Source: Microbacterium sp. LWO13-1.2
GTDB taxonomy: Bacteria; Actinomycetota; Actinomycetes; Actinomycetales; Microbacteriaceae
Assembly (NCBI RefSeq): GCF_038397725.1
Contig: NZ_CP151634.1
Location: forward strand, 992,001-1,056,000
Reading direction: 5' to 3'
Length of the DNA stretch: 64,000 nucleotides
Shown here: in pieces, positions 1 through 64,000 of the stretch
Layout of the letters: each line of letters starts with the position of its first letter
Numbering within the stretch: position 1 is the first letter of the stretch
Notes under the pieces: model-generated
Told to the model about the DNA's origin: nothing
Database searches by the model: none
Seen by the model: only the letters and a program-made list of their open reading frames with translations
Program-made: the position numbers and the translations under genes

Positions 1-1
1 C

Positions 2-1126
2 GGTGATCGCGTCGGCCGCCGCAAGGTGCTGTTCTACACGATCCTCCTCATGGGCGCGGCGACCACGCTGATCGGCTTCCTGCCCACGTATGAGCAGGTC
101 GGCATCCTCGCTCCGATCCTCCTCGTGATCCTGCGTCTCGCTCAGGGCTTCGGCGCCGGTGCCGAGATCTCGGGCGCCGGAGTCATGCTGTCGGAGTACG
201 CGCCCGCCAACCGCCGTGGCGTCATCGCCTCGCTGGTCGCCCTCGGCACCAACTGCGGCACGCTGTTCGCCTCGGCGATCTGGGCGATCCTGCTCGCCGT
301 CATGCTCGAGAGCGATGTCATCGCCTGGGGCTGGCGCATCCCGTTCATCGGCAGCGCCGTCATCATGCTCTTCGCGCTGTGGGTGCGGTTCAACCTCAAG
401 GAGAGCCCGGTCTTCGAGGAGCGCAGCGACGTCGTCGACGGCAAGGCCCTTTCTCGCGACGAGGTCGTCAAGCTCGCCACCGAGACCAACGACATCCGCA
501 CGCTGGAGTCGCTCGAGCGCAAGCCGCTCAAGGCGATCATCGTCTCGTTCTTCCTGCGCTTCGGCCAGGCCGGAAACTCGGGCATGGTGCAGACCTACCT
601 CATCTCGTTCATCACGATCACCCTCGCGATGTCGAAGGAGGTCGGCCCCGAGGTCGTCATCGTCTCGTCACTGATCGGCTTCCTCACGATCCCGCTCATG
701 GGCCTTCTCGGCGACAAGTTCGGCCGTCGCCGGATGTACATCATCATGACGTCGCTGTCTCTCGTACTGATCGTGCCCACGCTCCTCATGATCAACACCG
801 CCGAGCTCGTCTGGGTCTTCGTCGGCTACGCGCTGATCCACAACATCTCGGTCCTCGGCCTGGCGTCGATGGAGAACATCTCGATCCCCGAGATCTTCGG
901 CGCCCGCAACCGCTACACGCTCACCGCCATGGTGCGCGAGATCGCGGCCATCATCGCCACCGGCGTCGGCCCGATCGTCGTCGCGGCGTGGGTCTCGGCG
1001 ACCACGGGCAGCATCGTCCCGGTCATGATCCTGATGGGCCTCTTCACGGCATCCGCTCTCGTGGCCGCCCTCTGGGCTCCCGAGTGGACGGGGCGCGATC
1101 TCACCGATCCGCGCGCCGCCATGTGA
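2..1126 (+). CDS. MFS transporter, metabolite:H+ symporter (MHS) type, 5'-truncated
   Basis: Partial gene; the start lies upstream of the window. The first visible residues, [12 protein letters not shown], are the MFS loop 2-3 signature. They are followed by about ten hydrophobic segments and a second half-signature, [10 protein letters not shown], near position 710. The long loop between halves and the [16 protein letters not shown] segment resemble the MHS (KgtP/ShiA/ProP-like) branch of proton symporters. It lies 73 bp upstream of a D-mannonate dehydratase gene on the same strand, so uptake of a sugar acid or related carboxylate is the likely job. The substrate is inferred from context only. 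Confidence 0.85.
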
Positions 1127-1199
1127 CCCACCGTCCCACCTGAGAACCCGGGGTGCGGCCGCCCGAACGGCCGCACCCCCACACCACGAGGAAAACGAC

Positions 1200-2426
1200 A
1201 TGACCATCGAGCTCGTCGACGTCAACATCACCAGCCCAGGACGCAACTTCGTCACGCTCAAGATCACGACCTCCGACGGGATCGTCGGCTGGGGTGACGC
1301 CACGCTCAACGGACGCGAGCTCGCCGTCGCCTCCTACCTCTCCGACCATGTCGCCTCGATGCTCATCGGCCGCGATGAGGACCGGATCGAAGACACCTGG
1401 CAGTACCTCTACCGCGGGCCGTACTGGCGTCGCGGCCCGGTCACGATGGCGGCGATCGCCGCGGTCGACATGGCTCTGTGGGACATCAAGGCCAAGAAGG
1501 CCGGGATGCCGCTGTACCAGCTGCTGGGCGGCGCCAGCCGCGAGGGCGTCCGCGTCTACGCGCACGCCTCCGGCACCGACTACGCGGCCCTGAAGAACGC
1601 GATCACCGGCTACGAGGAGCTCGGCTACACCGCCGTACGCGTGCAGACCGGCGTGCCCGGCCTCGGCCAGATCTACGGCGTCTCGTCGACCGGCCCTGGA
1701 GTGCGCTACGACTACGAACCGGCCAAGCGCTCGGGCGACCGCCCCAGCGAGGAGACGTGGGACACCCGCAACTACCTCAACCACATGCCGGGGATCTTCG
1801 CCCAGATCCGCGAGGACTTCGGCACCGACCTGCGCATCCTGCACGACGGACACCACCGGATGTCGCCGATCGAGGCCGCACGCTTCGCGAAGGACATCGA
1901 GCCGTACGATCTGTTCTGGCTCGAGGACTGCACGCCCGGCGAGGACCAGACCGCGCTGCGACTGGTGCGCCAGCACTCCACGACGCCGCTCGCGATCGGT
2001 GAGGTGTTCAACTCCGTCTTCGACTACCAGACCCTGATCACCGAGCGGCTCATCGACTACGTGCGCTCAGCCGTCACCCACACCGGTGGCATCACGGCGA
2101 TGAAGAAGCTGCTCGACTTCGCTGCGATCTACGGCATCAAGTCCGGCATCCACGGGCCGACCGACATCTCGCCGGTCGGCATGGCCGCGGCTCTGCACCT
2201 GGATCTCGCGATCCACAACTTCGGCATCCAGGAGTACATGCCGCACAACGAGAAGACGCTCGAGGTGTTCCAGACCTCGTTCACCTTCGACAAGGGCTTC
2301 CTGCACCCCGGTGACCAGCCCGGTCTCGGCGTGGAGCTCGATGAAGAAGCCGCGGCCGGACACGAGTACACGAAGGCGTACCTGCCGGTGAACCGTCTGC
2401 TCGACGGGACCGTGCATGACTGGTGA
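1200..2426 (+). CDS. manD: D-mannonate dehydratase, enolase superfamily (ManD/RspA type)
   Basis: 408 aa, typical ManD/RspA length. The family dehydrates D-mannonate to 2-keto-3-deoxy-D-gluconate in the cytosol using Mg2+. Visible signatures are the N-terminal capping domain (about 1-120) with [14 protein letters not shown], then a TIM barrel with [10 protein letters not shown] (metal-ligand Asp with the ManD-type His), the metal ligands in [11 protein letters not shown] and GEVFNS, and the C-terminal [13 protein letters not shown] containing a catalytic His. Start ATG at 1200 follows GAGGAAAACGAC. It overlaps the aldolase gene by 11 nt, implying translational coupling. Some members of this subgroup have low activity or act on D-gluconate, so substrate specificity is inferred from the linked eda and kdgK genes. 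Confidence 0.88.
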
Positions 2427-3045
2427 CCTCGGTCGGGTCGCGCTGCCCGATCGCACGGTCACCTCGCGCCTGATCGTCGTGGCGCGCGCACAGCGGGCGA
2501 CGGACTACGACGCCGTCCTCGACGTGCTCGTCGACGCCGGCATCCGCAGCGTCGAGCTCACGCTCACGACGCCTGGCACATTCGGGCATCTCCCCCGGCT
2601 GCTCGAACGATTCGGCGACGCGATCGATCTCGGCGTCGGTACCGTCACGAACACGGACGACCTGGCGCGCGCGATCGACGCCGGGGCTTCGACCGCGTTC
2701 GTCACGCAGGCGAAGGATGCCGGGGTGCCGATCGTTCCGGGCGGGCTGACGCCGACCGAACTGTTCGCCTCGTGGTCCGCCGGGGCGTCTGCGGTCAAGA
2801 TCTTCCCGGCCGGACAGGTCGGACCCTCTTATCTCAAGGATCTGCGCGGGCCCTTCCCCGACCTCGTCGCCGTGCCCTCCGGAGGCGTCGACCTTGCCGG
2901 CGCCGAGGCCTGGCTTCGCTCCGGCGCGGTCGCGGTGAGCGTCGGCGGCCCGCTGCTCGGCGATGCCTTCAACGGCAGCGATCTGCAGGCTCTGCGCGAG
3001 CGTGCCGCCGCGTTCGTCGAGGTCTGCGCTCGGAGCGCGGAGTGA
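2416..3045 (+). CDS. eda: 2-keto-3-deoxy-6-phosphogluconate (KDPG) aldolase
   Basis: 209 aa class I aldolase, the usual size. It cleaves KDPG into pyruvate and glyceraldehyde-3-phosphate. The active-site strand [10 protein letters not shown] carries the catalytic Glu, VGTVTNTDD follows, and the Schiff-base Lys lies in [16 protein letters not shown] and GGPLLGD form the phosphate-binding end. The start overlaps the end of the dehydratase gene, and its TGA stop overlaps the GTG start of the kinase gene (GTGA). The three enzymes therefore form one coupled unit that completes the lower branch of hexuronate or aldonate catabolism. Confidence 0.92.
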
Positions 3046-3995
3046 TCTCTGCGTCCGTCGTCACCCTCGGCGAGACCATGGCGCTCGTGCGCACGACCGA
3101 GATCGGCTCGCTGCGTCATGCGAACTCCCTGGCCTTCGGCATCGGTGGCGCAGAGAGCAACGTCGCGATCGGTCTCGCCCGCCTCGGCGTCGCCACGTCG
3201 TGGCTCGGCCGCGTCGGAGACGACTCCCCCGGCGAACGGGTGGCGCGGGAGATCCGCGGCGAAGGCATCGACGTACGAGTGATCGTCGATCCGGATGCCG
3301 CCACCGGCCTGATGGTGAAGGAGCGCCCCTCGGCCGCATCCACCGCCGTGCACTATTACCGTGCGGGGTCGGCGGGGTCGCGACTGCATCCGGATGATCT
3401 TCCGGAGGGGTGGATCGAAGAGGCGTCGCTGCTGCACGTCACCGGCATCACTCCCCTGCTCTCCGACACGGCGCTGGCGACGTTGCACACGGCGATCGGC
3501 CGCGCGCGAGCCGCCGGCGCGATCGTGAGCTTCGACATCAACTACCGTTCGTCCCTGGCGAGCGCCGAGGCCGCTTCGCCCCTTCTGCGCGAGCTCGCCG
3601 AGCGCGCCGACATCGTCTTCGGCGGTGCCGAGGAGTTCGCGGTCCTGTACCCGGGGTCGTCAGCGGCGGATGCTGCCGCGAGGTTGCGGGATGCCGGATG
3701 CGCGACGACCGTGCTCAAGCAGGGCGCGGACGGCGCGACGGCGTTCTCGGGTGAGGCCGTCGTCGTGTCACCAGGATCCACGATCGACGTCGTCGACACC
3801 GTGGGTGCGGGCGATGCGTTCGTCGCCGGCTACCTGAGCGCGCTGCTCGACGGCCTCGATCTCGATGCGACGCTGCGGCGCGCGAACGCCTGCGGCGCGA
3901 TGGCGTGCCTAGTGCCTGGCGACTGGGAGGCCGCGCCGACGCTGCGCGAGCTCGAACGATTCCTCGACGGCGCCGGCGACCCCGTACGGCGCTGA
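3042..3995 (+). CDS. kdgK: 2-keto-3-deoxygluconate kinase, PfkB family
   Basis: 317 aa. It phosphorylates 2-keto-3-deoxygluconate to KDPG, linking the dehydratase to the aldolase. PfkB signatures are visible: the N-terminal GIGGAESNVAIGLARLG, and the C-terminal VDTVGAGDAFVAGYLSA with the catalytic Asp and anion hole. NYRSSL and GGAEEFAVL are typical of KDG kinases. The same frame stays open upstream to 2772, but that part is a shadow of eda. The GTG at 3042 overlapping the eda stop by four nucleotides is the natural start. Sugar specificity within the PfkB family is inferred from the operon. Confidence 0.9.
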   Translation: MISASVVTLGETMALVRTTEIGSLRHANSLAFGIGGAESNVAIGLARLGVATSWLGRVGDDSPGERVAREIRGEGIDVRVIVDPDAATGLMVKERPSAASTAVHYYRAGSAGSRLHPDDLPEGWIEEASLLHVTGITPLLSDTALATLHTAIGRARAAGAIVSFDINYRSSLASAEAASPLLRELAERADIVFGGAEEFAVLYPGSSAADAAARLRDAGCATTVLKQGADGATAFSGEAVVVSPGSTIDVVDTVGAGDAFVAGYLSALLDGLDLDATLRRANACGAMACLVPGDWEAAPTLRELERFLDGAGDPVRR

Positions 3996-4016
3996 TGACG
4001 TCGGGGCGGCCCGGCG

Positions 4017-4427
4017 TCAGTTGATGATCTCGGCGCGATCGTCGGCGTGCAGGGCGGCGAGTCGCTCTCTCCACGCGGCGAGTGCGTCGGGAGTGAGCCG
4101 CGTCCAGTCCGTGACCTCGCGCACGACGCGTAACGGCGCGCTGCTGCGGTACGACCGCGTCGGATTTCCGGGGAACTTCTTGTCGGTCACGTTCGGGTCG
4201 TTCTCGAACTCGCCGGTCGGCTCGACCTCGTAGACGCGCGGTTCACGGTCGCCGGGTGCGAGTTCGGCCGCGAGCCCCGCTCCATCGGGCAGAGCCGTGA
4301 AGTAGATGTGGTTCATCACGATCTCGGGCCGGTAGTTCGACCGGAAGCCGGCCGTCAACAGATCGCCGCGGCCGAGATCCGCCTTCGTGCCGTGAAAGAA
4401 CGGACCGTCATCCCGTGCATCGCTCAC
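4017..4427 (-). CDS. arr: NAD+:rifampin ADP-ribosyltransferase (Arr)
   Basis: 136 aa, full length for the Arr family. These enzymes inactivate rifamycins by ADP-ribosylation of the C23 hydroxyl. The diagnostic sequence is present: PFFHGTKADL (the active-site His region), NHIYFTAL (Tyr region), then FENDPNVTDKKFPGNPTRSY, the most conserved Arr segment with an Asp. It is convergent with kdgK, with 21 bp between the genes, and no mobile element borders it, so it looks like an intrinsic chromosomal copy. The recognition is strong; the phenotype is an inference from the family. Confidence 0.92.
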   Translation of the reverse strand: MSDARDDGPFFHGTKADLGRGDLLTAGFRSNYRPEIVMNHIYFTALPDGAGLAAELAPGDREPRVYEVEPTGEFENDPNVTDKKFPGNPTRSYRSSAPLRVVREVTDWTRLTPDALAAWRERLAALHADDRAEIIN

Positions 4428-4472
4428 CGGAACAGCCTATGACGATGACGGGCTGAGCCGAAGGGCTGTCCG

Positions 4473-4709
4473 TCACCGGGTTTCGTCTCTGAGGTCTCGC
4501 GGCTCGTCGTCGCTGGCGCCCTCCGGTTCGTCGCCCGGAGCGAGATCGCCCTGTCCGTCCTCGCCCAGCTCGGCGTCGAGCGGCTCCTCGCCCTGCGTCT
4601 CTGGCTGCTGCTGATCGGTCGGGAACGAGTCATCCGTGACGTCGTCGACCGGGGGAATGCCCGGCATCTCCGGCGGCAGGCTGTTCGCGAATGCGTCGAT
4701 GTTCGACAT
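4473..4709 (-). CDS. Small acidic protein of unknown function
   Basis: 78 aa, beginning MSNIDAFANSLPPEMPGIPP. It is rich in Asp, Glu, Pro and Gln with no hydrophobic segment, so it is probably a disordered cytoplasmic protein. The start at 4709 is chosen because AAGGAGCGC sits just upstream; a longer in-frame version to 4781 would lack a ribosome site. It lies between arr and the TetR gene on the same strand. No domain is recognised and no function is proposed. Confidence 0.65.
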   Translation of the reverse strand: MSNIDAFANSLPPEMPGIPPVDDVTDDSFPTDQQQPETQGEEPLDAELGEDGQGDLAPGDEPEGASDDEPRDLRDETR

Positions 4710-4790
4710 GGTGCGCTCCTTGGGTCGTGATCGAGCGTCCATCGTCCGTCCGATCCGCGGCGAGCGCAGGACGGTTGACAAGGGGGCGAT

Positions 4791-5393
4791 TCATCCCCGT
4801 TGCAGACCCCGCCAGAAGATATCGCCCGCGGTGTCGACGAGCACGTCGACCGGCACACCGTCCAGCAGACCCCCGGATGCGAGCGATGCGATGCCGTGGA
4901 ACGCCGAGAACGCGGCAAGCGCGATCCGGTGCGGATCCCCCGGCCCGATCGCTCCCACCTCCTGGGCTGCGACGACCACCCGAATGGTGAGTTCCATCGA
5001 CGCTTGGCCCGCGGCGAGGAGCTCCGCGCGAGCGTCAGGAGCGTGCTTCATCCCGAACATCAAGGAGAGAAGAGTGGGCTGGGCCAACGCGAAGGCGACA
5101 TACGCGCGGGCGAGGTCGTCGAACCTGCTGCGAGCTGCGGTCGGGGTCGTCGCATCACGGCGGGTCGCCTCTTCGAGTGCCGCCGCCAGACGGTGGAAGC
5201 CGTCTTCGGCGAGCGCGTCGAGCAGCGCCTGCTTGTCGCGGAAGTGCCGGCTCGGCGCGGCATGGCTGACCCCGGCTTGCCGGGCGAGCTGACGCAACGA
5301 CAGCGCGTCGACGCCGTCGTTCTCGATGCTGGATGCAGCGGCCTCAAGGAGGGTCCGGCGCAGATCGCCGTGATGGTAGGGCTGCGGGGGCAC
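4791..5393 (-). CDS. TetR/AcrR family transcriptional regulator
   Basis: 200 aa. The N-terminal HTH (about residues 8-55) is clear: RRTLLEAAASSIENDGVDAL, then LSLRQLARQAGVSHAAPSRHF and RDKQALLDALAEDGF. The remainder is an all-helical ligand-binding domain that resembles the WHG-type C-terminus. It starts with GTG at 5393 without an evident Shine-Dalgarno. A TAGACT hexamer at 5400-5405 on this strand would place the transcription start at or next to the GTG, so a leaderless message is possible. It is divergent from an SDR oxidoreductase, with a perfect 15-bp palindrome between them, suggesting it represses both genes. Confidence 0.9.
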   Translation of the reverse strand: MPPQPYHHGDLRRTLLEAAASSIENDGVDALSLRQLARQAGVSHAAPSRHFRDKQALLDALAEDGFHRLAAALEEATRRDATTPTAARSRFDDLARAYVAFALAQPTLLSLMFGMKHAPDARAELLAAGQASMELTIRVVVAAQEVGAIGPGDPHRIALAAFSAFHGIASLASGGLLDGVPVDVLVDTAGDIFWRGLQRG

Positions 5394-5412
5394 CCGACGA
5401 GTCTATCTCGAT

Positions 5413-5427
5413 GTTGTCATTGACAAC
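5413..5427. promoter_or_regulatory. Perfect palindrome GTTGTCATTGACAAC, probable TetR operator
   Basis: Seven-base arms around a single central base in the 98-bp interval between the divergent TetR and SDR genes. The right arm contains most of a TTGACA hexamer (5420-5425). Symmetry, position and overlap with a promoter element are what is expected of a TetR-family operator. Binding has not been shown. Confidence 0.7.
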
Positions 5428-5448
5428 AAGAGCGGATGCCGACACAAT
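5420..5448 (+). promoter_or_regulatory. Candidate sigma-70-type promoter of the SDR gene
   Basis: TTGACA (5420-5425), a 17-nt spacer and CACAAT (5443-5448). The -35 is a perfect consensus match and lies inside the palindrome, so a bound repressor would block it. Confidence 0.5.
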
Positions 5449-5491
5449 GATGTCACTGTCTACATTGCTGAATCGACTGAAGGACTGCACC

Positions 5492-6316
5492 ATGACGCTT
5501 GACCTCCGCGGGGGAACCGCACTCATCACCGGCGCGAGCTCAGGGCTCGGCGTCGAGTTCGCTCGACGGTTCGCCGCCCGCGGGTCTGATCTGGTGCTCG
5601 TCGCCCGTCGGGTCGACCGCCTCGAGAAGCTCGCCGCCGAACTGCGGGCCGCCACGCGCGTGAAGGTCGAGGTCGTTCCCGCCGACCTCGGCGTCACCGG
5701 TGCCGCGAGCGCCCTGCACGAAGAGCTCGACCGCCGCGGCATCCGCGTCACCTCGCTGGTCAACAACGCGGGGTTCGGCACCCACGGCGCGTTCGATGAG
5801 GCCGATCCGGAGCGGATGCTGAGCGAGATCCAGTTGAACGTGGCGACGCTCGTCGAACTGTCGCGTGCATTCATGCCGCAGCTGCTCGAAGGGCACGGGG
5901 CGCTCGTCACGGTCGCGAGCACCGCGGCGTACCAGCCGACACCCGGCATGGCCGTGTACGGCGCGACCAAGGCGTTCGTGCTGAGCTTCACCGAGGCGCT
6001 GTGGGCCGAGGCGCGAGGAACCGGGCTGCGCGTGCTCGCGGTGAGTCCTGGATCGACGAAGACGGAGTTCTTCGACGTCGTCGGCACCGACGATGCCTCC
6101 GTCGGCCGCCAGCAGACCGCGAGTCAGGTCATCGATGCGGCCTTCCACGAGCTCGACCGCGCGAACGGCGGGCCCAGCGTCATCTCCGGCCGCGTCAACC
6201 ACCTCACGGCCCTGGGCACGCGGTTGCTCTCGCGTCGCGCGCTGACGCAGACGAGTGCCCGCGTCCTGGGCGAGATCCGGATGTCGAAAAGGGCGCGGCG
6301 CGCGGACGCCAAGTAG
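5492..6316 (+). CDS. Short-chain dehydrogenase/reductase (SDR) family oxidoreductase
   Basis: 274 aa classical SDR. The cofactor motif TGASSGLG is at residues 11-18, an Arg-rich segment after beta-2 (VARRVDRLEKL) suggests NADP(H), VNNAGFGTHG is the NAG-type motif, and the catalytic residues appear as Ser in TVASTAAYQ and the YGATK pair. ATG at 5492 was chosen because it starts just before the nucleotide-binding fold; the open frame upstream crosses the regulatory region. The C-terminal tail is basic (RMSKRARRADAK). The substrate cannot be predicted; control by the divergent TetR regulator is likely. Confidence 0.88.
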   Translation: MTLDLRGGTALITGASSGLGVEFARRFAARGSDLVLVARRVDRLEKLAAELRAATRVKVEVVPADLGVTGAASALHEELDRRGIRVTSLVNNAGFGTHGAFDEADPERMLSEIQLNVATLVELSRAFMPQLLEGHGALVTVASTAAYQPTPGMAVYGATKAFVLSFTEALWAEARGTGLRVLAVSPGSTKTEFFDVVGTDDASVGRQQTASQVIDAAFHELDRANGGPSVISGRVNHLTALGTRLLSRRALTQTSARVLGEIRMSKRARRADAK

Positions 6317-6349
6317 CCTCGTCGGCGCTGCGCGACGGGCAGCGTCAGT

Positions 6350-6853
6350 TCAGGAAGAGCTCGGGGGAACGGGGCGCGACTCGTAACTGTTGCGCGCGGC
6401 GATGACGATCAGACTGCCGAGCGCCATGCCCACGGTGTTCGCGATGAGGTCGCTCACGTCGGTGACGCGACCGGGCAGGAAGAGCTGAGTCGCCTCGACA
6501 GCGACCGACATGGCGAAGCCGATCATGGCGAGCACGAGCCAGCTGGCGTGCCGGAACCAGAGTGCGGCCAGCATCCCGAAGGGCACGAACATCAGCAGGT
6601 TGGCGGCGACCTCGAAGTCGAGACTCGGGACGCTCAATGACAGAGAGAGGAAGGGGGAGATGGGCAGGACCGGAAAGGGCACGTTGCCGACGACGCGCTC
6701 GATGATCTCCCGGAAGGACCCGACCGCACCCTGCGGGCCGAGGGTGATTGTCGCGACGAGCGCTGTGTAGGCGATGGTCGCGGCCGCGAGCGGCACGCGC
6801 GACCGGGACGGGGCGGTTTCGTGCTCGGTTCTTTCGATTGTGAGAATGCTCAT
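6350..6853 (-). CDS. VanZ-like family membrane protein
   Basis: 167 aa with a short N-terminal tail followed by four to five hydrophobic helices. The VanZ-like core is visible: DFEVAANLLMFVPFGMLAAL, then SVAVEATQLFLPGRVTDVSDLIANTVGMALG, including the conserved E-x-x-Q and D-x-x-D-x-x-x-N pattern. The start at 6853 has AGGAGA six bases upstream and is preferred over a more distal ATG at 6931. VanZ itself confers low-level teicoplanin resistance, but most VanZ-like proteins are uncharacterised envelope proteins, so no resistance role is claimed. Confidence 0.82.
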   Translation of the reverse strand: MSILTIERTEHETAPSRSRVPLAAATIAYTALVATITLGPQGAVGSFREIIERVVGNVPFPVLPISPFLSLSLSVPSLDFEVAANLLMFVPFGMLAALWFRHASWLVLAMIGFAMSVAVEATQLFLPGRVTDVSDLIANTVGMALGSLIVIAARNSYESRPVPPSSS

Positions 6854-6980
6854 CGTCTCTCCTGGGCTGGTTGAGGTGATTCCTTCCATCTGACCGGGAC
6901 GCATGTTGCCCTGGCGTCTGCGTTTTTCCATACGTTCCGCATATGTCGATGCCCGCCTTGGCGGCCTTCCCGCACACAGA

Positions 6981-7018
6981 AAGAGCCCCTGACCGGGAAA
7001 CCCAGGTCAGGGGCTCTT
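6981..7018 (-). terminator. Rho-independent terminator after tRNA-Leu
   Basis: A 14-bp perfect stem (arms 6981-6994 and 7005-7018) with a 10-nt loop, beginning AAGAGCCCCTGACC. It lies immediately downstream of the leftward tRNA-Leu gene; on that strand a short T-rich stretch follows. Confidence 0.8.
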
Positions 7019-7028
7019 CTTCTCGCTG

Positions 7029-7111
7029 TGCGCGAGGGGGGACTTGAACCCCCACGTCCATAAGGACACTGGCACCTGAAGCCAGCGCGTCTACCATTCC
7101 GCCACTCGCGC
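7029..7111 (-). tRNA. tRNA-Leu (anticodon CAG)
   Basis: 83-nt class II tRNA read on the minus strand. The acceptor stem GCGCGAG pairs with CTCGCGC, followed by discriminator A. The D-arm starts TGGCGGAATGG, the anticodon loop reads CTTCAGG, a long variable arm follows, and the T-arm has GGTTCAAGTCC. CCA is not encoded. Confidence 0.96.
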
Positions 7112-7308
7112 GAGTGTCTCGCTCCGAAGAACTCAACTTCACGACAATATCACGCGATTCCGCGCTCGCCCAACGCGCGCGGACCCCTGACGCGGCGGCG
7201 AGACGCACCGTGAATGCTGTTCTCACGGTGTTCACGCCGTCACGAGAGGCGTTCACCCAGGACACCTGGCTACGATGTCCCTACCGGTCGGCATGCCAGA
7301 GGAGCCCA

Positions 7309-8025
7309 GTGGGACTACTTGACAGCTTTGAGAAGGGTCTCGAGCGCGCTGTGAACAGCGCGTTCGCGAAGACCTTCCGCAGCGGCATCCAGCCAGTGGA
7401 GATCGCTTCGGCCCTTCGGCGTGAGGCCGACACCAAGGCAGCGGTCGTCAGCCGCGACCGCATCATCGCGCCGAACAACTATGTGGTGCGCCTGAGCAGC
7501 GACGACGCCGAACGGATGCGGGGACTCGGCCGCGCCCTGACCGACGAACTGCACGCGCTGCTGAGCAAGCACGCCACCTCCCAGGGATACAGCTTCGCCG
7601 GCGCCCTCTCGATCAACCTCGAACCCGATGAGAAGGTCGCGACCGGCACCGTCCGCGTGACCTCCGGCACCGTCGAGGGCCGGGTCAGCTGGCAGGCGGT
7701 CATCGACGTCGACGGACGCCGCCACTCCCTCAACAAGGCGCGCACCGTGATCGGCCGCGGCACCGACGCGGAGATCACCATCGCCGACGCCGGATCCAGC
7801 CGCAAGCACGCCGAAGTCCTCTGGGACGGCGAGCGCGCCATGATGCGCGACCTCGGATCCACCAACGGCACGAAGGTGAACGGTCAGAAGGTGCGCGAGG
7901 CCGCACTGCCCACCGACACCACCATCACCATCGGCCGCACCGACCTCGTCTTCCGCATCGTCCCGATCGCGGCGCCCTCCCGCCCGATGGATGACTCGAC
8001 CCGCGCGTTCGGGGTGATGCCGTGA
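7309..8025 (+). CDS. fhaA: DUF3662 and FHA domain protein (FhaA-like)
   Basis: 238 aa. The N-terminal DUF3662 region (about 1-120) begins MGLLDSFEKGLERAVN and contains IQPVEIASALRREAD. The C-terminal FHA domain (about 140-228) shows the phosphothreonine-binding residues in IGRGTDAE, SSRKHAEV and LGSTNGTKVNG. Mycobacterial FhaA is about 530 aa with a long linker; that linker is almost absent here. In mycobacteria FhaA binds phosphorylated MurJ pseudokinase partners and PbpA-stage factors. GTG at 7309 follows AGAGGAG. It is the first gene of the fha-pstP-rodA-pbpA-pknAB operon and overlaps fhaB by four nucleotides. Confidence 0.9.
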   Translation: MGLLDSFEKGLERAVNSAFAKTFRSGIQPVEIASALRREADTKAAVVSRDRIIAPNNYVVRLSSDDAERMRGLGRALTDELHALLSKHATSQGYSFAGALSINLEPDEKVATGTVRVTSGTVEGRVSWQAVIDVDGRRHSLNKARTVIGRGTDAEITIADAGSSRKHAEVLWDGERAMMRDLGSTNGTKVNGQKVREAALPTDTTITIGRTDLVFRIVPIAAPSRPMDDSTRAFGVMP

Positions 8026-8555
8026 GTACTCCGAGTGAACTGGTCCTCCTCCTGCTGCGCGTGGGTTTCCTCGTGCTGCTGTGGTTCTTCGTGTTCGGCG
8101 TCGTCTATTCGCTGCGGGCCGATCTGTTCGGCGTGCGCGTGCGCAAGCTTCCCGCCGACGGCGCGGCGGCTGCACCATCCGCCGCGGCGGCACCCATCTC
8201 GAAGCCCGCCGCGACGAAACCGGCATCCGCGAAGCCCAGCACGGGGCCTGCGACCATCGCGACCGCCAAGAGGCTCGTGATCACCTCGGGACCCAAGGCG
8301 GGTCTCGAACTCCCCCTCGGCACCGAGGCCATGACGATCGGCCGCTCGAGCGAGTCGGCCCTCGTCATCCGCGACGACTACACCTCGAGTCATCATGCGC
8401 GTCTGATGCTGCGCGGCGACGCCTGGGTCATCCAGGACCTCGACTCCACCAACGGCACCTTCTTCGCCGGCAAGCGGGTCACCGGTTCGCCCGTCGCGCT
8501 CACCCTCGGCACGCCCGTCAAGGTGGGCGCCACGACTTTCGAGCTGCGAGCCTGA
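8022..8555 (+). CDS. fhaB: FHA domain membrane protein (FhaB/FipA-like)
   Basis: 177 aa. A single N-terminal membrane helix (about 5-30, LVLLLLRVGFLVLLWFFVF) is followed by an Ala/Pro-rich linker and an FHA domain (about 85-175) with IGRSSESALVI, YTSSHHARL and LDSTNGTFFAGKRV. This matches the short FhaB/FipA proteins of Actinobacteria, which are phosphorylated by PknA/PknB and recruit division proteins. GTG at 8022 overlaps the fhaA stop (GTGA), and the gene is followed after 7 nt by the cognate phosphatase. Confidence 0.9.
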   Translation: MSTPSELVLLLLRVGFLVLLWFFVFGVVYSLRADLFGVRVRKLPADGAAAAPSAAAAPISKPAATKPASAKPSTGPATIATAKRLVITSGPKAGLELPLGTEAMTIGRSSESALVIRDDYTSSHHARLMLRGDAWVIQDLDSTNGTFFAGKRVTGSPVALTLGTPVKVGATTFELRA

Positions 8556-8562
8556 CGCCGGC

Positions 8563-9873
8563 ATGGTCTTCGAGGGCTCGAGCGCCGCGATCTCCCATAC
8601 CGGGAAGATCCGCTCCAACAACCAGGACTCCGGTTACGCCGGCGCGAACCTGTTCGTCGTCGCCGACGGCATGGGCGGCCACGCCGGCGGCGATGTCGCC
8701 TCGAGCATCGCCATCCACCGCATGGAACCCCTCATGGAACCCCTCGACCAGGGCTATGCGACCACCGACGATGCCCAGGCCTCCCTGCAGGCCGCCGCGA
8801 CGACCGCCGCCGGTGACCTCATCCGCGCCGCCAGGGAGCGTCCGGAACTCGCCGGGCTTGGCACCACCCTCAGCGCGATCATCATGGTCGACGAGTACGC
8901 GGTCATCGGCCACATCGGCGACTCCCGCATCTACCTCTACCGCGACGACGCGCTGACGCAGATCACCGCCGACCACACCTTCGTGCAGCGCCTCGTCGAC
9001 TCGGGACGCATCACGCCGGAGGAGGCCAGGTACCACCCGCGCCGCTCGGTGCTGATGCGGGTGCTCAGCGACATGGACTCCGACCCCGAGCTCGACATGT
9101 TCGTCATGCCGACGCTGCCGGGCGACCGCTGGCTGCTCTGCTCGGACGGCCTCTCCGGGGTCGTCGACGAGGCCCACATGCTCAAGGCGATGCGCCTCGG
9201 GATGGCACCGGGTCGCACGGCCGACAACCTGCTGAAGCAGGCACTCGACGGCGGCGCCCCGGATAACGTCACGATCGTGCTGGTCGACGTCGGCGGGCAC
9301 CATCCGCTGTCGTCCGGCACACCGACGATCGTCGGCTCGGCGGCGAACCCCTCCGGCCTCATCGCGCCGTCCGCGCGGCCGGCCCGCACGAACTGGCTGC
9401 ATCCGGTGCGCCAGGCCGCCAACGAGCCGAGCCACTTCGAGCCCGCGGCCGAGTACCTCGAGGAGCTCATCGAGGAAGATCGGCGTCGCGCACGGCGCCG
9501 TCGCGTCGGGTGGATCGCCGGACTCCTCGTCGTGCTGGTGATGCTCGGCGTCGCGGCCTTCGCCGCGTACAGCTGGACGCAGACCCGCTACTTCATCGGT
9601 GCCGATGACGACAGCGTCGTCATCTTCCAGGGCGTGCAGCAGAACCTCGGCCCGATCGTGCTCTCCACGCCGCTCGACGACACCGACATCCTGCTCGCAG
9701 ACCTTCCCGAGTATCAGCGCGCCCGGGTGGAGAGCACGATCACGGCACGCTCGCTCGCCGACGCGATGGCGATCGTCGACCGGCTTCGGGCCGGCGCCGA
9801 GGCCAACGTCATCGAAGAGACCCCGCTGCCGACGCCGATGCCGACGACGAGCCCGACGGCGGGCACCCCATGA
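8563..9873 (+). CDS. pstP: PP2C-family serine/threonine phosphatase
   Basis: 436 aa. The cytoplasmic PP2C domain spans about residues 8-240, with metal-binding motifs RSNNQDSGY, VADGMGGHAGGD, IGDSRIYLYR, LLCSDGLSGVV and PDNVTIVLV all intact. A membrane helix lies at about 315-340 (GWIAGLLVVLVMLGVAAFAAY), followed by an extracytoplasmic tail ending in a Thr/Pro-rich segment. It is the expected antagonist of the two kinases encoded downstream, controlling phosphorylation of cell-wall and division proteins. It overlaps rodA by four nucleotides. Confidence 0.95.
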   Translation: MVFEGSSAAISHTGKIRSNNQDSGYAGANLFVVADGMGGHAGGDVASSIAIHRMEPLMEPLDQGYATTDDAQASLQAAATTAAGDLIRAARERPELAGLGTTLSAIIMVDEYAVIGHIGDSRIYLYRDDALTQITADHTFVQRLVDSGRITPEEARYHPRRSVLMRVLSDMDSDPELDMFVMPTLPGDRWLLCSDGLSGVVDEAHMLKAMRLGMAPGRTADNLLKQALDGGAPDNVTIVLVDVGGHHPLSSGTPTIVGSAANPSGLIAPSARPARTNWLHPVRQAANEPSHFEPAAEYLEELIEEDRRRARRRRVGWIAGLLVVLVMLGVAAFAAYSWTQTRYFIGADDDSVVIFQGVQQNLGPIVLSTPLDDTDILLADLPEYQRARVESTITARSLADAMAIVDRLRAGAEANVIEETPLPTPMPTTSPTAGTP

Positions 9874-11255
9874 GCGTCGACGTCACGGCCGACACCAGCG
9901 TCATCAAGGCCCTCAAGCGGATTCGGATGCCGCAGACGCAGCGCAACCGGGAGTTCTGGCTGCTGCTGTTCGCCTGCGCCCTCAGCGGTGCCGCACTCAC
10001 CCTGGTGCAGCTGGGTGCTCTCGGCCTGATCGACCCGATGATCCTCTTCATCGGCGGCGGGCTCGCGGTGCTGGCGTTCGCGCTGCACGTGGTCCTGCGG
10101 CTCGTGGCCCGCGACGCCGACCCGTTCGTGCTGCCGATCGCGACTCTGCTCACCGGGCTCGGTATTGCGATGATCTACCGGATCGACCTGGCGAAGGACC
10201 TCACCGGCTGGGACGCGTACTCCGCGAAGCAGCTCGCGTGGACGGCCATCTCGCTCATCGGCGCCATCGTGTTGGTGATCCTGCTCCGCAATTACCGCAT
10301 CCTCTTCAACTACACCTACATCTTCGGCCTGTCCGGCATCGTGCTGCTGCTCCTGCCATTCGTCCCCGGACTGCGCATCCCGGACGCGAATGCTGCCGTC
10401 TGGGTGTCGCTCGGCGGCATGTTCGCGTTCCAGCCCGGCGAGCTGGCGAAGATCTGCCTGGCGATCTTCTTCGCCGGCTACCTCGTGCGCACCCGGGAGA
10501 GTCTCACCTCTGTCGGCACGCGCTTCCTCGGAATCACCTGGCCGCGCATGCGCGAACTGGGTCCGGTGATCGTGGTGTGGCTGATCTCGCTGGGGATCAT
10601 CGTCTTCCAGCGCGACCTCGGCACCGGAACGCTGATCTTCGGCATGTTCGTCGCGATGCTCTACATCGCGACCGGGAAGACCAGCTGGGTGCTCATCGGC
10701 CTGACGCTCGTCGTCGCCGGCGTCGCCCTCGCGACACAGATCCTCTCCTATGTGCGCGGCCGCTTCATCAACTGGCTGTTCCTGTTCGATCCCACCCAGG
10801 TCGACCCGGACGGAGCCGGCTACCAGCCGATGCAGGGCCTGTTCGGGCTCGCGCAGGGCGGACTCATCGGCACCGGCTGGGGCCAGGGACGGCCCCAGGA
10901 AACGCCCCTCGCCCACAGCGACTACATCATCACCAGCCTCGGCGAAGAGCTCGGGCTGATCGGCCTGTTCGCGATCCTCGTGCTGTACATGGTGTTCGTG
11001 AGCCGCGGGATGCGGATCGGCCTCGCTGGTCAGGATGACTTCGGCAAGCTGCTCGCGACCGGCCTATCGTTCACCATCGCGCTGCAGGTGTTCATCATGG
11101 TCGGCGGCGTGACGCGCGTCATCCCCCTCACCGGCCTCACCACTCCGTTCCTCGCCGCCGGCGGGTCATCGCTGATCGCGAACTGGCTCATCGTGGCGAT
11201 CCTGCTGCGGATCTCCGACGCCGTCCGTTCTCAGCCCCGGGTGGTGATCGGATGA
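9870..11255 (+). CDS. rodA: FtsW/RodA/SpoVE-family peptidoglycan glycosyltransferase
   Basis: 461 aa polytopic SEDS protein with about 10-12 membrane helices. The conserved SEDS signature is present near the C-terminal half: RFINWLFLFDP, GYQPMQGLFGLAQGGLIGTGWGQG, then SDYIITSLGEELGLIG, and the final VIPLTGLTTPFLAAGGSS. These proteins polymerise lipid II glycan strands together with a class B PBP, here the next gene. It lies between pstP and pbpA with 4-nt overlaps on both sides. Confidence 0.95.
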   Translation: MSVDVTADTSVIKALKRIRMPQTQRNREFWLLLFACALSGAALTLVQLGALGLIDPMILFIGGGLAVLAFALHVVLRLVARDADPFVLPIATLLTGLGIAMIYRIDLAKDLTGWDAYSAKQLAWTAISLIGAIVLVILLRNYRILFNYTYIFGLSGIVLLLLPFVPGLRIPDANAAVWVSLGGMFAFQPGELAKICLAIFFAGYLVRTRESLTSVGTRFLGITWPRMRELGPVIVVWLISLGIIVFQRDLGTGTLIFGMFVAMLYIATGKTSWVLIGLTLVVAGVALATQILSYVRGRFINWLFLFDPTQVDPDGAGYQPMQGLFGLAQGGLIGTGWGQGRPQETPLAHSDYIITSLGEELGLIGLFAILVLYMVFVSRGMRIGLAGQDDFGKLLATGLSFTIALQVFIMVGGVTRVIPLTGLTTPFLAAGGSSLIANWLIVAILLRISDAVRSQPRVVIG

Positions 11256-12709
11256 CGAAAGAAATCCGCCGTCTCAGCATCGTGATGCTGTTCATGTTCC
11301 TGTCGCTGTTCGCAGCAACGAGCTGGATCCAGGTCGTCGACGCCGAGACCCTCGCACAGAACAGCCACAACCGCCGCACGCAGCTCGACAGTTACGAGAT
11401 ACAGCGCGGATCGATCATCGTCGACGGCGTCAACATCGCCACCTCGGTGCCCAGCGACGACAAGTACCAGTTCCAGCGGGTGTACACGGATGCCGCGATG
11501 TGGGCCCCGGTGACCGGCTACTACAACCCGGCGCTCGGCTCGGCGACGGGTATCGAGCGCGCGATGAACGCGGATCTCTCCGGTACCGGATCGAACGCGT
11601 TCTTCGCCGAGATCGAGCGCCTCCTCTCCGGCCAGCCGCAGACCGGTTTCAGCGTCGAACTTTCGTTGAACACGGCGGCCCAGCGTGCGGCCTATGAGGC
11701 GCTGCAAGGGCTGCAGGGCGCGGTCATCGCGATCGAACCCAAGACGGGTCGCATCCTCGCCATGGCCTCGACCCCCGGCTTCGACACGAACCAGCTGGCC
11801 ACGCACGACGCGACAGCCGCGAACACGATCTACGAATCCCTGGACGACGACCCGGCGAACCCGCTGTACAACCGCGCGATCGCCGGCGGGCTCAACCCCC
11901 CGGGGTCGACGTTCAAGATCCTCGTCGCGGCCGCGGCATTCGCGAGCGGCGATTGGACTCCGGAGTCGACGCTTCCGAACCCGGCGCGCTACCAGCTGCC
12001 CTCCGGATCGTCGGACACCGTCTCCAACGCGTGGGGCGGCGCCTGCGGTGCCGGCGAGACCGTCACCATCGCCGAGGCCCTCCGGCTGAGCTGCAACATC
12101 CCGATGGCAGAACTCGCCGTCGAGCTCGGCGACAAGAAGATCCTCGAGATGGCGGAGAAGTTCGGGTTCAACCGCAGCTTCGAGACGCCGCTCTCCTCGA
12201 CGCCCTCCAGCTACCCGGGCGCCCTCGACGACGCGCAGACGGCCCTCACCGGATTCGGGCAGGGACAGGTCACTGCGACTCCGCTGCAGATCGCGATGGT
12301 CGCGGCCGGTATCGCGAATGACGGCGTCGTGATGAACCCGCACATGGTGGATGCCGTGATCGGCAACGACCTGTCGGTGCTGCGCGCCTTCGATAACACC
12401 GAGTTCGGCCGCGCGATCGATGCTGACGTGGCCGATGAGGTGACCGCGGCGATGGTCGCGGGCGTCTCAACCGGAGCGGCGCAGGGTGCAAGAATAGACG
12501 GGATCGACGTAGCCGGGAAGACCGGAACGGCCGAGAACGGCAACAAGCCGCACACGTTGTGGTTCACCGGTTTCGCACCGGCGGACGACCCCGCGGTCGC
12601 AGTAGCGGTCGTCGTCGAAGACGGCGGCGGACAGGGACAATCAGGATCCGGCGACTCCATCGCCGCTCCGATTGCTAAGAAGGTCATAGAGGCGGTGCTG
12701 GGCAGATGA
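11252..12709 (+). CDS. pbpA: Penicillin-binding protein (class B, PbpA type)
   Basis: 485 aa. An N-terminal membrane anchor (about 8-28) is followed by a non-catalytic domain and a transpeptidase domain (about 155-480). The active-site motifs are complete: SxxK as PPGSTFKIL, SxN as LSCNIPMAE, and KTG as VAGKTGTAENG. It crosslinks peptidoglycan in partnership with the adjacent RodA. The 3' end overlaps pknA (ATGA). Its size fits PbpA of Actinobacteria, which is shorter than PBP2 because it lacks PASTA domains. Confidence 0.95.
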   Translation: MTKEIRRLSIVMLFMFLSLFAATSWIQVVDAETLAQNSHNRRTQLDSYEIQRGSIIVDGVNIATSVPSDDKYQFQRVYTDAAMWAPVTGYYNPALGSATGIERAMNADLSGTGSNAFFAEIERLLSGQPQTGFSVELSLNTAAQRAAYEALQGLQGAVIAIEPKTGRILAMASTPGFDTNQLATHDATAANTIYESLDDDPANPLYNRAIAGGLNPPGSTFKILVAAAAFASGDWTPESTLPNPARYQLPSGSSDTVSNAWGGACGAGETVTIAEALRLSCNIPMAELAVELGDKKILEMAEKFGFNRSFETPLSSTPSSYPGALDDAQTALTGFGQGQVTATPLQIAMVAAGIANDGVVMNPHMVDAVIGNDLSVLRAFDNTEFGRAIDADVADEVTAAMVAGVSTGAAQGARIDGIDVAGKTGTAENGNKPHTLWFTGFAPADDPAVAVAVVVEDGGGQGQSGSGDSIAAPIAKKVIEAVLGR

Positions 12710-14430
12710 GGCCGACGCAAGGTGTGTCGTTCGGTGGTCGCTACGAGCTGCAATCGCGGATCGCGATCGGCGGCATGGGCGAGGTATGGGAGGCGACGGA
12801 TCACGTCATCGGACGTACCGTCGCGATCAAGATCCTCAAGGACGAGTACATGGGGGACCCCGGGTTCCTCGAGCGATTCCGCGCTGAGGCGCGGCACGCG
12901 GCCCTCGTCAACCACGAGGGCATCGCCAGCGTCTTCGACTACGGCGAGGAGAACGGTAGCGCCTACCTGGTGATGGAACTCGTGCCCGGTGAGGCACTCT
13001 CCACGATCCTCGAGCGCGACGGGGCGATGAGCGCCGACAAGACGCTCGACATCGTCGCCCAGACGGCATCCGCACTGCAGGCGGCGCACGCCGCCGGTCT
13101 CGTGCACCGCGACATCAAGCCGGGCAACCTGCTGATCACGCCCGACGGCCGTGTGAAGATCACCGACTTCGGCATCGCGCGCATCGCCGACCAGGTTCCA
13201 CTGACCGCGACCGGTCAGGTGATGGGCACGGTGCAGTACCTGTCGCCCGAGCAGGCATCCGGCCACCCCGCTTCGCCCGCCACCGACACCTACTCGCTCG
13301 GCATCGTCGCGTACGAATGCCTGGCCGGCAGACGCCCCTTCACCGGCGAGTCGCAGGTCGCCATCGCGATGGCCCAGATCAACGAGCAGGCTCCGCCGCT
13401 GCCGCCGACGGTGCCGATCCCGGTGCAGAACCTCGTAATGGCGATGATCGCGAAGAAGCCCAGCGATCGACCGTCGTCGTCTGCCACCGTCGCCCGCGCC
13501 GCTCAGGCGCTGCGTCGCGGTGACCTGAACTCCGCGGCGATCGCCGTTCCCGCCATCGCCGGCGGCGCCGCCGGTGACGACGACGCCACCCGCATGTTGA
13601 CCGGCGTCGCGGGCGCAGACTCCACTCGCCTTCTTCCGACCACGGCATCCCTCCCCGTCGAGGGTGCCGAGGCGGAGAAGGAGAAGAAGAAGCGCAGCCC
13701 GTGGACGTGGCCGCTCATTGCTCTGATCGTCCTTCTTCTCGTCGTGCTCGGCGGAACAGTCTGGATGCTGATGAATCCCGCGAAGGACGGCGCAGACCCG
13801 ACGACGCCTCCGCCGACGTCCGCAAGCTCCACGCCGACGCCGAAACCCACGCAGACCCAAGCACCAGAGGTGCCTCCGGTCAACGTCGACGGGCTCAACC
13901 TCGTCGGGATGACCTGTGATGAGGCCCTGGCGGCGGCGACGGCCGCCGGACTCGTACCGACCTGCCAGGACGGCGGCACGCCCGCACCGTCCGACGATCT
14001 CGTCGGCACCGTCGAGGCCGTGAGCCCTCGCGGCTCGGTCAAGACCGGCACGCCGATCACCCTCACGCTCTACATCGGCGCCGTGCAGGTGGGCGGACCG
14101 ACTTCGGCCCCCACCCTCAGCGGCCCGGCGATGGCAGGCCAGAAGATCACCCTGAACTGGACGAACTTCGAGTGCCCCTCCGGCCTGCCGGTGCGCAGCG
14201 CCTACGAGGTCACCCTGACGAACGCCACGTTCGACGGGACCGCGACAACGCAGAGCTTCGCCGCCAGTGTCCGCAACGCGCAGATCACGATCAACCCGGA
14301 CACCGCCGGCCAGAACGTGACCGCGACGTACCGCGCCTTCTGCGGCGAGAGTCGTCCGTCCGACAACTCTCCGCAGATGGAGGAGCCGATCCTTCCCGGC
14401 CTTCCGGACGGCGAGGAATCAGGCAATTAA
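12706..14430 (+). CDS. pknA: Serine/threonine protein kinase with one PASTA-like unit and an extra C-terminal beta domain
   Basis: 574 aa. The kinase domain (about 10-270) has the glycine loop IAIGGMGEVWEA, catalytic HRDIKPGNLL, DFGIAR and activation loop GTVQYLSPEQ. A membrane helix at about 333-357 (WTWPLIALIVLLLVVLGG) is followed by a Thr/Pro-rich linker, one PASTA-like unit (about 385-460, NLVGMTCDEALAAATAAGL), and about 100 further residues with an Ig/FN3-like beta pattern and paired cysteines. Mycobacterial PknA has no PASTA domain, so this extracellular part is larger than the textbook protein. ATG overlaps the pbpA stop. Confidence 0.9.
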   Translation: MRPTQGVSFGGRYELQSRIAIGGMGEVWEATDHVIGRTVAIKILKDEYMGDPGFLERFRAEARHAALVNHEGIASVFDYGEENGSAYLVMELVPGEALSTILERDGAMSADKTLDIVAQTASALQAAHAAGLVHRDIKPGNLLITPDGRVKITDFGIARIADQVPLTATGQVMGTVQYLSPEQASGHPASPATDTYSLGIVAYECLAGRRPFTGESQVAIAMAQINEQAPPLPPTVPIPVQNLVMAMIAKKPSDRPSSSATVARAAQALRRGDLNSAAIAVPAIAGGAAGDDDATRMLTGVAGADSTRLLPTTASLPVEGAEAEKEKKKRSPWTWPLIALIVLLLVVLGGTVWMLMNPAKDGADPTTPPPTSASSTPTPKPTQTQAPEVPPVNVDGLNLVGMTCDEALAAATAAGLVPTCQDGGTPAPSDDLVGTVEAVSPRGSVKTGTPITLTLYIGAVQVGGPTSAPTLSGPAMAGQKITLNWTNFECPSGLPVRSAYEVTLTNATFDGTATTQSFAASVRNAQITINPDTAGQNVTATYRAFCGESRPSDNSPQMEEPILPGLPDGEESGN

Positions 14431-14487
14431 CGTAGTCCGCGCCGTAGTCTGAGAACAGCTTCACCAGTCGTACCAGGGGGTCAATCC

Positions 14488-16185
14488 GTGTCCATAGAGC
14501 AACGCGTTCTCGCGGGTCGATACCGCGTCGACGAGCTCATCGGGTACGGCGGCATGGCGAAGGTCTATCGCGGTCAGGATCTGACGCTCGGCCGCGAGGT
14601 GGCGATCAAGATCCTCGACCCCGATCTCGCCCGTGACACGGCCTTCCGCACCCGGTTCCGCCTCGAGGCGCAGGCGGCGTCGCGGATGTCGCATCCCTCG
14701 ATCGTGCGCGTCTACGACGCCGGCGACTCGACGACGACCTCGGGGGCTGCCGGGTCCGAGGACCCCCCGTACATCGTGATGGAGCTGGTCAAGGGCACGC
14801 TGCTGAAGGACATCATCGCGGGGGGTCCGGTACCGGTCGCCGATGCCGTGCGCTACGTCGACGGCATCCTCGAAGCACTGGACTACTCGCATCGCGCCGG
14901 GGTCATCCACCGCGACATCAAGCCGGGCAACGTGATGGTGACCGACAAGGGCCAGGTCAAGGTCATGGACTTCGGTATCGCCCGTGCGGTGTCCGACTCG
15001 TCGTCGACCGTCGCCGAGACCACGCAGATCATCGGCACCGCCGCGTACTTCTCACCGGAGCAGGCGAAGGGCGAGCCGGTCGACGCCCGCGCCGACCTGT
15101 ACTCCACCGGCGTCGTGCTCTACGAACTGCTCACCGGACGGCAACCGTTCCGTGGCGAATCGCCGGTCGCCGTCGCGTACCAGCACGTCAGCGAGACCCC
15201 GGTGCCGCCGACCGAGGTCAACGACGAGTCTCCGGGCGCCCTCGACCCGATCGTGCTGCGAGCACTCGCGAAAGACCCGTACCAGCGCTTCCCGGATGCC
15301 TCGAACTTCCGTGCCGCTCTCGACGCCGCTACCACGGGACACGCGCCGAGCCGCAAACAGCTCGGCGCGCTGACCAGCGAACTGTACGGCCCGAGTCCGC
15401 GCCATGCGCAGGAGACGGCACGTTCCCTCCGGCAGCTCAGCACGGACACGACGATGGCCCGCACCCAGTCCGGACCGCCAGTGGCGTGGATCTGGGCCGG
15501 GGTCGCACTGCTCGCGGTGCTTCTCGTCTCCGTGCTCTTCTGGGTTCTCACGATCAGCATGCGCCCGCCGGAGGTGCCGAGTTCGGCGGTCACCGTTCCC
15601 GATCTCGTGAACGTCTCCGCCGAGCGCGCGCAGGAAGACCTGGGCAAACTCGACCTCACCGCCAAACTCGTGCTCGAGTCGAGTACCGACATCGTCGAAG
15701 GCAACGTGATCCGCACGGATCCCGAGCCGGGCGTCACCGTGGCCGAGGGCGATTCGATCACCGTGTATGTCTCGACGGGAGTCAAGACATCCGTCGTGCC
15801 ATCGCTGGAGGGCTTGTCCCGGGCGGCCGCCGAGGCGGCGCTCACCGCCGCCGGTCTCGAGATCGGCTCCGTGATCCAGCGCAACGACAAGAGCCTCGCG
15901 GCCGACACCGTGATCGAGGCGAGCGAGGCGGCAGATTCCGAGGTCGCCCCTGGTACCGCAGTGAATCTCGTCGTCGCCAGCGGAAAGGTCACGCTCGATG
16001 ACGTCACGGGCTGGACGCTGACCTCTGCCACGACCGCTCTCGAAGATCTCGGCCTCGTCGCGACGCACGTGCCGCTCGCGGACTGCGCGGCGACGAACCC
16101 GAACACCGTGGCCTCGATGTCGGTGGCCCCGGGCGACGTGGCCGTCGGATCGCCGATCGAGCTGCGCTACTGCACAGGCAAATGA
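14488..16185 (+). CDS. pknB: PASTA-domain serine/threonine protein kinase (PknB type)
   Basis: 565 aa. The kinase domain (about 8-275) shows IGYGGMAKVYRG, HRDIKPGNVM, DFGIARA and GTAAYFSPEQ. A membrane helix at about 331-355 precedes three PASTA repeats (about 365-565), e.g. VPDLVNVSAERAQEDL and VPSLEGLSRAAAEAAL. PASTA domains sense muropeptides or lipid II and couple cell-wall status to growth and division. Most PknB orthologues carry three to four repeats. GTG at 14488 follows CCAGGGGGTCAATCC, 57 bp after pknA. The stop overlaps the next small gene by four nucleotides. Confidence 0.95.
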   Translation: MSIEQRVLAGRYRVDELIGYGGMAKVYRGQDLTLGREVAIKILDPDLARDTAFRTRFRLEAQAASRMSHPSIVRVYDAGDSTTTSGAAGSEDPPYIVMELVKGTLLKDIIAGGPVPVADAVRYVDGILEALDYSHRAGVIHRDIKPGNVMVTDKGQVKVMDFGIARAVSDSSSTVAETTQIIGTAAYFSPEQAKGEPVDARADLYSTGVVLYELLTGRQPFRGESPVAVAYQHVSETPVPPTEVNDESPGALDPIVLRALAKDPYQRFPDASNFRAALDAATTGHAPSRKQLGALTSELYGPSPRHAQETARSLRQLSTDTTMARTQSGPPVAWIWAGVALLAVLLVSVLFWVLTISMRPPEVPSSAVTVPDLVNVSAERAQEDLGKLDLTAKLVLESSTDIVEGNVIRTDPEPGVTVAEGDSITVYVSTGVKTSVVPSLEGLSRAAAEAALTAAGLEIGSVIQRNDKSLAADTVIEASEAADSEVAPGTAVNLVVASGKVTLDDVTGWTLTSATTALEDLGLVATHVPLADCAATNPNTVASMSVAPGDVAVGSPIELRYCTGK

Positions 16186-16511
16186 ACATCTCTGACGTGC
16201 CATTCGGCACCATCGACTGGGCGTCGATCGAGCCCACCGTCCACCCGGGAACCAGCGGAGAGGCGCACTGGCGCACTCAGGAGTTCGGGGGAATCCGTGT
16301 CCGGATGGTCGACTACACCCCCGGCTACCTCGCTGATCATTGGTGCACCAAGGGACACGTGCTGCTGTGCCTCGAGGGAACCCTCGAGACCGAACTCGAC
16401 GACGGCCGGAAGCTGACCCTGTCGCCGGGGATCTCGTACCAGGTCGCCGACATGGCAGAAGCGCACCGTTCCTCCACCGCCACGGGTGCGAAGCTCTTCA
16501 TCGTCGACTGA
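16182..16511 (+). CDS. DHCW/DHWC-motif cupin-fold protein
   Basis: 109 aa single-domain cupin. The central motif ADHWCTKGHVLLCLEGTLETEL contains His and Cys in the position where small DHCW-motif cupins are named; a beta-sandwich pattern with ELDDGRKLTLSPGISYQVADMAEAHRS follows. ATGA overlap with the pknB stop places it at the end of the kinase operon. Small cupins of this type usually bind a metal and a small ligand, but no enzymatic activity can be read from the sequence. It converges on the glutamine amidotransferase gene. Confidence 0.8.
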   Translation: MNISDVPFGTIDWASIEPTVHPGTSGEAHWRTQEFGGIRVRMVDYTPGYLADHWCTKGHVLLCLEGTLETELDDGRKLTLSPGISYQVADMAEAHRSSTATGAKLFIVD

Positions 16512-16530
16512 CCCTGACGTCAGCCCTCAC

Positions 16531-17166
16531 TCACTCCGCGGAGAGGGGGTGCAGGGACGCCGAGCGCCGCACGGCATCCCGATCGCCGCAGAGCTGGAGC
16601 CAGTTCGCGAGCAGCCGGTAGCCGCCTTCGGTGAGCACGCTCTCGGGGTGGAACTGCACCCCGAGAATCGGGAGGTCGGTGTGTGCGATCGCCATGACGG
16701 TTCCGCTGTCGGTTCGCGCGGTCACGACGAGCTCAGGCGGCAGGTCGGATTCCGCCAGGGCGAGGGAGTGATACCGCCCGACGTCGAATCGCGAGGGGAT
16801 GCCGGTGAACAGCGTCGAGCCATCATGGACGACCCTCGACACCATGCCGTGCATCAGCTCGGGCGCCTCCGTCACCGCGGCGCCGAACGCCTCGCCGATC
16901 GCCTGATGGCCGAGGCACACGCCGAGCAGCGGCATCCGCATCCGCGCAGCGATGCGCACTGCCTCGAGCGAGGCTCCGGCGTCGGAGGGAGTCCCCGGGC
17001 CCGGGGAGAGCATGACGGCGTCATACTGCGGGAGCATCCGCTCGAGACCGTCAGCATCGACCGCATCCGCTTCGATCATCGCGACGTCAGCACCCAGCTC
17101 GCGCAGGTAGCCGACCAGGGTGTGCACGAAGCTGTCGTGGTTGTCGACCACGAGCACGCTGGTCAT
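16531..17166 (-). CDS. pabA: Glutamine amidotransferase, anthranilate/aminodeoxychorismate synthase component II
   Basis: 211 aa class I glutamine amidotransferase. SPGPGTPSDAG is followed by the nucleophilic Cys in LLGVCLGHQAIGEAFG and the His-Glu pair in ILGVQFHPESVLTEGG; RYHSLAL is the TrpG/PabA-type insert. It supplies ammonia to a TrpE- or PabB-type synthase that is not in this window, so PabA and TrpG cannot be separated by context. ATG at 17166 overlaps the stop of an upstream 51-codon gene by four nucleotides, and the sortase gene lies further upstream, suggesting one leftward transcript. Confidence 0.88.
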   Translation of the reverse strand: MTSVLVVDNHDSFVHTLVGYLRELGADVAMIEADAVDADGLERMLPQYDAVMLSPGPGTPSDAGASLEAVRIAARMRMPLLGVCLGHQAIGEAFGAAVTEAPELMHGMVSRVVHDGSTLFTGIPSRFDVGRYHSLALAESDLPPELVVTARTDSGTVMAIAHTDLPILGVQFHPESVLTEGGYRLLANWLQLCGDRDAVRRSASLHPLSAE

Positions 17167-17318
17167 TCGAGGTCGACCTCGCCGGGGGTGACGAACGGAC
17201 TCACCCAGGGGAAGACGTAGAAGAACAGCCCGTACAGGACCGCGGCGATCACGACGAGCAGGATGAGCAACCGCAGCCACCACGGACCGGGCAGCAGGCG
17301 CCAGAGTGCGGCGTACAT
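17163..17318 (-). CDS. 51-aa single-pass membrane protein between sortase and pabA
   Basis: MYAALWRLLPGPWWLRLLIL starts a protein with one strongly hydrophobic helix (about 15-35, ending GLFFYVFPW) and a short acidic tail, PGEVDLE. ATG at 17318 is preceded by AAGGAGACGAC, a strong ribosome site. TGA overlaps the pabA ATG. Coupling on both sides and the strong ribosome site make it a real gene despite its size. The function is unknown; position suggests a cell-envelope role with the sortase or division genes. Confidence 0.75.
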   Translation of the reverse strand: MYAALWRLLPGPWWLRLLILLVVIAAVLYGLFFYVFPWVSPFVTPGEVDLE

Positions 17319-17352
17319 CAGTCGTCTCCTTCGTCGGTGTCCATACTCACCC

Positions 17353-18147
17353 TCACACCGACGGCGCGGCCGGTGCCGGCGGCGGATCGGTCAGTGCTTT
17401 CGGCGGTCCCTCGGCCCGGGGCTGGAAGCTCTCGAAGACACCGTAGGCGACGATCCGCTCGGCGAGAGAGTACAGCGGTGAACAGGCGGTGAGAGTGATG
17501 TACCGCTCCCCGGTCTGCGCGCCCGGCATCTGCGGAACGTCGAGCAGCACATCGACAGCGCTCGGCTGCACGTACTCCAGCGTGCGGAATCGGTAGGTGT
17601 ACCAGCCGTCGGGCGTCTCGACGACGATCGCGTCGTTCAACTGCAGCTTGTCGATCTGATTGAACGGCTTGCCCCAGGTGGTGCGGTGGCCCGCCATCGA
17701 GAAGTTCCCGACCTCGCCGGGCATCTTCGAGTCCTTGTAGACGCCGATGCCGAGGTCGTCGAGGGTGCGCGCGCGCGAGGTTCCGCCGTAGATCCCGAAG
17801 TTGTAGTCGGCCCCGAACCGCGGAATGATCATCTGCCCGAACCACTCGGCGTCCGCAGGCGCCGCCGGGATCACCGGCTCGTAGAAGGTGGTGCCGTCTT
17901 CGGCCCTGACGAGCGGCGGCGGGGGCGGAGCCGGATCCTCGGCCAGCTGCTGCGAGATGGCCGCGCCTTCGTCGTTCTTCTGCGCCGCGATGATGATGTC
18001 GCCGATCCACATCTGCCAGGCGACGAACAGCATCACCAGCACGCCGGCCGTGAGCAGCAGCTCGCCGAGAACACTCGTGAACGTCGCACGGCGGCGGGCC
18101 GCACTGCGACGCGTTCGTCGTGTCCCGGACACGGCGGATGCAGTCAT
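17353..18147 (-). CDS. Class E sortase
   Basis: 264 aa. A basic N-terminus and a membrane helix (about 25-47) are followed by a Pro-rich stretch and the sortase beta-barrel. The catalytic triad is present: His in FSMAGHRTTWGK, Cys in TLTACSPLYS and Arg in LAERIVAYG. Class E sortases of high-GC Actinobacteria anchor proteins bearing LAXTG signals to peptidoglycan. Two such substrates are encoded in this window (LATTG at 25.3 kb and LASTG at 44.0 kb). It is upstream of the 51-aa membrane protein and pabA on the same strand. Confidence 0.92.
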   Translation of the reverse strand: MTASAVSGTRRTRRSAARRRATFTSVLGELLLTAGVLVMLFVAWQMWIGDIIIAAQKNDEGAAISQQLAEDPAPPPPPLVRAEDGTTFYEPVIPAAPADAEWFGQMIIPRFGADYNFGIYGGTSRARTLDDLGIGVYKDSKMPGEVGNFSMAGHRTTWGKPFNQIDKLQLNDAIVVETPDGWYTYRFRTLEYVQPSAVDVLLDVPQMPGAQTGERYITLTACSPLYSLAERIVAYGVFESFQPRAEGPPKALTDPPPAPAAPSV

Positions 18148-18266
18148 GGCGCGATCCTATCCCGCGGCGGTGAACGGAACCCCGAGAGGGCACAGGGACG
18201 CAGTGACGCTCGAATCGGCTGCAGGGCTCTTCGGTGGATACGCGGACACATGGGTAGAATGTCGGC

Positions 18267-18506
18267 ATGGCACGAGACCGCAATTCCGAAGAACCCGTTG
18301 TCGAGCGCGCCGAGGGCGATGCCGCTCCCAACGCGGTGTGGTTCAAGCCGGTGATGATCGGCTTCATGCTGCTCGGACTCGCCTGGATCCTCGTCTTCTA
18401 CATCTCCGGTACGACGCTGCCGATCCCCGGCATCGGCAACTGGAACCTCGGCATCGGCCTCGGCATCGCCCTGATCGGCTTCCTGATGACGACGCGCTGG
18501 CGCTGA
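18267..18506 (+). CDS. crgA: Cell division protein CrgA
   Basis: 79 aa with two membrane helices (about 28-48 and 57-74) joined by a short loop, ISGTTLPIPGIGNWN. The N-terminus is charged and the protein ends MTTRWR. Length, topology and the location beside pknB/sortase/pabA match CrgA, an actinobacterial membrane protein that helps place FtsZ and septal peptidoglycan enzymes. It is divergent from the sortase gene and ends just before a strong terminator. Confidence 0.93.
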   Translation: MARDRNSEEPVVERAEGDAAPNAVWFKPVMIGFMLLGLAWILVFYISGTTLPIPGIGNWNLGIGLGIALIGFLMTTRWR

Positions 18507-18521
18507 ACCCCGGCTACTTCT

Positions 18522-18555
18522 GAAAAGGCTCCTCGCTTCGGTGAGGGGCCTTTTC
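18522..18555 (+). terminator. Rho-independent terminator of crgA
   Basis: A hairpin with arms GAAAAGGCTCCTC (18522-18534) and GAGGGGCCTTTTC (18543-18555), followed by TTTGT. One mismatch in the stem. Confidence 0.85.
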
Positions 18556-18582
18556 TTTGTCTGACGTGTGTCCTGTGGGCGG

Positions 18583-18672
18583 ACTCCGGGATGTTCTCTT
18601 CGTTCGCAGAGCGGGGACCCTCCCGCTTCGCGGGCCCCTCCCGATGCTCACTCCGAGAACATCCCTGCGCCC
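18583..18672 (+). repeat. Dispersed hairpin repeat, copy 1
   Basis: A roughly 90-bp non-coding element bounded by a perfect inverted repeat, GGGATGTTCTC (18588-18598) and GAGAACATCCC (18655-18665). It contains an internal hairpin CCCGCTTCGCGGG (18622-18634). The same element recurs at 51385 and, inverted, at 52206. The outer arms differ in sequence from those of copy 2 but remain complementary within each copy, as expected for a selected RNA or DNA fold or a small mobile repeat. Confidence 0.8.
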
Positions 18673-18705
18673 GTGGTCGTGCGTCGGAGGTACGCCGCTA
18701 GATAG

Positions 18706-18758
18706 TTATCCACAGGCTTGTGCACAGGGTGGGGAGAATTACACGGTTGTTATTCACA
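18706..18758 (+). promoter_or_regulatory. DnaA-box cluster outside oriC
   Basis: Three 9-mers in the same orientation: TTATCCACA (18706-18714, perfect), TTGTGCACA (18718-18726, one base from TTGTCCACA) and TTATTCACA (18750-18758). The region is relatively AT-rich and is followed by GTGTTAACAACCCTGTTAAG. It lies in the convergent space between crgA and the rhomboid gene, about 27.6 kb from the oriC boxes. The first box shares the 14-mer TAGTTATCCACAGG with oriC. Confidence 0.6.
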
Positions 18759-18788
18759 GGTGTTAACAACCCTGTTAAGAACCTCTGA

Positions 18789-19676
18789 TCAGGAGAGAAG
18801 GATCAGCGGTGGGATGACGGCGACGATCACGAGCAGCGCGACAGTGACCGCAGCGAGCAGGACGATCTGCCAGGTGCGCTGCTCGCGTCGGCGTGTTCTG
18901 GTCAAGATGAAGGCCACGAGAGCGCCGACGATCGCGCCACCGAGGTGGGCCTGCCAGGAGATGCCCCCGTTGAAGAATCCGAAGGCGAAGTTGATGCCGA
19001 GGACGACCAGGATGCCGGTGACGTTCGCGCCGACGTGGCGTCCGATGATCAGCAGCGCCGCCATGAGGCCGAAGATCGCGCCGGATGCGCCGACCGTCGG
19101 AGTTTCGAAATCCAGCAAAGCCACGGCGACCGAGCCCCCCAGGCCACTGATCAGATACATCGCGAGGAAACGCGCGCGGCCGAGCATCGGCTCGAGCGTT
19201 TGCCCCAGCATCCACAGCGCCAGCATGTTCAAGGCGAGGTGGATGAAGCCGCCGTGCACGAGCAGTGGGGTCAGCAGGCGCCAGGGCTCGAAGATGCCAC
19301 CGTTGTACTGGGGATAGAGAGTGGGCGCGTAGAACAAGAGCGCACTCGTGATCTGGTCACCGACGCCGGGAATCATCTGCAGCAGGCTGATGAACGACGT
19401 CACCGCGAGCAGGGCGTAGGTGACGACGGGTTTGCCGCTGCGCACGGCGGTGATCGTGCCGCCGCCTCCCCAGCGACGCTGTGCGCGCTTCTGGGCGGGG
19501 GTGCGATTCTTGCGCTCCGCCGTCATGCACTCCGGGCAGATGACGCCGACCGGCGCCTGCGTCTGGCACTCGGGGCAGACGGTGCGCAGGCAGCGCTGGC
19601 AGAGCACGAAGCTCTGCCGATCCGGATGCCGGTAGCAGAAGTTGTCACGATTGCCCGTGAACTCGGAGCTCGTCAT
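18789..19676 (-). CDS. Rhomboid family intramembrane serine protease with N-terminal zinc-ribbon
   Basis: 295 aa. The N-terminus holds Cys/His clusters (CYRHPDRQSFVLCQRCLRTV, then CPEC twice), a B-box-like zinc module at about 14-50. A basic linker and six to seven membrane helices follow. The catalytic Ser is in TVGASGAIFG and the His in WQAHLGGAIVG; the HGGFIHLALNMLAL segment contains the conserved His and Asn. The substrate is unknown. Stop TGA is close to the DnaA-box cluster, and the gene is followed upstream by the cyclophilin gene on the same strand. Confidence 0.93.
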   Translation of the reverse strand: MTSSEFTGNRDNFCYRHPDRQSFVLCQRCLRTVCPECQTQAPVGVICPECMTAERKNRTPAQKRAQRRWGGGGTITAVRSGKPVVTYALLAVTSFISLLQMIPGVGDQITSALLFYAPTLYPQYNGGIFEPWRLLTPLLVHGGFIHLALNMLALWMLGQTLEPMLGRARFLAMYLISGLGGSVAVALLDFETPTVGASGAIFGLMAALLIIGRHVGANVTGILVVLGINFAFGFFNGGISWQAHLGGAIVGALVAFILTRTRRREQRTWQIVLLAAVTVALLVIVAVIPPLILLS

Positions 19677-19694
19677 CCGGATCGGCAGCGCGGG

Positions 19695-20252
19695 TCAGGC
19701 CGCGACGATGTCGACCGACTGCAGCACGACCGGCTCGATCGGGCGGTCGCCGGCAGCGGTGGGCACAGCGGCGATCGCGTCGACGACAGCCTTCGAGGCG
19801 TCATCGGCGACGGCGCCGAAGATGGTGTGCTTGCCCATGAGCCACGGGGTCGGGTCGGTGGTGATGAAGAACTGCGAGCCGTTGGTGCCCTCGAGGTCGC
19901 CGGTGGCGGGGTTGCGGCGCAGGCCGGCGTTCGCCATCGCGAGGATGTAGGGCGCGTCGAAGTTGAGCTCGGCGTTGATCTCGTCGTTGAAGTTGTAGCC
20001 GGGGCCGCCGACGCCCTGACCGAGCGGGTCGCCGCCCTGGATCATGAAGTTCGGGATGATGCGGTGGAAGACGACGTCCTTGTAGAGAGGACCCTCACCG
20101 GGCTTGCCGGTGGCGGGGTGCGTCCAGTCCTGGGTGCCGTCGGCGAGGCCGACGAAGTTCTTCACGGTCTTCGGGGCCTGGTCGCCGAAGAGGTTGATGA
20201 CGATGTCACCGTGGTTGGTGTGCAGGGTCGCGACGTGGGAAGCATGAGGCAT
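19695..20252 (-). CDS. Cyclophilin-type peptidyl-prolyl cis-trans isomerase
   Basis: 185 aa cytosolic cyclophilin without a signal peptide. Motifs are FHRIIPNFMIQGGDPLGQG (active-site Arg, Phe, Gln), GSQFFITTDPTPWLMGKHTIFG and an N-terminal HTNHGDIVINLF strand. It catalyses proline isomerisation during protein folding. ATG at 20252 has AGGGAC upstream. The longer upstream frame runs into the divergent promoter region and is rejected. It is 18 bp from the rhomboid gene, so the two are probably cotranscribed. Confidence 0.94.
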   Translation of the reverse strand: MPHASHVATLHTNHGDIVINLFGDQAPKTVKNFVGLADGTQDWTHPATGKPGEGPLYKDVVFHRIIPNFMIQGGDPLGQGVGGPGYNFNDEINAELNFDAPYILAMANAGLRRNPATGDLEGTNGSQFFITTDPTPWLMGKHTIFGAVADDASKAVVDAIAAVPTAAGDRPIEPVVLQSVDIVAA

Positions 20253-20419
20253 GTCCCTATTCTCGCAGAGCTTGCGGTGAGTTCGCCCGGTCCAGGGCGA
20301 TCGGGGCGCAGAAGGTAGCGCGCTGCATCCGATCTGGCAAGGGCCGGGTGATTCCCTCCCCACTTCCAGACTCGTCTGGCAAGATGGGGAACCCGTACTC
20401 CAATGGACAGGAGAGCATC

Positions 20420-20926
20420 GTGAGCCTCAGCCGCAAGCGCAAGAAGGAACTGCGACGTCTGCAGCACGACGCCACCGAGCTGTGGGAGTCGCAGCAGGTG
20501 CTCGTCGGACACGCAGCCGACGTCGCCCGTGAGGCGAGCCGACAGCTCGCCGGCCTCGGCCGCGAGCAGGTGCTCCCCGTCGTGCAGGACACCTACAACC
20601 GCCGCGTCGCACCGGTCGTCGACCGTAGCGTGAAGATCGGTCGTCACGTCGTCGACGACAAGGTCGTCCCGATCGTCGGCGGCGTCGTCGGCAGTGCCCT
20701 CACGGCATGGGACTTCGCGAACGCCAAGCGTCACGGCGTCGCAGTTCCTGCACCTCGTGGAGCCTTCGGCAAGAAGCAGAAGTCGGGGCCTGGCCTCGGC
20801 TCCGTCGTGGCGATCATCCTCGGTGCAGCCGCGGCTGTCGGCGTGCTCTACGCCGCATGGCAGGCGCTGCGCGCCGACGACGAGCTCTGGGTGGCGGACG
20901 ACCCGCTGTCCGCGCCTGACGCGTGA
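20420..20926 (+). CDS. Conserved actinobacterial-type protein with C-terminal membrane helix, function unknown
   Basis: 168 aa starting MSLSRKRKKELRRLQHDA. The N-terminal half is charged and helical, the central part is DKVVPIVGGVVGSALTAWDF, and a membrane helix lies at about 127-150 (GSVVAIILGAAAAVGVLYAAW), leaving a short acidic tail DDELWVADDPLS. GTG at 20420 follows CAGGAGAGCATC. It is divergent from the cyclophilin gene and overlaps the YbaK-family gene by four nucleotides. No domain is recognised. Confidence 0.7.
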   Translation: MSLSRKRKKELRRLQHDATELWESQQVLVGHAADVAREASRQLAGLGREQVLPVVQDTYNRRVAPVVDRSVKIGRHVVDDKVVPIVGGVVGSALTAWDFANAKRHGVAVPAPRGAFGKKQKSGPGLGSVVAIILGAAAAVGVLYAAWQALRADDELWVADDPLSAPDA

Positions 20927-21450
20927 GCACAGCCGACTTGGTCGGCGAAGAGTCGGTTCCTGCTGACAGCGGTGTTCGTCATGCCCGGGTGCAGGATGCT
21001 GCCGCCGCGCATGGCCTCGCCATCGAGATCCGCGAACGCCCGAAGGCGAACAGCCTTGCGGAGGCGGCTGAGCTTCTCGGCATCCTCCCATCGGGAATCG
21101 TGAAGACCCTCGTCGTCAAGCGCGCCGACGACACGTATCTGTTCGCGCTGATCCCGGGCGGCCGGTCCATCTCGTGGCCCAAGCTGCGCGCCGTGGTCGG
21201 CGTCAACAAGCTGCGGCTGCCAGAGCCGGAACTCGCCCTCGCCGCAACCGGCTATGAGCGCGGCACGATCGTGCCGATCGGCAGCAGCACGGAGTGGCCG
21301 ATCTTCGCCGACGAGTCGATCGTGGGGCGACGGATCGCGATGGGTGCGGGATCGCACGGCTACAGCCTGTTCGTCGAGGCCGACGATCTCATCGCCGCCT
21401 ACGGCGCGACGGTCGCCGACATCTCGGTGCCTGAGACCACACGCGATTGA
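20923..21450 (+). CDS. YbaK/ProX-family aminoacyl-tRNA deacylase
   Basis: 175 aa. The fold signature is visible: NSLAEAAELLGILPSGIVKTLVVKRADDTYLFALIPGG with the conserved Lys, then KLRLPEPELALAATGYERGTIVPIG and a C-terminal GAGSHGYSLFVEADDL. The YbaK branch hydrolyses Cys-tRNA(Pro) and related mischarged tRNAs. GTG at 20923 overlaps the preceding stop (GTGA). Assignment to YbaK rather than another deacylase of the superfamily is by general resemblance. Confidence 0.85.
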   Translation: MSTADLVGEESVPADSGVRHARVQDAAAAHGLAIEIRERPKANSLAEAAELLGILPSGIVKTLVVKRADDTYLFALIPGGRSISWPKLRAVVGVNKLRLPEPELALAATGYERGTIVPIGSSTEWPIFADESIVGRRIAMGAGSHGYSLFVEADDLIAAYGATVADISVPETTRD

Positions 21451-21459
21451 CGCGGTCGA

Positions 21460-21909
21460 CTACAGGATCTTCGCCATCCGCAGAGCGATGTCGACGAGCT
21501 TGACGCGCTGAAGCTCGGCGACCGCCGGCAGCGTGAACCAGTCGGCCATGTCCGTCGATCCGTCGGTCTCGAAACGGAGTTTTCCGCCCGTGACCCGCGC
21601 CCGATAGACGATGCGCAGCGTGTGCAGGGGAGCGTCGGCCCGCTGCTGCCCTGGGCGGTTCACCCGTTGCGTCGCCGGGATGACGCGGGAGTGGATGCCG
21701 AGCAGCTCGCCGACCTGAACGCTGTAACCGGTCTCCTCACGGAGCTCACGACGGACCGCTTCCTCGGGGTCTTCGCCGGGTTCCAGTCCTCCGCCTGGCA
21801 TGGTCCACGCGACGCGGCGTCCCTCGATCCAGCGCGCCAGCAGGATCCGGTGATCGTCATCGGTGACGACCGCGTATGCCGCGACCCGCATATCCATGGC
21901 TCTCACCAT
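21460..21909 (-). CDS. Nudix hydrolase
   Basis: 149 aa with an intact Nudix box, GGGLEPGEDPEEAVRRELREETGYSV (Glu residues for metal and water activation). The N-terminus MRVAAYAVVTDDDHRILLARW is the usual first strand. It probably hydrolyses a nucleoside diphosphate derivative; the substrate is not predictable. Either ATG at 21909 or the in-frame ATG at 21897 could be used. It is 15 bp from the amidohydrolase gene, which is upstream on the same strand. Confidence 0.88.
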   Translation of the reverse strand: MVRAMDMRVAAYAVVTDDDHRILLARWIEGRRVAWTMPGGGLEPGEDPEEAVRRELREETGYSVQVGELLGIHSRVIPATQRVNRPGQQRADAPLHTLRIVYRARVTGGKLRFETDGSTDMADWFTLPAVAELQRVKLVDIALRMAKIL

Positions 21910-21924
21910 AGCCGTCCGATGGAA

Positions 21925-23520
21925 TCAGACGACGCGGCTGCCCGCCAGATAGGTGGCCCGCACCACGGTCATCGCGAGATCCTCCGGTGGCACTACGACC
22001 GGGTCGCGGTCGATGACGATGAAGTCGGCGAAGAGCCCCGGCGCGAGCGCGCCGACCTCGTGCTCGCTGAACAGCTGCCACGCCGCGTTCGTGGTGTGTG
22101 CGCGGAGGGCCTGATCGCGCGTCACCGGGGTTCCCCCGGGCATCCGGTAGCCGTTGCGGGTCGTACGGGTCTCGGCGACCGCCATGTTGCGGAATGGCTC
22201 GTTGGGGGTGACCCAGCCGTCATTGTGGAAGGTCGCCCGGTGACCGGCGGCGAAGGCTGCTCCGGCGTCGGCCCATGCGCCGCCGCGCTCCGCACCGAAG
22301 AGATCATCGACGAGCACCTCTCCCCAGTAGGTGATGTGGTCGACGAAGAGGCTGACGGTGACGCCGAGGGACGCCGCGCGCCGGAACTGCGCGGCGGTCA
22401 TCGCCCCGCAATGCTCGAGGCGGAAGCGGTGATCGCTGAGTCCGTGCCGGGTGATGATCTGCTCGTACACGTCGAGGGTCGCTTCGATGGCACGGTCGCC
22501 GTGTGCATGGCAGGCCAATTGCCAGGCGCCGGCCGCGTACGGCTCCGCGATCGCGAGCAACTGGTCGGCTGTGTAGTTCGCGCGACCGACATGGTGCGGC
22601 TCGAGCCCCAGGTCACGGGTGGCCTCGGTGTCGAGGTAGGGGAAAGAGGTGGCGATGTTCCCGATCCAGGGCGAACCGTCGGACCACGTCTTCACTCCGA
22701 CCTGACGGATCACGGAGTCGCCCTGGCCCCGCGGGGCTGCTGTCCCGCCAGGATGCGACATCTCGTACCAGCGCAGCCGCACCGGGAGTGCACGGTTCGC
22801 GCGCAGGGCCTCGATGAGGGGGTTGAGATCGGGATTCCAGGAGAGGTCGGACACGGTCGTGATCCCGCGCGCAGCCAGATCTCGCAGATGTGCGCTGAGC
22901 AGGCGGGGGAGATGCTGCTGCGCACTCGCGAGCATCGGCGCGACGACCTTCTCGACGGCTGCTTCCTCCAATGCGACGCCAGTGAGGTGGTCGTCGGAGT
23001 CGCGCCCGAATGAGGCGCCGGCGGGGTCCGGAGTACGACCGTCCACACCGGCAGCGCGGGCGGCCGCGCTGTTGAAGTAGGCGGAGTGGCCGGAGTTGTG
23101 GATGATGACAAGAGGCACGGATCCTGCGAGTTCATCGAGGAAGCGAACATCGGGTTCTGGGAGACCCCGCTGCAGCAGGGCATCCCACCCGTTCGCGAAC
23201 ACCGCCTCGCTGCCGGCATCCGCCACCGCCGCCCTGAGAGCGGCGAGCACGCCGTCTGCATCGGGGATCGTGACGGGGCGGATGTCGACGACGAGATCAG
23301 AGAGCAGAATCGACGAGTACGCCGGGTGGCCGTGCGGTTCGATGAGTCCTGGCATGATCCAGCCGTCGAGCGCGACGATCTCGGCATCCGGGAATCGAGC
23401 GGTCATCTCCTCGGCGGTGCCGATGGCCACCACTCTTCCGACCTCGACAGCCATCGCCTCCGCCTCGGCATCGGTCACGGGTGAGAGGGGACGGATGCGG
23501 CCGGTGAAGACTGTCGTCAT
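21925..23520 (-). CDS. Amidohydrolase family protein (YtcJ-like, amidohydro_3)
   Basis: 531 aa. The metal-binding H-x-H appears as GLIEPHGHPAYSS; later motifs ACHAHGDRAIEATLDVYE and RLEHCGAMTAAQF carry further ligands. The C-terminal TTNAAWQLFSEHEVGALAPGLFADFIVIDRDP is the usual closing motif of the superfamily. YtcJ-like enzymes hydrolyse amides or formamides; the substrate is unknown. The start at 23520 is chosen because MTTVFTGRIRPL is the canonical first strand; upstream in-frame codons lack support. It is probably cotranscribed with the Nudix gene. Confidence 0.88.
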   Translation of the reverse strand: MTTVFTGRIRPLSPVTDAEAEAMAVEVGRVVAIGTAEEMTARFPDAEIVALDGWIMPGLIEPHGHPAYSSILLSDLVVDIRPVTIPDADGVLAALRAAVADAGSEAVFANGWDALLQRGLPEPDVRFLDELAGSVPLVIIHNSGHSAYFNSAAARAAGVDGRTPDPAGASFGRDSDDHLTGVALEEAAVEKVVAPMLASAQQHLPRLLSAHLRDLAARGITTVSDLSWNPDLNPLIEALRANRALPVRLRWYEMSHPGGTAAPRGQGDSVIRQVGVKTWSDGSPWIGNIATSFPYLDTEATRDLGLEPHHVGRANYTADQLLAIAEPYAAGAWQLACHAHGDRAIEATLDVYEQIITRHGLSDHRFRLEHCGAMTAAQFRRAASLGVTVSLFVDHITYWGEVLVDDLFGAERGGAWADAGAAFAAGHRATFHNDGWVTPNEPFRNMAVAETRTTRNGYRMPGGTPVTRDQALRAHTTNAAWQLFSEHEVGALAPGLFADFIVIDRDPVVVPPEDLAMTVVRATYLAGSRVV

Positions 23521-23663
23521 GGCGACAGTCTCTCGGATGCTCCGCCCGGCGCGCCAGGACGGCACCGGCCGGTGCCCGAAGCGATCAGAAATCGAGAAGC
23601 ATCGATGAGCACACGCGCGTAGCCTCGGATCCATCAGGCGTCACCGAACGAGAGGATCCGCTG

Positions 23664-24113
23664 ATGACCGAGGAAACGAAGAACTTCACCGACGAAGAGC
23701 GTGAAGCCATGCAGGCCGCCGCCAAGGAATCCAAGGCACGGCGCTCACGGGCGAAGAAGTCTCCGGAGGAACAGCGGGCGGAGGGTGAAGCGGATCTCAA
23801 GGAGGCGATCGCCAAACTGCCGGACACCGCGGACCAGAAGCTCGCGTTGAAGCTGCACGATCTGGTCTCGAAGGTCGCCCCGGAGCTCGTCCCGCGCACG
23901 TACTACGGCATGCCCGCGTGGGGCAAGGACGGCAAGGTCCTGTGCTTCTTCCAGCCGGCGAGCAAGTTCAAGGTGCGCTACGGCACCTTCGGCTTCGAAC
24001 CGATCTCGAACCTCGACGACGGCACCGTCTGGCCCACCGCTTACGCCGTCACCGATCTCACCGACGCAGACCTGGAGTTCTTCGCGGAGCGCATCCGTCT
24101 CGCCGTGAGCTGA
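23664..24113 (+). CDS. DUF1801-like (YdhG-type) protein
   Basis: 149 aa. A charged N-terminal helix with a long Lys/Glu-rich stretch (about 5-50) precedes a compact domain, VSKVAPELVPRTYYGMPAWGKDGKVLCFFQPASKFKVRYGTFGF, which matches the YdhG/DUF1801 pattern of small proteins with a conserved Tyr-Gly-Met-Pro. ATG at 23664 has GAGAGGATCCGCTG upstream. The molecular function of the family is not established. Confidence 0.78.
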   Translation: MTEETKNFTDEEREAMQAAAKESKARRSRAKKSPEEQRAEGEADLKEAIAKLPDTADQKLALKLHDLVSKVAPELVPRTYYGMPAWGKDGKVLCFFQPASKFKVRYGTFGFEPISNLDDGTVWPTAYAVTDLTDADLEFFAERIRLAVS

Positions 24114-24140
24114 TGCACTGTGCGGAGTAGCGTGGGGCGG

Positions 24141-25259
24141 GTGAGCACCCTTCCCTTCGCAACCTCCGTGTACGCCGCCCGTCTCGATCGTGCCGCTGAC
24201 CTCGCCGCCGCGGCGGGCTTCGATGGGATCATCATCGGCCCAGGACCCGATCTGCAGTATCTGGCCGGCGTCGAAGGCGACACGATCGAGCGTCTGACGG
24301 CGCTTATCGTCCGCCCCGGTCGACCGGCCACCGTGGTGGTTCCGCGTATGGAGCTCGCCAAGGTGCGCGACACCGCGATCGGTGAACTCGGGCTCACCAT
24401 CGCCGACTGGGTCGATGGTGAGAATCCGTACGACCTGGTCGCCGCGGCTCTGGGATCGGCATCGCGCGTGGGCATCTCGGACGCGCTCCCGGCCCTGCAC
24501 GTGATCCCGATCGGGGAACGCCTCGGGGTGCGCCTGGAACTCGCCACGCCGGTGCTGCGCGAGGGGCGGATGATCAAGGATGCCGCCGAGATCGCCGAAC
24601 TGCGCCGGGCCGGCGCCGCCATCGACGCCGTGCATCGCCGAGTACCGGAATGGCTGCGCGCCGGCCGGACCGAACGCGAAGTGGCTGCAGACATCGCCGA
24701 GGCCATCGTCGCCGAGGGGCACCGCACGGTCGAGTTCGTCATCGTCGGATCAGGACCGAACGGAGCCGACCCGCACCACGAAGTGTCGGATCGCATCATC
24801 GAGGACGGCGACATCGTCGTGGTCGACATCGGGGGAGCGGTTCCCAGCGGTTACAACTCCGACAGCACGCGGACATACGTGGTCGGAACACCGACGCCCG
24901 AGGCATCCGATCGCATCGGTGTGCTCGTGCGTGCGCAGCAGGCTGCGGTAGACGCAGCCCGACCCGGAGCGACGGCTTCGGAGGTGGATGCTGCCGCACG
25001 ACAGGTGCTCTCCGACGCCGGTCTCGGCGACGCCTTCGTGCACCGCACCGGTCATGGGATCGGCGTCTCGGTGCACGAAGAGCCGTACATCGCTCCGGGC
25101 AACGACCTGGTGCTGCGGGAGGGGATGGCGTTCAGCATCGAGCCCGGAATCTACTTCGCAGGCGAGTGGGGTGCGCGCATCGAGGACATCGTCGTCGTGA
25201 CCGCCGGCGGCAGCGAGCGACTGAACGTCGTCGAGCATGGGCTGATCCCCGTTCCCTGA
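24141..25259 (+). CDS. M24-family metallopeptidase (Xaa-Pro aminopeptidase type)
   Basis: About 372 aa. An N-terminal creatinase-like domain (about 1-130) precedes the pita-bread domain. The five metal ligands are readable: Asp in VVDIGGAV, Asp in NSDSTRTYVVG, His in HRTGHGIGVSVHEEPY, Glu in FSIEPGIYF and Glu in RIEDIVVVT. It is expected to release N-terminal residues preceding proline. GTG at 24141 is preferred; an in-frame GTG at 24120 has no ribosome site. It ends in front of a strong bidirectional terminator. Confidence 0.9.
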   Translation: MSTLPFATSVYAARLDRAADLAAAAGFDGIIIGPGPDLQYLAGVEGDTIERLTALIVRPGRPATVVVPRMELAKVRDTAIGELGLTIADWVDGENPYDLVAAALGSASRVGISDALPALHVIPIGERLGVRLELATPVLREGRMIKDAAEIAELRRAGAAIDAVHRRVPEWLRAGRTEREVAADIAEAIVAEGHRTVEFVIVGSGPNGADPHHEVSDRIIEDGDIVVVDIGGAVPSGYNSDSTRTYVVGTPTPEASDRIGVLVRAQQAAVDAARPGATASEVDAAARQVLSDAGLGDAFVHRTGHGIGVSVHEEPYIAPGNDLVLREGMAFSIEPGIYFAGEWGARIEDIVVVTAGGSERLNVVEHGLIPVP

Positions 25260-25264
25260 CACGC

Positions 25265-25303
25265 ACGAACTGCTCTCACTTCATCGGAGTGAGAGCAGTT
25301 CGT
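25265..25303. terminator. Bidirectional terminator between convergent genes
   Basis: A perfect 16-bp stem with arms ACGAACTGCTCTCACT (25265-25280) and its complement (25288-25303), and a 7-nt loop. It separates the M24 peptidase gene from the convergent surface-protein gene. Neither side has a long T-run. Confidence 0.8.
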
Positions 25304-25323
25304 ACGTCGCCGTGCGGGGAGGG

Positions 25324-27633
25324 TCAGGCGACGCCGCGGCGGCGGATCAGAATGAGTCCGCCGGCGGCCATCAGTGCGAGCGCGACACCCGCGACGCCCG
25401 CCCAGAGCCCCGCATCCGCTCCGGTCGTGGCAAGCCCACCGCCGTCAGAGTCTCCTGGCTGCGTCGGGTTACCGGGGGTGCCGGGGTTGCCGGGCTCCGC
25501 GGCCGCCTTCACAGTGAGAGTCACTTCGCTGCTGCGGTCGCCTTGCACGAGAGCGACCGGGTGGGCGCCCGGTGCAGCGTTCGCAACCCTCAGCGTGTAC
25601 GACACGTGGCCCGCCGCGTTCGCGGTGACGACGCCGACCTCTTGTCCGTCGAAGAACACGGACACATCCTGACCGGGCGTGAACCCGGTTCCGGTGAGCA
25701 GCACACCGGTCGTCGCGAGGGCGTCCGGCGCGATCGAGGACAGGCTCAGCACCAGCTGCGGGTCACCGGGGAGCGGGTCTTCGGTGACGGTCAGAACCGC
25801 CTCACCGAGGACGTCGCCGGGGGCAAACCCAGGGCCCTGCACGAGCCGCACGGTGTGCGCGCCCGGAACAGCGTCGGCGATCGTGAACGAGGCTGACCCC
25901 GTACCGGTGGCGGAGGCCGTGAACGCGGCCACCTCGACTCCGTCGAACAGCACGCGCACCGGAGCGTCCGCGGGGAGCCCTTCGGCCGTGACGTCGACAC
26001 CGTCGGTCTCGAGAGCACCGGTGGCGATCGTGGTCGGCGAGAGGGTCACCTCTGCCGGATCGACCGGGTCTGCGGTCACCACGACCGTGTCAGATGCCTC
26101 CCACTGTCCACTGCGCAGCAGCACCGTCGACGTTCCGACACCGACACCGTCGCGGGTGATCGTCGTTGCGACCGATCCGGCGGCGCTGCTCGTCGCCGTC
26201 GAGACGACGGTGCCGTCGAACAGCACCTCGATCTCGGCGTTCTCCGGGAACCCCGATCCCTCGACCTGCACACCGGTGTCAGCGAGCGCCGACTGCGTGA
26301 GCGTCTCGGGGAGCACGACCACCGTCGGGTCGTACACCATCGGGTCGGCGGTCACCTCGAACGAGCTGCTCGCGCTCCACTGACCACTGGTCAGGACGAC
26401 CGGATACTGCGCAACCGCGGCCCCCGCCTTCACGTACGTGTACGACACGTCGCCGGTACCGGAGGAGTCCACCGTCGCAACGGTCTCACCGGCAACCTGG
26501 ATCGAAACCGGCGCATTGGGCGGGAACTCGGCGCCGGAGATCTGCACGCCGCCCGCGGCCATCGCGGAAACCGTGAGCTTGTCCGGCGTGACCGCCGCCG
26601 TCGGGTCGTAGACGACCGGGTCCGCTTCGACGGTCAGCGTCGCGGATGCCGCCCACTGACCGTTCGTGAGCGTGACGCTGTGGGCCCCGACGGCCGCGCC
26701 GGCGTGAACCAGGGTGTAACTGAGCGATCCGTCGGTGCCGCTCGTCACGGTCGAGACGACCGATCCATCGAAGGCGATGTCGACGGGAACCGAGGCGGGG
26801 AATCCGGCGCCGGTGACGGTCACGCCCGCCCCGCCGAGCCGGGAGACCGTCGCGGTGGCAGGATCGACCGCCGCGGTGGGATTGTAGGTCGGGTCTTCGA
26901 TGATGGTCAGGGTCGTTTCGGCCGAGCGGATGCCGCTGACCAACCGCATCGAGTGATCGCCGACCGTCGCGTTCGGCCAGGAGAGGAGCACCTCGACGTC
27001 GCCCTCGGCGTCGGCGGTGCGCGCAGCGGCCTGCTGGCCGTCGATGACGAGGTTGACCGTGCTCCCTGGCGCGAAGCCCGCACCGGTGATGCGCACAGCG
27101 CCCGCAGGATCGGTGATCTGGGAGAGCGTCGCCGGGTTCGGCGACACCGAGATGGTCGGCGCTGCGGCATCGATCGCCGCTTCGTACGTGAACTGCTGGC
27201 CGCTGCAGAACAGGCCGGTACCGATCATGTCTGCCGCGTTCGAGCCCGCGCTCGTGACGGTGCCGTCCGCGTGGAAGACGCCGCCCAGCCAGTACTCCGC
27301 GCTGTAGTCCGCATCGATCTGGTACGTCCAGTTCGCCGAGAACGAGCCGTCAGCCGCGATGGCGGTGTCCGGAATCGCGTTGAAGGCGAGAGGGGTCTGG
27401 ATCGGAGGAACGCCGCACGCGATCCATGCGGTCGTGGCGACGTCGGTGACCATCCCGCCCTCGACGGTGATCGAGAAGTCGTAGCCGTGGCTGTTCTCAC
27501 CGACGTAGACGCCGTCCTCCGTAGCGGCGTGGGCGGGAGCCGCAATCGCGACGGCACTGAAACCGACGGCGAGGGCGACGCTGGTCAGCGCACCGAGAAG
27601 ACGGGAGGCGCGGGAGCGTGGATGCGATGTCAT
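25324..27633 (-). CDS. Large secreted surface protein with six Ig-like repeats and LAXTG sorting signal
   Basis: 769 aa. A signal peptide (about 1-37, ending PAHAA) is followed by a unique domain (about 38-145, with two Cys) and six repeats of about 90 residues. Each repeat begins PTxxVxPxxxTxS and contains a GAGFPxxxPVxIxFDG-like strand typical of IPT/Ig folds. The C-terminus has a Gly/Pro/Thr linker, LATTG (about 734-738), a membrane helix and an RRR tail. LAXTG is the class E sortase signal, so attachment by the sortase at 17.4 kb is likely. ATG at 27633 has CAGGAAC upstream. The function is probably adhesion or surface architecture, not proven. Confidence 0.85.
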   Translation of the reverse strand: MTSHPRSRASRLLGALTSVALAVGFSAVAIAAPAHAATEDGVYVGENSHGYDFSITVEGGMVTDVATTAWIACGVPPIQTPLAFNAIPDTAIAADGSFSANWTYQIDADYSAEYWLGGVFHADGTVTSAGSNAADMIGTGLFCSGQQFTYEAAIDAAAPTISVSPNPATLSQITDPAGAVRITGAGFAPGSTVNLVIDGQQAAARTADAEGDVEVLLSWPNATVGDHSMRLVSGIRSAETTLTIIEDPTYNPTAAVDPATATVSRLGGAGVTVTGAGFPASVPVDIAFDGSVVSTVTSGTDGSLSYTLVHAGAAVGAHSVTLTNGQWAASATLTVEADPVVYDPTAAVTPDKLTVSAMAAGGVQISGAEFPPNAPVSIQVAGETVATVDSSGTGDVSYTYVKAGAAVAQYPVVLTSGQWSASSSFEVTADPMVYDPTVVVLPETLTQSALADTGVQVEGSGFPENAEIEVLFDGTVVSTATSSAAGSVATTITRDGVGVGTSTVLLRSGQWEASDTVVVTADPVDPAEVTLSPTTIATGALETDGVDVTAEGLPADAPVRVLFDGVEVAAFTASATGTGSASFTIADAVPGAHTVRLVQGPGFAPGDVLGEAVLTVTEDPLPGDPQLVLSLSSIAPDALATTGVLLTGTGFTPGQDVSVFFDGQEVGVVTANAAGHVSYTLRVANAAPGAHPVALVQGDRSSEVTLTVKAAAEPGNPGTPGNPTQPGDSDGGGLATTGADAGLWAGVAGVALALMAAGGLILIRRRGVA

Positions 27634-27744
27634 CGAGCTGTTCCTGACGAGAAGGGGGGCGAACACAATCAGGCTCAGGCTATGAAGGCCTCGATGCGTG
27701 CCGCATCCGTAGAAATACGGGAGTTCTTCGAATGACTCGAAAAA

Positions 27745-27758
27745 CTGGTCCTGACCAG
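27745..27758. promoter_or_regulatory. Palindrome CTGGTC-CT-GACCAG in a divergent promoter region
   Basis: Six-base perfect arms in the 168-bp interval between the surface-protein gene and the LuxR-type regulator gene. It could be an operator for the regulator, but short GC-rich palindromes occur by chance. Confidence 0.35.
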
Positions 27759-27801
27759 CGTCATCCCGATATCCTTCATGTGTTCGAGAAGAGGGGGCCG
27801 C

Positions 27802-30309
27802 ATGTTCATCGGGCGTATGGCCGAACTCACCCGACTTCGCTCGCACCTCACCGACCCGGACGACAGCGCGCACCGCGTCGTGCTGCTGGAGGGTCCGATC
27901 GGGATCGGCAAGACAGCCGTGGTGAACGAGTTCCTGCGGTCCGGCCTCACCGAGCGCGTGCTCTTCAGCCGCCCGGCCGAACTCGCCACGAACATCCCTC
28001 TTGATGGCATCCGCTCGATCATCGAAGAGCTCCTCGATGAGGATCTCCCGGTCCTCCTGGCGGAGCAGCGACCGGCGCGCGTCCTTCTGCGCAGCATTCG
28101 CGAAGGCCTCGCCGCCGAACCGACCGTCATCGTGATCGACGACGCCCATTGGCTCGACGCGCCGGCGCGCGACATCATCGAGCGCCTCCTGTCGGAACCT
28201 TCGTCCACCCCCCTCTCCTTCCTCTTCGTCTTTCGCACCGGTGCAGCACCCGAGTCGCTGATCCGTGCGGCCATGCGTGGGGGATCGGCCGTGCACCGCA
28301 TCACACTCGGGCCGCTCGACGAAGCGGATTCGGCGACGCTGCTGGCGGCTCACGGCGCCCAGGGGAAGGGGTACATCGAGCTCGCCGCCGGAAACCCTCT
28401 CTTCCTCCGCCTGCTCGCGGAATCCGGCCGCGGTGACGACGCCGACGACGTCTCGCATCAGGAGATCGGTGACACGCTGCGCGGCGAACTCCTCACTCTG
28501 GACGAGGAGTCACGTCGTGTGATGCAGGCGCTGTCGCTCACGCCCGCCGTCGCACCGGAGACGCTCGGCGCCATCGCGGATCTGGGCGTCGGGGACATCG
28601 CCCAGGCGGCTGACCGCCTGGCGCAGCGCGGCCTGATCGAGGCCGAGAGCCTGCGGGTCGTGCATCCCTTCATCCGCTCAGCCGCCTACCGCAGCATGAC
28701 GCCCCAGGAACGGCGACTGGCCCATCGCACGGCGGCGCGCAGCGCGTCCAACGTCCTTCAGCAGGCATCGCACCTGCAGCATCTCGGCTCCCATCTCACC
28801 TCGGATGAGCTGGAGACCGTCCTCGAAGCGGCGGGGATCGTCTTGGCGACGTCGCCGCAGAGCTGCATCGCCATGCTTCACCGCAGTCGTCGCATTCCGC
28901 ACCGTGCGCGCGATCTGATGCTGGCCCGCGCCCTCCTCATCGACGGGCAGCCCGTCGAAGCCGAGTCATTGCTGCGCGAAGTGCATTCCACGAAGGAGTC
29001 GACCGGGGAGTCCTTCGCCCTGCTGATCCAGTCCCTCCGCATCCAGAGCCGCCCCGATGAGGCGGTCGAACTGGTGCGGGAGGCACGAGCGATGACACTC
29101 GATCCGGAGGTCGCCCTCGAACTCGTGACGCTCGAAGTGATGCACGACAGTGATTCCGAGGTGGCCTCACGCACCTGGCTGGAACAGAACGACGGCGACG
29201 TACCCGCTTACGCCGCCGCACTCGCCGGCCTGCGCGCCCTCGCGTCCCTCCGGGAAGGCGACCTTGCGCGCGCGAGGACCTCGTACCAGGTGGCGAAGGT
29301 CGGCTTCTCGGACCTGCCAGCATCCGAGATGCTGCTGGTGATCGATGTGACCACGGCGATGGGGTGGTGCGCGCACTTCCTCGCCGACTTCGCAGAGGGT
29401 GCCCGTTTTCTCGAGCGCGCGATCCGCCTGGCGGAGACGCACGGGCGCTTCCATGTGCTCCCTCACCTCTATCTGATTCTGGGCTTCATCTACATTCCCC
29501 TCGATCGATGCGAGGAGGCCGAGGAACTCATCGAGCTCGCGATCGACGCGGCAGAGAAGTACAACTGGCCGGATGCCGTTCCACTCGCCCTCACGGCATC
29601 GATCGTCGCAGCACCGGGCAGAGTCGGACCGGAGGAGATCGTCGCCCGATATCAACGTCTCGCCGCAGCAGGACTCCCGCAGGTCGGCTGGTGGCGCCGC
29701 ATCGTACGACTGATGCGGTCTCGGGCAGAGATTCTGCTCGGGATCCCGGTGGATGCCTCGGAGCTCGACGTCGCCGACGGGGACATCTTCGCCTCGCAGA
29801 AGCACATCGGTCTGGGAGAACTCGCGTTGAAGCGCGGGGATGCTGCCGCCGCTCTTCGTCATGCAGATGCGGCGATCGCGTGGGGTGTCGAGGCGGAGCA
29901 TCCGTCGCAGGCGGGCCACGGCACCCTGTTCCGTGCCCAGGTCCTGGTGACTCTTGACCGCGCCGAGGAGGCTCTGGGGGAAGCCCAGCGGGCCGCGGAA
30001 CTCTTCGACGAGGCCGGCGCTCTCCTCTATCGCCGCCTCGCGCGCGCGTGGCTGGCTCAGCTGTCCGATCGCATCGAGATGGCAGGCCTCCGTCTCGACC
30101 AGCTCACACCACGGGAGCGCGATGTCGCGGACCTGGTCGCGGACGGTCACAGCAATCGGGCGATCGCCGAACAGCTGCACCTGAGTCCCCGGACCGTGGA
30201 GAGCCATGTCGCCCGGATCCTGCAGAAGACAGGGCTGCGCTCGCGGGCCGGCCTTGCCCGGCACCTGGACGCCGGACGACAGACCGCCCCGCTCGAGCAG
30301 GCGCCCTGA
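27802..30309 (+). CDS. LuxR-family ATP-binding regulator (LAL type)
   Basis: 835 aa. The N-terminal AAA module has Walker A GPIGIGKTAVV (about 33-43) and Walker B TVIVIDDAHWLD (about 110). A long helical region of TPR-like character follows (about 400-760). The C-terminal LuxR-type HTH (about 770-825) reads LTPRERDVADLVADGHSNRAIAEQ and LHLSPRTVESHVARIL. LAL regulators respond to ligands through the helical region and activate nearby genes. ATG at 27802 follows GAGGGGGCCGC. It is divergent from the LATTG surface protein, its most obvious candidate target. Confidence 0.9.
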   Translation: MFIGRMAELTRLRSHLTDPDDSAHRVVLLEGPIGIGKTAVVNEFLRSGLTERVLFSRPAELATNIPLDGIRSIIEELLDEDLPVLLAEQRPARVLLRSIREGLAAEPTVIVIDDAHWLDAPARDIIERLLSEPSSTPLSFLFVFRTGAAPESLIRAAMRGGSAVHRITLGPLDEADSATLLAAHGAQGKGYIELAAGNPLFLRLLAESGRGDDADDVSHQEIGDTLRGELLTLDEESRRVMQALSLTPAVAPETLGAIADLGVGDIAQAADRLAQRGLIEAESLRVVHPFIRSAAYRSMTPQERRLAHRTAARSASNVLQQASHLQHLGSHLTSDELETVLEAAGIVLATSPQSCIAMLHRSRRIPHRARDLMLARALLIDGQPVEAESLLREVHSTKESTGESFALLIQSLRIQSRPDEAVELVREARAMTLDPEVALELVTLEVMHDSDSEVASRTWLEQNDGDVPAYAAALAGLRALASLREGDLARARTSYQVAKVGFSDLPASEMLLVIDVTTAMGWCAHFLADFAEGARFLERAIRLAETHGRFHVLPHLYLILGFIYIPLDRCEEAEELIELAIDAAEKYNWPDAVPLALTASIVAAPGRVGPEEIVARYQRLAAAGLPQVGWWRRIVRLMRSRAEILLGIPVDASELDVADGDIFASQKHIGLGELALKRGDAAAALRHADAAIAWGVEAEHPSQAGHGTLFRAQVLVTLDRAEEALGEAQRAAELFDEAGALLYRRLARAWLAQLSDRIEMAGLRLDQLTPRERDVADLVADGHSNRAIAEQLHLSPRTVESHVARILQKTGLRSRAGLARHLDAGRQTAPLEQAP

Positions 30310-30711
30310 TCAGCCGACGGCTGTGCCCTCCAGTTCCACCAGCTGACCGGGGATCGCCAGTCGACTGACCCCGAGCATCGTCGTGGTCGGTGCGATCTGT
30401 GCCGCTCCCAGCCGAGCGGCGAGGACGCCGTAGTGGGGGAACAGCAGGTCGACGTCGGTCGTGTACACGTTGAGGCGGATGAGGTTCGCCAGCGTCATGC
30501 CCGCGCCGTCGAGCACGGCTTCCAGGTTGTCGACGGCGAGGGCCAGCTGTGCAGCCATATCGCCGTCGTGCTGGGGAACGCCCTCCGCGCTCATCGCGGT
30601 CTGTCCCGAGATGTACAGGGTGCGGGTGTGCCCGGAGACGATCTCACCCTGGTTGAATCCCAGTCCCTGCGACCACGTCACCGGGTTGACTGCTGTTCGT
30701 TCGTTTGCCAC
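30310..30711 (-). CDS. RidA/YjgF/YER057c-family protein
   Basis: 133 aa, a standard RidA length. The motifs are TRTLYISGQTAMSAEGVPQHDGDMAAQLALAVDNLEAVLDGAGM and TTTMLGVSRLAIPGQLVELEGTAV. The Arg that binds 2-imino acids in true RidA deaminases (in IRxxL-EIE) is replaced by a Ser-Arg-Leu arrangement, so activity as an imine deaminase is uncertain. GTG at 30711 has GGAG five bases upstream. It converges with the LuxR-type gene (adjacent stops) and is divergent from a WYL regulator. Confidence 0.85.
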   Translation of the reverse strand: MANERTAVNPVTWSQGLGFNQGEIVSGHTRTLYISGQTAMSAEGVPQHDGDMAAQLALAVDNLEAVLDGAGMTLANLIRLNVYTTDVDLLFPHYGVLAARLGAAQIAPTTTMLGVSRLAIPGQLVELEGTAVG

Positions 30712-30797
30712 TTCAGCTCCATTCGATTCGTTGCGAGCGCAGATACCGGCCGGATGACGCTGTTCTGCCCTCTCCAACGAGCCTTTCAATGATTCAC

Positions 30798-30810
30798 GAC
30801 ACCCTGTGTC
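30798..30810. promoter_or_regulatory. Inverted repeat GACAC-CCT-GTGTC between ridA-like and WYL genes
   Basis: Five-base perfect arms with one further compatible pair when a mismatch is allowed. It lies 25 bp before the WYL regulator start and 87 bp from the divergent RidA-family start, so it could be that regulator's operator. This is inference from position and symmetry. Confidence 0.4.
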
Positions 30811-30834
30811 ATGTATTCGAAATAGAGTTCTCAC

Positions 30835-31809
30835 ATGCGCGCCGACCGCCTCGTCTCTTTGGTGCTGCTCCTGCGCCAACGCGGCCGGCTGTCCGCCACT
30901 GCGCTCGCACGCGAGCTTGAGGTGTCGACTCGCACCGTGCTGCGCGACATCGAAGCCCTCTCCGCCGCCGGCGTGCCGGTGTACGCGGAGCGCGGCCGGC
31001 ACGGCGGGTTCGAGCTTCTCCCGGGATTCCGCACCGAACTCACCGGACTGAACCACGACGAAGCGTTGGCTCTGCTCACCGCCGGATCAGGAAGGGGGGA
31101 GCAGGTCTTCGGCCTGGGATCGGCGCTCGCCTCGGCCATGCGCAAGGTCGTCGACGCCCTGCCCGACGCCCATCGCGCGGCAGCCGATAACGCCGCCCAG
31201 CGCATCCTCATCGAGCCTTCGACAGATCTGCTCGCCCGTCGCCAATCGAGCGAGGACATCTCCGCCACGGTCATGAGCGCGGTCCGTCGCGCCGTTCTCG
31301 CCGGACGCAAGCTGCGCATCCACTACTCGGCCGCGGATCGCGACGCGGTCTGGCGCACCGTCGACCCGATCGGTCTGGTCACCGTGCGCGACAAGGGCTA
31401 CCTCCTCGCCGCCGTCTCCGGGGCCGACCGCACCTATCGACTCTCGCGAATCCTCGAGGCAGAAGAACTCACCGAGACCGCCGACCGACCAGCGCAGGTC
31501 GATCTCGACCGGATCTGGCAGGAGCGCAGCATCCGATTCCGCACCGGCGGCGACCAGCTGATCGTACGCGCACGGGTGGAACCGTCACGGCGCGAGGAGC
31601 TCGTCGGCACCGCACTCGCGGTGCTCTCCGAATCGGCAGATCCTGCGGGAGGGCTGCTCCTCGAGGTGAGCTTCCAGGACCTCCGGCATGCCGAGTGGGC
31701 GTTCTGGCAGCTCAGTACGGATGCCGAGGTGCAGGCACCGAGCGCCGTGCGCACCGCTCTTCGCGACCGCGCGACTGCGCTCGCGACGCAGTACGACGAC
31801 GAGGAATGA
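30835..31809 (+). CDS. WYL-domain transcriptional regulator (YafY type)
   Basis: 324 aa. The N-terminal HTH_11 (about 1-60) reads MRADRLVSLVLLLRQRG and LSATALARELEVSTRTVLRDI. A WYL domain (about 145-215) contains LRIHYSAADRDAVWRTVDPIGLVTVRDKGYLLAAV, and a WCX C-terminal extension completes the protein. WYL domains bind nucleic acids or small ligands. ATG at 30835 lacks a strong ribosome site. It is divergent from the RidA-family gene and likely controls it. Confidence 0.9.
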   Translation: MRADRLVSLVLLLRQRGRLSATALARELEVSTRTVLRDIEALSAAGVPVYAERGRHGGFELLPGFRTELTGLNHDEALALLTAGSGRGEQVFGLGSALASAMRKVVDALPDAHRAAADNAAQRILIEPSTDLLARRQSSEDISATVMSAVRRAVLAGRKLRIHYSAADRDAVWRTVDPIGLVTVRDKGYLLAAVSGADRTYRLSRILEAEELTETADRPAQVDLDRIWQERSIRFRTGGDQLIVRARVEPSRREELVGTALAVLSESADPAGGLLLEVSFQDLRHAEWAFWQLSTDAEVQAPSAVRTALRDRATALATQYDDEE

Positions 31810-31816
31810 ACGAAGA

Positions 31817-31849
31817 AACCCCGGGTCTGCGTGACGCAGAACCGGGGTT
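31817..31849. terminator. Bidirectional terminator between WYL gene and tRNA-Ala
   Basis: A hairpin with arms AACCCCGGGTCTGCG and CGCAGAACCGGGGTT-type pairing around a TGA loop, one internal mismatch. It serves the rightward regulator and the leftward tRNA-Ala. Confidence 0.7.
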
Positions 31850-31855
31850 CGTATG

Positions 31856-31928
31856 TGGAGCCTAGGAGATTCGAACTCCTGACATCCTGCTTGCAAAGCA
31901 GGCGCTCTACCAACTGAGCTAAGGCCCC
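31856..31928 (-). tRNA. tRNA-Ala (anticodon TGC)
   Basis: 73 nt on the minus strand. Acceptor GGGGCCT pairs with AGGCTCC (one G-U), the D-arm is TAGCTCAGTTGGTAGAGC, the anticodon loop is TTTGCAA and the T-loop GTTCGAATC. The discriminator is A; CCA is not encoded. Confidence 0.96.
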
Positions 31929-31956
31929 GAAAGGGTGTTCAATTTGAGTTACAGAG

Positions 31957-32030
31957 TGGGGATACCAGGACTTGAACCTGGGACCTCTTCATTATCAGTG
32001 AAGCGCTCTAACCGCCTGAGCTATATCCCC
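31957..32030 (-). tRNA. tRNA-Ile (anticodon GAT)
   Basis: 74 nt on the minus strand, upstream of tRNA-Ala with a 28-nt spacer. Acceptor GGGGATA pairs with TATCCCC, the D-arm is TAGCTCAGGCGGTTAGAGC, the anticodon loop is CTGATAA and the T-loop GTTCAAGTC. The Ile-Ala pair is likely cotranscribed. Confidence 0.96.
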
Positions 32031-32083
32031 GTCAACCTCCAAGACTTTACCCGATTCTGACGGAGAATCCGAATCGAGCGGAA

Positions 32084-32116
32084 GGAGGGGCCGCGACTCG
32101 ATGCCGCGGCCCCTCC
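32084..32116 (-). terminator. Terminator after the DUF4097 gene
   Basis: A 12-bp GC-rich stem with arms GGAGGGGCCGCG (32084-32095) and CGCGGCCCCTCC (32105-32116). It is downstream of the leftward DUF4097/two-component operon; a T-run is weak. Confidence 0.65.
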
Positions 32117-32144
32117 GTCGTGTCCGTGCCTCGAACGCGACCGA

Positions 32145-33050
32145 TCAATCCTCGGGGCGCAGAGTCACGCTGCCTGCCGAGAGCGAGACGTCGATCGTGC
32201 GCCTCGAGCTCGACGATTCTTCGACTCTGCTATCCAGTGTTCCGGCGCTGACGTCCTGCACGATGTTGTAGTCGACGTTCGGGAGTGCCAGGTTCACCGA
32301 ACCCGCGCTCACGTCGATCGTCACGGTGTCCGGCGCTGTTCCGGTGAGTTCGACCATCAGGTCGCCGGCGGAGACGGCGAGGTCTGCTTCCGTCACTCCG
32401 TCCAGTTCGATGGAGGCACGACCCGCGCTCATATCGATGTCGAGCACATGGGCGCTGCCTTCGATGGAGAAGAATCCTGCCCCCACCTCGACGTCGAGAT
32501 CACCGAAATCACCCACGGCCTCGAGGCTCCCGGCGCTGAGAGTGAACTCGGCATCGAGCTTGGTCGTGCGCAGGTTCTCCGGAAGGGTCAGGACGACGGT
32601 CTCGGGTCCACTGAACCAGTTTCCGCCGAACCACCAGCTGAACCCCGTATCAGGGCTGCGTACGATCAGGTCGTCTTCGTTGCGCTCCATCGTCCAGTTG
32701 CCGCGTCCGCCGGTGACCGTCAGCTCCGCCTCTTCGACGTCGTCGAACTGCACCGTGACATCGCTCGCACTGGCGTCGAGATCGATGCCTTCGATGCCAT
32801 CGACGTCGAGACTCTGCTCGGAGTCGGTGCGCGAGAGGTCGCTCGCTGCGGCGAAGGCGGCCGAGCCCCCGGTTCCGAGGAGGGCGACACCGCCGATCAC
32901 GGCGGTCACGATCACGATCGCTCTGGCCCCGGAGGCCCGGCGCACGTCCTGCCCGCCATCTGCCGCCGATCCGGTGGTCGCACTGGCATCCGCCGACGGA
33001 GGAGTCAGGGGAGTGGTTCCGGTCTGCAGGTTCCGATCTTCGGTACTCAT
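32145..33050 (-). CDS. DUF4097-type membrane-anchored beta-helix protein
   Basis: 301 aa. A cytoplasmic Thr/Ser-rich N-terminus (about 1-40) is followed by one membrane helix (about 43-68, ARAIVIVTAVIGGVALLGTGG) and an extracellular domain with recurrent strands such as LDIDMSAGRASIELDGV, ADLAVSAGDLMVEL and IDVSAGSVNLALPN, the pattern of DUF4097 adhesin-like beta-helices. It overlaps the response-regulator gene by four nucleotides, so it is the last gene of a three-gene unit and a plausible sensor accessory or output of that system. Confidence 0.85.
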   Translation of the reverse strand: MSTEDRNLQTGTTPLTPPSADASATTGSAADGGQDVRRASGARAIVIVTAVIGGVALLGTGGSAAFAAASDLSRTDSEQSLDVDGIEGIDLDASASDVTVQFDDVEEAELTVTGGRGNWTMERNEDDLIVRSPDTGFSWWFGGNWFSGPETVVLTLPENLRTTKLDAEFTLSAGSLEAVGDFGDLDVEVGAGFFSIEGSAHVLDIDMSAGRASIELDGVTEADLAVSAGDLMVELTGTAPDTVTIDVSAGSVNLALPNVDYNIVQDVSAGTLDSRVEESSSSRRTIDVSLSAGSVTLRPED

Positions 33051-33733
33051 CGTGCCGCTCCTGTCTGGGTGGTCGGGGGGTTGGCCCCGCCGTGATTCTC
33101 AATGTGTGCAAGGGCAGCGAGTACGCGTCGGTTTCCCGACTCGGGCTCGAGGCCCAACTTCTGGAAGATGGCCGTGATGTGCTTCTCCACGCTCGCCTCG
33201 GAGAGGAAGAGCAGACCGGCGATCGACTGATTCGACTTGCCTTCGGCGATCAGCGCGAGCACCGTGCGCTCACGCTCGGTGAGCCGCAGCATCCGGTCAT
33301 CCCGGTTTCGCCGTGTCAGCAGCTGAGCGACGACCTCGGGATCGAGGACGGTGGCACCGTCCGAGATCCGTTCGACCGAAGCCAGGAACTCCGAGACGTC
33401 GGCGACCCGGTCTTTGAGGAGGTACCCGAGCGGGCCTCCCTGAGCGGCGATCAGATCACTGGCGTAGCGCTCCTCGACGTACTGCGAGAGGACGAGCAGG
33501 GGGAGCGACGGATGCGTCGACCTCAGGCCGAGTGCGGCCCTGATGCCTTCATCGGTGAACGTCGGAGGGAGGCGCACATCGAGGATGCAGAGCTCCGGGT
33601 CGGTCTCGGCCACGCTCTCGGTGAGAGCAGTCGTGTCGGGAAGCGCGGCGACCACGGTGTGACCGGCGTCTTCCAGAAGTCGTACGAGGCCCTCGCGCAG
33701 CAGGACCGAATCCTCACAGATCAGGATGCGCAT
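33047..33733 (-). CDS. NarL/FixJ-type response regulator
   Basis: 228 aa. The receiver domain (about 1-120) has the acidic pair in LICEDSVLLREG, the phospho-acceptor Asp in LCILDVRLPPTFTDEG (about residue 52) and the Lys in GYLLKDRV. The LuxR HTH (about 145-205) reads RLTERERTVLALIAEGKSNQSIAGLLFLSEASVEKHITAIF. It overlaps the histidine kinase gene by 13 nt. Its partner kinase and the DUF4097 protein form a signalling module that probably monitors the envelope. Confidence 0.93.
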   Translation of the reverse strand: MRILICEDSVLLREGLVRLLEDAGHTVVAALPDTTALTESVAETDPELCILDVRLPPTFTDEGIRAALGLRSTHPSLPLLVLSQYVEERYASDLIAAQGGPLGYLLKDRVADVSEFLASVERISDGATVLDPEVVAQLLTRRNRDDRMLRLTERERTVLALIAEGKSNQSIAGLLFLSEASVEKHITAIFQKLGLEPESGNRRVLAALAHIENHGGANPPTTQTGAAR

Positions 33734-34983
33734 GGCACATTCACCTCCAGCGACGTCGGTCCACCCTGAGGGCTGTCCAGACGGAAGGTTCCGCCGGCGG
33801 CGAGGATGCGGTTGGCGATGCCATCGAGGCCACCGCCCGGCTGCACCTGTGCTCCACCCATCCCGTTGTCCTCGACCCGAGCCCAGAGCGTTCCGCCCTC
33901 TCGGATCCGGACGATCACCCTCGCGTCACTGGCACGGGAGTGCTTGGCCGCATTGGTCAGAGACTCCGCGATGGCGAAGTAGACAGCGGCTTCCGCGTCG
34001 CGGCTGCAGCGCCCTTCCATCCGCACGTCGAGGTTCACCGGAATGTGCGAGCGCCCGGCGAGAGCCGAGAGCGCCGCATCCAGCCCGCGATCGTCCAGCA
34101 CCGAGGCGTGGATGCCGCGAGCGAGCTGGCGCAGTTCGGTGATCGCGGCCTTCGTAGAGGTGTGCGCCTCTTCGACGAGAGCCTTGGCCGTCGCCGGGTC
34201 TTCGTCGATCTTCTGCTGGGCGAGGCCCAGGGTCATGCCGACCGACACGAGGCGTGGCTGAACTCCGTCATGCAGGTCGCGCTCGATGCGAGTGCGCTCG
34301 AGGTCGGCAGCCCGCACCGCCCCTTCGCGTTGCGCGGTGGTCGTCCTGACTCGTTCCGTGAGTTCTGCCTCGCGGCTGCGCACGACGATCGAGAAGGCGA
34401 GCACACGGTGCAGAAGCGCGAGGCCGAGGATGCCGGCGGCGGAGAAGAGCACTCCGATGATGCCGAACAGAGGCGCCCACATGGCCGGGATGCTGCCGAA
34501 CGGACCGTTGACGGAGTCCACGTCGGTGAATGGAGCGAACGCGATGAACACCGACCAGATCAGGCCGGAGAACAGACGGAGCACGATCACTCCGGCGATG
34601 CAGGCGAGTGTGAAGTTCACAATGGAACGCCACATCCGCCCATCGATCGACTGTCGCCCGAGCGAGCGGATCCATCCGCTGAATCCGGTTCGTTCATTGG
34701 TCCGCCAGCGCAGGGGAGCGATATCGACGCTGTACAGCGTGCCGATACGGGCCACCTCGAACCAGCCGAGGCCGAACAGAGCGTAGACCAGGCCGACGAG
34801 GAGGATGATCCCGATGCCCGCGGCGAAGAGAAGCCCGAGTCCGGCGCCGAGGAGGCCGGTGAGCATCGTGAGAATTACTGATCCCAGCACACCGAGTGCT
34901 GCCAGATGCAGCGTGGTGATGAACACCCGCAGCGGGAGTTTCGCCGCCTTCACCTGCGGTGGGGTCGAAGTCTGTGTCGTCAT
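33721..34983 (-). CDS. Sensor histidine kinase (HisKA_3/NarL partner)
   Basis: 420 aa. The N-terminal sensor region (about 20-205) contains four to five membrane helices. The HisKA_3 box is TRIERDLHDGVQPRLVSVGMTLG with the phosphorylated His, and the ATPase domain has the N-box ESLTNAAKHSRA and G-box VEDNGMGGAQVQPGGGLDGIANR. The start at 34983 gives MTTQTSTPPQVK; an in-frame ATG at 35067 would overlap the terminator. No ligand-binding domain is recognised, so the stimulus is unknown. Confidence 0.92.
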   Translation of the reverse strand: MTTQTSTPPQVKAAKLPLRVFITTLHLAALGVLGSVILTMLTGLLGAGLGLLFAAGIGIILLVGLVYALFGLGWFEVARIGTLYSVDIAPLRWRTNERTGFSGWIRSLGRQSIDGRMWRSIVNFTLACIAGVIVLRLFSGLIWSVFIAFAPFTDVDSVNGPFGSIPAMWAPLFGIIGVLFSAAGILGLALLHRVLAFSIVVRSREAELTERVRTTTAQREGAVRAADLERTRIERDLHDGVQPRLVSVGMTLGLAQQKIDEDPATAKALVEEAHTSTKAAITELRQLARGIHASVLDDRGLDAALSALAGRSHIPVNLDVRMEGRCSRDAEAAVYFAIAESLTNAAKHSRASDARVIVRIREGGTLWARVEDNGMGGAQVQPGGGLDGIANRILAAGGTFRLDSPQGGPTSLEVNVPCAS

Positions 34984-35065
34984 GGTTCCCAAGGTACGGC
35001 GACAGCTGACGCCGCAACACCGAGCAGACCGGAGATCAGAGTTCGGGTTATCCGGAAGGAACGAC

Positions 35066-35097
35066 AAAGGGGCGGATGCCGCAGCATCCGCCCCTTT
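35066..35097 (-). terminator. Terminator upstream of the DUF3566/gyrA operon boundary
   Basis: A perfect 14-bp stem, AAAGGGGCGGATGC (35066-35079) and complement (35084-35097), with a CGCA loop. It lies directly downstream of the leftward DUF3566 gene and ends that operon. Confidence 0.85.
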
Positions 35098-35109
35098 GCT
35101 GAAAAGAGG

Positions 35110-35507
35110 TCAGTTCGACATGAACCCGACGAGCAGTCCGCCCGTCACCTTCACGGCGAGGTTGTAGATTCCGGCGATCACGGCGCCGAGCACGGTGAAG
35201 ACGATCAGGTTGAGGATCGAGACGACGGCGGCGAAGGCCATCACCTGGGGCAGACCCACGACTTCGGAGAGCTGGATGCTGCCGTCGGTGAAGCTCGCGA
35301 CGAACTCATCGGCCTTGGGCAGGACAGTCGCCTGGACCACCAGGTAGATGAGGAAGAACGACACCATGGTGACGATCGCCAAGGCAACCGCGCCGAGGAA
35401 CGACAACTTCACGGCCGACCAGAAGTCGACGTAGACCAGGCGCAGGCGAACCTGCTTGCCGCCGGTCTTGCGCGTCGACTTCTTCGCCAGCTTGTCAGCT
35501 ACTGTGC

Positions 35508-35511
<4 letters not shown>
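35110..35511 (-). CDS. DUF3566 family membrane protein
   Basis: 133 aa with a basic N-terminus and two membrane segments (about 38-62 and 88-118). [38 protein letters not shown] is the recognisable DUF3566 core. In Actinobacteria this gene regularly follows gyrA, as here, where the two overlap by four nucleotides. No function is established. Confidence 0.9.
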
Positions 35512-38063
<2,552 letters not shown>

Positions 38064-38117
38064 GTGTGTGTTTCAATTCCGGTCGTTGAGCGAGCGTGGC
38101 GAGATGGACACTCGCAC

Positions 38118-40214
<2,097 letters not shown>

Positions 40215-40308
40215 TCACGAACTCCCATTCTAGCGGGATTTTCGTGCCTCATGCGGCTCAGCGGCCATGTGCGGCCCTGTAATCGATCCGAACCCCCTCG
40301 ATGATGCC

Positions 40309-40803
40309 CTACCCGTAGGTATCGCGCGGGCCCCGCCCTGGAACGACTCTGGGACCCCATTTCCAGGAGGGAACGTCCGGTCCGATGAAACGGAGGTTCT
40401 CGACACCTGCGTCCGGGTACCGTCTGCCGATCTCGGTGAGGATCGTCGCGCGCATGAATTGGAGGTTCTTCGCCCAGGCCGTCGAGTCGCATTTGACGGT
40501 CAGGACGCCGTTCTCCAGCGACACGGGCTCCGAGTGCTGGGCCGTGCCGGCGCCGGCGAGATCCGCCCACTGCCGCACGAGGTCTTCTCTTGCGAGCGTG
40601 ATCTGCCAGCCGGAATCCCGGCTGAGCTTGTCGAGCACCGAACCGAGGGCTCCCGGATCACGGCCGGGAGTGAACGGGGCGTTGTCATCATCGTCCGCGA
40701 TGCGGCGCTTGCGCTTCCACGACTTCGAGCTCGGCTTCAGTCCCCGCAGGCGCAGATACGTGGCGACGGTCTCCGGAGTTTCGGCTGCCGATGTATCAGT
40801 CAT
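40309..40803 (-). CDS. DUF721/DciA-like protein
   Basis: 164 aa. An N-terminal basic segment with RLRGLKPSSKSWKRKRRI is followed by a DUF721 domain, LGSVLDKLSRDSGWQITLAREDLVRQWADLAG and ENGVLTVKCDSTAWAKNLQFMRATILTEIGRRYP. DUF721 proteins of this position between recF and gyrB are DciA homologues, which act as replicative helicase operators in bacteria lacking DnaC/DnaI. It overlaps recF by eight nucleotides. Confidence 0.88.
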   Translation of the reverse strand: MTDTSAAETPETVATYLRLRGLKPSSKSWKRKRRIADDDDNAPFTPGRDPGALGSVLDKLSRDSGWQITLAREDLVRQWADLAGAGTAQHSEPVSLENGVLTVKCDSTAWAKNLQFMRATILTEIGRRYPDAGVENLRFIGPDVPSWKWGPRVVPGRGPRDTYG

Positions 40804-41983
40804 CTACTCCTCCCGGCTGGATCTCTGCGTCCATCGCAGGACGTTCGTCGCTGATGGTGCCCGCGTCGATACGTACCACGTGTGCGTGCAGCACCGCAGG
40901 GATATCCTCCTCCACCGCTGCAGTCACCACCACCTGCTCATAACCCGCGGTCAGCGCGGCCAGCCGCTGGCGGCGGTCCGCATCGAGTTCGGCGAAGACA
41001 TCATCGAGGATCAGCACCGGGTCCCCTGCCGGCGATTCGCTGCGCAGCAGCTCGGCCGACGCCAGTCGCAACGCCAGCGCCACCGACCAGGACTCGCCGT
41101 GCGAGGCATAGCCCTTCACCGGGAGACCCCGCACACGCAGGATCAGGTCGTCGCGATGAGGGCCGACCAGGGTGAGTCCTCGGTCAAGCTCCTGAGTGCG
41201 CTTCGCCTGCAGCGCGGCGCGGAACAGGTCGGCGATCTCGCCTCGGGTATCGGATGCGGCTTCCTCACCCTCTTCTGGATCGCCACCGCGTACGGAGAGC
41301 GCCCATTCCAGTTGCGGCTGGTGATCAGCACCGGCGATCGCCGCATAGGCGGTCGCGACCGGACCCTGCATATCGGTCGCGAGTCGCTGCCTGGCATCGA
41401 TGATCTCGGAGCCGAGGGCGACGAGCTTGTCATCCCACACGTCGAGCGTGGTCAGTCCTTCACCGCGGACGCCGCGGGCGCGCGCCGACTTCAGCAGTGC
41501 GGTGCGCTGCTTGAGCACCCGGTCGTAGTCACCGAGCACGGCTGCCATGCGAGGTGTGCGCTGGATGAGCAGCTGATCGGCGAAGCGGCGTCGGGATGAA
41601 GGGTCGCCGCGGACGATCTGCAGATCCTCTGGAGCGAAGAGGACGACGTGCGCATAGCGGGGGAGCTCATTGATCTTCGACGGTGAGCCGTTGATGCGCG
41701 CCTTGTTCGAGCCCTGCCGGTTGACCTGAACCTCAGCGAGAACCTTGCGCTCCCCGTGCGACAGACGGGCGCGGATGATCGCGAACTCCTGGCCGTCGCG
41801 CACCATCGGAGCATCCGACGACACCCGGTGCGAACCGAGTGTGGCGAGGAAGACGACCGCCTCGGCGAGATTCGTCTTGCCCTGGCCGTTGCGCCCGACG
41901 AGCACATTCGGGCCCGGGTGGAGGGAGAGTTCGGCGGTCGCGTAATTGCGGAAGTCCACAAGGCTCAGGTGTTCCACAATCAC
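40796..41983 (-). CDS. recF: DNA replication and repair protein RecF
   Basis: 395 aa SMC-like ATPase. MIVEHLSLVDFRNYATAEL is the standard N-terminus, Walker A is VGRNGQGKTNL, the signature region is GYASHGESWSVALALRLA, and Walker B is DPVLILDDVFAELDADRR. It loads RecA at gaps with RecO and RecR. In most Actinobacteria recF closely follows dnaN (sometimes with one gene between), but here 2.7 kb of surface-protein genes separate them. Confidence 0.96.
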   Translation of the reverse strand: MIVEHLSLVDFRNYATAELSLHPGPNVLVGRNGQGKTNLAEAVVFLATLGSHRVSSDAPMVRDGQEFAIIRARLSHGERKVLAEVQVNRQGSNKARINGSPSKINELPRYAHVVLFAPEDLQIVRGDPSSRRRFADQLLIQRTPRMAAVLGDYDRVLKQRTALLKSARARGVRGEGLTTLDVWDDKLVALGSEIIDARQRLATDMQGPVATAYAAIAGADHQPQLEWALSVRGGDPEEGEEAASDTRGEIADLFRAALQAKRTQELDRGLTLVGPHRDDLILRVRGLPVKGYASHGESWSVALALRLASAELLRSESPAGDPVLILDDVFAELDADRRQRLAALTAGYEQVVVTAAVEEDIPAVLHAHVVRIDAGTISDERPAMDAEIQPGGVDD

Positions 41984-42036
41984 GTGGTCAGCCTACCTTC
42001 GAGGTGGGACACCGGTTCCGCCCTGACGACCGTGAA

Positions 42037-42084
42037 GGGAGGATCCCATCGCCTTCGCTTTCACCGAAGTGAGGGGATCCTCCC
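42037..42084 (-). terminator. Hairpin terminator between amidase and recF
   Basis: Outer arms GGGAGGATCCC (42037-42047) and GGGATCCTCCC (42074-42084), with a second smaller stem CTTCG/CGAAG inside. It lies just downstream of the amidase gene and could isolate the inserted pair from recF. Confidence 0.65.
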
Positions 42085-42099
42085 GCCGACCACGCGTCG

Positions 42100-43911
42100 T
42101 CAGGGGAGCGGGCCGTACAGTGCCGGAGTCGTGCGGGCGTGCGTCGCCTGCTCGAACGCGTACCCCAGGCCGAGGAGCGGACCCTCGTCGAAGTCACGCC
42201 CGAGGAACTCGAGGTTCACGCCGGCGCCCGGGTTGTCTTCGCCCTCGATCGTCTGGCCCATCGGCACCGTCACCGCAGGCATCCCGGTGTTCGGGCTCAG
42301 ACGCATGTTCGTCGCCTGCGTGGTGAACGCGTTGGTGCTCGGATAGATGATCGCGTCGAGGTCCCACGCGTCCATCAGCTGCGTGACGAGTTCCTTGCCC
42401 GCGGCGAGCTGCAAGGAGTGCGTCCCGTTCTCACCCGCCCAGGCTTGGTAGGTCTCCTCCGAAACCGCATTGCGCGTCTGGTAGACCGGCTCCCGCGAGG
42501 TCACGTAGTTGCCGGTGGCGAGGATGTCCGTCAGAGTCCGCGCCTCGACGTCGGCACCGAGGTGAGTGGCGATGTACGTGTTGAGATCGTGCAAGAACTC
42601 GTTCGTCGACCCGGACGGCTCGGACAGGACCGCAGCGAAACCGTCTGGGGGAGTGATCTCCACCACGGTCGCTCCCTGTGCGCCAAGAGCAGACGACGCC
42701 TCATCGAACAGCCGAACGGTTCCTGTCTGAGTTCCCACCATGCCTGCGATGTAGCCGATGCGCGCACCTTCCAGAGAGTTCTCGTCGAGGAATGATGTGT
42801 ACGAGTCCGGAACCCGACCCTCCTGTTTCGCGGTCACAGGGTCTGCAGCGTCGATGCCGACGACGGCATCGAGGGCGACGGCCGCATCCGTGACGGATCG
42901 TGTCAGCGGTCCGCCGGTGTCCTGCGACAGTGCGAGAGGAATGATTCCGTCGCGGCTGGCAAGACCGACGGTGGGGCGCACCCCTACGAGCTGGTTGAAC
43001 GACGACGGAACCCGGATGGACCCGCCGGTGTCCGTTCCGAAACCGATGCCTGCGAGGTTGGCCGCGATCGCCGCCCCGGTGCCGCCGCTGGATCCTCCCG
43101 CGCTCTTGGTGGTGTCATAGGGATTCGCGACGAGCAGGGAGGATCCCGGCGCCTGGAATGACGAGAACTCCGAGGCGAACCCGTAGGCGAACTCGTCGAG
43201 ACTGGCCTTCGCGAGGATCACCGCGCCCGCGGCACGCAGACCTTCGATCATCTTCGCGTCCGCGGCCGTCTGATTCTCGTTCCAGCATCCGCAACCACCC
43301 GTCGTGACCATGTCGACGGTGTCGTAGTTGTCCTTGACCGCGATCGGTATTCCGAGGAGCATGCTCGTCATGCCCTCGACCGAGCGCGTGGCATCGGCTG
43401 TCGCTGCGGCAGCAAGAGCCTGATCTCCTACCGTGATGATGGAGTTGAGTGCACGGGTTCCCCCGGGAACAATCGTGCGATCGTAGGCCGCGATCCGATC
43501 GATGTAGTGCTGGGTGAGCTCGACCGAAGTGGTCACACCCGCATTCATCGCCGCCTGCATGTCGATCACCGATGCTTCGATGATCTCGAAGGCACCGTCG
43601 TCGTAGATCATTCGATGTGAAAGTGCGACCAGATCGACGACTGTGAGGATTCCGTCGAGGTTCGTGTCCACGACAGCGAGTTCCTGCCAGCCGGCGGACG
43701 CTTCGGTGAGACCGAGCGACGCTGCAGCGAGATCGAGGTCGGCCGTGGTGACCTGCGCATCTCCGGTCAGATCGAGTTCGGTATAGAAGGGCGCGAGCAT
43801 TGCAGCGTTCGCGGATTCCGATGCCGACGCGGGCGCCATCGTGAACGAGGTCGCCGCGATCGCGCAGCCGATCGTGAGAACAGTCGTGCAACGAATCGTG
43901 CGGATCTTCAT
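42100..43911 (-). CDS. Secreted amidase-signature enzyme with N-terminal dockerin-like domain
   Basis: 603 aa. A signal peptide (about 1-31, ending APASAS) precedes two dockerin-type EF-hand units: D47-LTGDAQVTTA-D58 and D82-TNLDGILTVV-D93, each with ligand-compatible residues at loop positions 1, 3, 5, 9 and 12. The amidase-signature domain follows, with catalytic Lys193 (GIPIAVKDNYD), cis-Ser in SAGGSSGGTGAA (about 274-275) and nucleophile Ser298 in GTDTGGSIRVP. ATG at 43911 has AAGGACC upstream. An alternative ATG at 43965 overlaps the stop of the preceding gene (ATGA). It probably hydrolyses an amide outside the cell and docks to the cohesin-like protein encoded next to it. The substrate is unknown. 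Confidence 0.85.
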   Translation of the reverse strand: MKIRTIRCTTVLTIGCAIAATSFTMAPASASESANAAMLAPFYTELDLTGDAQVTTADLDLAAASLGLTEASAGWQELAVVDTNLDGILTVVDLVALSHRMIYDDGAFEIIEASVIDMQAAMNAGVTTSVELTQHYIDRIAAYDRTIVPGGTRALNSIITVGDQALAAAATADATRSVEGMTSMLLGIPIAVKDNYDTVDMVTTGGCGCWNENQTAADAKMIEGLRAAGAVILAKASLDEFAYGFASEFSSFQAPGSSLLVANPYDTTKSAGGSSGGTGAAIAANLAGIGFGTDTGGSIRVPSSFNQLVGVRPTVGLASRDGIIPLALSQDTGGPLTRSVTDAAVALDAVVGIDAADPVTAKQEGRVPDSYTSFLDENSLEGARIGYIAGMVGTQTGTVRLFDEASSALGAQGATVVEITPPDGFAAVLSEPSGSTNEFLHDLNTYIATHLGADVEARTLTDILATGNYVTSREPVYQTRNAVSEETYQAWAGENGTHSLQLAAGKELVTQLMDAWDLDAIIYPSTNAFTTQATNMRLSPNTGMPAVTVPMGQTIEGEDNPGAGVNLEFLGRDFDEGPLLGLGYAFEQATHARTTPALYGPLP

Positions 43912-43961
43912 CGTGGTCCTTACGCGATCGGGGGTGTGGGCGGTGCGGGCGTCGAGTGAGG

Positions 43962-44693
43962 TCATGACTTCACCGACCGACGACGGAGGATCAGCACGAT
44001 TCCGCCTGCTGCAGCAGCCAGGGCCAGCGCCGCAGCGACGATCCACGGAGCTGCCTCCGCTCCTGTGCTCGCGAGTGGATCCGTTTCCGCGGGTGGGGGA
44101 GTCGACCCGTTCGACCCGGATCCTCCGGTGCCTCCTCCGCTGCCGGGGTCAGTGCCTCCTCCGTCATCTCCGCCGGAGATGACGGTGCTCGTATCTGCAC
44201 CGGGCTCGACATCGGCGGACGCTCCTGCGGAATCGACGAGGGTTCCACTGAGCAGGGTGACTGCCGCGTCTCCCGGTGCGAGGGCCGTGAACGTCAAGGT
44301 CACGAGAGACTGGGCGCCTGACAGACCTGGTGAAGTACCCAGTCGCGTGGCCACCGCTGAGAGGACACCGTCTGCGAGCGTCGCCGATGAGAATCCTCCG
44401 ACGGGGAAGACCTCGCTGCCGTCGACAAGCGCGAGGAGTGCAGGGTCGAATCCGATCGTGAGCTCGTAGGCGTAGGCGTCTACGAGGCTCTCGGCCGCGA
44501 CGGTCACCGTGATCGTCTCGCCGACACTGACCTTCGGCCTGTCAGCGGTGATAGTGAGGTTGTTCTCCGGAGCGGGCTCCGTTTCGGCAGAAGCGGGGGA
44601 TGCGACTCCCAGGGTCAATACGGATATGGCTGTTGCGGCGAGGAAGGTCGAGATGAGACCTCGGGCGCCGCGGATGAAGGTGTTCTCCGGCAT
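43962..44693 (-). CDS. Surface protein with cohesin-like domain and LASTG sorting signal
   Basis: 243 aa. A signal peptide (about 1-36, ending SPASA) is followed by a beta domain (about 45-160) with the cohesin pattern: DRPKVSVGETITVTVAAESL, AYELTIGFDPALLAL, FSSATLADGVLSAVATRLG and LVTLTFTALAPGDAAVTLLSG. A Gly/Ser/Pro linker leads to LASTG (207-211), a membrane helix and RRRSVKS. LAXTG suggests anchoring by the class E sortase. The gene precedes the dockerin-bearing amidase, possibly with an ATGA overlap, so the two products likely assemble on the cell surface. The cohesin call rests on pattern recognition, not a profile search. Confidence 0.78.
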   Translation of the reverse strand: MPENTFIRGARGLISTFLAATAISVLTLGVASPASAETEPAPENNLTITADRPKVSVGETITVTVAAESLVDAYAYELTIGFDPALLALVDGSEVFPVGGFSSATLADGVLSAVATRLGTSPGLSGAQSLVTLTFTALAPGDAAVTLLSGTLVDSAGASADVEPGADTSTVISGGDDGGGTDPGSGGGTGGSGSNGSTPPPAETDPLASTGAEAAPWIVAAALALAAAAGGIVLILRRRSVKS

Positions 44694-44730
44694 GCGTTGC
44701 GTCTTTCGTCAGAGGAAGACGAGCGCGGCT

Positions 44731-44755
44731 GCACGGCTGTGGGGAGCAGCCGTGC
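44731..44755. other. Hairpin in the leader between dnaN and the cohesin-like gene
   Basis: A perfect 9-bp stem, GCACGGCTG (44731-44739) and CAGCCGTGC (44747-44755), 38-62 bases upstream of the cohesin-like start. In the leftward direction it could end the dnaN transcript or lie in the 5' leader of the cohesin-like gene. No T-run follows, so neither role is certain. Confidence 0.4.
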
Positions 44756-44910
44756 TCTTCGGGTACGCACACTCTGACAGCGGCATGTTTCGCGCCAGGG
44801 ACTCTGCGTTTCGACGATGTAAAACGAGGAGTCAACCGACGCAGGTCGCACGGCGCGTCAGCCGTTGTCGCGATGATCGCGCGACGGTGAGGGCCGACGG
44901 GTGCGGAGGA

Positions 44911-46053
44911 TCAGCGGAGAAGAAGGTTGGGCTGCAGCAGGTACTTGAACGAATCCAGGCCGGCCTGCTCCACCGACGTCTGGCTGGTGATCAGCACCGG
45001 GCTGAGCTTGTTCGCGTTGTCGCTCGACGTGAACGTCACGCGGACGAATTCGCTCTTCACGGCACCGAGCGCCTCGATCAGGTACTGCGGGTTGAGCCCG
45101 AGAGTGACGTCGTCGCCACCGGAGAGGATCGCATCGACCGACTCCGATGCACGAGCGTGCTCATTGCCGGACGCGTCCATCGTGACGCTTTCGCTGGTGA
45201 ACGTGAACCGCAGCGGAGCGGCTCGGTCCAGCACCAGCGACACACGGCGAACGGCCTCGACGAGGTCGGCCGTGTTCACAACCGCGTAGTGATCGGTCTG
45301 CTCGGGGAACAACCGGCGTACGGGCGGGAAGTTGCCCTTGATGAGCAGCGACGTGACGGTCTTGTTCCCCGCCGTGAACGCGATGATCTCCCGCTCACCT
45401 GCTCCGGAGAACGCGATCTGGATGGTGCCGGCGTGACCGAAGGTCTTTCCGACCTCGAGCAACGTGCGCGCCGGAACGAGAGCGGCCTGTTCGACGGCGG
45501 CGCCGTCCCACGGGATGTCGCGCAGCGACACCCGGTAGCGGTCTGTCGCGACCAGGCTCAGGCTCTGACCCGTGACTTCGAGCTGCACACCGGTGAGCAC
45601 GGGAGTGACATCATCGCGCGATGCGGCGAAGCCGACCTGAGCGATCGCCGTGCCGAAATCATCAGCTGGAACGACGCCGGTGGATCCGGCGACCTCGGGA
45701 ATCGACGGGTATTCCTCGACCGGCATGGCCGCGAGAGTGAATCGGGCGGATCCGCAGCTGACGGTGATGCTGCCGTCGTCCTCGACTGCGATCTCGATCG
45801 GGGCGTTCGGAAGCCGGCTCGCGATGTCGGAGAGCAGACGGCCGTGAACGAGGATCGTGCCCGGAGTCTCGACCGTTGCTTCGATGGTCGTCCGCGCGGA
45901 TGCTTCGTAGTCGAAGGCCGAAAGTGTGAGTCCGGAACCATCCGCCTCGATCAGCACACCGGCCAGGATCGGCTGCGGATTGCGCTGGGGCAGAAGCTTG
46001 ACGACGAACGACACAGCCTCGCTGAAGACATCGCGGTTGACCTGAAACCTCAC
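44911..46053 (-). CDS. dnaN: DNA polymerase III beta sliding clamp
   Basis: 380 aa in three similar domains. The N-terminus MRFQVNRDVFSEAVSFVVKLLPQRNPQPIL and the internal PVLTGVQLEVTGQSLSLVATDRYRVSLR are typical, as is the C-terminal SPVLITSQTS. GTG at 46053 has AGGGAG upstream and fits the family N-terminus. It encircles DNA and tethers polymerase III. It lies directly left of oriC and is transcribed away from it. Confidence 0.97.
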   Translation of the reverse strand: MRFQVNRDVFSEAVSFVVKLLPQRNPQPILAGVLIEADGSGLTLSAFDYEASARTTIEATVETPGTILVHGRLLSDIASRLPNAPIEIAVEDDGSITVSCGSARFTLAAMPVEEYPSIPEVAGSTGVVPADDFGTAIAQVGFAASRDDVTPVLTGVQLEVTGQSLSLVATDRYRVSLRDIPWDGAAVEQAALVPARTLLEVGKTFGHAGTIQIAFSGAGEREIIAFTAGNKTVTSLLIKGNFPPVRRLFPEQTDHYAVVNTADLVEAVRRVSLVLDRAAPLRFTFTSESVTMDASGNEHARASESVDAILSGGDDVTLGLNPQYLIEALGAVKSEFVRVTFTSSDNANKLSPVLITSQTSVEQAGLDSFKYLLQPNLLLR

Positions 46054-46129
46054 GGGTGCTCCCTTGTCGTCGTGCTCTGATGTGTCGTCATCATCCGGTC
46101 CCTGTGCAGGGCTTCCCATGCTAGCCCCA

Positions 46130-46450
46130 CAGTCCGGCGGTTCCCTACGCCGGGGTTCCGCTGACTTCTGGTGATCGGATCGCGCTCATGAAGGGTTAAC
46201 TCCTTAACGGTGTTAACCGCTGTGGATTCTGTGGATAACACGGTGGATAGTAGTCGCGAGTAGGGAACTACACGGCTGTGACTTGTGGAATCCCTGAGGA
46301 ATCCGCGGGTGCGGGTGATCCACAGCGACTGGACCAACCCCGTAGTTATCCACAGGTTCTCCGTATTCACCCACATTCGTCCCGACTTGAGTCCGTCTCA
46401 TCCACAAGTTATCCACATGTGCATAGAGGCATTTATCGGCGTGGCGCGGC
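46130..46450. other. oriC: Chromosomal replication origin (oriC)
   Basis: The 484-bp dnaN-dnaA interval is AT-rich compared with its surroundings and carries perfect DnaA boxes at 46230-46238 (minus), 46346-46354 and 46409-46417 (plus), with one-mismatch boxes at 46316-46324 and 46398-46406. A GTTAACTCCTTAACGGTGTTAAC tract near 46195-46216 is a plausible unwinding element. Position between dnaA and dnaN is canonical for Actinobacteria. Confidence 0.9.
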
Positions 46451-46537
46451 CGTGTCGACCGACAGAAAAGGGGGACACAGCATCCATGGGATGTCCGTGC
46501 CCCCCTCGCAGGAGCGTCGTCGTGACGCTGAGAGGCG

Positions 46538-47929
46538 TCAGCGACGGCCGAGCTGCGTGGTGATCTCGGTGACCTGGTTGTAGATCGAGCGCCGCTCCTT
46601 CATGAGCTCGCTGATCTTCTTGTACGCGTACATCACCGTCGTGTGATCGCGGTTGCCGAACAACTGACCGATCTTCGGCAGAGAGAGGCTCGTGCGCTCC
46701 CGGCACAGGTACATGGCGATCTGACGGGCGGTGGCGATCTGCTGAGAGCGGCTCGAGCCGTACAGGTCGTCGACGGTGAGCTTGAAGTACCCCGCCGTCG
46801 CGGTGATGATGTCGGTCGGCGAGATGATGTTGTCTTCAGCCGTGTCGATGATGTCGCGGAGGACCGTCTGGGCCAGAGAGATGTCGAGCGCAGACCGGTT
46901 CAGGCTCGCGAACGCAGACACCCGGATGAGGGCCCCCTCGAGTTCGCGGATGTTCGAGGAGACGACCGTCGCGATGTACTCCAGCACCTCGTCCGGGATA
47001 TGCAGCGATTCGCTCTGCGCCTTCTTGCGGAGGATCGCGATGCGGGTCTCGAGGTCAGGAGCCTGCACGTCGGTGATCAGACCCCACTCGAAGCGACTGC
47101 GCATCCGATCCTCAAAACCGGTGAGGTGCTTGGGCGCGACATCACTCGTGATCACGACCTGCTTGTTGTGATCGTGGAGAGTGTTGAAGGTGTGGAAGAA
47201 CGCCTCCTGCGTTTCGGCGCGGCCCTGCAGGAACTGGATGTCGTCGATCAGGAGGATGTCGACGTCGCGGTATCGCGCCTGGAAGGCGGCCCCGCGGTTG
47301 TTCGCGATCGAGTTGATGAAGTCGTTCGTGAACTCCTCGCTGGAGACGTATCTCACCTTCACCCCGGTGTACAGCGACTGCGCGTAGTCGCCGATGGCGT
47401 GCAAAAGGTGCGTCTTGCCCAGTCCGGAGTCGCCGTAGATGAAGAGAGGGTTGTACGCCTTCGCCGGCGCCTCTGCCACAGCGACCGCAGCCGCGTGCGA
47501 GAAACGGTTCGATTGGCCGATGACGAAGTTGTCGAAGGTGTACTTGGGGTTGAGTCGTGACTCGTGCCGGATGGGTGTCGGCTGTTCCATCGGCGATTCG
47601 GGTCGAGGCTGCTCCGGACGTCCGTAGTCGGCGACGGCGATCGGGGCCGTCGCCTGCTCGACGAGCTCGTGATTCACGACCACCCGGTATGAGGTGACTT
47701 CCTCGCCGATGAGGGAGAGGGCTTCCATGATCGGCAGGCGCAGGCGCTTGTTGATCTGTGCGGCGGTCAGATCGTTGGGGACGTCGAGGTAGAGCGTTGC
47801 GCCCATGACTCCAGCCGGAACCGCGAGGCTGAGGAACCCCTGCAACTGCGGTGTGACTCGATCGTCATCTGCCAGGAGCTCCTGCACTGTCGTCCAGATC
47901 GGCACATCGGGCAGGGCAGGTGAGGACAT
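46538..47929 (-). CDS. dnaA: Chromosomal replication initiator protein DnaA
   Basis: 463 aa. Domain I (about 1-90) is followed by a short Pro-rich linker, the AAA+ domain with Walker [10 protein letters not shown] and Walker [14 protein letters not shown], and the DNA-binding domain IV with [23 protein letters not shown]. The domain II linker is short compared with Streptomyces DnaA. DnaA opens oriC and regulates its own gene; two DnaA boxes lie upstream (47977 and 48076). Confidence 0.98.
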
Positions 47930-48244
47930 GGTGCTCCGGACGCGGATCGCGGGTGGTCAAAAACGTACGGCCCCCCTGTGGATAACTTCGGATGCCACGG
48001 TAGTCACCGGAGCTGTGAACGGCAACCTGCCCACGAGATTCCGCGCGCGTGTTGCGCGCACGCGGGCGGCCGGGTTGTGGATAATGGCTGTGCGCATCGT
48101 GTCGGATGCGGTCACTCGTTGTGCGCAGATTTGCTCTGGGCGCCGCCAAGACGTACCCTTAGTCGGTTGACTTATGCCATTTTTGGCAGTTCCCCATGTC
48201 TCCGGTCGCAGTGAACCCGGTGGCAGTATTCCCGGAGTGATTCC
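47930..48244. promoter_or_regulatory. dnaA-rpmH divergent regulatory region with two DnaA boxes
   Basis: 315 bp without a gene. Perfect DnaA boxes on the minus strand lie at 47977-47985 and 48076-48084, suitable for autoregulation of dnaA. On the plus strand TTGCTC (48131-48136) and TACCCT (48154-48159), 17 nt apart, form a candidate rpmH promoter with the actinobacterial TAnnnT -10. No other structure was seen. Confidence 0.6.
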
Positions 48245-48382
48245 ATGAGCAAGCGCACCTTCCAGCCCAACAACCGTCGTCGCGCCAAGAAGCACGGTTT
48301 CCGTGCCCGCATGCGCACGCGTGCCGGCCGCGGCATCCTCGCGGCTCGCCGCGCGAAGGGCCGCACCGAGCTCTCCGCGTAG
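48245..48382 (+). CDS. rpmH: 50S ribosomal protein L34
   Basis: 45 aa, [20 protein letters not shown] at the N-terminus, then [19 protein letters not shown]. Highly basic, the standard L34 length. It is a structural component of the large ribosomal subunit and starts the classic rpmH-rnpA-yidD-yidC-khpB-rsmG cluster. The start is the only plausible ATG, after a weak GGAGTGATTCC ribosome site. Confidence 0.98.
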
Positions 48383-48388
48383 CCCGCT

Positions 48389-48739
48389 GTGCTCGCCCGC
48401 CCGTATCGATTGACCCGCGGGAGCGACTACCGACTGGTCGTTCGACGTGGGTCACGCTGTGGCGGGGCGCGCGTCGTCACCTCCATGTTGTCGACGGGCG
48501 AGAGCAGAGCCGCGCGATTCGGCTTCATCATCAGCAAGCAAGTGGGTACCGCTGTGGTGCGCAATACCGTTCGTCGACGGCTCAAAGCCGTCTGCGCGGA
48601 GGCGTTCGAGCGCGTCCCTGAGGGCACGGATGTCGTCATCCGTGCCCTTCCTGCGTCTGCCGCGGCGAGTTTCGCCGAACTGCGCGCTGATGTGGACCGC
48701 TGCCTGGGTCGACTCGCCACCGATCGGACCCTGCCATGA
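48389..48739 (+). CDS. rnpA: Ribonuclease P protein component
   Basis: 116 aa. The RNR motif is present in FGFIISKQVGTAVVRNTVRRRLKAV, and the N-terminus LARPYRLTRGSDYRLVVRRG is typical. It assists the RNase P RNA in maturing tRNA 5' ends; that RNA gene is not in this window. GTG start at 48389, six bases after rpmH. The stop overlaps the YidD gene by four nucleotides. Confidence 0.96.
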   Translation: MLARPYRLTRGSDYRLVVRRGSRCGGARVVTSMLSTGESRAARFGFIISKQVGTAVVRNTVRRRLKAVCAEAFERVPEGTDVVIRALPASAAASFAELRADVDRCLGRLATDRTLP

Positions 48740-49086
48740 CGGCTCTTCCCGGTTCGTCGGTCGGGACGGCACAGTTTCACGCGCACGACGTAGTTCGCAG
48801 CATCCCGCTCATCCCCCGCAATCTGGTGCTGGGGTTCTTGGCCGGCTATCGCAAGGTGATATCCCCGCTGTATGGAGATGTCTGTGCGTACTACCCGTCA
48901 TGTTCCGCCTACGCTGTAGGTGCGGTGCAGCAGCATGGCGCCGGACGGGGAGCGTTGCTCTCGGCCTGGCGCATCCTGCGATGCAATCCCTGGACTCGCG
49001 GTGGCGTCGACGACGTACCGCCGCACGAACACTTCCGCCACGACTTGACCTCGAACGGTTTCGTCGTCCCTGCTCGAAAGGACTGA
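48736..49086 (+). CDS. yidD: Membrane protein insertion efficiency factor YidD
   Basis: 116 aa. The core RKVISPLYGDVCAYYPSCSAYAVGAVQQHGAGRGALLSAWRILRCNPWTRGGVDDVP has the conserved Cys residues and the CNPW-GG motif of YidD. An N-terminal extension of about 25 residues precedes it. It lies between rnpA and yidC and is believed to aid YidC-dependent insertion. ATG overlaps the rnpA stop (ATGA). Confidence 0.95.
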   Translation: MTALPGSSVGTAQFHAHDVVRSIPLIPRNLVLGFLAGYRKVISPLYGDVCAYYPSCSAYAVGAVQQHGAGRGALLSAWRILRCNPWTRGGVDDVPPHEHFRHDLTSNGFVVPARKD

Positions 49087-49089
49087 TCG

Positions 49090-50151
49090 GTGGGTCTCGA
49101 CCTTCTGTTCGCTAGTACCTCGCCCCCGCCGGCCGCGGGCGGGTTCGATCTGCTCAGCACCATCCTCTGGCCCCTGAAATGGGTCGTCGAGTTGGTCCTC
49201 GTCGCGTGGCACGCCCTGTTCACTGCGGTCGGGCTGCCCGCGGCATCCGGCATCACCTGGGTGCTCTCGATCGTCGGTCTCGTCATCGTCGTCCGTGCCG
49301 CTCTGATCCCGCTCTTCGTGAAGCAGATCAAGAGCCAGCGAAAGATGATGGAAATCGCTCCTGAACTGCGGAAAGTCCAGGAGAAGTACCGCGGCAAGAA
49401 GGATCAGCTCTCTCGTGAGGCCATGAGCCGCGAGACGATGGCGCTGTACAAGAAGCACGGTACGACGCCGATGTCGAGCTGTCTGCCTCTCCTGGTGCAG
49501 ATGCCGATCTTCTTCGCGCTGTTCAGCGTGCTGAACGATGTGACCAAGCACGCCGGCTGGGGTGTCGGCGGCGTCGGGCTCTTGAATGCCGATCTCACGC
49601 GAGAGTTCTACGACGCCAAGGTCTTCGGTGCATCTCTGCATGAGACGCTCGGCAACGCGGTGGACGCACAGAACGTCACCGCGATCATCATCCTCGCCAC
49701 CCTGGTCGTCCTCATGATCGGGTCGCAGTTCTTCACGCAGCTGCAGATCATCTCGAAGAACCTCTCCCCGGAAGCCAAGACCGGGCAGGCGTACCAGATG
49801 CAGAAGATCATGCTCTACGTGCTGCCGCTGGGCTTCATCTTCTCCGGCGTCTTCTTCCCCCTCGGCGTCGTCGTGTACTGGTTCATCTCAAACCTGTGGA
49901 CCATGGGCCAGCAGTTCCTCGTCATCCGTGAGATGCCCACCCCCGGTTCTGAGGCGGCGAAGGCCCGCGAAGAGCGGCTGGCTCGCAAGGGCAAGGCGAT
50001 CGATTCCTCGGGCAAGGTCGTTCCGATGTCGGTCTACGAGGCTGAGCAGCAGCGTCTGCTGGACGCGGTCGAGAAGGCGAAGGCCGAAGCACCGAAGCGT
50101 CAGCAGCCGGTGGGTAAGAAGCGTGCGAAGAAGAAGGGGACCGGCTCATGA
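49090..50151 (+). CDS. yidC: Membrane protein insertase YidC
   Basis: 353 aa Gram-positive-type YidC with five to six membrane segments and no large periplasmic domain. IVVRAALIPLFVKQIKSQRKM includes the hydrophilic-groove Arg; YKKHGTTPMSSCLPLLVQMPIFFALFSVLNDV is the conserved core. A basic C-terminal tail (KRQQPVGKKRAKKK) probably binds the ribosome. GTG start at 49090. It overlaps khpB by four nucleotides. Confidence 0.96.
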   Translation: MGLDLLFASTSPPPAAGGFDLLSTILWPLKWVVELVLVAWHALFTAVGLPAASGITWVLSIVGLVIVVRAALIPLFVKQIKSQRKMMEIAPELRKVQEKYRGKKDQLSREAMSRETMALYKKHGTTPMSSCLPLLVQMPIFFALFSVLNDVTKHAGWGVGGVGLLNADLTREFYDAKVFGASLHETLGNAVDAQNVTAIIILATLVVLMIGSQFFTQLQIISKNLSPEAKTGQAYQMQKIMLYVLPLGFIFSGVFFPLGVVVYWFISNLWTMGQQFLVIREMPTPGSEAAKAREERLARKGKAIDSSGKVVPMSVYEAEQQRLLDAVEKAKAEAPKRQQPVGKKRAKKKGTGS

Positions 50152-50642
50152 CGACCGAGAGCGTGACCGAGCGGACCGAGCCGACAGTGGCCGAGCTGGA
50201 GAACGAGGGCGACATCGCCGCGGACTTCCTCGAGGAGCTGCTGGACATCGCTGACATCGACGGAGACCTCAACCTCGATGTCCGTCAGGCCCGTGCGTAT
50301 GTCTCGGTCGAGGCGGAAGGAAACGGCCTCGCGCTGCTCTCCGCACCGGACACCGTCCAGGCGCTCCAGGAGATCACCCGCCTCGCCGTGCAGAACAAGA
50401 CGGGGCAGTTCTCCCGGCTCATCCTCGATGTCGGCGGTTCCCGCGATGCTCGTCGTCGTCAGCTGGAGACCCTGGTGGATGCTGCGGCTGTGAAGCTCGA
50501 CGAGGGAGCGTCGCAGGCTTCCCTTCCGGCGATGTCGAGCTACGAGCGCAAGCTGGTGCACGACGTCGCGGCCGAACGCGGACTCGTATCCGAGTCGTAC
50601 GGCGAGGGTGCGGACCGGCACACGGTTCTTCGTCGTCGTTGA
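50148..50642 (+). CDS. khpB: KH and R3H domain RNA-binding protein (KhpB/Jag)
   Basis: 164 aa. An acidic N-terminus is followed by a KH-like domain (about 60-110, LLSAPDTVQALQEITRLAVQNK) and an R3H domain (about 120-164), SSYERKLVHDVAAERGLVSESYGEGADRHTVLRRR. It lacks the Jag-N domain found in Firmicutes, as is usual in Actinobacteria. KhpB with KhpA regulates cell elongation by binding RNAs. ATG overlaps the yidC stop. Confidence 0.93.
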   Translation: MTTESVTERTEPTVAELENEGDIAADFLEELLDIADIDGDLNLDVRQARAYVSVEAEGNGLALLSAPDTVQALQEITRLAVQNKTGQFSRLILDVGGSRDARRRQLETLVDAAAVKLDEGASQASLPAMSSYERKLVHDVAAERGLVSESYGEGADRHTVLRRR

Positions 50643-50675
50643 TGTTCACGTGAAACATTCACGCGGAGATCGTTC

Positions 50676-51302
50676 ATGAGTGGGGTAGAGGTAGAGCCCG
50701 CCGTCGCAGCCGATCTCTTCGGGGATCGGATCGACCTTGCACGCGCCTTCACCGATGCACTGGCACGCGAGGGCGAGGAGCGCGGTCTCATCGGCCCGTT
50801 GGAGCTGCCGCGACTGTGGACGCGGCATATTCTCAACAGTGCGATCGCGGCCCCACTGTTCTCCGGGTTCGTGGCGGACATCGGGTCTGGCGCCGGCCTC
50901 CCCGGAGTGGTACTCGCCATCGCGCGACCTGATGTGCAGTGGACTCTCGTCGAGCCGATGGAGCGCCGCGTGACCTGGCTCAATGAGCAGGTGACAGCTC
51001 TCGGACTCGACAACGTCGAGGTTCTCCGTGCGCGCGCCGAGGAAGTGCGCCGCCCTCAGGGCTTCGATGTCGTCACCGCCCGCGCAGTCAGCGCGCTGCG
51101 TACACTCATTCCGATCACGGCACCTCTAGTTCGCAGTGGGGGAGAGCTCATTCTCCTCAAGGGGATGAACGTGGCCAACGAGATCGACGCAGCGGAGAAG
51201 CAGATCAAGAAGTTCCGGCTTTCCGGGGTGCGCGTGGAGATCCTTGGTGAAGGTGTGCTCGAGGAGACGACGCGCGTAGTGCGGGCGGTTGTTCGCGGCT
51301 GA
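50676..51302 (+). CDS. rsmG: 16S rRNA (guanine527-N7)-methyltransferase RsmG
   Basis: 208 aa Rossmann methyltransferase. The SAM-binding loop reads FVADIGSGAGLPGVVLAIARP, RHILNSAIAAPL is the family N-terminal motif, and VVTARAVSALRTLIPITAPL follows. It methylates G527 of 16S rRNA; loss gives low-level streptomycin resistance in other bacteria. ATG at 50676 is preceded by GGAG. An imperfect parS-like sequence lies just before it. Confidence 0.96.
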   Translation: MSGVEVEPAVAADLFGDRIDLARAFTDALAREGEERGLIGPLELPRLWTRHILNSAIAAPLFSGFVADIGSGAGLPGVVLAIARPDVQWTLVEPMERRVTWLNEQVTALGLDNVEVLRARAEEVRRPQGFDVVTARAVSALRTLIPITAPLVRSGGELILLKGMNVANEIDAAEKQIKKFRLSGVRVEILGEGVLEETTRVVRAVVRG

Positions 51303-51316
51303 AGCCGGTTTGTCGG

Positions 51317-51332
51317 TGTTTCACGTGAAACA
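51317..51332. other. parS: parS centromere site 1
   Basis: Perfect TGTTTCACGTGAAACA, directly after the rsmG stop. ParB binds and spreads from such sites. Confidence 0.92.
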
Positions 51333-51382
51333 TTGAGGTGCTGGGTCGGTTGGTTTCGTCGGTGCGTTGGGGATCTTGGAGG

Positions 51383-51566
51383 CCGGGCTCCGGGATGCTC
51401 CCCCTCGTTCGCAGAGCGGGTTCCTTCCCGCTTCGCGGGCCCCTCCCGATGCTCACTCGGGGGACATCCCTGCGCCCTTCGTGTCGGTGATCAGAGCGTT
51501 GTCCCCATCATTTGTGGGTAGTAGTAGTAGGGGTGGGGCAGCGTCTCGCTTCGCTCGACGACTGCG
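51383..51566 (+). repeat. Left arm of an inverted-repeat module (dispersed repeat copy 2)
   Basis: 51383-51458 is identical to the reverse complement of 52225-52300 over 76 bp. It includes the hairpin CCCGCTTCGCGGG (51427-51439) and extends into less conserved sequence ending at 51477. A second block, CAGCGTCTCGCTTCGCTCGA at 51539-51566, matches the complement of 52115-52142 with one mismatch. The spacers between blocks differ. It occupies most of the 312-bp rsmG-orphan gene gap. Confidence 0.85.
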
Positions 51567-51614
51567 TGCGGGGGTCATCGTATGGTTACGGTGGAGTGGT
51601 GAGTTGGGCTCTGC

Positions 51615-51989
51615 GTGTGGACGTTTCACGTGAAACATCGACATGATGAGCGGGTGGAGTACTTATCGATCGATGTTCCGGTGTGGCTGTGGCAACGCGT
51701 CGATGGTTGCGTGGATAACAGCATGGCGGTCGACGTCGTGGAATCGACCCTGGAGTCGGTGAGCATCGGATCGTGCGTGCGTGACGAAGGTTGGCGAGTC
51801 GCAGCCGCGTTTGTCGGTGAAACCGATGAGCAGGGGTGGCCACCTCAAGATCATCCCTTGCCTGTCGTGCTTCAGCGTGCTCATTGGGAGTGGGTACTCA
51901 CTCAGCTCGACAGGTGGATGCCGTACGAGGACAATGGCGCGTTCGCACAGGCACGCGACCTGATCCAGAAATCGCTCCACTCACCCTGA
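51615..51989 (+). CDS. Orphan protein of unknown function enclosed by inverted repeats
   Basis: 124 aa soluble protein, with segments EYLSIDVPVWLWQRVDGCVDNSMAVDVVESTLESVSIGSCVRDEGWRVAAAFVGETDEQG and VLQRAHWEWVLTQLDRWMPYEDNG. It has many Trp and Asp and no membrane helix or recognised motif. The GTG at 51615 reads MWTFHVKH, in which a parS site is translated as FHVK; GTG at 51654 (giving VEYLSIDV) is an equally good start. The codon usage resembles the neighbours only loosely. The gene is bounded by parS sites and inverted repeats. Confidence 0.55.
   Translation: MWTFHVKHRHDERVEYLSIDVPVWLWQRVDGCVDNSMAVDVVESTLESVSIGSCVRDEGWRVAAAFVGETDEQGWPPQDHPLPVVLQRAHWEWVLTQLDRWMPYEDNGAFAQARDLIQKSLHSP
51623..51636. 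other. parS: parS centromere site 2
   Basis: Perfect 14-mer GTTTCACGTGAAAC, within the 5' end of the orphan gene. Confidence 0.9.
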
Positions 51990-51990
51990 T

Positions 51991-52004
51991 GTTTCACGTG
52001 AAAC
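51991..52004. other. parS: parS centromere site 3
   Basis: Perfect 14-mer GTTTCACGTGAAAC starting one base after the orphan gene stop. Confidence 0.9.
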
Positions 52005-52080
52005 GGACCAAAAGGGGACCGTTTCACCATGTACTCCCCACCCTCACAACGACCCATACATTGGCCCAGTGCCGCGACGT

Positions 52081-52096
52081 TGTTTCACGTGAAACA
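52081..52096. other. parS: parS centromere site 4
   Basis: Perfect TGTTTCACGTGAAACA, 90 bp from site 3 and inside the inverted-repeat module. Confidence 0.92.
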
Positions 52097-52114
52097 TAGA
52101 CGTACTTCCTCCAG

Positions 52115-52300
52115 CGCAGTCGTCGAGCGCAGCGAGACGCTGATAGCCAGTGCCGCAACATCCCACTGATTGCTCGCAGAATAGCCACTATCCGCAAGCC
52201 ACGGAGGGCGCAGGGATGTCGCCAGAGTGAGCATCGGGAGGGGCCCGCGAAGCGGGAAGGAACCCGCTCTGCGAACGAGGGGGAGCATCCCGGAGCCCGG
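52115..52300 (-). repeat. Right arm of the inverted-repeat module (dispersed repeat copy 3)
   Basis: Reverse complement of the left arm. The 76-bp identical block is 52225-52300, the hairpin CCCGCGAAGCGGG lies at 52244-52256, and the 28-bp second block is 52115-52142. Between the blocks about 80 bp are unrelated to the left arm. With parS sites 4 and 5 it fills most of the 402-bp gap between the orphan gene and parA; nothing else was seen there. Confidence 0.85.
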
Positions 52301-52391
52301 TCTCCAAGAAACCCGAGCCGTCTGACCAGACAAGGCGACAGGTAACGTCTCCCGTTGCGATTAGAGTGGAATGCGGCCCCGAAAGGAGTGG

Positions 52392-53318
52392 ATGTTTCAC
52401 GTGAAACAATCCGAAAAGGCATCACCGAAGAGTTCTTTCGGGATGGATACGCCGCTTGCGCGGGAACTTGCCGACCTCACTGCCCGCCGCCGTGCGTTGG
52501 AAGCTGTGAAGGTCGAGTTCACGGGGGAGACGCGTGTTCTCACCGTTTCCAACCAGAAGGGCGGGGTCGGAAAGACCACGACCGCGGTGAATATCGCGTC
52601 GGCTCTTGTGAGCCTGGGGGCGAAGGTGCTCGTCATCGACTTGGACCCGCAGGGCAACGCCTCGACCGCCCTTGGCGTCCCGCACAGCGCGGACGTTCCG
52701 AGCGTCTACGACGTCCTGATCGAGGAATTCCCCCTGGCGGACATCGTGCAGGTCAGCCCAGAGAATCCCAACCTCTTCTGCGCGCCGAGCACCATCCACC
52801 TGGCCGGGGCTGAGATCGAACTCGTCGCACAGGTCGCCCGCGAGCACCGCCTTCGTCGTGCGCTCCAGGAGTATCTCCGCGACAGCCCCGTCGACTTCGT
52901 GATCATCGACTGCCCGCCGTCGCTGGGCTTGTTGACGATCAACGCATTCACCGCGGCATCCGAGGTGTTCATCCCCATCCAGTGCGAGTACTACGCACTG
53001 GAGGGGTTGAGCCAGCTTCTCGGTAGCATCCAGATGATCCAGAAGCACCTGAATCCGGAACTTCACCTCTCTACGATCCTGCTGACGATGTTCGATGGAC
53101 GGACTCGGCTCGCGCAGCAGGTGGCTGAAGAGGTCCGCAATCACTTCCCGAGCCAGGTGCTGAACACCGTGATCCCGCGCTCGGTGCGGGTGTCGGAGGC
53201 GCCGAGCTTCGGCCAGACCGTGATCGCCTACGATGGGCAGTCCGTCGGCGCAATCGCCTATCGCGAGGCAGCCGTCGAGATCGCGTCGCGTACCGCGTCG
53301 CAGAGCAAGGAGAAATGA
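52392..53318 (+). CDS. parA: Chromosome partitioning ATPase ParA (Soj)
   Basis: 308 aa. The deviant Walker A is VSNQKGGVGKTTTAVN, Walker A' is VLVIDLDPQGNAST, and Walker B is FVIIDCPPSLGLL. It binds nucleoid DNA and moves ParB-parS complexes. Start ATG at 52392 reads MFHVKQSEKAS and lies within parS site 5. AGGAG ends only three bases before it. An earlier in-frame ATG at 52371 is possible but has no ribosome site. It overlaps parB by four nucleotides. Confidence 0.95.
   Translation: MFHVKQSEKASPKSSFGMDTPLARELADLTARRRALEAVKVEFTGETRVLTVSNQKGGVGKTTTAVNIASALVSLGAKVLVIDLDPQGNASTALGVPHSADVPSVYDVLIEEFPLADIVQVSPENPNLFCAPSTIHLAGAEIELVAQVAREHRLRRALQEYLRDSPVDFVIIDCPPSLGLLTINAFTAASEVFIPIQCEYYALEGLSQLLGSIQMIQKHLNPELHLSTILLTMFDGRTRLAQQVAEEVRNHFPSQVLNTVIPRSVRVSEAPSFGQTVIAYDGQSVGAIAYREAAVEIASRTASQSKEK
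52393..52408. other. parS: parS centromere site 5, inside the parA start
   Basis: Perfect TGTTTCACGTGAAACA that begins at the second base of the parA ATG, so the first codons encode FHVK. ParB bound here would cover the parA translation start and probably its promoter. Confidence 0.92.
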
Positions 53319-54292
53319 TGGCCAAGCGCACTGGACTGGGCCGGGGGATCGGCGCACTGATCCCCACTGCAGATCAGGTGGAGCGTCCGGTGGACGTGTT
53401 CTTCCCCGGCGCGAACCTCCGACCGTCCCAAGGGATCGAGGTCAACGGTCCTGACGTTCAGCCGAAGGCGGAGCTCGCGGAAGTCCCTGGCATTCACCTG
53501 GTGCAGATCGATCCCCACAAGATCGTTCCGAACCCGCGTCAGCCGCGCACGCACTTCGACACCGAAGATCTCGCCGAGCTCGTGCACAGCGTCCGCGAGT
53601 TCGGTGTGCTGCAGCCGGTGGTCGTTCGCAAGAACTCCGACGGTGAGTACGAGCTCATCATGGGGGAGCGGCGTACCCGGGCTGCGCGCGAAGCGGGGCT
53701 CGAGGCGATCCCTGCCATCGTGCGCGAGACTGCGGATGAAGATCTGCTTCGCGACGCCCTGCTCGAGAACCTGCATCGTTCCGAACTGAACCCCCTGGAA
53801 GAGGCATCCGCCTACCAGCAGCTCCTCGAGGACTTCGGAATCACGCAGGAACAGCTGGCCACCCGCATCGGGCGCTCGCGTCCGCAGATCAGCAACACGA
53901 TCCGCCTCCTGAAGCTGCCCGTACCGGTGCAGCAGCGGGTTGCCGCGGGTGTGCTGTCGGCCGGACATGCCCGAGCCATCCTCAGTCTCCAGACACCCGA
54001 GGCGATGCAGCGGCTGGCCGACAAAGTCGTGAATGAAGATCTCTCCGTGCGCGCCACGGAGGAGGCTGCCAAGTCCCAGCCGGCCGCGGCCGGCAAGGCC
54101 CCCAAGCCCACACCGGGCGCGCGCCGTGCGTACCTCGACGAGGTCTCCGGCAAGCTCGGTGACCGCCTCAACACCCGCGTGAAAATCTCGCTCGGTGCGC
54201 GCAAAGGCCAGGTCACGATCGATTTCGCCTCGATTCAGGATCTCAACCGAATCCTGAACGAGATCGGCGAAGAGGGCTACGGCAGTAGTTGA
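53315..54292 (+). CDS. parB: Chromosome partitioning protein ParB (Spo0J)
   Basis: 325 aa. The N-terminal CTP-binding domain has GERRTRAAREAGLEAIPAIV and ENLHRSELNPLEEASAYQQLL; the HTH (about 170-220) reads GITQEQLATRIGRSRPQISNTIRLLKLP. The C-terminal dimerisation part ends TIDFASIQDLNRILNEI. ParB clamps load at parS and recruit condensin. The first codons are ATGATGGCC; either ATG can serve, the first overlaps the parA stop. Confidence 0.96.
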   Translation: MMAKRTGLGRGIGALIPTADQVERPVDVFFPGANLRPSQGIEVNGPDVQPKAELAEVPGIHLVQIDPHKIVPNPRQPRTHFDTEDLAELVHSVREFGVLQPVVVRKNSDGEYELIMGERRTRAAREAGLEAIPAIVRETADEDLLRDALLENLHRSELNPLEEASAYQQLLEDFGITQEQLATRIGRSRPQISNTIRLLKLPVPVQQRVAAGVLSAGHARAILSLQTPEAMQRLADKVVNEDLSVRATEEAAKSQPAAAGKAPKPTPGARRAYLDEVSGKLGDRLNTRVKISLGARKGQVTIDFASIQDLNRILNEIGEEGYGSS

Positions 54293-54313
54293 GCTCCGTC
54301 TGAAACGGCGAAG

Positions 54314-54359
54314 CAGGGGAAGCCACCGAACGGATCGTCTCGAACGGTGGCTTCCCCTG
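54314..54359 (+). terminator. Terminator of parAB
   Basis: A perfect 15-bp stem, CAGGGGAAGCCACCG (54314-54328) and complement (54345-54359), with a 16-nt loop, directly after parB. A T-run is minimal. Confidence 0.78.
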
Positions 54360-54426
54360 TTGCGGTATGGCAAGGTGTTCCCCACCGGCAATGATGTCGG
54401 TGTTCTCGATCGCGGATGGAGTTGCC

Positions 54427-55896
54427 ATGGCCGGCCACGGAGGAGCATCACCGACAGAGGAATCGATCTTCGACGATGACGATTCCTCGAAGAGCGCCGG
54501 AGTCATCCGGATCGCGATCGTCGCCGCCTTGGGTGGTTTCCTGTTCGGCTACGACAGCGCGGTGATCAACGGCGCGGTATCGGCGGTCGAGAAATCCTTC
54601 AACGCCGATCCGGTCGCGTTGGGCTTCGCCGTCGCGTCGGCTCTCATCGGGGCGGCTGTGGGGGCGTTGCTCGCTGGGCGGATCGCCGATGCGATCGGAC
54701 GCCTCGCGGTGATGAAGATCGCCGCCGTCCTGTTCCTGGTCTCCGCGATCGTGACCGGGTTCGCGCCCGCTCCTGATGGGCTCTGGGTCTTCGTCGTCGG
54801 ACGCGTGATCGGCGGCCTCGGCGTTGGCATGGCCTCGGTCATCGCCCCGGCCTACATCGCGGAGATCGCCCCGGCCCGCATCCGCGGCCGTCTCGCATCC
54901 CTGCAGCAGCTCGCCATCGTCACCGGTATCTTCATCTCACTGCTCGTCGACTTCCTCATCGCGACCGCGGCGGGCGGCTCCTCTGAGCCGTTCTGGTTCG
55001 GCCTGGACGCCTGGCGGTGGATGTTCCTGGCTATGGCGATCCCCTCGGTCATCTACGGCGGCCTCGCCCTGACCATCCCGGAATCGCCTCGATACCTCGT
55101 CGCGCAGCACCGCGTCGACGACGCCAAGGTCGTGCTCGCGCAGATGCTCGGCCCCGACAAGATCGAGACCACGATCATCCGCATCCAGCAGACCATGGAG
55201 CGCACGACGAAGCCGTCCTGGGCCGATCTGCGGACTCCGTCGGGAAAGGTCGCCGCGATCGTCTGGGTCGGACTCCTGCTGTCGGTCTTCCAGCAGTTCG
55301 TCGGAATCAACGTGATCTTCTACTACTCGAACATCCTCTGGGAGGCCGTCGGTTTCGACGAGTCGCAGGCGTTCGTGATCACCGTGATCGGTGCGATCAT
55401 CAACATCCTGACGACACTGATCGCGATCGCGACGATCGACAAGTTCGGCCGCAAGCCGCTGCTGATCATCGGATCCATCGGCATGACGATCACACTGACG
55501 ACGATGGCATTCATCTTCGGCACCGCACCCGTCATCGACGGCTCTCCGCATCTTGAAGGAATGGCAGGACCGATCGCGCTCGTCGCGGCGAACCTGTTCG
55601 TCGTGTCCTTCGGCATGTCGTGGGGCCCGGTGGTCTGGGTTCTCCTGGGGGAGATGTTCCCGAACCGGATGCGTGCAGCGGCGCTGTCTCTCGCCGCTGC
55701 CGGCCAATGGGTGGCGAACTGGATCATCACGGTCTCGTTCCCCGGACTCAAGGACATCTCGCTGGGCCTCGCGTACGGTCTGTACGCGACGTTCGCGCTC
55801 CTGTCGCTGCTGTTCGTCTGGAGATTCGTGCAGGAGACGAAGGGCAAGTCGTTGGAGGACATGACGGAAGGGGCGGCGGCGCCGAGAAAGCGCTGA
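54427..55896 (+). CDS. MFS sugar porter family transporter
   Basis: 489 aa with 12 membrane helices. Sugar-porter signatures are GGFLFGYDSAVINGAV (helix 1), GRIADAIGRLAVM, then APARIRGRLASLQQLAIV, PESPRYLVAQHR, the QQFVGINVIFYYSNILWEAV motif of helix 7, DKFGRKPLLIIG and the C-terminal VQETKGKSLEDM. The family imports hexoses, pentoses or inositol with protons. ATG at 54427 has GGAG five bases upstream. The substrate is not determined. Confidence 0.93.
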   Translation: MAGHGGASPTEESIFDDDDSSKSAGVIRIAIVAALGGFLFGYDSAVINGAVSAVEKSFNADPVALGFAVASALIGAAVGALLAGRIADAIGRLAVMKIAAVLFLVSAIVTGFAPAPDGLWVFVVGRVIGGLGVGMASVIAPAYIAEIAPARIRGRLASLQQLAIVTGIFISLLVDFLIATAAGGSSEPFWFGLDAWRWMFLAMAIPSVIYGGLALTIPESPRYLVAQHRVDDAKVVLAQMLGPDKIETTIIRIQQTMERTTKPSWADLRTPSGKVAAIVWVGLLLSVFQQFVGINVIFYYSNILWEAVGFDESQAFVITVIGAIINILTTLIAIATIDKFGRKPLLIIGSIGMTITLTTMAFIFGTAPVIDGSPHLEGMAGPIALVAANLFVVSFGMSWGPVVWVLLGEMFPNRMRAAALSLAAAGQWVANWIITVSFPGLKDISLGLAYGLYATFALLSLLFVWRFVQETKGKSLEDMTEGAAAPRKR

Positions 55897-55967
55897 GAAT
55901 CGGGCCGGATGCTGCGAACCGCGGCATCCGCGCCCGCCCCGTTTCCGGGAGCGTTTAGGCTGGAATC

Positions 55968-56297
55968 GTGTCCGAATCCATCCCCCGCCGCGCGAGCCTC
56001 GAAGTGCTGCGTGCGGAAGCGGCGGATGAACTTGCCGTATTGATTCAGGAGCGCCTGCTCGGAGGCGAGGACCCGTGGGAGTTCATGGAGGACCTCCCCA
56101 GCGTGGACGAGCTCGTCGTGTATCTGCTCCGCGCCGACAACATCAATGCCAATGACGGGCTGCGCCCGAATGCCGCTCGCCACTACCGAGTGCTCCGCCA
56201 GATCGCCCTGGAGTACCCCGAGTTGACCCCTGCGGTGTGGGGACTTCTCGACGAGAAGCGCAAGCACCGACGCTGGGACCCGACCGTCGCCTCTTGA
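55968..56297 (+). CDS. Small conserved-type protein of unknown function
   Basis: 109 aa, acidic helical protein: LEVLRAEAADELAVLIQERLLGGEDPWEFMEDL and DELVVYLLRADNINANDGLRPNAARHYRVLRQIALEYPELTPAVWGLLDEKRKHRRWD. No membrane helix or known motif. GTG at 55968. It is followed after 19 bp by the GrpB-family gene on the same strand. It is probably real because the helical pattern and codon use match the neighbours, but no function is offered. Confidence 0.65.
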   Translation: MSESIPRRASLEVLRAEAADELAVLIQERLLGGEDPWEFMEDLPSVDELVVYLLRADNINANDGLRPNAARHYRVLRQIALEYPELTPAVWGLLDEKRKHRRWDPTVAS

Positions 56298-56316
56298 GGG
56301 CAAGGCCAGGGATGAC

Positions 56317-56844
56317 ATGTCCGGACTACTGACTCCGTACGACGCCTCCTGGCCAGAGCAGTTCGAACGCGTGGCTGCGCAGTTGCGCAGCGTCGGCGAC
56401 CCGACGTGGGTGATCGAACACATCGGGTCCACGTCGATACCCGGCATGCGAGCGAAGCCGATCATCGATGTGGCCGTTCGTATCCGGGACATCACGGAGT
56501 TTGAGGAGCACCGGCAGAGCCTGGAATCCTCGGGGTGGCGCGTCGGGAGCGGCGTCCGAACGCACCCGGTCATGGTCTTCGAGCAGGATGAACGTCGTGT
56601 CCAAATTGTCCACTTCTTCGCGGAGGAACAGTGGGATACCGCGAACCAACGGATCCTGCGCGATTGGCTACGCACGAATCCGGCGGACGCCGCCCATTAC
56701 GAAGACGCGAAGATCGCCGCCGAGCAGGCGGCGAGGAGTGGAGCATCCACCTACAACGGAGGTAAGACCGCAGTCATTCAAGAGATCCTCGACCGGGCTC
56801 GTGCTGCTCGAGGGCTTCCTCAGGTGTCGGCCTACGACAAGTAA
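56317..56844 (+). CDS. GrpB family protein (UPF0157)
   Basis: 175 aa nucleotidyltransferase-like fold. The diagnostic motif is VIEHIGSTSIPGMRAKPIIDVAV, followed by RVQIVHFFAEEQWDTANQRILRDWLRTNP. The family is related to the minimal nucleotidyltransferases, with the GS and D-x-D-like positions partly kept. The cellular role is not known. ATG at 56317 follows GGCCAGGGATGACATG. Confidence 0.9.
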   Translation: MSGLLTPYDASWPEQFERVAAQLRSVGDPTWVIEHIGSTSIPGMRAKPIIDVAVRIRDITEFEEHRQSLESSGWRVGSGVRTHPVMVFEQDERRVQIVHFFAEEQWDTANQRILRDWLRTNPADAAHYEDAKIAAEQAARSGASTYNGGKTAVIQEILDRARAARGLPQVSAYDK

Positions 56845-56887
56845 CCAGTGACGCCCGCGGGGAGCTACGGCTTTGGCCTCCGGAAGA

Positions 56888-57205
56888 TCACTGTCCGGAT
56901 TGAGCCGCCATCGTCACGAAGAACCCGACGACGGGCACAGCACCCAGAATGAATCCGACAATCCCGAGGATTCTCGGCCGAGAGACGATGACTGCGGCGA
57001 TACCGACAAGAACGGCCGCCGCGCCGACGACGACGGACGCGTAGAACGACAGGACCGCGAGAACGGCGCCGTTCGAGAGGCCCTGTCCGTCCAAGGCGCT
57101 GCCGATGATCCAGAAGCCGAGGATCATCAGCGTAGCCACCGCCCCCAGAACGACGGAGGTGATCGCGAGACCGCGGCGGGAGCTGCTCGGTGCATTTGTC
57201 GTCAT
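56888..57205 (-). CDS. DUF4190-like small membrane protein
   Basis: 105 aa with three hydrophobic helices (about 12-34, 44-66 and 72-96); segments are RRGLAITSVVLGAVATLMILGFWI and RPRILGIVGFILGAVPVVGFFV. The pattern resembles DUF4190-type proteins of unknown role. The start at 57205 gives MTTNAPSSSRRG; a longer frame upstream would translate the parS site as FHVK and is rejected. It converges with the GrpB gene. Confidence 0.7.
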   Translation of the reverse strand: MTTNAPSSSRRGLAITSVVLGAVATLMILGFWIIGSALDGQGLSNGAVLAVLSFYASVVVGAAAVLVGIAAVIVSRPRILGIVGFILGAVPVVGFFVTMAAQSGQ

Positions 57206-57255
57206 ACGGAGGACACTAGCGGGCACGAGGTGGGTGCGATGACCCTGCTGACCAT

Positions 57256-57269
57256 GTTTCACGTGAAAC
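57256..57269. other. parS: parS centromere site 6
   Basis: Perfect 14-mer GTTTCACGTGAAAC in the interval between the DUF4190-like gene and thioredoxin, about 5 kb from the main cluster. Confidence 0.88.
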
Positions 57270-57297
57270 TCCGCCCTACACCTTCCGCTCCGAACGA

Positions 57298-57335
57298 CGA
57301 AGCCCGTCACCTCCGTGGGGAGGTGACGGGCTTCG
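57298..57335 (-). terminator. Terminator after trxA
   Basis: A perfect 17-bp stem, CGAAGCCCGTCACCTCC (57298-57314) with complement at 57319-57335 and a 4-nt loop, just downstream of the leftward thioredoxin gene. Confidence 0.8.
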
Positions 57336-57348
57336 ATACGTCGATGGG

Positions 57349-57672
57349 TCAGCCGATGAAAGCTTCGAGATCCTTCTCGAGGGCGAACTTCGGCTTGGCG
57401 CCGATGATGGTCTGCTTGACCTCGCCGCCCTGGAAGACCTTCATCGCCGGGATCGACGTGATCTGGTACTTCATGGCGAGCTCGGGGTTCTCATCGACGT
57501 TGAGCTTGAGGATCGTGATCTTCTCGGGATGCTCCGACTGGATCTCGTCGAGCACGGGGGAGACCATGCGACACGGGCCGCACCATTCCGCCCAGAAGTC
57601 GACCAGAACGGGACCATCGGCCTGCAGAACGTCCTGCTCCCAGGTCGCCTGGCTCGTCGCCTGTGCACTCAT
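57349..57672 (-). CDS. trxA: Thioredoxin
   Basis: 107 aa, standard length. The active site is FWAEWCGPCRMVSPVLDE and the cis-Pro loop is ITSIPAMKVFQGG. It is a cytosolic protein disulfide reductant regenerated by the thioredoxin reductase encoded 69 bp upstream on the same strand. ATG at 57672 has AGGAGAGTTTC upstream. Confidence 0.97.
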   Translation of the reverse strand: MSAQATSQATWEQDVLQADGPVLVDFWAEWCGPCRMVSPVLDEIQSEHPEKITILKLNVDENPELAMKYQITSIPAMKVFQGGEVKQTIIGAKPKFALEKDLEAFIG

Positions 57673-57741
57673 CAGAAACTCTCCTTGATCGTGGGATTCG
57701 CCTGCTACAACAGCGGGCGACCGGTATGTGTTCCCGCCTGG

Positions 57742-58716
57742 TCAGGCGACGATGATCTCCGCGGCCTCCGCAGCGGGAACTTCCATCGACGCGTCCTCGA
57801 GGTCGGCGAGGAAGTGCTCCGCGTCGAGCGCGGCGACCGTTCCGGTGCCGGCAGCGGTGATCGCCTGACGGTAGGTGGGGTCGATGACGTCACCGGCAGC
57901 GAACACACCGGGTACCGAGGTGCGCGAAGAGCGACCGTCGACCCAGATCGTGCCTTCGGCGGTGAGGTCGAGCTTGCCGTGCACGAGGTGCGTGCGCGGG
58001 TCGTTTCCGATCGCGACGAACAGGCCGTCCAGAGGCAGCTCCGACACCGAGCCGTCGACGGTCGAGCGCAGCTGCACACCCGAGACCGCGCTCTCGCCAC
58101 GGATCTCTGCGACCTCGGCGTTCCAGATGAACTCGATCTTCTCGTTCGCGAACGCGCGTTCCTGCATGATCTTCGATGCGCGCAGGGAGTCCTTGCGGTG
58201 GATGACGTACACCTTCGAAGCGAAGCGGGTGAGGAAGGTCGCCTCCTCCATCGCCGAGTCGCCGCCGCCGACGACCGCGATCGTCTTCTCGCGGAAGAAG
58301 AAGCCGTCGCAGGTCGCGCACCACGACACGCCATATCCGGAGAGGCGCTCCTCGCCGGCGACGTCGAGCTTGCGATAGGCCGAGCCGGTCGCGTAGATGA
58401 CCGTGGACGCCTCATGAACTGCGCCGCTGCCCAGCGTGACCGTCTTGACCGGACCGTTCAGATCGAGCGATGTGACGTCGTCGTAGAGAACCTCGGTGCC
58501 GAACTTCTCGGCCTGCTCCTGGAACTTGGCCATCAGCTCGGGGCCCTGGATGCCCTCGGGGAAGCCCGGGTAGTTCTCGACCTCGGTGGTGTTCATCAGC
58601 TCGCCGCCGACCTCGACCGAGCTGGCGATGAGAAGCGGCTGCAGGCTCGCACGCGCTGCGTAGATGGCAGCTGTGAAACCGGCCGGGCCGGACCCGATGA
58701 TGATGACCTGACGCAT
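57742..58716 (-). CDS. trxB: Thioredoxin reductase (NADPH)
   Basis: 324 aa low-molecular-weight flavoprotein. The FAD site is IIGSGPAGFTAAIYAAR, the redox-active pair is SWCATCDGFFFR, the NADPH site is VVGGGDSAMEEA, and the C-terminal FAD motif is VPGVFAAGDVIDPTYRQAITAAGTG. It reduces TrxA. The trxB-trxA order with a short gap indicates one transcript. Confidence 0.97.
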   Translation of the reverse strand: MRQVIIIGSGPAGFTAAIYAARASLQPLLIASSVEVGGELMNTTEVENYPGFPEGIQGPELMAKFQEQAEKFGTEVLYDDVTSLDLNGPVKTVTLGSGAVHEASTVIYATGSAYRKLDVAGEERLSGYGVSWCATCDGFFFREKTIAVVGGGDSAMEEATFLTRFASKVYVIHRKDSLRASKIMQERAFANEKIEFIWNAEVAEIRGESAVSGVQLRSTVDGSVSELPLDGLFVAIGNDPRTHLVHGKLDLTAEGTIWVDGRSSRTSVPGVFAAGDVIDPTYRQAITAAGTGTVAALDAEHFLADLEDASMEVPAAEAAEIIVA

Positions 58717-58851
58717 GTGCTCTCCGTTGCTGAAAGTCTGTTCCCCTGCTTCAACCCATGGTAACCGCGGGTCATTCCCTGAGACAGCGCCGACGGACGC
58801 TGCAAGGTGAACAGTCTGTAGATGACGCGGGCTCGTCGACCTCCTGGTCGA

Positions 58852-60450
58852 TCAGCGCTTCGGCAGGAAACGCTGCAGGATCACGGTGGCGACCTTGAGT
58901 TCCGGGGCGCGCAGCACAATCAGTACGAGGGCATAGACGATGACGGTGACCCCGCCGATCACACTGGTGCCAAGGGCTCCGAGCAGTTTGTCGGCTGCGG
59001 ACCAGCCGTCGACGCCGCCGAGAAGCAGGAACGTTCCCCAGCCGGCGAAACCGGCCGGGACGGCCGCGATGACGAAACGGCCGATCGAGAGCAGCGTCTG
59101 TCCCAGCTCGAGGCCGCCGAGGCGACGTCGCAGCACCCAGACCGCGATGATCATCTGCACGGTGCCGGCGGCCGACTGGCTGAGAGCAATCGCCGCTGCC
59201 AGGTGCGAGAGCGGAACGAACAGCGGGATCACGAGTGCCGTGCCGACGATGATCGCGCACTGCACGATCGTGATCCAGAACGGGGTGCGGGTGTCGCCGT
59301 ATGCGTAGAACGTGCGCTGCACGATGAAGAGTACGGAGAGCGGCAGGAGACCGACGAGGTAGCCGACGAGCACCGGGGCCCCGAGAGCGGCGCCCTCCGC
59401 ACTGTTGGTGAAGATGCGGGTCGCCGGGACCGAGGCTGCCACCAGAGCGGCGATCGAGACCACGATGAAGAGCGAGACGGCTCGGATGCAGCGCGCGACG
59501 TCTCCGCGGACCTCTTCGTCGCGGCCTTCCGCCGCGTGCTCGGAGATCTGCGTGAAGTAGGGAGTACCGATCGATACGGCGAAGATCGAGTACGGCAGCA
59601 TGAACAGCAGCCAGGCGTTGCCCATCATGAAACCGGCGGGGAACTGCCCGGACGCCGCCGAGACGACCATTGACTGCACGAGCCCGGCCAGCTGACCGGC
59701 GATCACCATGATGAAGGTCCAGCCGGCGAGCCGGCCGATGTCGCGCAGGCCCACACCGCGCCAATGGAAGTCCGGTCGCAGGTGCAGACCGGTGCGCCGC
59801 CAGGCAGCGAGAAGGATCAGGGCCTGGACGGCGATGCCGAGGGTCGCAGTGCCGCCGAGGACGGCGATCATGGTCGGATCCCACATGTCGACGTGCCTGC
59901 GGTCTCCGCCGAACAGGGCGATGAACACGAGGAAACCGGCGATGGAGATGACGTTGTTCGCAATCGGCGCCCAGGTGTACGGACCGAAGATGCGTTTCGC
60001 GTTGAGGGTCTCGCCGATGAGGGCGTAGAGACCGTAGAACAGGATCTGCGGCAGGCACCAGTACGCGAACGCCGTGCCGAGGGCGAGCTGTGCGGGGGTG
60101 AACTCGGGCCCGTAGAGATGGACGAGCCACGGCGCCGCTATGACTGCCAGGGTTGTCGCGGCGAGGAAGACGATGGTTCCGAGCGTGAAGACCTTCGAGA
60201 TGAAGGCCTGACCGCCGTCTTTGTGGGCCGCGGACTTGATGATCTGAGGAATGATCACGGCGGTCAGGATGCCGGTCTGAATGAGCGTGAAGACATTGTT
60301 CGGAAGCTGGTTCGCGATGCCGAAGGCGTCCGGCGCACGCCCGATCTCACCGATCGCCGCCACCAGCACGATCGTGCGCAGCAGCCCGGTCAGGCGTGAG
60401 ACGAGCGTTCCCGCTCCGAGAATCGCGCTCGCTCGGCCGAGACTGCTCAA
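58852..60450 (-). CDS. murJ: Lipid II flippase MurJ (MviN)
   Basis: 532 aa with about 14 membrane helices and no cytoplasmic pseudokinase tail of the mycobacterial type. The N-terminus RASAILGAGTLVSRLTGLLRTIVLVAAIG is the typical MurJ opening; EFTPAQLALGTAFAYWCLPQILFYGLYALIGETLNAKRIFGPY and FPAGFMMGNAWLLFMLPYSIFAVSIGTPYF are conserved. It flips lipid II for wall synthesis. It overlaps the DUF6049 gene by four nucleotides. Confidence 0.95.
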   Translation of the reverse strand: MSSLGRASAILGAGTLVSRLTGLLRTIVLVAAIGEIGRAPDAFGIANQLPNNVFTLIQTGILTAVIIPQIIKSAAHKDGGQAFISKVFTLGTIVFLAATTLAVIAAPWLVHLYGPEFTPAQLALGTAFAYWCLPQILFYGLYALIGETLNAKRIFGPYTWAPIANNVISIAGFLVFIALFGGDRRHVDMWDPTMIAVLGGTATLGIAVQALILLAAWRRTGLHLRPDFHWRGVGLRDIGRLAGWTFIMVIAGQLAGLVQSMVVSAASGQFPAGFMMGNAWLLFMLPYSIFAVSIGTPYFTQISEHAAEGRDEEVRGDVARCIRAVSLFIVVSIAALVAASVPATRIFTNSAEGAALGAPVLVGYLVGLLPLSVLFIVQRTFYAYGDTRTPFWITIVQCAIIVGTALVIPLFVPLSHLAAAIALSQSAAGTVQMIIAVWVLRRRLGGLELGQTLLSIGRFVIAAVPAGFAGWGTFLLLGGVDGWSAADKLLGALGTSVIGGVTVIVYALVLIVLRAPELKVATVILQRFLPKR

Positions 60451-62597
60451 CGTTCCTCCTCGAGCGGGGCCAACTCGGCCTCCGCATCCGCTTCCTCAAC
60501 GTCTGTCTCGGCATCCGATGCATCCGACGCCTCAGCCGCCTCATGCCGCCGTCGGCGACGCACCGTGCGCACAACGCCCACGACGATCAGCAGTGCGGCC
60601 AGCCCGCCGAAGATGATCAGGCCGATGCTCTCCCATTCGGCGCGCACCGAGACGTCCGCGTACCGCGTCGTTCCGATGTCGACCCCGGTCGGGCTCTTCA
60701 GGCTCAGTTCCACGTCGAGGTCGCCGCTGCCGAGGCGCGCGGCCACCGGAACCTTGACGCGGGTGTTGCTGGCGGCGTCCGCGGTGACCTCGGTCTCGCG
60801 TTGCACGTCGAGGCGCAGGTCGGAGGGCTCCGCGAAGAGGCGCACGTTCACCGGCCACGGCAGGTCGTTGCGCACCCAGAAGCCGAACTCGGCATTCGCG
60901 CCGTACAGCTGGATCAGGCTCGACGGCTCGATGCCGACGGCGTCGAGAGTGGTCTGCGTGGCCGCGCGATGGGTGGTGATCGCCTCCGCGAACTCCTCGG
61001 CCGTCGAGCCGACCCCGATCACGCGGAGGATCCGGATGCGTTCAGGACTGAGGAGCACCTGCGGGTCGGTGAGGATCGACGAGAACTCGTTCAGGGTCGC
61101 CTCGTCAGCGAGCAGGTTCTGCAGCGCCGTGGCTCGGGACGCATCAGGTTCCGCCGTCAGAGTGACGGATGCCGGCGGTGCGGCCCGCAGCGCGGAGAGT
61201 TCGAAGGCCGGGGTGTCGACGGCCGAGATGGCGGCGCGCAGCGCCTCGGCGGTGCGCAGCTCGTTCCGCTCCAGCGCGACGAGAAGGGGAATGCCCGGCG
61301 CGCTCTGCGCCGCCAGGACGAGATGCGCGTTCGCCGCCGCGAGGGAGCGCGCCCGTGCGTCGGCGTCGGGCTCGGTCGCTGCGGAGGACAGGGCCGCCGA
61401 GACGGCGGCGTCCGTGATGAGGAGGTCGTTCTCGCCGACGGCGGCGTGCCCGCTGATCTTCTCGCCGATGGAGGTGGAGGGCAGGATCGTCGTTCCCGGC
61501 CCGCCCAGGTATCCGGCGAACGTGGCGAGGTCGTCGCCGGTGACGTCGCCGCGCGGCCACAGGATGCCGGGCATCGCTCCGGGAAGCGTCGTCAGTTCGG
61601 CATCGTCGGGCAGGCTCGGCTCAGCGGTCGGTTCCGGTGTGGGTGTCGGTGTCGCCGTGCTCGGGATGCTCGGGAACATCTTCGGGTCGAGGAAGTTGCG
61701 CAGACTGGTCGGCTCGAGCAGCGCGGGGAGTGCGGCGTGCGCCTGCGTGGCGGCATCCGCGTCGCCGAACTGCAGGGCGAAGCGTTCGTTGGGGAGCTCC
61801 TCGAGACGAGTGAGCCATTCGACGACACTCGTCGGCGCTGCCGTACCCAGGGCACGGATGGCGGCGAGGATGGCCGGGTCGATCGCGAGCGCCGCGGCGG
61901 TGCCGACGACGCCGTCGAGTTGAGCGGTGAGCGCGCCGTCCGGGGCGGTCAGAGTGGTCAGTTCGTCGAGGGTGAGCAGCGCCCCACCAGTGGGAGTCGC
62001 GGTGATCGGCACGAGCACGCCCACCTGCGGGGCCGTTGCGGCGGTGATGACGAGGACGCTCGTCGACGAGACCTCGGTCAGGATGGCCGTGTCGGAATCG
62101 AGGTCGTCGGTGGTGGCCCCGTCGAGTCCGGCGCGCAGGGGATAGATGCCGGGGGCGAGGTCGGCGAGCGACTCCTGCGGAACGACCACGTTCGCCGTCG
62201 TCGACCCACGGGGATCGACGGATGCCGTGTCATCGGCGCCCAGCGGCGCGAACACGGCGTCGGTCGTTCCTTCATCCAGCCAGGCCGTCAGGGCCGCGCT
62301 GTCGGCAAGAGGAGTGCGGCCCAGTTCGAGCACCACGCGCCCCGCGGAGACCTCGGCATCGGTGCTGTTCTGCACGGTGAGCGCAGCCGTGGTCGCGGTT
62401 CCCGGCGCCACCGATCCGTGCACGCCGATGGAGATGAACAGTTCCACCGATCCGTCTTCGACCTGCTTGTCGGTCGCGGCGTAGCTCGCAGACGCCCCCC
62501 CACCGCAGACGCCCAGAACGATCGCGAATGCGACCGCGCCGCGCGCGAGCCGCAGCAGTTGCGCGCGAAGGCCGGTTTCGGGAGTGTTCACGGTCAT
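60447..62597 (-). CDS. DUF6049 family secreted/membrane protein
   Basis: 716 aa. A signal peptide (about 1-41, ending SYAA) is followed by a large extracellular region with beta-rich starts (VELFISIGVHGSVAPGT), a central Pro/Thr linker (about 310-325), more beta domains, a C-terminal membrane helix (about 657-678, IGLIIFGGLAALLIVVGVV), a basic stop-transfer and an acidic cytoplasmic tail. Its place directly upstream of murJ, with a 4-nt overlap, is conserved in many Actinobacteria and matches DUF6049. It may aid wall synthesis; the role is unproven. Confidence 0.85.
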   Translation of the reverse strand: MTVNTPETGLRAQLLRLARGAVAFAIVLGVCGGGASASYAATDKQVEDGSVELFISIGVHGSVAPGTATTAALTVQNSTDAEVSAGRVVLELGRTPLADSAALTAWLDEGTTDAVFAPLGADDTASVDPRGSTTANVVVPQESLADLAPGIYPLRAGLDGATTDDLDSDTAILTEVSSTSVLVITAATAPQVGVLVPITATPTGGALLTLDELTTLTAPDGALTAQLDGVVGTAAALAIDPAILAAIRALGTAAPTSVVEWLTRLEELPNERFALQFGDADAATQAHAALPALLEPTSLRNFLDPKMFPSIPSTATPTPTPEPTAEPSLPDDAELTTLPGAMPGILWPRGDVTGDDLATFAGYLGGPGTTILPSTSIGEKISGHAAVGENDLLITDAAVSAALSSAATEPDADARARSLAAANAHLVLAAQSAPGIPLLVALERNELRTAEALRAAISAVDTPAFELSALRAAPPASVTLTAEPDASRATALQNLLADEATLNEFSSILTDPQVLLSPERIRILRVIGVGSTAEEFAEAITTHRAATQTTLDAVGIEPSSLIQLYGANAEFGFWVRNDLPWPVNVRLFAEPSDLRLDVQRETEVTADAASNTRVKVPVAARLGSGDLDVELSLKSPTGVDIGTTRYADVSVRAEWESIGLIIFGGLAALLIVVGVVRTVRRRRRHEAAEASDASDAETDVEEADAEAELAPLEEER

Positions 62598-62703
62598 AGG
62601 GTCTTCCTCGAACGCCGGCGACGCTGGCTGCTCGTGAGTACTGACCTTGTGATTCTAGGTGGGCGACTGAAGGAGAACCCTGAACACGCGTAGAGTGACG
62701 GCC

Positions 62704-64000
62704 GTGTCCGACACCTCTGCACCCGTTCCGGAGCCCCTGCACTGCGCGGCTCTCGCCGCCGACCTCGATGCCGCGGACTTCCGCTCCGAACCGCTCCGAC
62801 GGTTGTGGGGAGAGGACGCCGACGACGCTCTCGGGCGAGGGATGCGCGAGCCGATCCTGCGCGCGATCGCGGGCGACGAGGGAGTGCTCGCGACGCTCGG
62901 GCGTCTGTTCGTGCTCGGGATGCCGCAGCCGTCGCACCTCGTAGAGGCTGCTGTTCCACGGCTCGGCGTGGCAGGTCTGGCCGCTCTCGGGCTGGCGGAG
63001 GTCAGCGCGGAGACAGTAGTGCCGACCGCGCTGCTGCGGCCGCAGTCGTTCGTCGACGCCGACGGCGTCGGGGAGTGGTGGATCGCGAGCGATCTCGACG
63101 AGGTCGCGCTCGGAACGGCTCTTCCTGCCGATCACGTGCTCGGCGTCGGCGGTGCCTCGCGCACCCTTGCCGAGATCATCATGCCGATCGAGGTCGATCG
63201 TGCCCTCGATCTGGGCACCGGATGCGGCATCCAGGCCCTTCTGGTCGCCCGATACGCGGGCACGGTCATCGCGACCGACATCTCGGCACGCGCCCTGGCC
63301 TACGCGGAGATCAATGCCCGGATCAACGGCGTCTCGAACATCACGTTCCGCCAGGGCAGCATGTTCGAACCGGTCGAAGGCGAGGCGTTCGATCTGGTGG
63401 TGTCGAACCCGCCGTTCGTGATCACCCCGCGCGGCGACGGTGTGCCGGAGTACGAGTACCGTGACGGCGGACTCATCGGCGATGCACTCGTCGAGCAGTT
63501 CATCCGTGACGTGCCGGCGTACCTGACGCCCGGCGGGGTCGCTCAACTGCTCGGCAACTGGGAGTCGCGAAACGGTGCGTCCGGGCTGGATCGGCTGTCC
63601 TCGTGGGTTCGGGATGATCTCGACCTATGGGTGATCCAGCGGGAGGAACTCACTCCACTGGGCTACGCGGAGCTGTGGATCCGCGACGGAGGCACGACGC
63701 CGAGGGAAGCCGCATTCACGCCGTTGCTCACTGCGTGGCTCGACGATTTCGCGGAGCGTGGCGTGACGTCGATCGGATTCGGGTACGTGCTGCTGCGGCG
63801 TCGTCCTGTCGACGGTTCGCCGCTGCGGCGGATCGAGACCGTGTCGCAGCCGGTGTCGGGTGTCGGGGTGGCGCTGCGCAACGGCCTTGCCGCGCACGAT
63901 CTGCTCAGCACCGGGCTGCCGGTGACTCTCGTCACGGCTGCTGACGTCACGGAGGCGCGGCACCTGCTCCCCGGAGACGATGATCCGAGCGTGATCGAAC
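62704..64000 (+). CDS. Class I SAM-dependent methyltransferase (HemK/PrmC-like), 3'-truncated
   Basis: At least 432 aa, open to the window end. An N-terminal domain (about 1-145) of the kind seen in actinobacterial proteins of this family is followed by a Rossmann methyltransferase: ALDLGTGCGIQALLVARYAG, VIATDISARALAYAEINARING and the FDLVVSNPPFVI motif, the NPPY/F signature of N-methyltransferases acting on amide or adenine. GTG at 62704 is divergent from the DUF6049 gene. The substrate is not known. Confidence 0.88.
   Translation, partial: MSDTSAPVPEPLHCAALAADLDAADFRSEPLRRLWGEDADDALGRGMREPILRAIAGDEGVLATLGRLFVLGMPQPSHLVEAAVPRLGVAGLAALGLAEVSAETVVPTALLRPQSFVDADGVGEWWIASDLDEVALGTALPADHVLGVGGASRTLAEIIMPIEVDRALDLGTGCGIQALLVARYAGTVIATDISARALAYAEINARINGVSNITFRQGSMFEPVEGEAFDLVVSNPPFVITPRGDGVPEYEYRDGGLIGDALVEQFIRDVPAYLTPGGVAQLLGNWESRNGASGLDRLSSWVRDDLDLWVIQREELTPLGYAELWIRDGGTTPREAAFTPLLTAWLDDFAERGVTSIGFGYVLLRRRPVDGSPLRRIETVSQPVSGVGVALRNGLAAHDLLSTGLPVTLVTAADVTEARHLLPGDDDPSVIE

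Follow-up and report, generated by a model that had tools for sequence, protein, structure and literature searches.

Cohesin-dockerin pairs are known above all for joining the parts of cellulosomes and of a few other glycan-degrading complexes. Both modules are also established outside cellulosomes, solved examples including the Archaeoglobus fulgidus cohesin 2xdh and structures from Clostridium perfringens, and Peer et al. in 2009 reportedly provided, as the title has it, a catalogue of such modules beyond cellulosomes. An excerpt of PMC12997984 describes five C. perfringens proteins with one cohesin each, all of them with a glycoside hydrolase domain, and presents the mucinolysome as a system built on cohesins and dockerins, in which peptidases bear dockerins and a scaffoldin carries a sortase motif. 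In Actinobacteria, LAXTG proteins are sorted by class E sortases, according to an excerpt of PMC5148588. Our literature search found no paper on a dockerin-amidase, nor any that combined a dockerin, a cohesin and an amidase in Microbacterium.

In this study we analysed a 64,000-nucleotide stretch of the genome of Microbacterium sp. LWO13-1.2 (hereafter the window, from whose first letter all positions are counted). Two genes sit there on the minus strand between genes that we take, from their sequences, to be dnaN (44911-46119) and recF (40796-41983). The preliminary description had read these two genes as a surface cohesin/dockerin pair, formed by an LAXTG-anchored scaffold and a dockerin-bearing amidase, and our results support this reading. 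We consider it probable that one cohesin and one dockerin form a tether by which the cell keeps a single amidase on its surface; the binding and the substrate are the parts that we infer.

The upstream gene (43962..44693, minus strand; P0001) encodes the cohesin anchor, a protein of 243 aa counted from an ATG start. Its residues 1-36 (44586..44693) were recognised by eye as a signal peptide, with a basic start, a hydrophobic core and an ASA end, as the preliminary description had claimed. Residues 47-171 (44181..44555) match the Pfam cohesin profile PF00963 with 47.8 bits, the cut-off being 24.1, and are followed by a linker rich in Gly, Ser, Asp and Pro (residues 172-206; 44076..44180). The LASTG motif noted earlier was located at residues 207-211 (44061..44075), where the LAVTG-type sorting domain NF058582 of NCBIfam scored 32 bits against a cut-off of 27, and the sorting signal is completed by a hydrophobic segment and a basic tail (43965..44060), a layout that is the same in most relatives. 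The cohesin assignment, which had been made by pattern only, now has a profile match behind it, and the predicted fold of a relative's cohesin matches the cohesin beta-sandwich, so that the absence of any cohesin match by profile or fold, which would have spoken against the pair, was not what we found. In two divergent relatives that were scanned the cohesin fell below the Pfam cut-off (19.4 and 18.2 bits), and that of the fusion protein P0049 scored 21.4 bits, also under 24.1.

The genome, 4.0 Mb in one contig, gave a single Pfam cohesin match, which is that of the anchor, a single sortase match with PF04203 and a single dockerin of the present family (family profile, E up to 10). The sole sortase is encoded within the window itself (17353..18147, minus strand) and belongs to class E (NF033747, 224.4 bits, cut-off 160), in agreement with the earlier remark that a matching enzyme lay in the same stretch. 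What is expected of a class E sortase substrate was thus all present: the anchor has LAXTG, a hydrophobic segment and a basic tail, and the genome encodes a sortase of class E. The hallmarks of a cellulosome, a multi-cohesin scaffoldin and several dockerin-bearing glycoside hydrolases, were not found in the genome. The cohesin is rare in the wider phylum: the Pfam profile matched in 4 of 396 genomes of the phylum sample, this one included, and the other three matches lie in frames of more than 2,100 codons from one genus. The dockerin module was seen in one of the 396, with 13 candidates scored per listed genome.

The downstream gene (42100..43965, minus strand; P0002) has two candidate starts. 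The first, an ATG at 43965, gives 621 aa and forms with the anchor stop the ATGA overlap (43962..43965) that had been suggested as possible and that recurs as a type in relatives; the second (43909..43911; ATG at 43911, preceded by AAGGA) gives 603 aa. The N-terminus of the protein looks like a signal peptide. Behind it lies the putative dockerin module, the first 66 residues of the modelled stretch (43603..43800), with two calcium-type loops, DLTGDAQVTTAD (43738..43773) and DTNLDGILTVVD (43633..43668). The residue numbers first given for these EF-hands, 47-58 and 82-93, hold when counted from the ATG at 43911 and become 65-76 and 100-111 from the ATG at 43965. The amidase-signature domain (residues 131-537 of 603; 42301..43521) matches PF01425 with 270.5 bits. 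Alignment placed the catalytic residues, in the 603-aa numbering, at Lys193 (43333..43335), cis-Ser274 (43090..43092) and the nucleophile Ser298 (43018..43020), roles that we presume from amidase-signature chemistry. None of the three varies among the 16 aligned sequences, of which the window protein is one, and the complete triad that had been claimed is confirmed. Judged from its sequence, the downstream protein is an amidase-signature hydrolase. The nearest solved sequence to its amidase domain is the peptide amidase Pam (243.4 bits). The score with PRK08137, the NCBIfam equivalog of peptide amidase-like enzymes, was 349.1 bits against a cut-off of 534, and the amidase was thus not filed as a PRK08137 enzyme.

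We observed that the cohesin and the dockerin-amidase occur together far beyond this genome. In the genus sample both were present in the same 17 of 99 genomes, the window's included, and the dockerin-amidase was found in none of the remaining 82, a pairing that exceeds chance. The cohesin count came from a search with the whole anchor protein, which matched 27 genomes, ten weaker matches being set aside; the dockerin-amidase was found in none of these ten. Eight matches were dropped at the listing step (G016, G023, G029, G033, G038, G040, G060 and G086): their E-values ranged from 6e-6 to 6.1e-4, their coverage did not go beyond query residues 72-241, which are for the most part linker and sorting tail, and six of them lie in frames of 1,600-1,810 codons. 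In G076 and G083, 14 kb were inspected and held no cohesin/dockerin-amidase pair. Among the 199 genomes of the family sample, 16 have the cohesin, 16 the dockerin-amidase and 15 both; the cohesin-only match (G173) is weak (27 bits), contains an internal stop and was set aside, and in the dockerin-only genome the dockerin lies at a contig end. The check proposed at the outset, co-occurrence in other Microbacteriaceae, thus turned out in favour of the pair. In the order sample, the dockerin-amidase was present in 20 of 396 genomes from five families.

Pooling the genus, family and order searches gave 51 dockerin-amidase genomes, the window's counted once. A cohesin is present in 50 of them and is adjacent to or fused with the dockerin-amidase in 48, which is the opposite of the two genes being found apart in most relatives. 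It lies directly upstream on the same strand in 42 genomes, and is fused in one more; in 39 of these 42 upstream pairs, the window's among them, a possible amidase start overlaps the cohesin stop (ATGA in 32, GTGA in seven). At eight of the 51 loci the cohesin was absent from the 1.5 kb flanks, and each of the eight was examined further. The gene order is reversed, with the cohesin directly downstream, in G246, G722, G900 and G941, the cohesin is fused to the C-terminus of the amidase in G864, and it is found at the end of another contig in G252 and G1053. In G154, where the dockerin begins at base 157 of its contig, there was no cohesin match at E up to 10. Among the 80 loci kept from a listing of 593 matched stretches, 15 have a strong dockerin: a cohesin was nearby in 13, and the other two (L127 and L130) start at a contig edge. 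The remaining 65 of these loci, which lack a strong dockerin and in part have short flanks, showed no cohesin.

The pair is not confined to Microbacteriaceae. It occurs in Curtobacterium, Leifsonia, Agreia, Frigoribacterium and Microbacterium halotolerans, and also in Cellulosimicrobium funkei, Oerskovia, Oceanitalea and Nocardioides; these named genomes were left out of the 51, as several appear to be the same contigs as genomes already counted there. The full pair is present in C. funkei U11, and C. cellulans JZ5 has a dockerin-amidase at a contig edge. Both findings bear on the statement, in an excerpt of PMC4562250, that the translated genome of C. cellulans F16, a strain different from these two, has no cohesin or dockerin domains. 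The pair lies between dnaN and recF in the window and also in L031 and L032, whereas the remaining 14 loci of the genus are elsewhere. A comparison of 16 genus loci revealed no other gene family shared by more than four of them. These differing locations and unconserved neighbours suggest that the pair moves as a unit. Domains, sorting signal, sortase, catalytic residues and a near-perfect pairing were all demonstrated computationally.

In the mechanism that we propose, the anchor protein would leave the cell and then, most likely, be attached to the wall at its LASTG motif by the class E sortase, with its single cohesin facing outwards. The amidase, exported separately, would then bind this cohesin through a calcium-loaded dockerin near its mature N-terminus. 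Held at the wall, the Pam-like enzyme could hydrolyse the amide bonds of small extracellular amides, its substrate being perhaps C-terminally amidated peptides, and the product and ammonium would be released near uptake systems. Calcium loading, the binding of the two modules, retention at the surface and, above all, the substrate are the steps that we infer here. Since the neighbours of the pair are not conserved, the genome context gives no hint of what the amidase acts on. One alternative, which is about the substrate and does not conflict with the tether, would have the amidase act on the cell's own envelope, for example by deamidating peptidoglycan stem peptides, with the tether holding it by its substrate. 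The wall-type anchor of the partner, the versions with SLH domains in Paenibacillus and a peptide amidase as the nearest solved relative would all suit such a role. However, the presence of the module in just 17 of the 99 genus genomes would be odd for a wall-maintenance enzyme, and the lack of conserved neighbours also argues against it, so that we regard an envelope substrate as unlikely.

The way in which the cohesin is anchored varies among relatives. In the pooled set the sorting motif is of the LAxTG type in 31 of 51, which fits the class E sortase specificity reported in the excerpt of PMC5148588; it is absent in eight, two of these cohesin genes being cut by a contig end, and one is unassigned. 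Eight of the 51 cohesins use LPxTG and three LSxTG, and they were counted against the LAxTG/class E account. A hydrophobic tail without a sorting motif was present in four of 51, and in the cohesins of G722 and Nocardioides no anchor was seen. In addition, the cohesin may be part of the amidase chain itself. All of the 120 proteins listed for the fusion query match the dockerin profile and 18 are fusions, a number biased by the query. The design cohesin-dockerin-amidase without an anchor is found in P0003-P0016, one of which is named Microbacterium hominis, and also in G087; P0049 is a separate fusion with another linker and no LxxTG anchor. Another type, seen in P0027, P0028 and P0030 (the last of these named Microcella), has retained LSxTG together with a hydrophobic segment, and its dockerin is preceded by a second stretch resembling a signal peptide; G864 has the order dockerin-amidase-cohesin-LAVTG, the cohesin being fused at the C-terminus. 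Paenibacillus sp. SY21-1 encodes a cohesin-dockerin-amidase and then a cohesin protein with three SLH domains; four other Paenibacillus amidases that were scanned carry one SLH domain each and gave no Pfam dockerin match. By their domain make-up, the Paenibacillus proteins are related enzymes with other wall anchors.

The cohesin is not always wall-anchored. Because the M. hominis-type fusions and P0049 have no LxxTG anchor, their cohesin cannot tether the enzyme by the sortase route, and it is chiefly these fusions that speak against anchoring being all that the cohesin does. They show that attachment to the wall does not explain every case. The anchor may have been lost secondarily in them, or stabilising the enzyme may be a further role of the cohesin. 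In its strongest form the latter explanation holds that the two modules do bind, the cohesin being a cap that stabilises or regulates the amidase; in the fusions it would do so from the same chain, and in the two-gene form from a separate one. It would account for the M. hominis-type fusions, which keep both modules and no anchor, and for P0049, which is a separate fusion without an anchor; moreover, some 35 residues, modelled with low confidence, lie between the two modules, perhaps enough for folding back. Against a cap stand the LxxTG motif that the cohesin protein has kept in 42 of the 51 genomes and the occurrence of SLH anchors in Paenibacillus. Together these suggest that attachment has been selected for in most lineages, and we find a cap alone rather implausible. 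What the LAXTG, LPXTG and SLH versions have in common is retention of the enzyme. The model of the natural fusion P0007, the one model that contains both modules, has a pTM of 0.53, with low confidence over much of the amidase and no readable interface, and for these reasons it was used for domain folds only.

In Paenibacillus sp. SY21-1 and G864 a single chain carries both modules, which raises the idea of head-to-tail joining. The wall cohesin would there take the dockerin of a first amidase, whose own cohesin would take the next one, giving a chain of amidases on the surface, and the two-gene form of the window would be a capped one-link version of this arrangement, the module as such being a mobile, anchor-independent plug for displaying an enzyme at the wall. 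We offer this as a speculation with little chance of being correct.

The tether of one cohesin and one dockerin that we favour requires the calcium-loop module to be a dockerin. Contrary to the profile match that the preliminary description had led us to look for, the Pfam model Dockerin_1 (PF00404) matched neither the window protein nor any other in the genome at E up to 10. Among 11 relatives scanned, four passed its cut-off of 22.9 bits in register (P0037, 29.5; P0106, 27.5; L140, 26.3; P0010, 24.9) and seven missed it (L042, 22.2; P0049, 19.9; L035, 18.8; L044, 15.8; P0027, 14.0; P0058, 12.5; P0030, 11.8); precomputed Pfam annotation assigns PF00404 to 23 of the 120 listed fusion-query proteins. 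In a Foldseek comparison, the predicted fold of the window module matched dockerins ahead of other EF-hand proteins, with weak E-values (best 0.2). Position 12 is Asp in 16 of 16 sequences in both calcium loops in each of two alignments (A4 and A6). Position 1 is acidic in all 16 in both loops of A4 (loop 1, 14 D and 2 E), and in A6 it is D in 15 and N in one sequence in loop 1 and D in all 16 in loop 2. A search of the PDB with the sequence profile of the dockerin family placed calmodulins first and had no dockerin among the best 60 of 288 matches; this search, which fails to separate dockerins from EF-hands, was dropped as a dockerin test. As PF00404 misses the window copy, the call rests on the relatives and the predicted fold, and these back the assignment of the N-terminal calcium-loop module as a probable dockerin. 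That the EF-hand-like pair is instead a calcium-stabilised linker and the cohesin-like domain a beta-sandwich stalk, co-transcribed without contact, could draw on the Pfam miss in the window and on the calmodulins among those best 60 PDB matches, and we judge it very improbable.

Cellulosomes, the amylosome and the mucinolysome attach exported enzymes by cohesin and dockerin to a cohesin protein that is itself anchored at the surface, and the locus probably shares this arrangement. It differs from them in that the genome has one cohesin, one such dockerin and one enzyme, with no multi-cohesin scaffoldin, and in that the enzyme is an amidase. The NagJ/NagH modules of C. perfringens (PDB 2ozn and 2jh2; also 2vo8) are non-cellulosomal cohesin-dockerin pairs of glycoside hydrolases; there the cohesins sit on the hydrolases themselves, whereas in the window a cohesin protein with a sortase-type anchor stands one-to-one with an amidase. 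Pam from Stenotrophomonas maltophilia (PDB 1m21 and 5ac3) differs from the window amidase in that its solved chain has no dockerin match. The chaplins of Streptomyces, LAXTG substrates of class E sortases, have the same motif and sortase class as the window anchor, but the cargo is a chaplin in Streptomyces and a cohesin protein here. The joint seems to be reduced to one plug and one socket for one amidase, in five families of one order and beyond. Its anchors are sortase signals, SLH domains or no more than a hydrophobic tail, and in some cases there is none. Provided that the modules bind, they would form a simple natural system in which the evolution of such pairs, their fusion and their changes of anchor can be studied, and possibly a new orthogonal pair for surface display. 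Given that such modules are established outside cellulosomes, that the cohesin is rare in the phylum sample and that our search found no dockerin-amidase paper, we regard the locus as a variant of the known non-cellulosomal cohesin-dockerin systems, in which just one plug and one socket would serve one amidase.

The amidase gene (42100-43965, minus strand) has two plausible starts within positions 43909-43965 of the window, namely the ATG in the ATGA overlap with the stop of the cohesin anchor gene (43962-44693, minus strand) and a downstream ATG accompanied by the ribosome-site-like AAGGA. When the 42 loci with an upstream cohesin gene, the window included, were scored with a lenient motif list, a ribosome-site-like motif was scored for a later start in 30 loci and for the first start in 19. 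Because the motif accompanies a later start more often, the true N-terminus of the amidase may lie elsewhere than at the overlap, whose role may instead be one of coupling.

Three related proteins (P0027, P0028 and P0030, of which P0030 carries the name Microcella) are each encoded by a single open frame that spans the sorting signal, then a hydrophobic segment, then another signal-like stretch, and continues without a break to the dockerin-amidase. This layout looks as if one chain were synthesised and then cut twice.

The GCGCW motif occupies residues 206-210 of the window amidase (603-aa numbering), and both of its cysteines were invariant in 16 of 16 aligned amidase sequences. The Nocardioides relative L136 has neither cysteine.

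At positions 40796-46119 of the window, and likewise in genus relatives L031 and L032, the pair is flanked by genes taken to be dnaN (44911-46119 in the window) and recF (40796-41983 in the window), with dnaA and gyrBA nearby. At the remaining 14 genus loci the pair lies elsewhere. Pfam cohesin matches were also located inside frames of more than 2,100 codons (L207-L209) in three genomes of about 2 Mb from a single other genus of the phylum.

Four Paenibacillus amidase relatives (L143, L144, L147 and L149) carry an SLH domain N-terminal to the amidase domain, and no Pfam dockerin match was found in them. In Paenibacillus sp. SY21-1 (L140, 3305-7547), the enzyme is a cohesin-dockerin-amidase and itself bears both plug and socket; after it comes a second protein, in which a cohesin is combined with three SLH domains.
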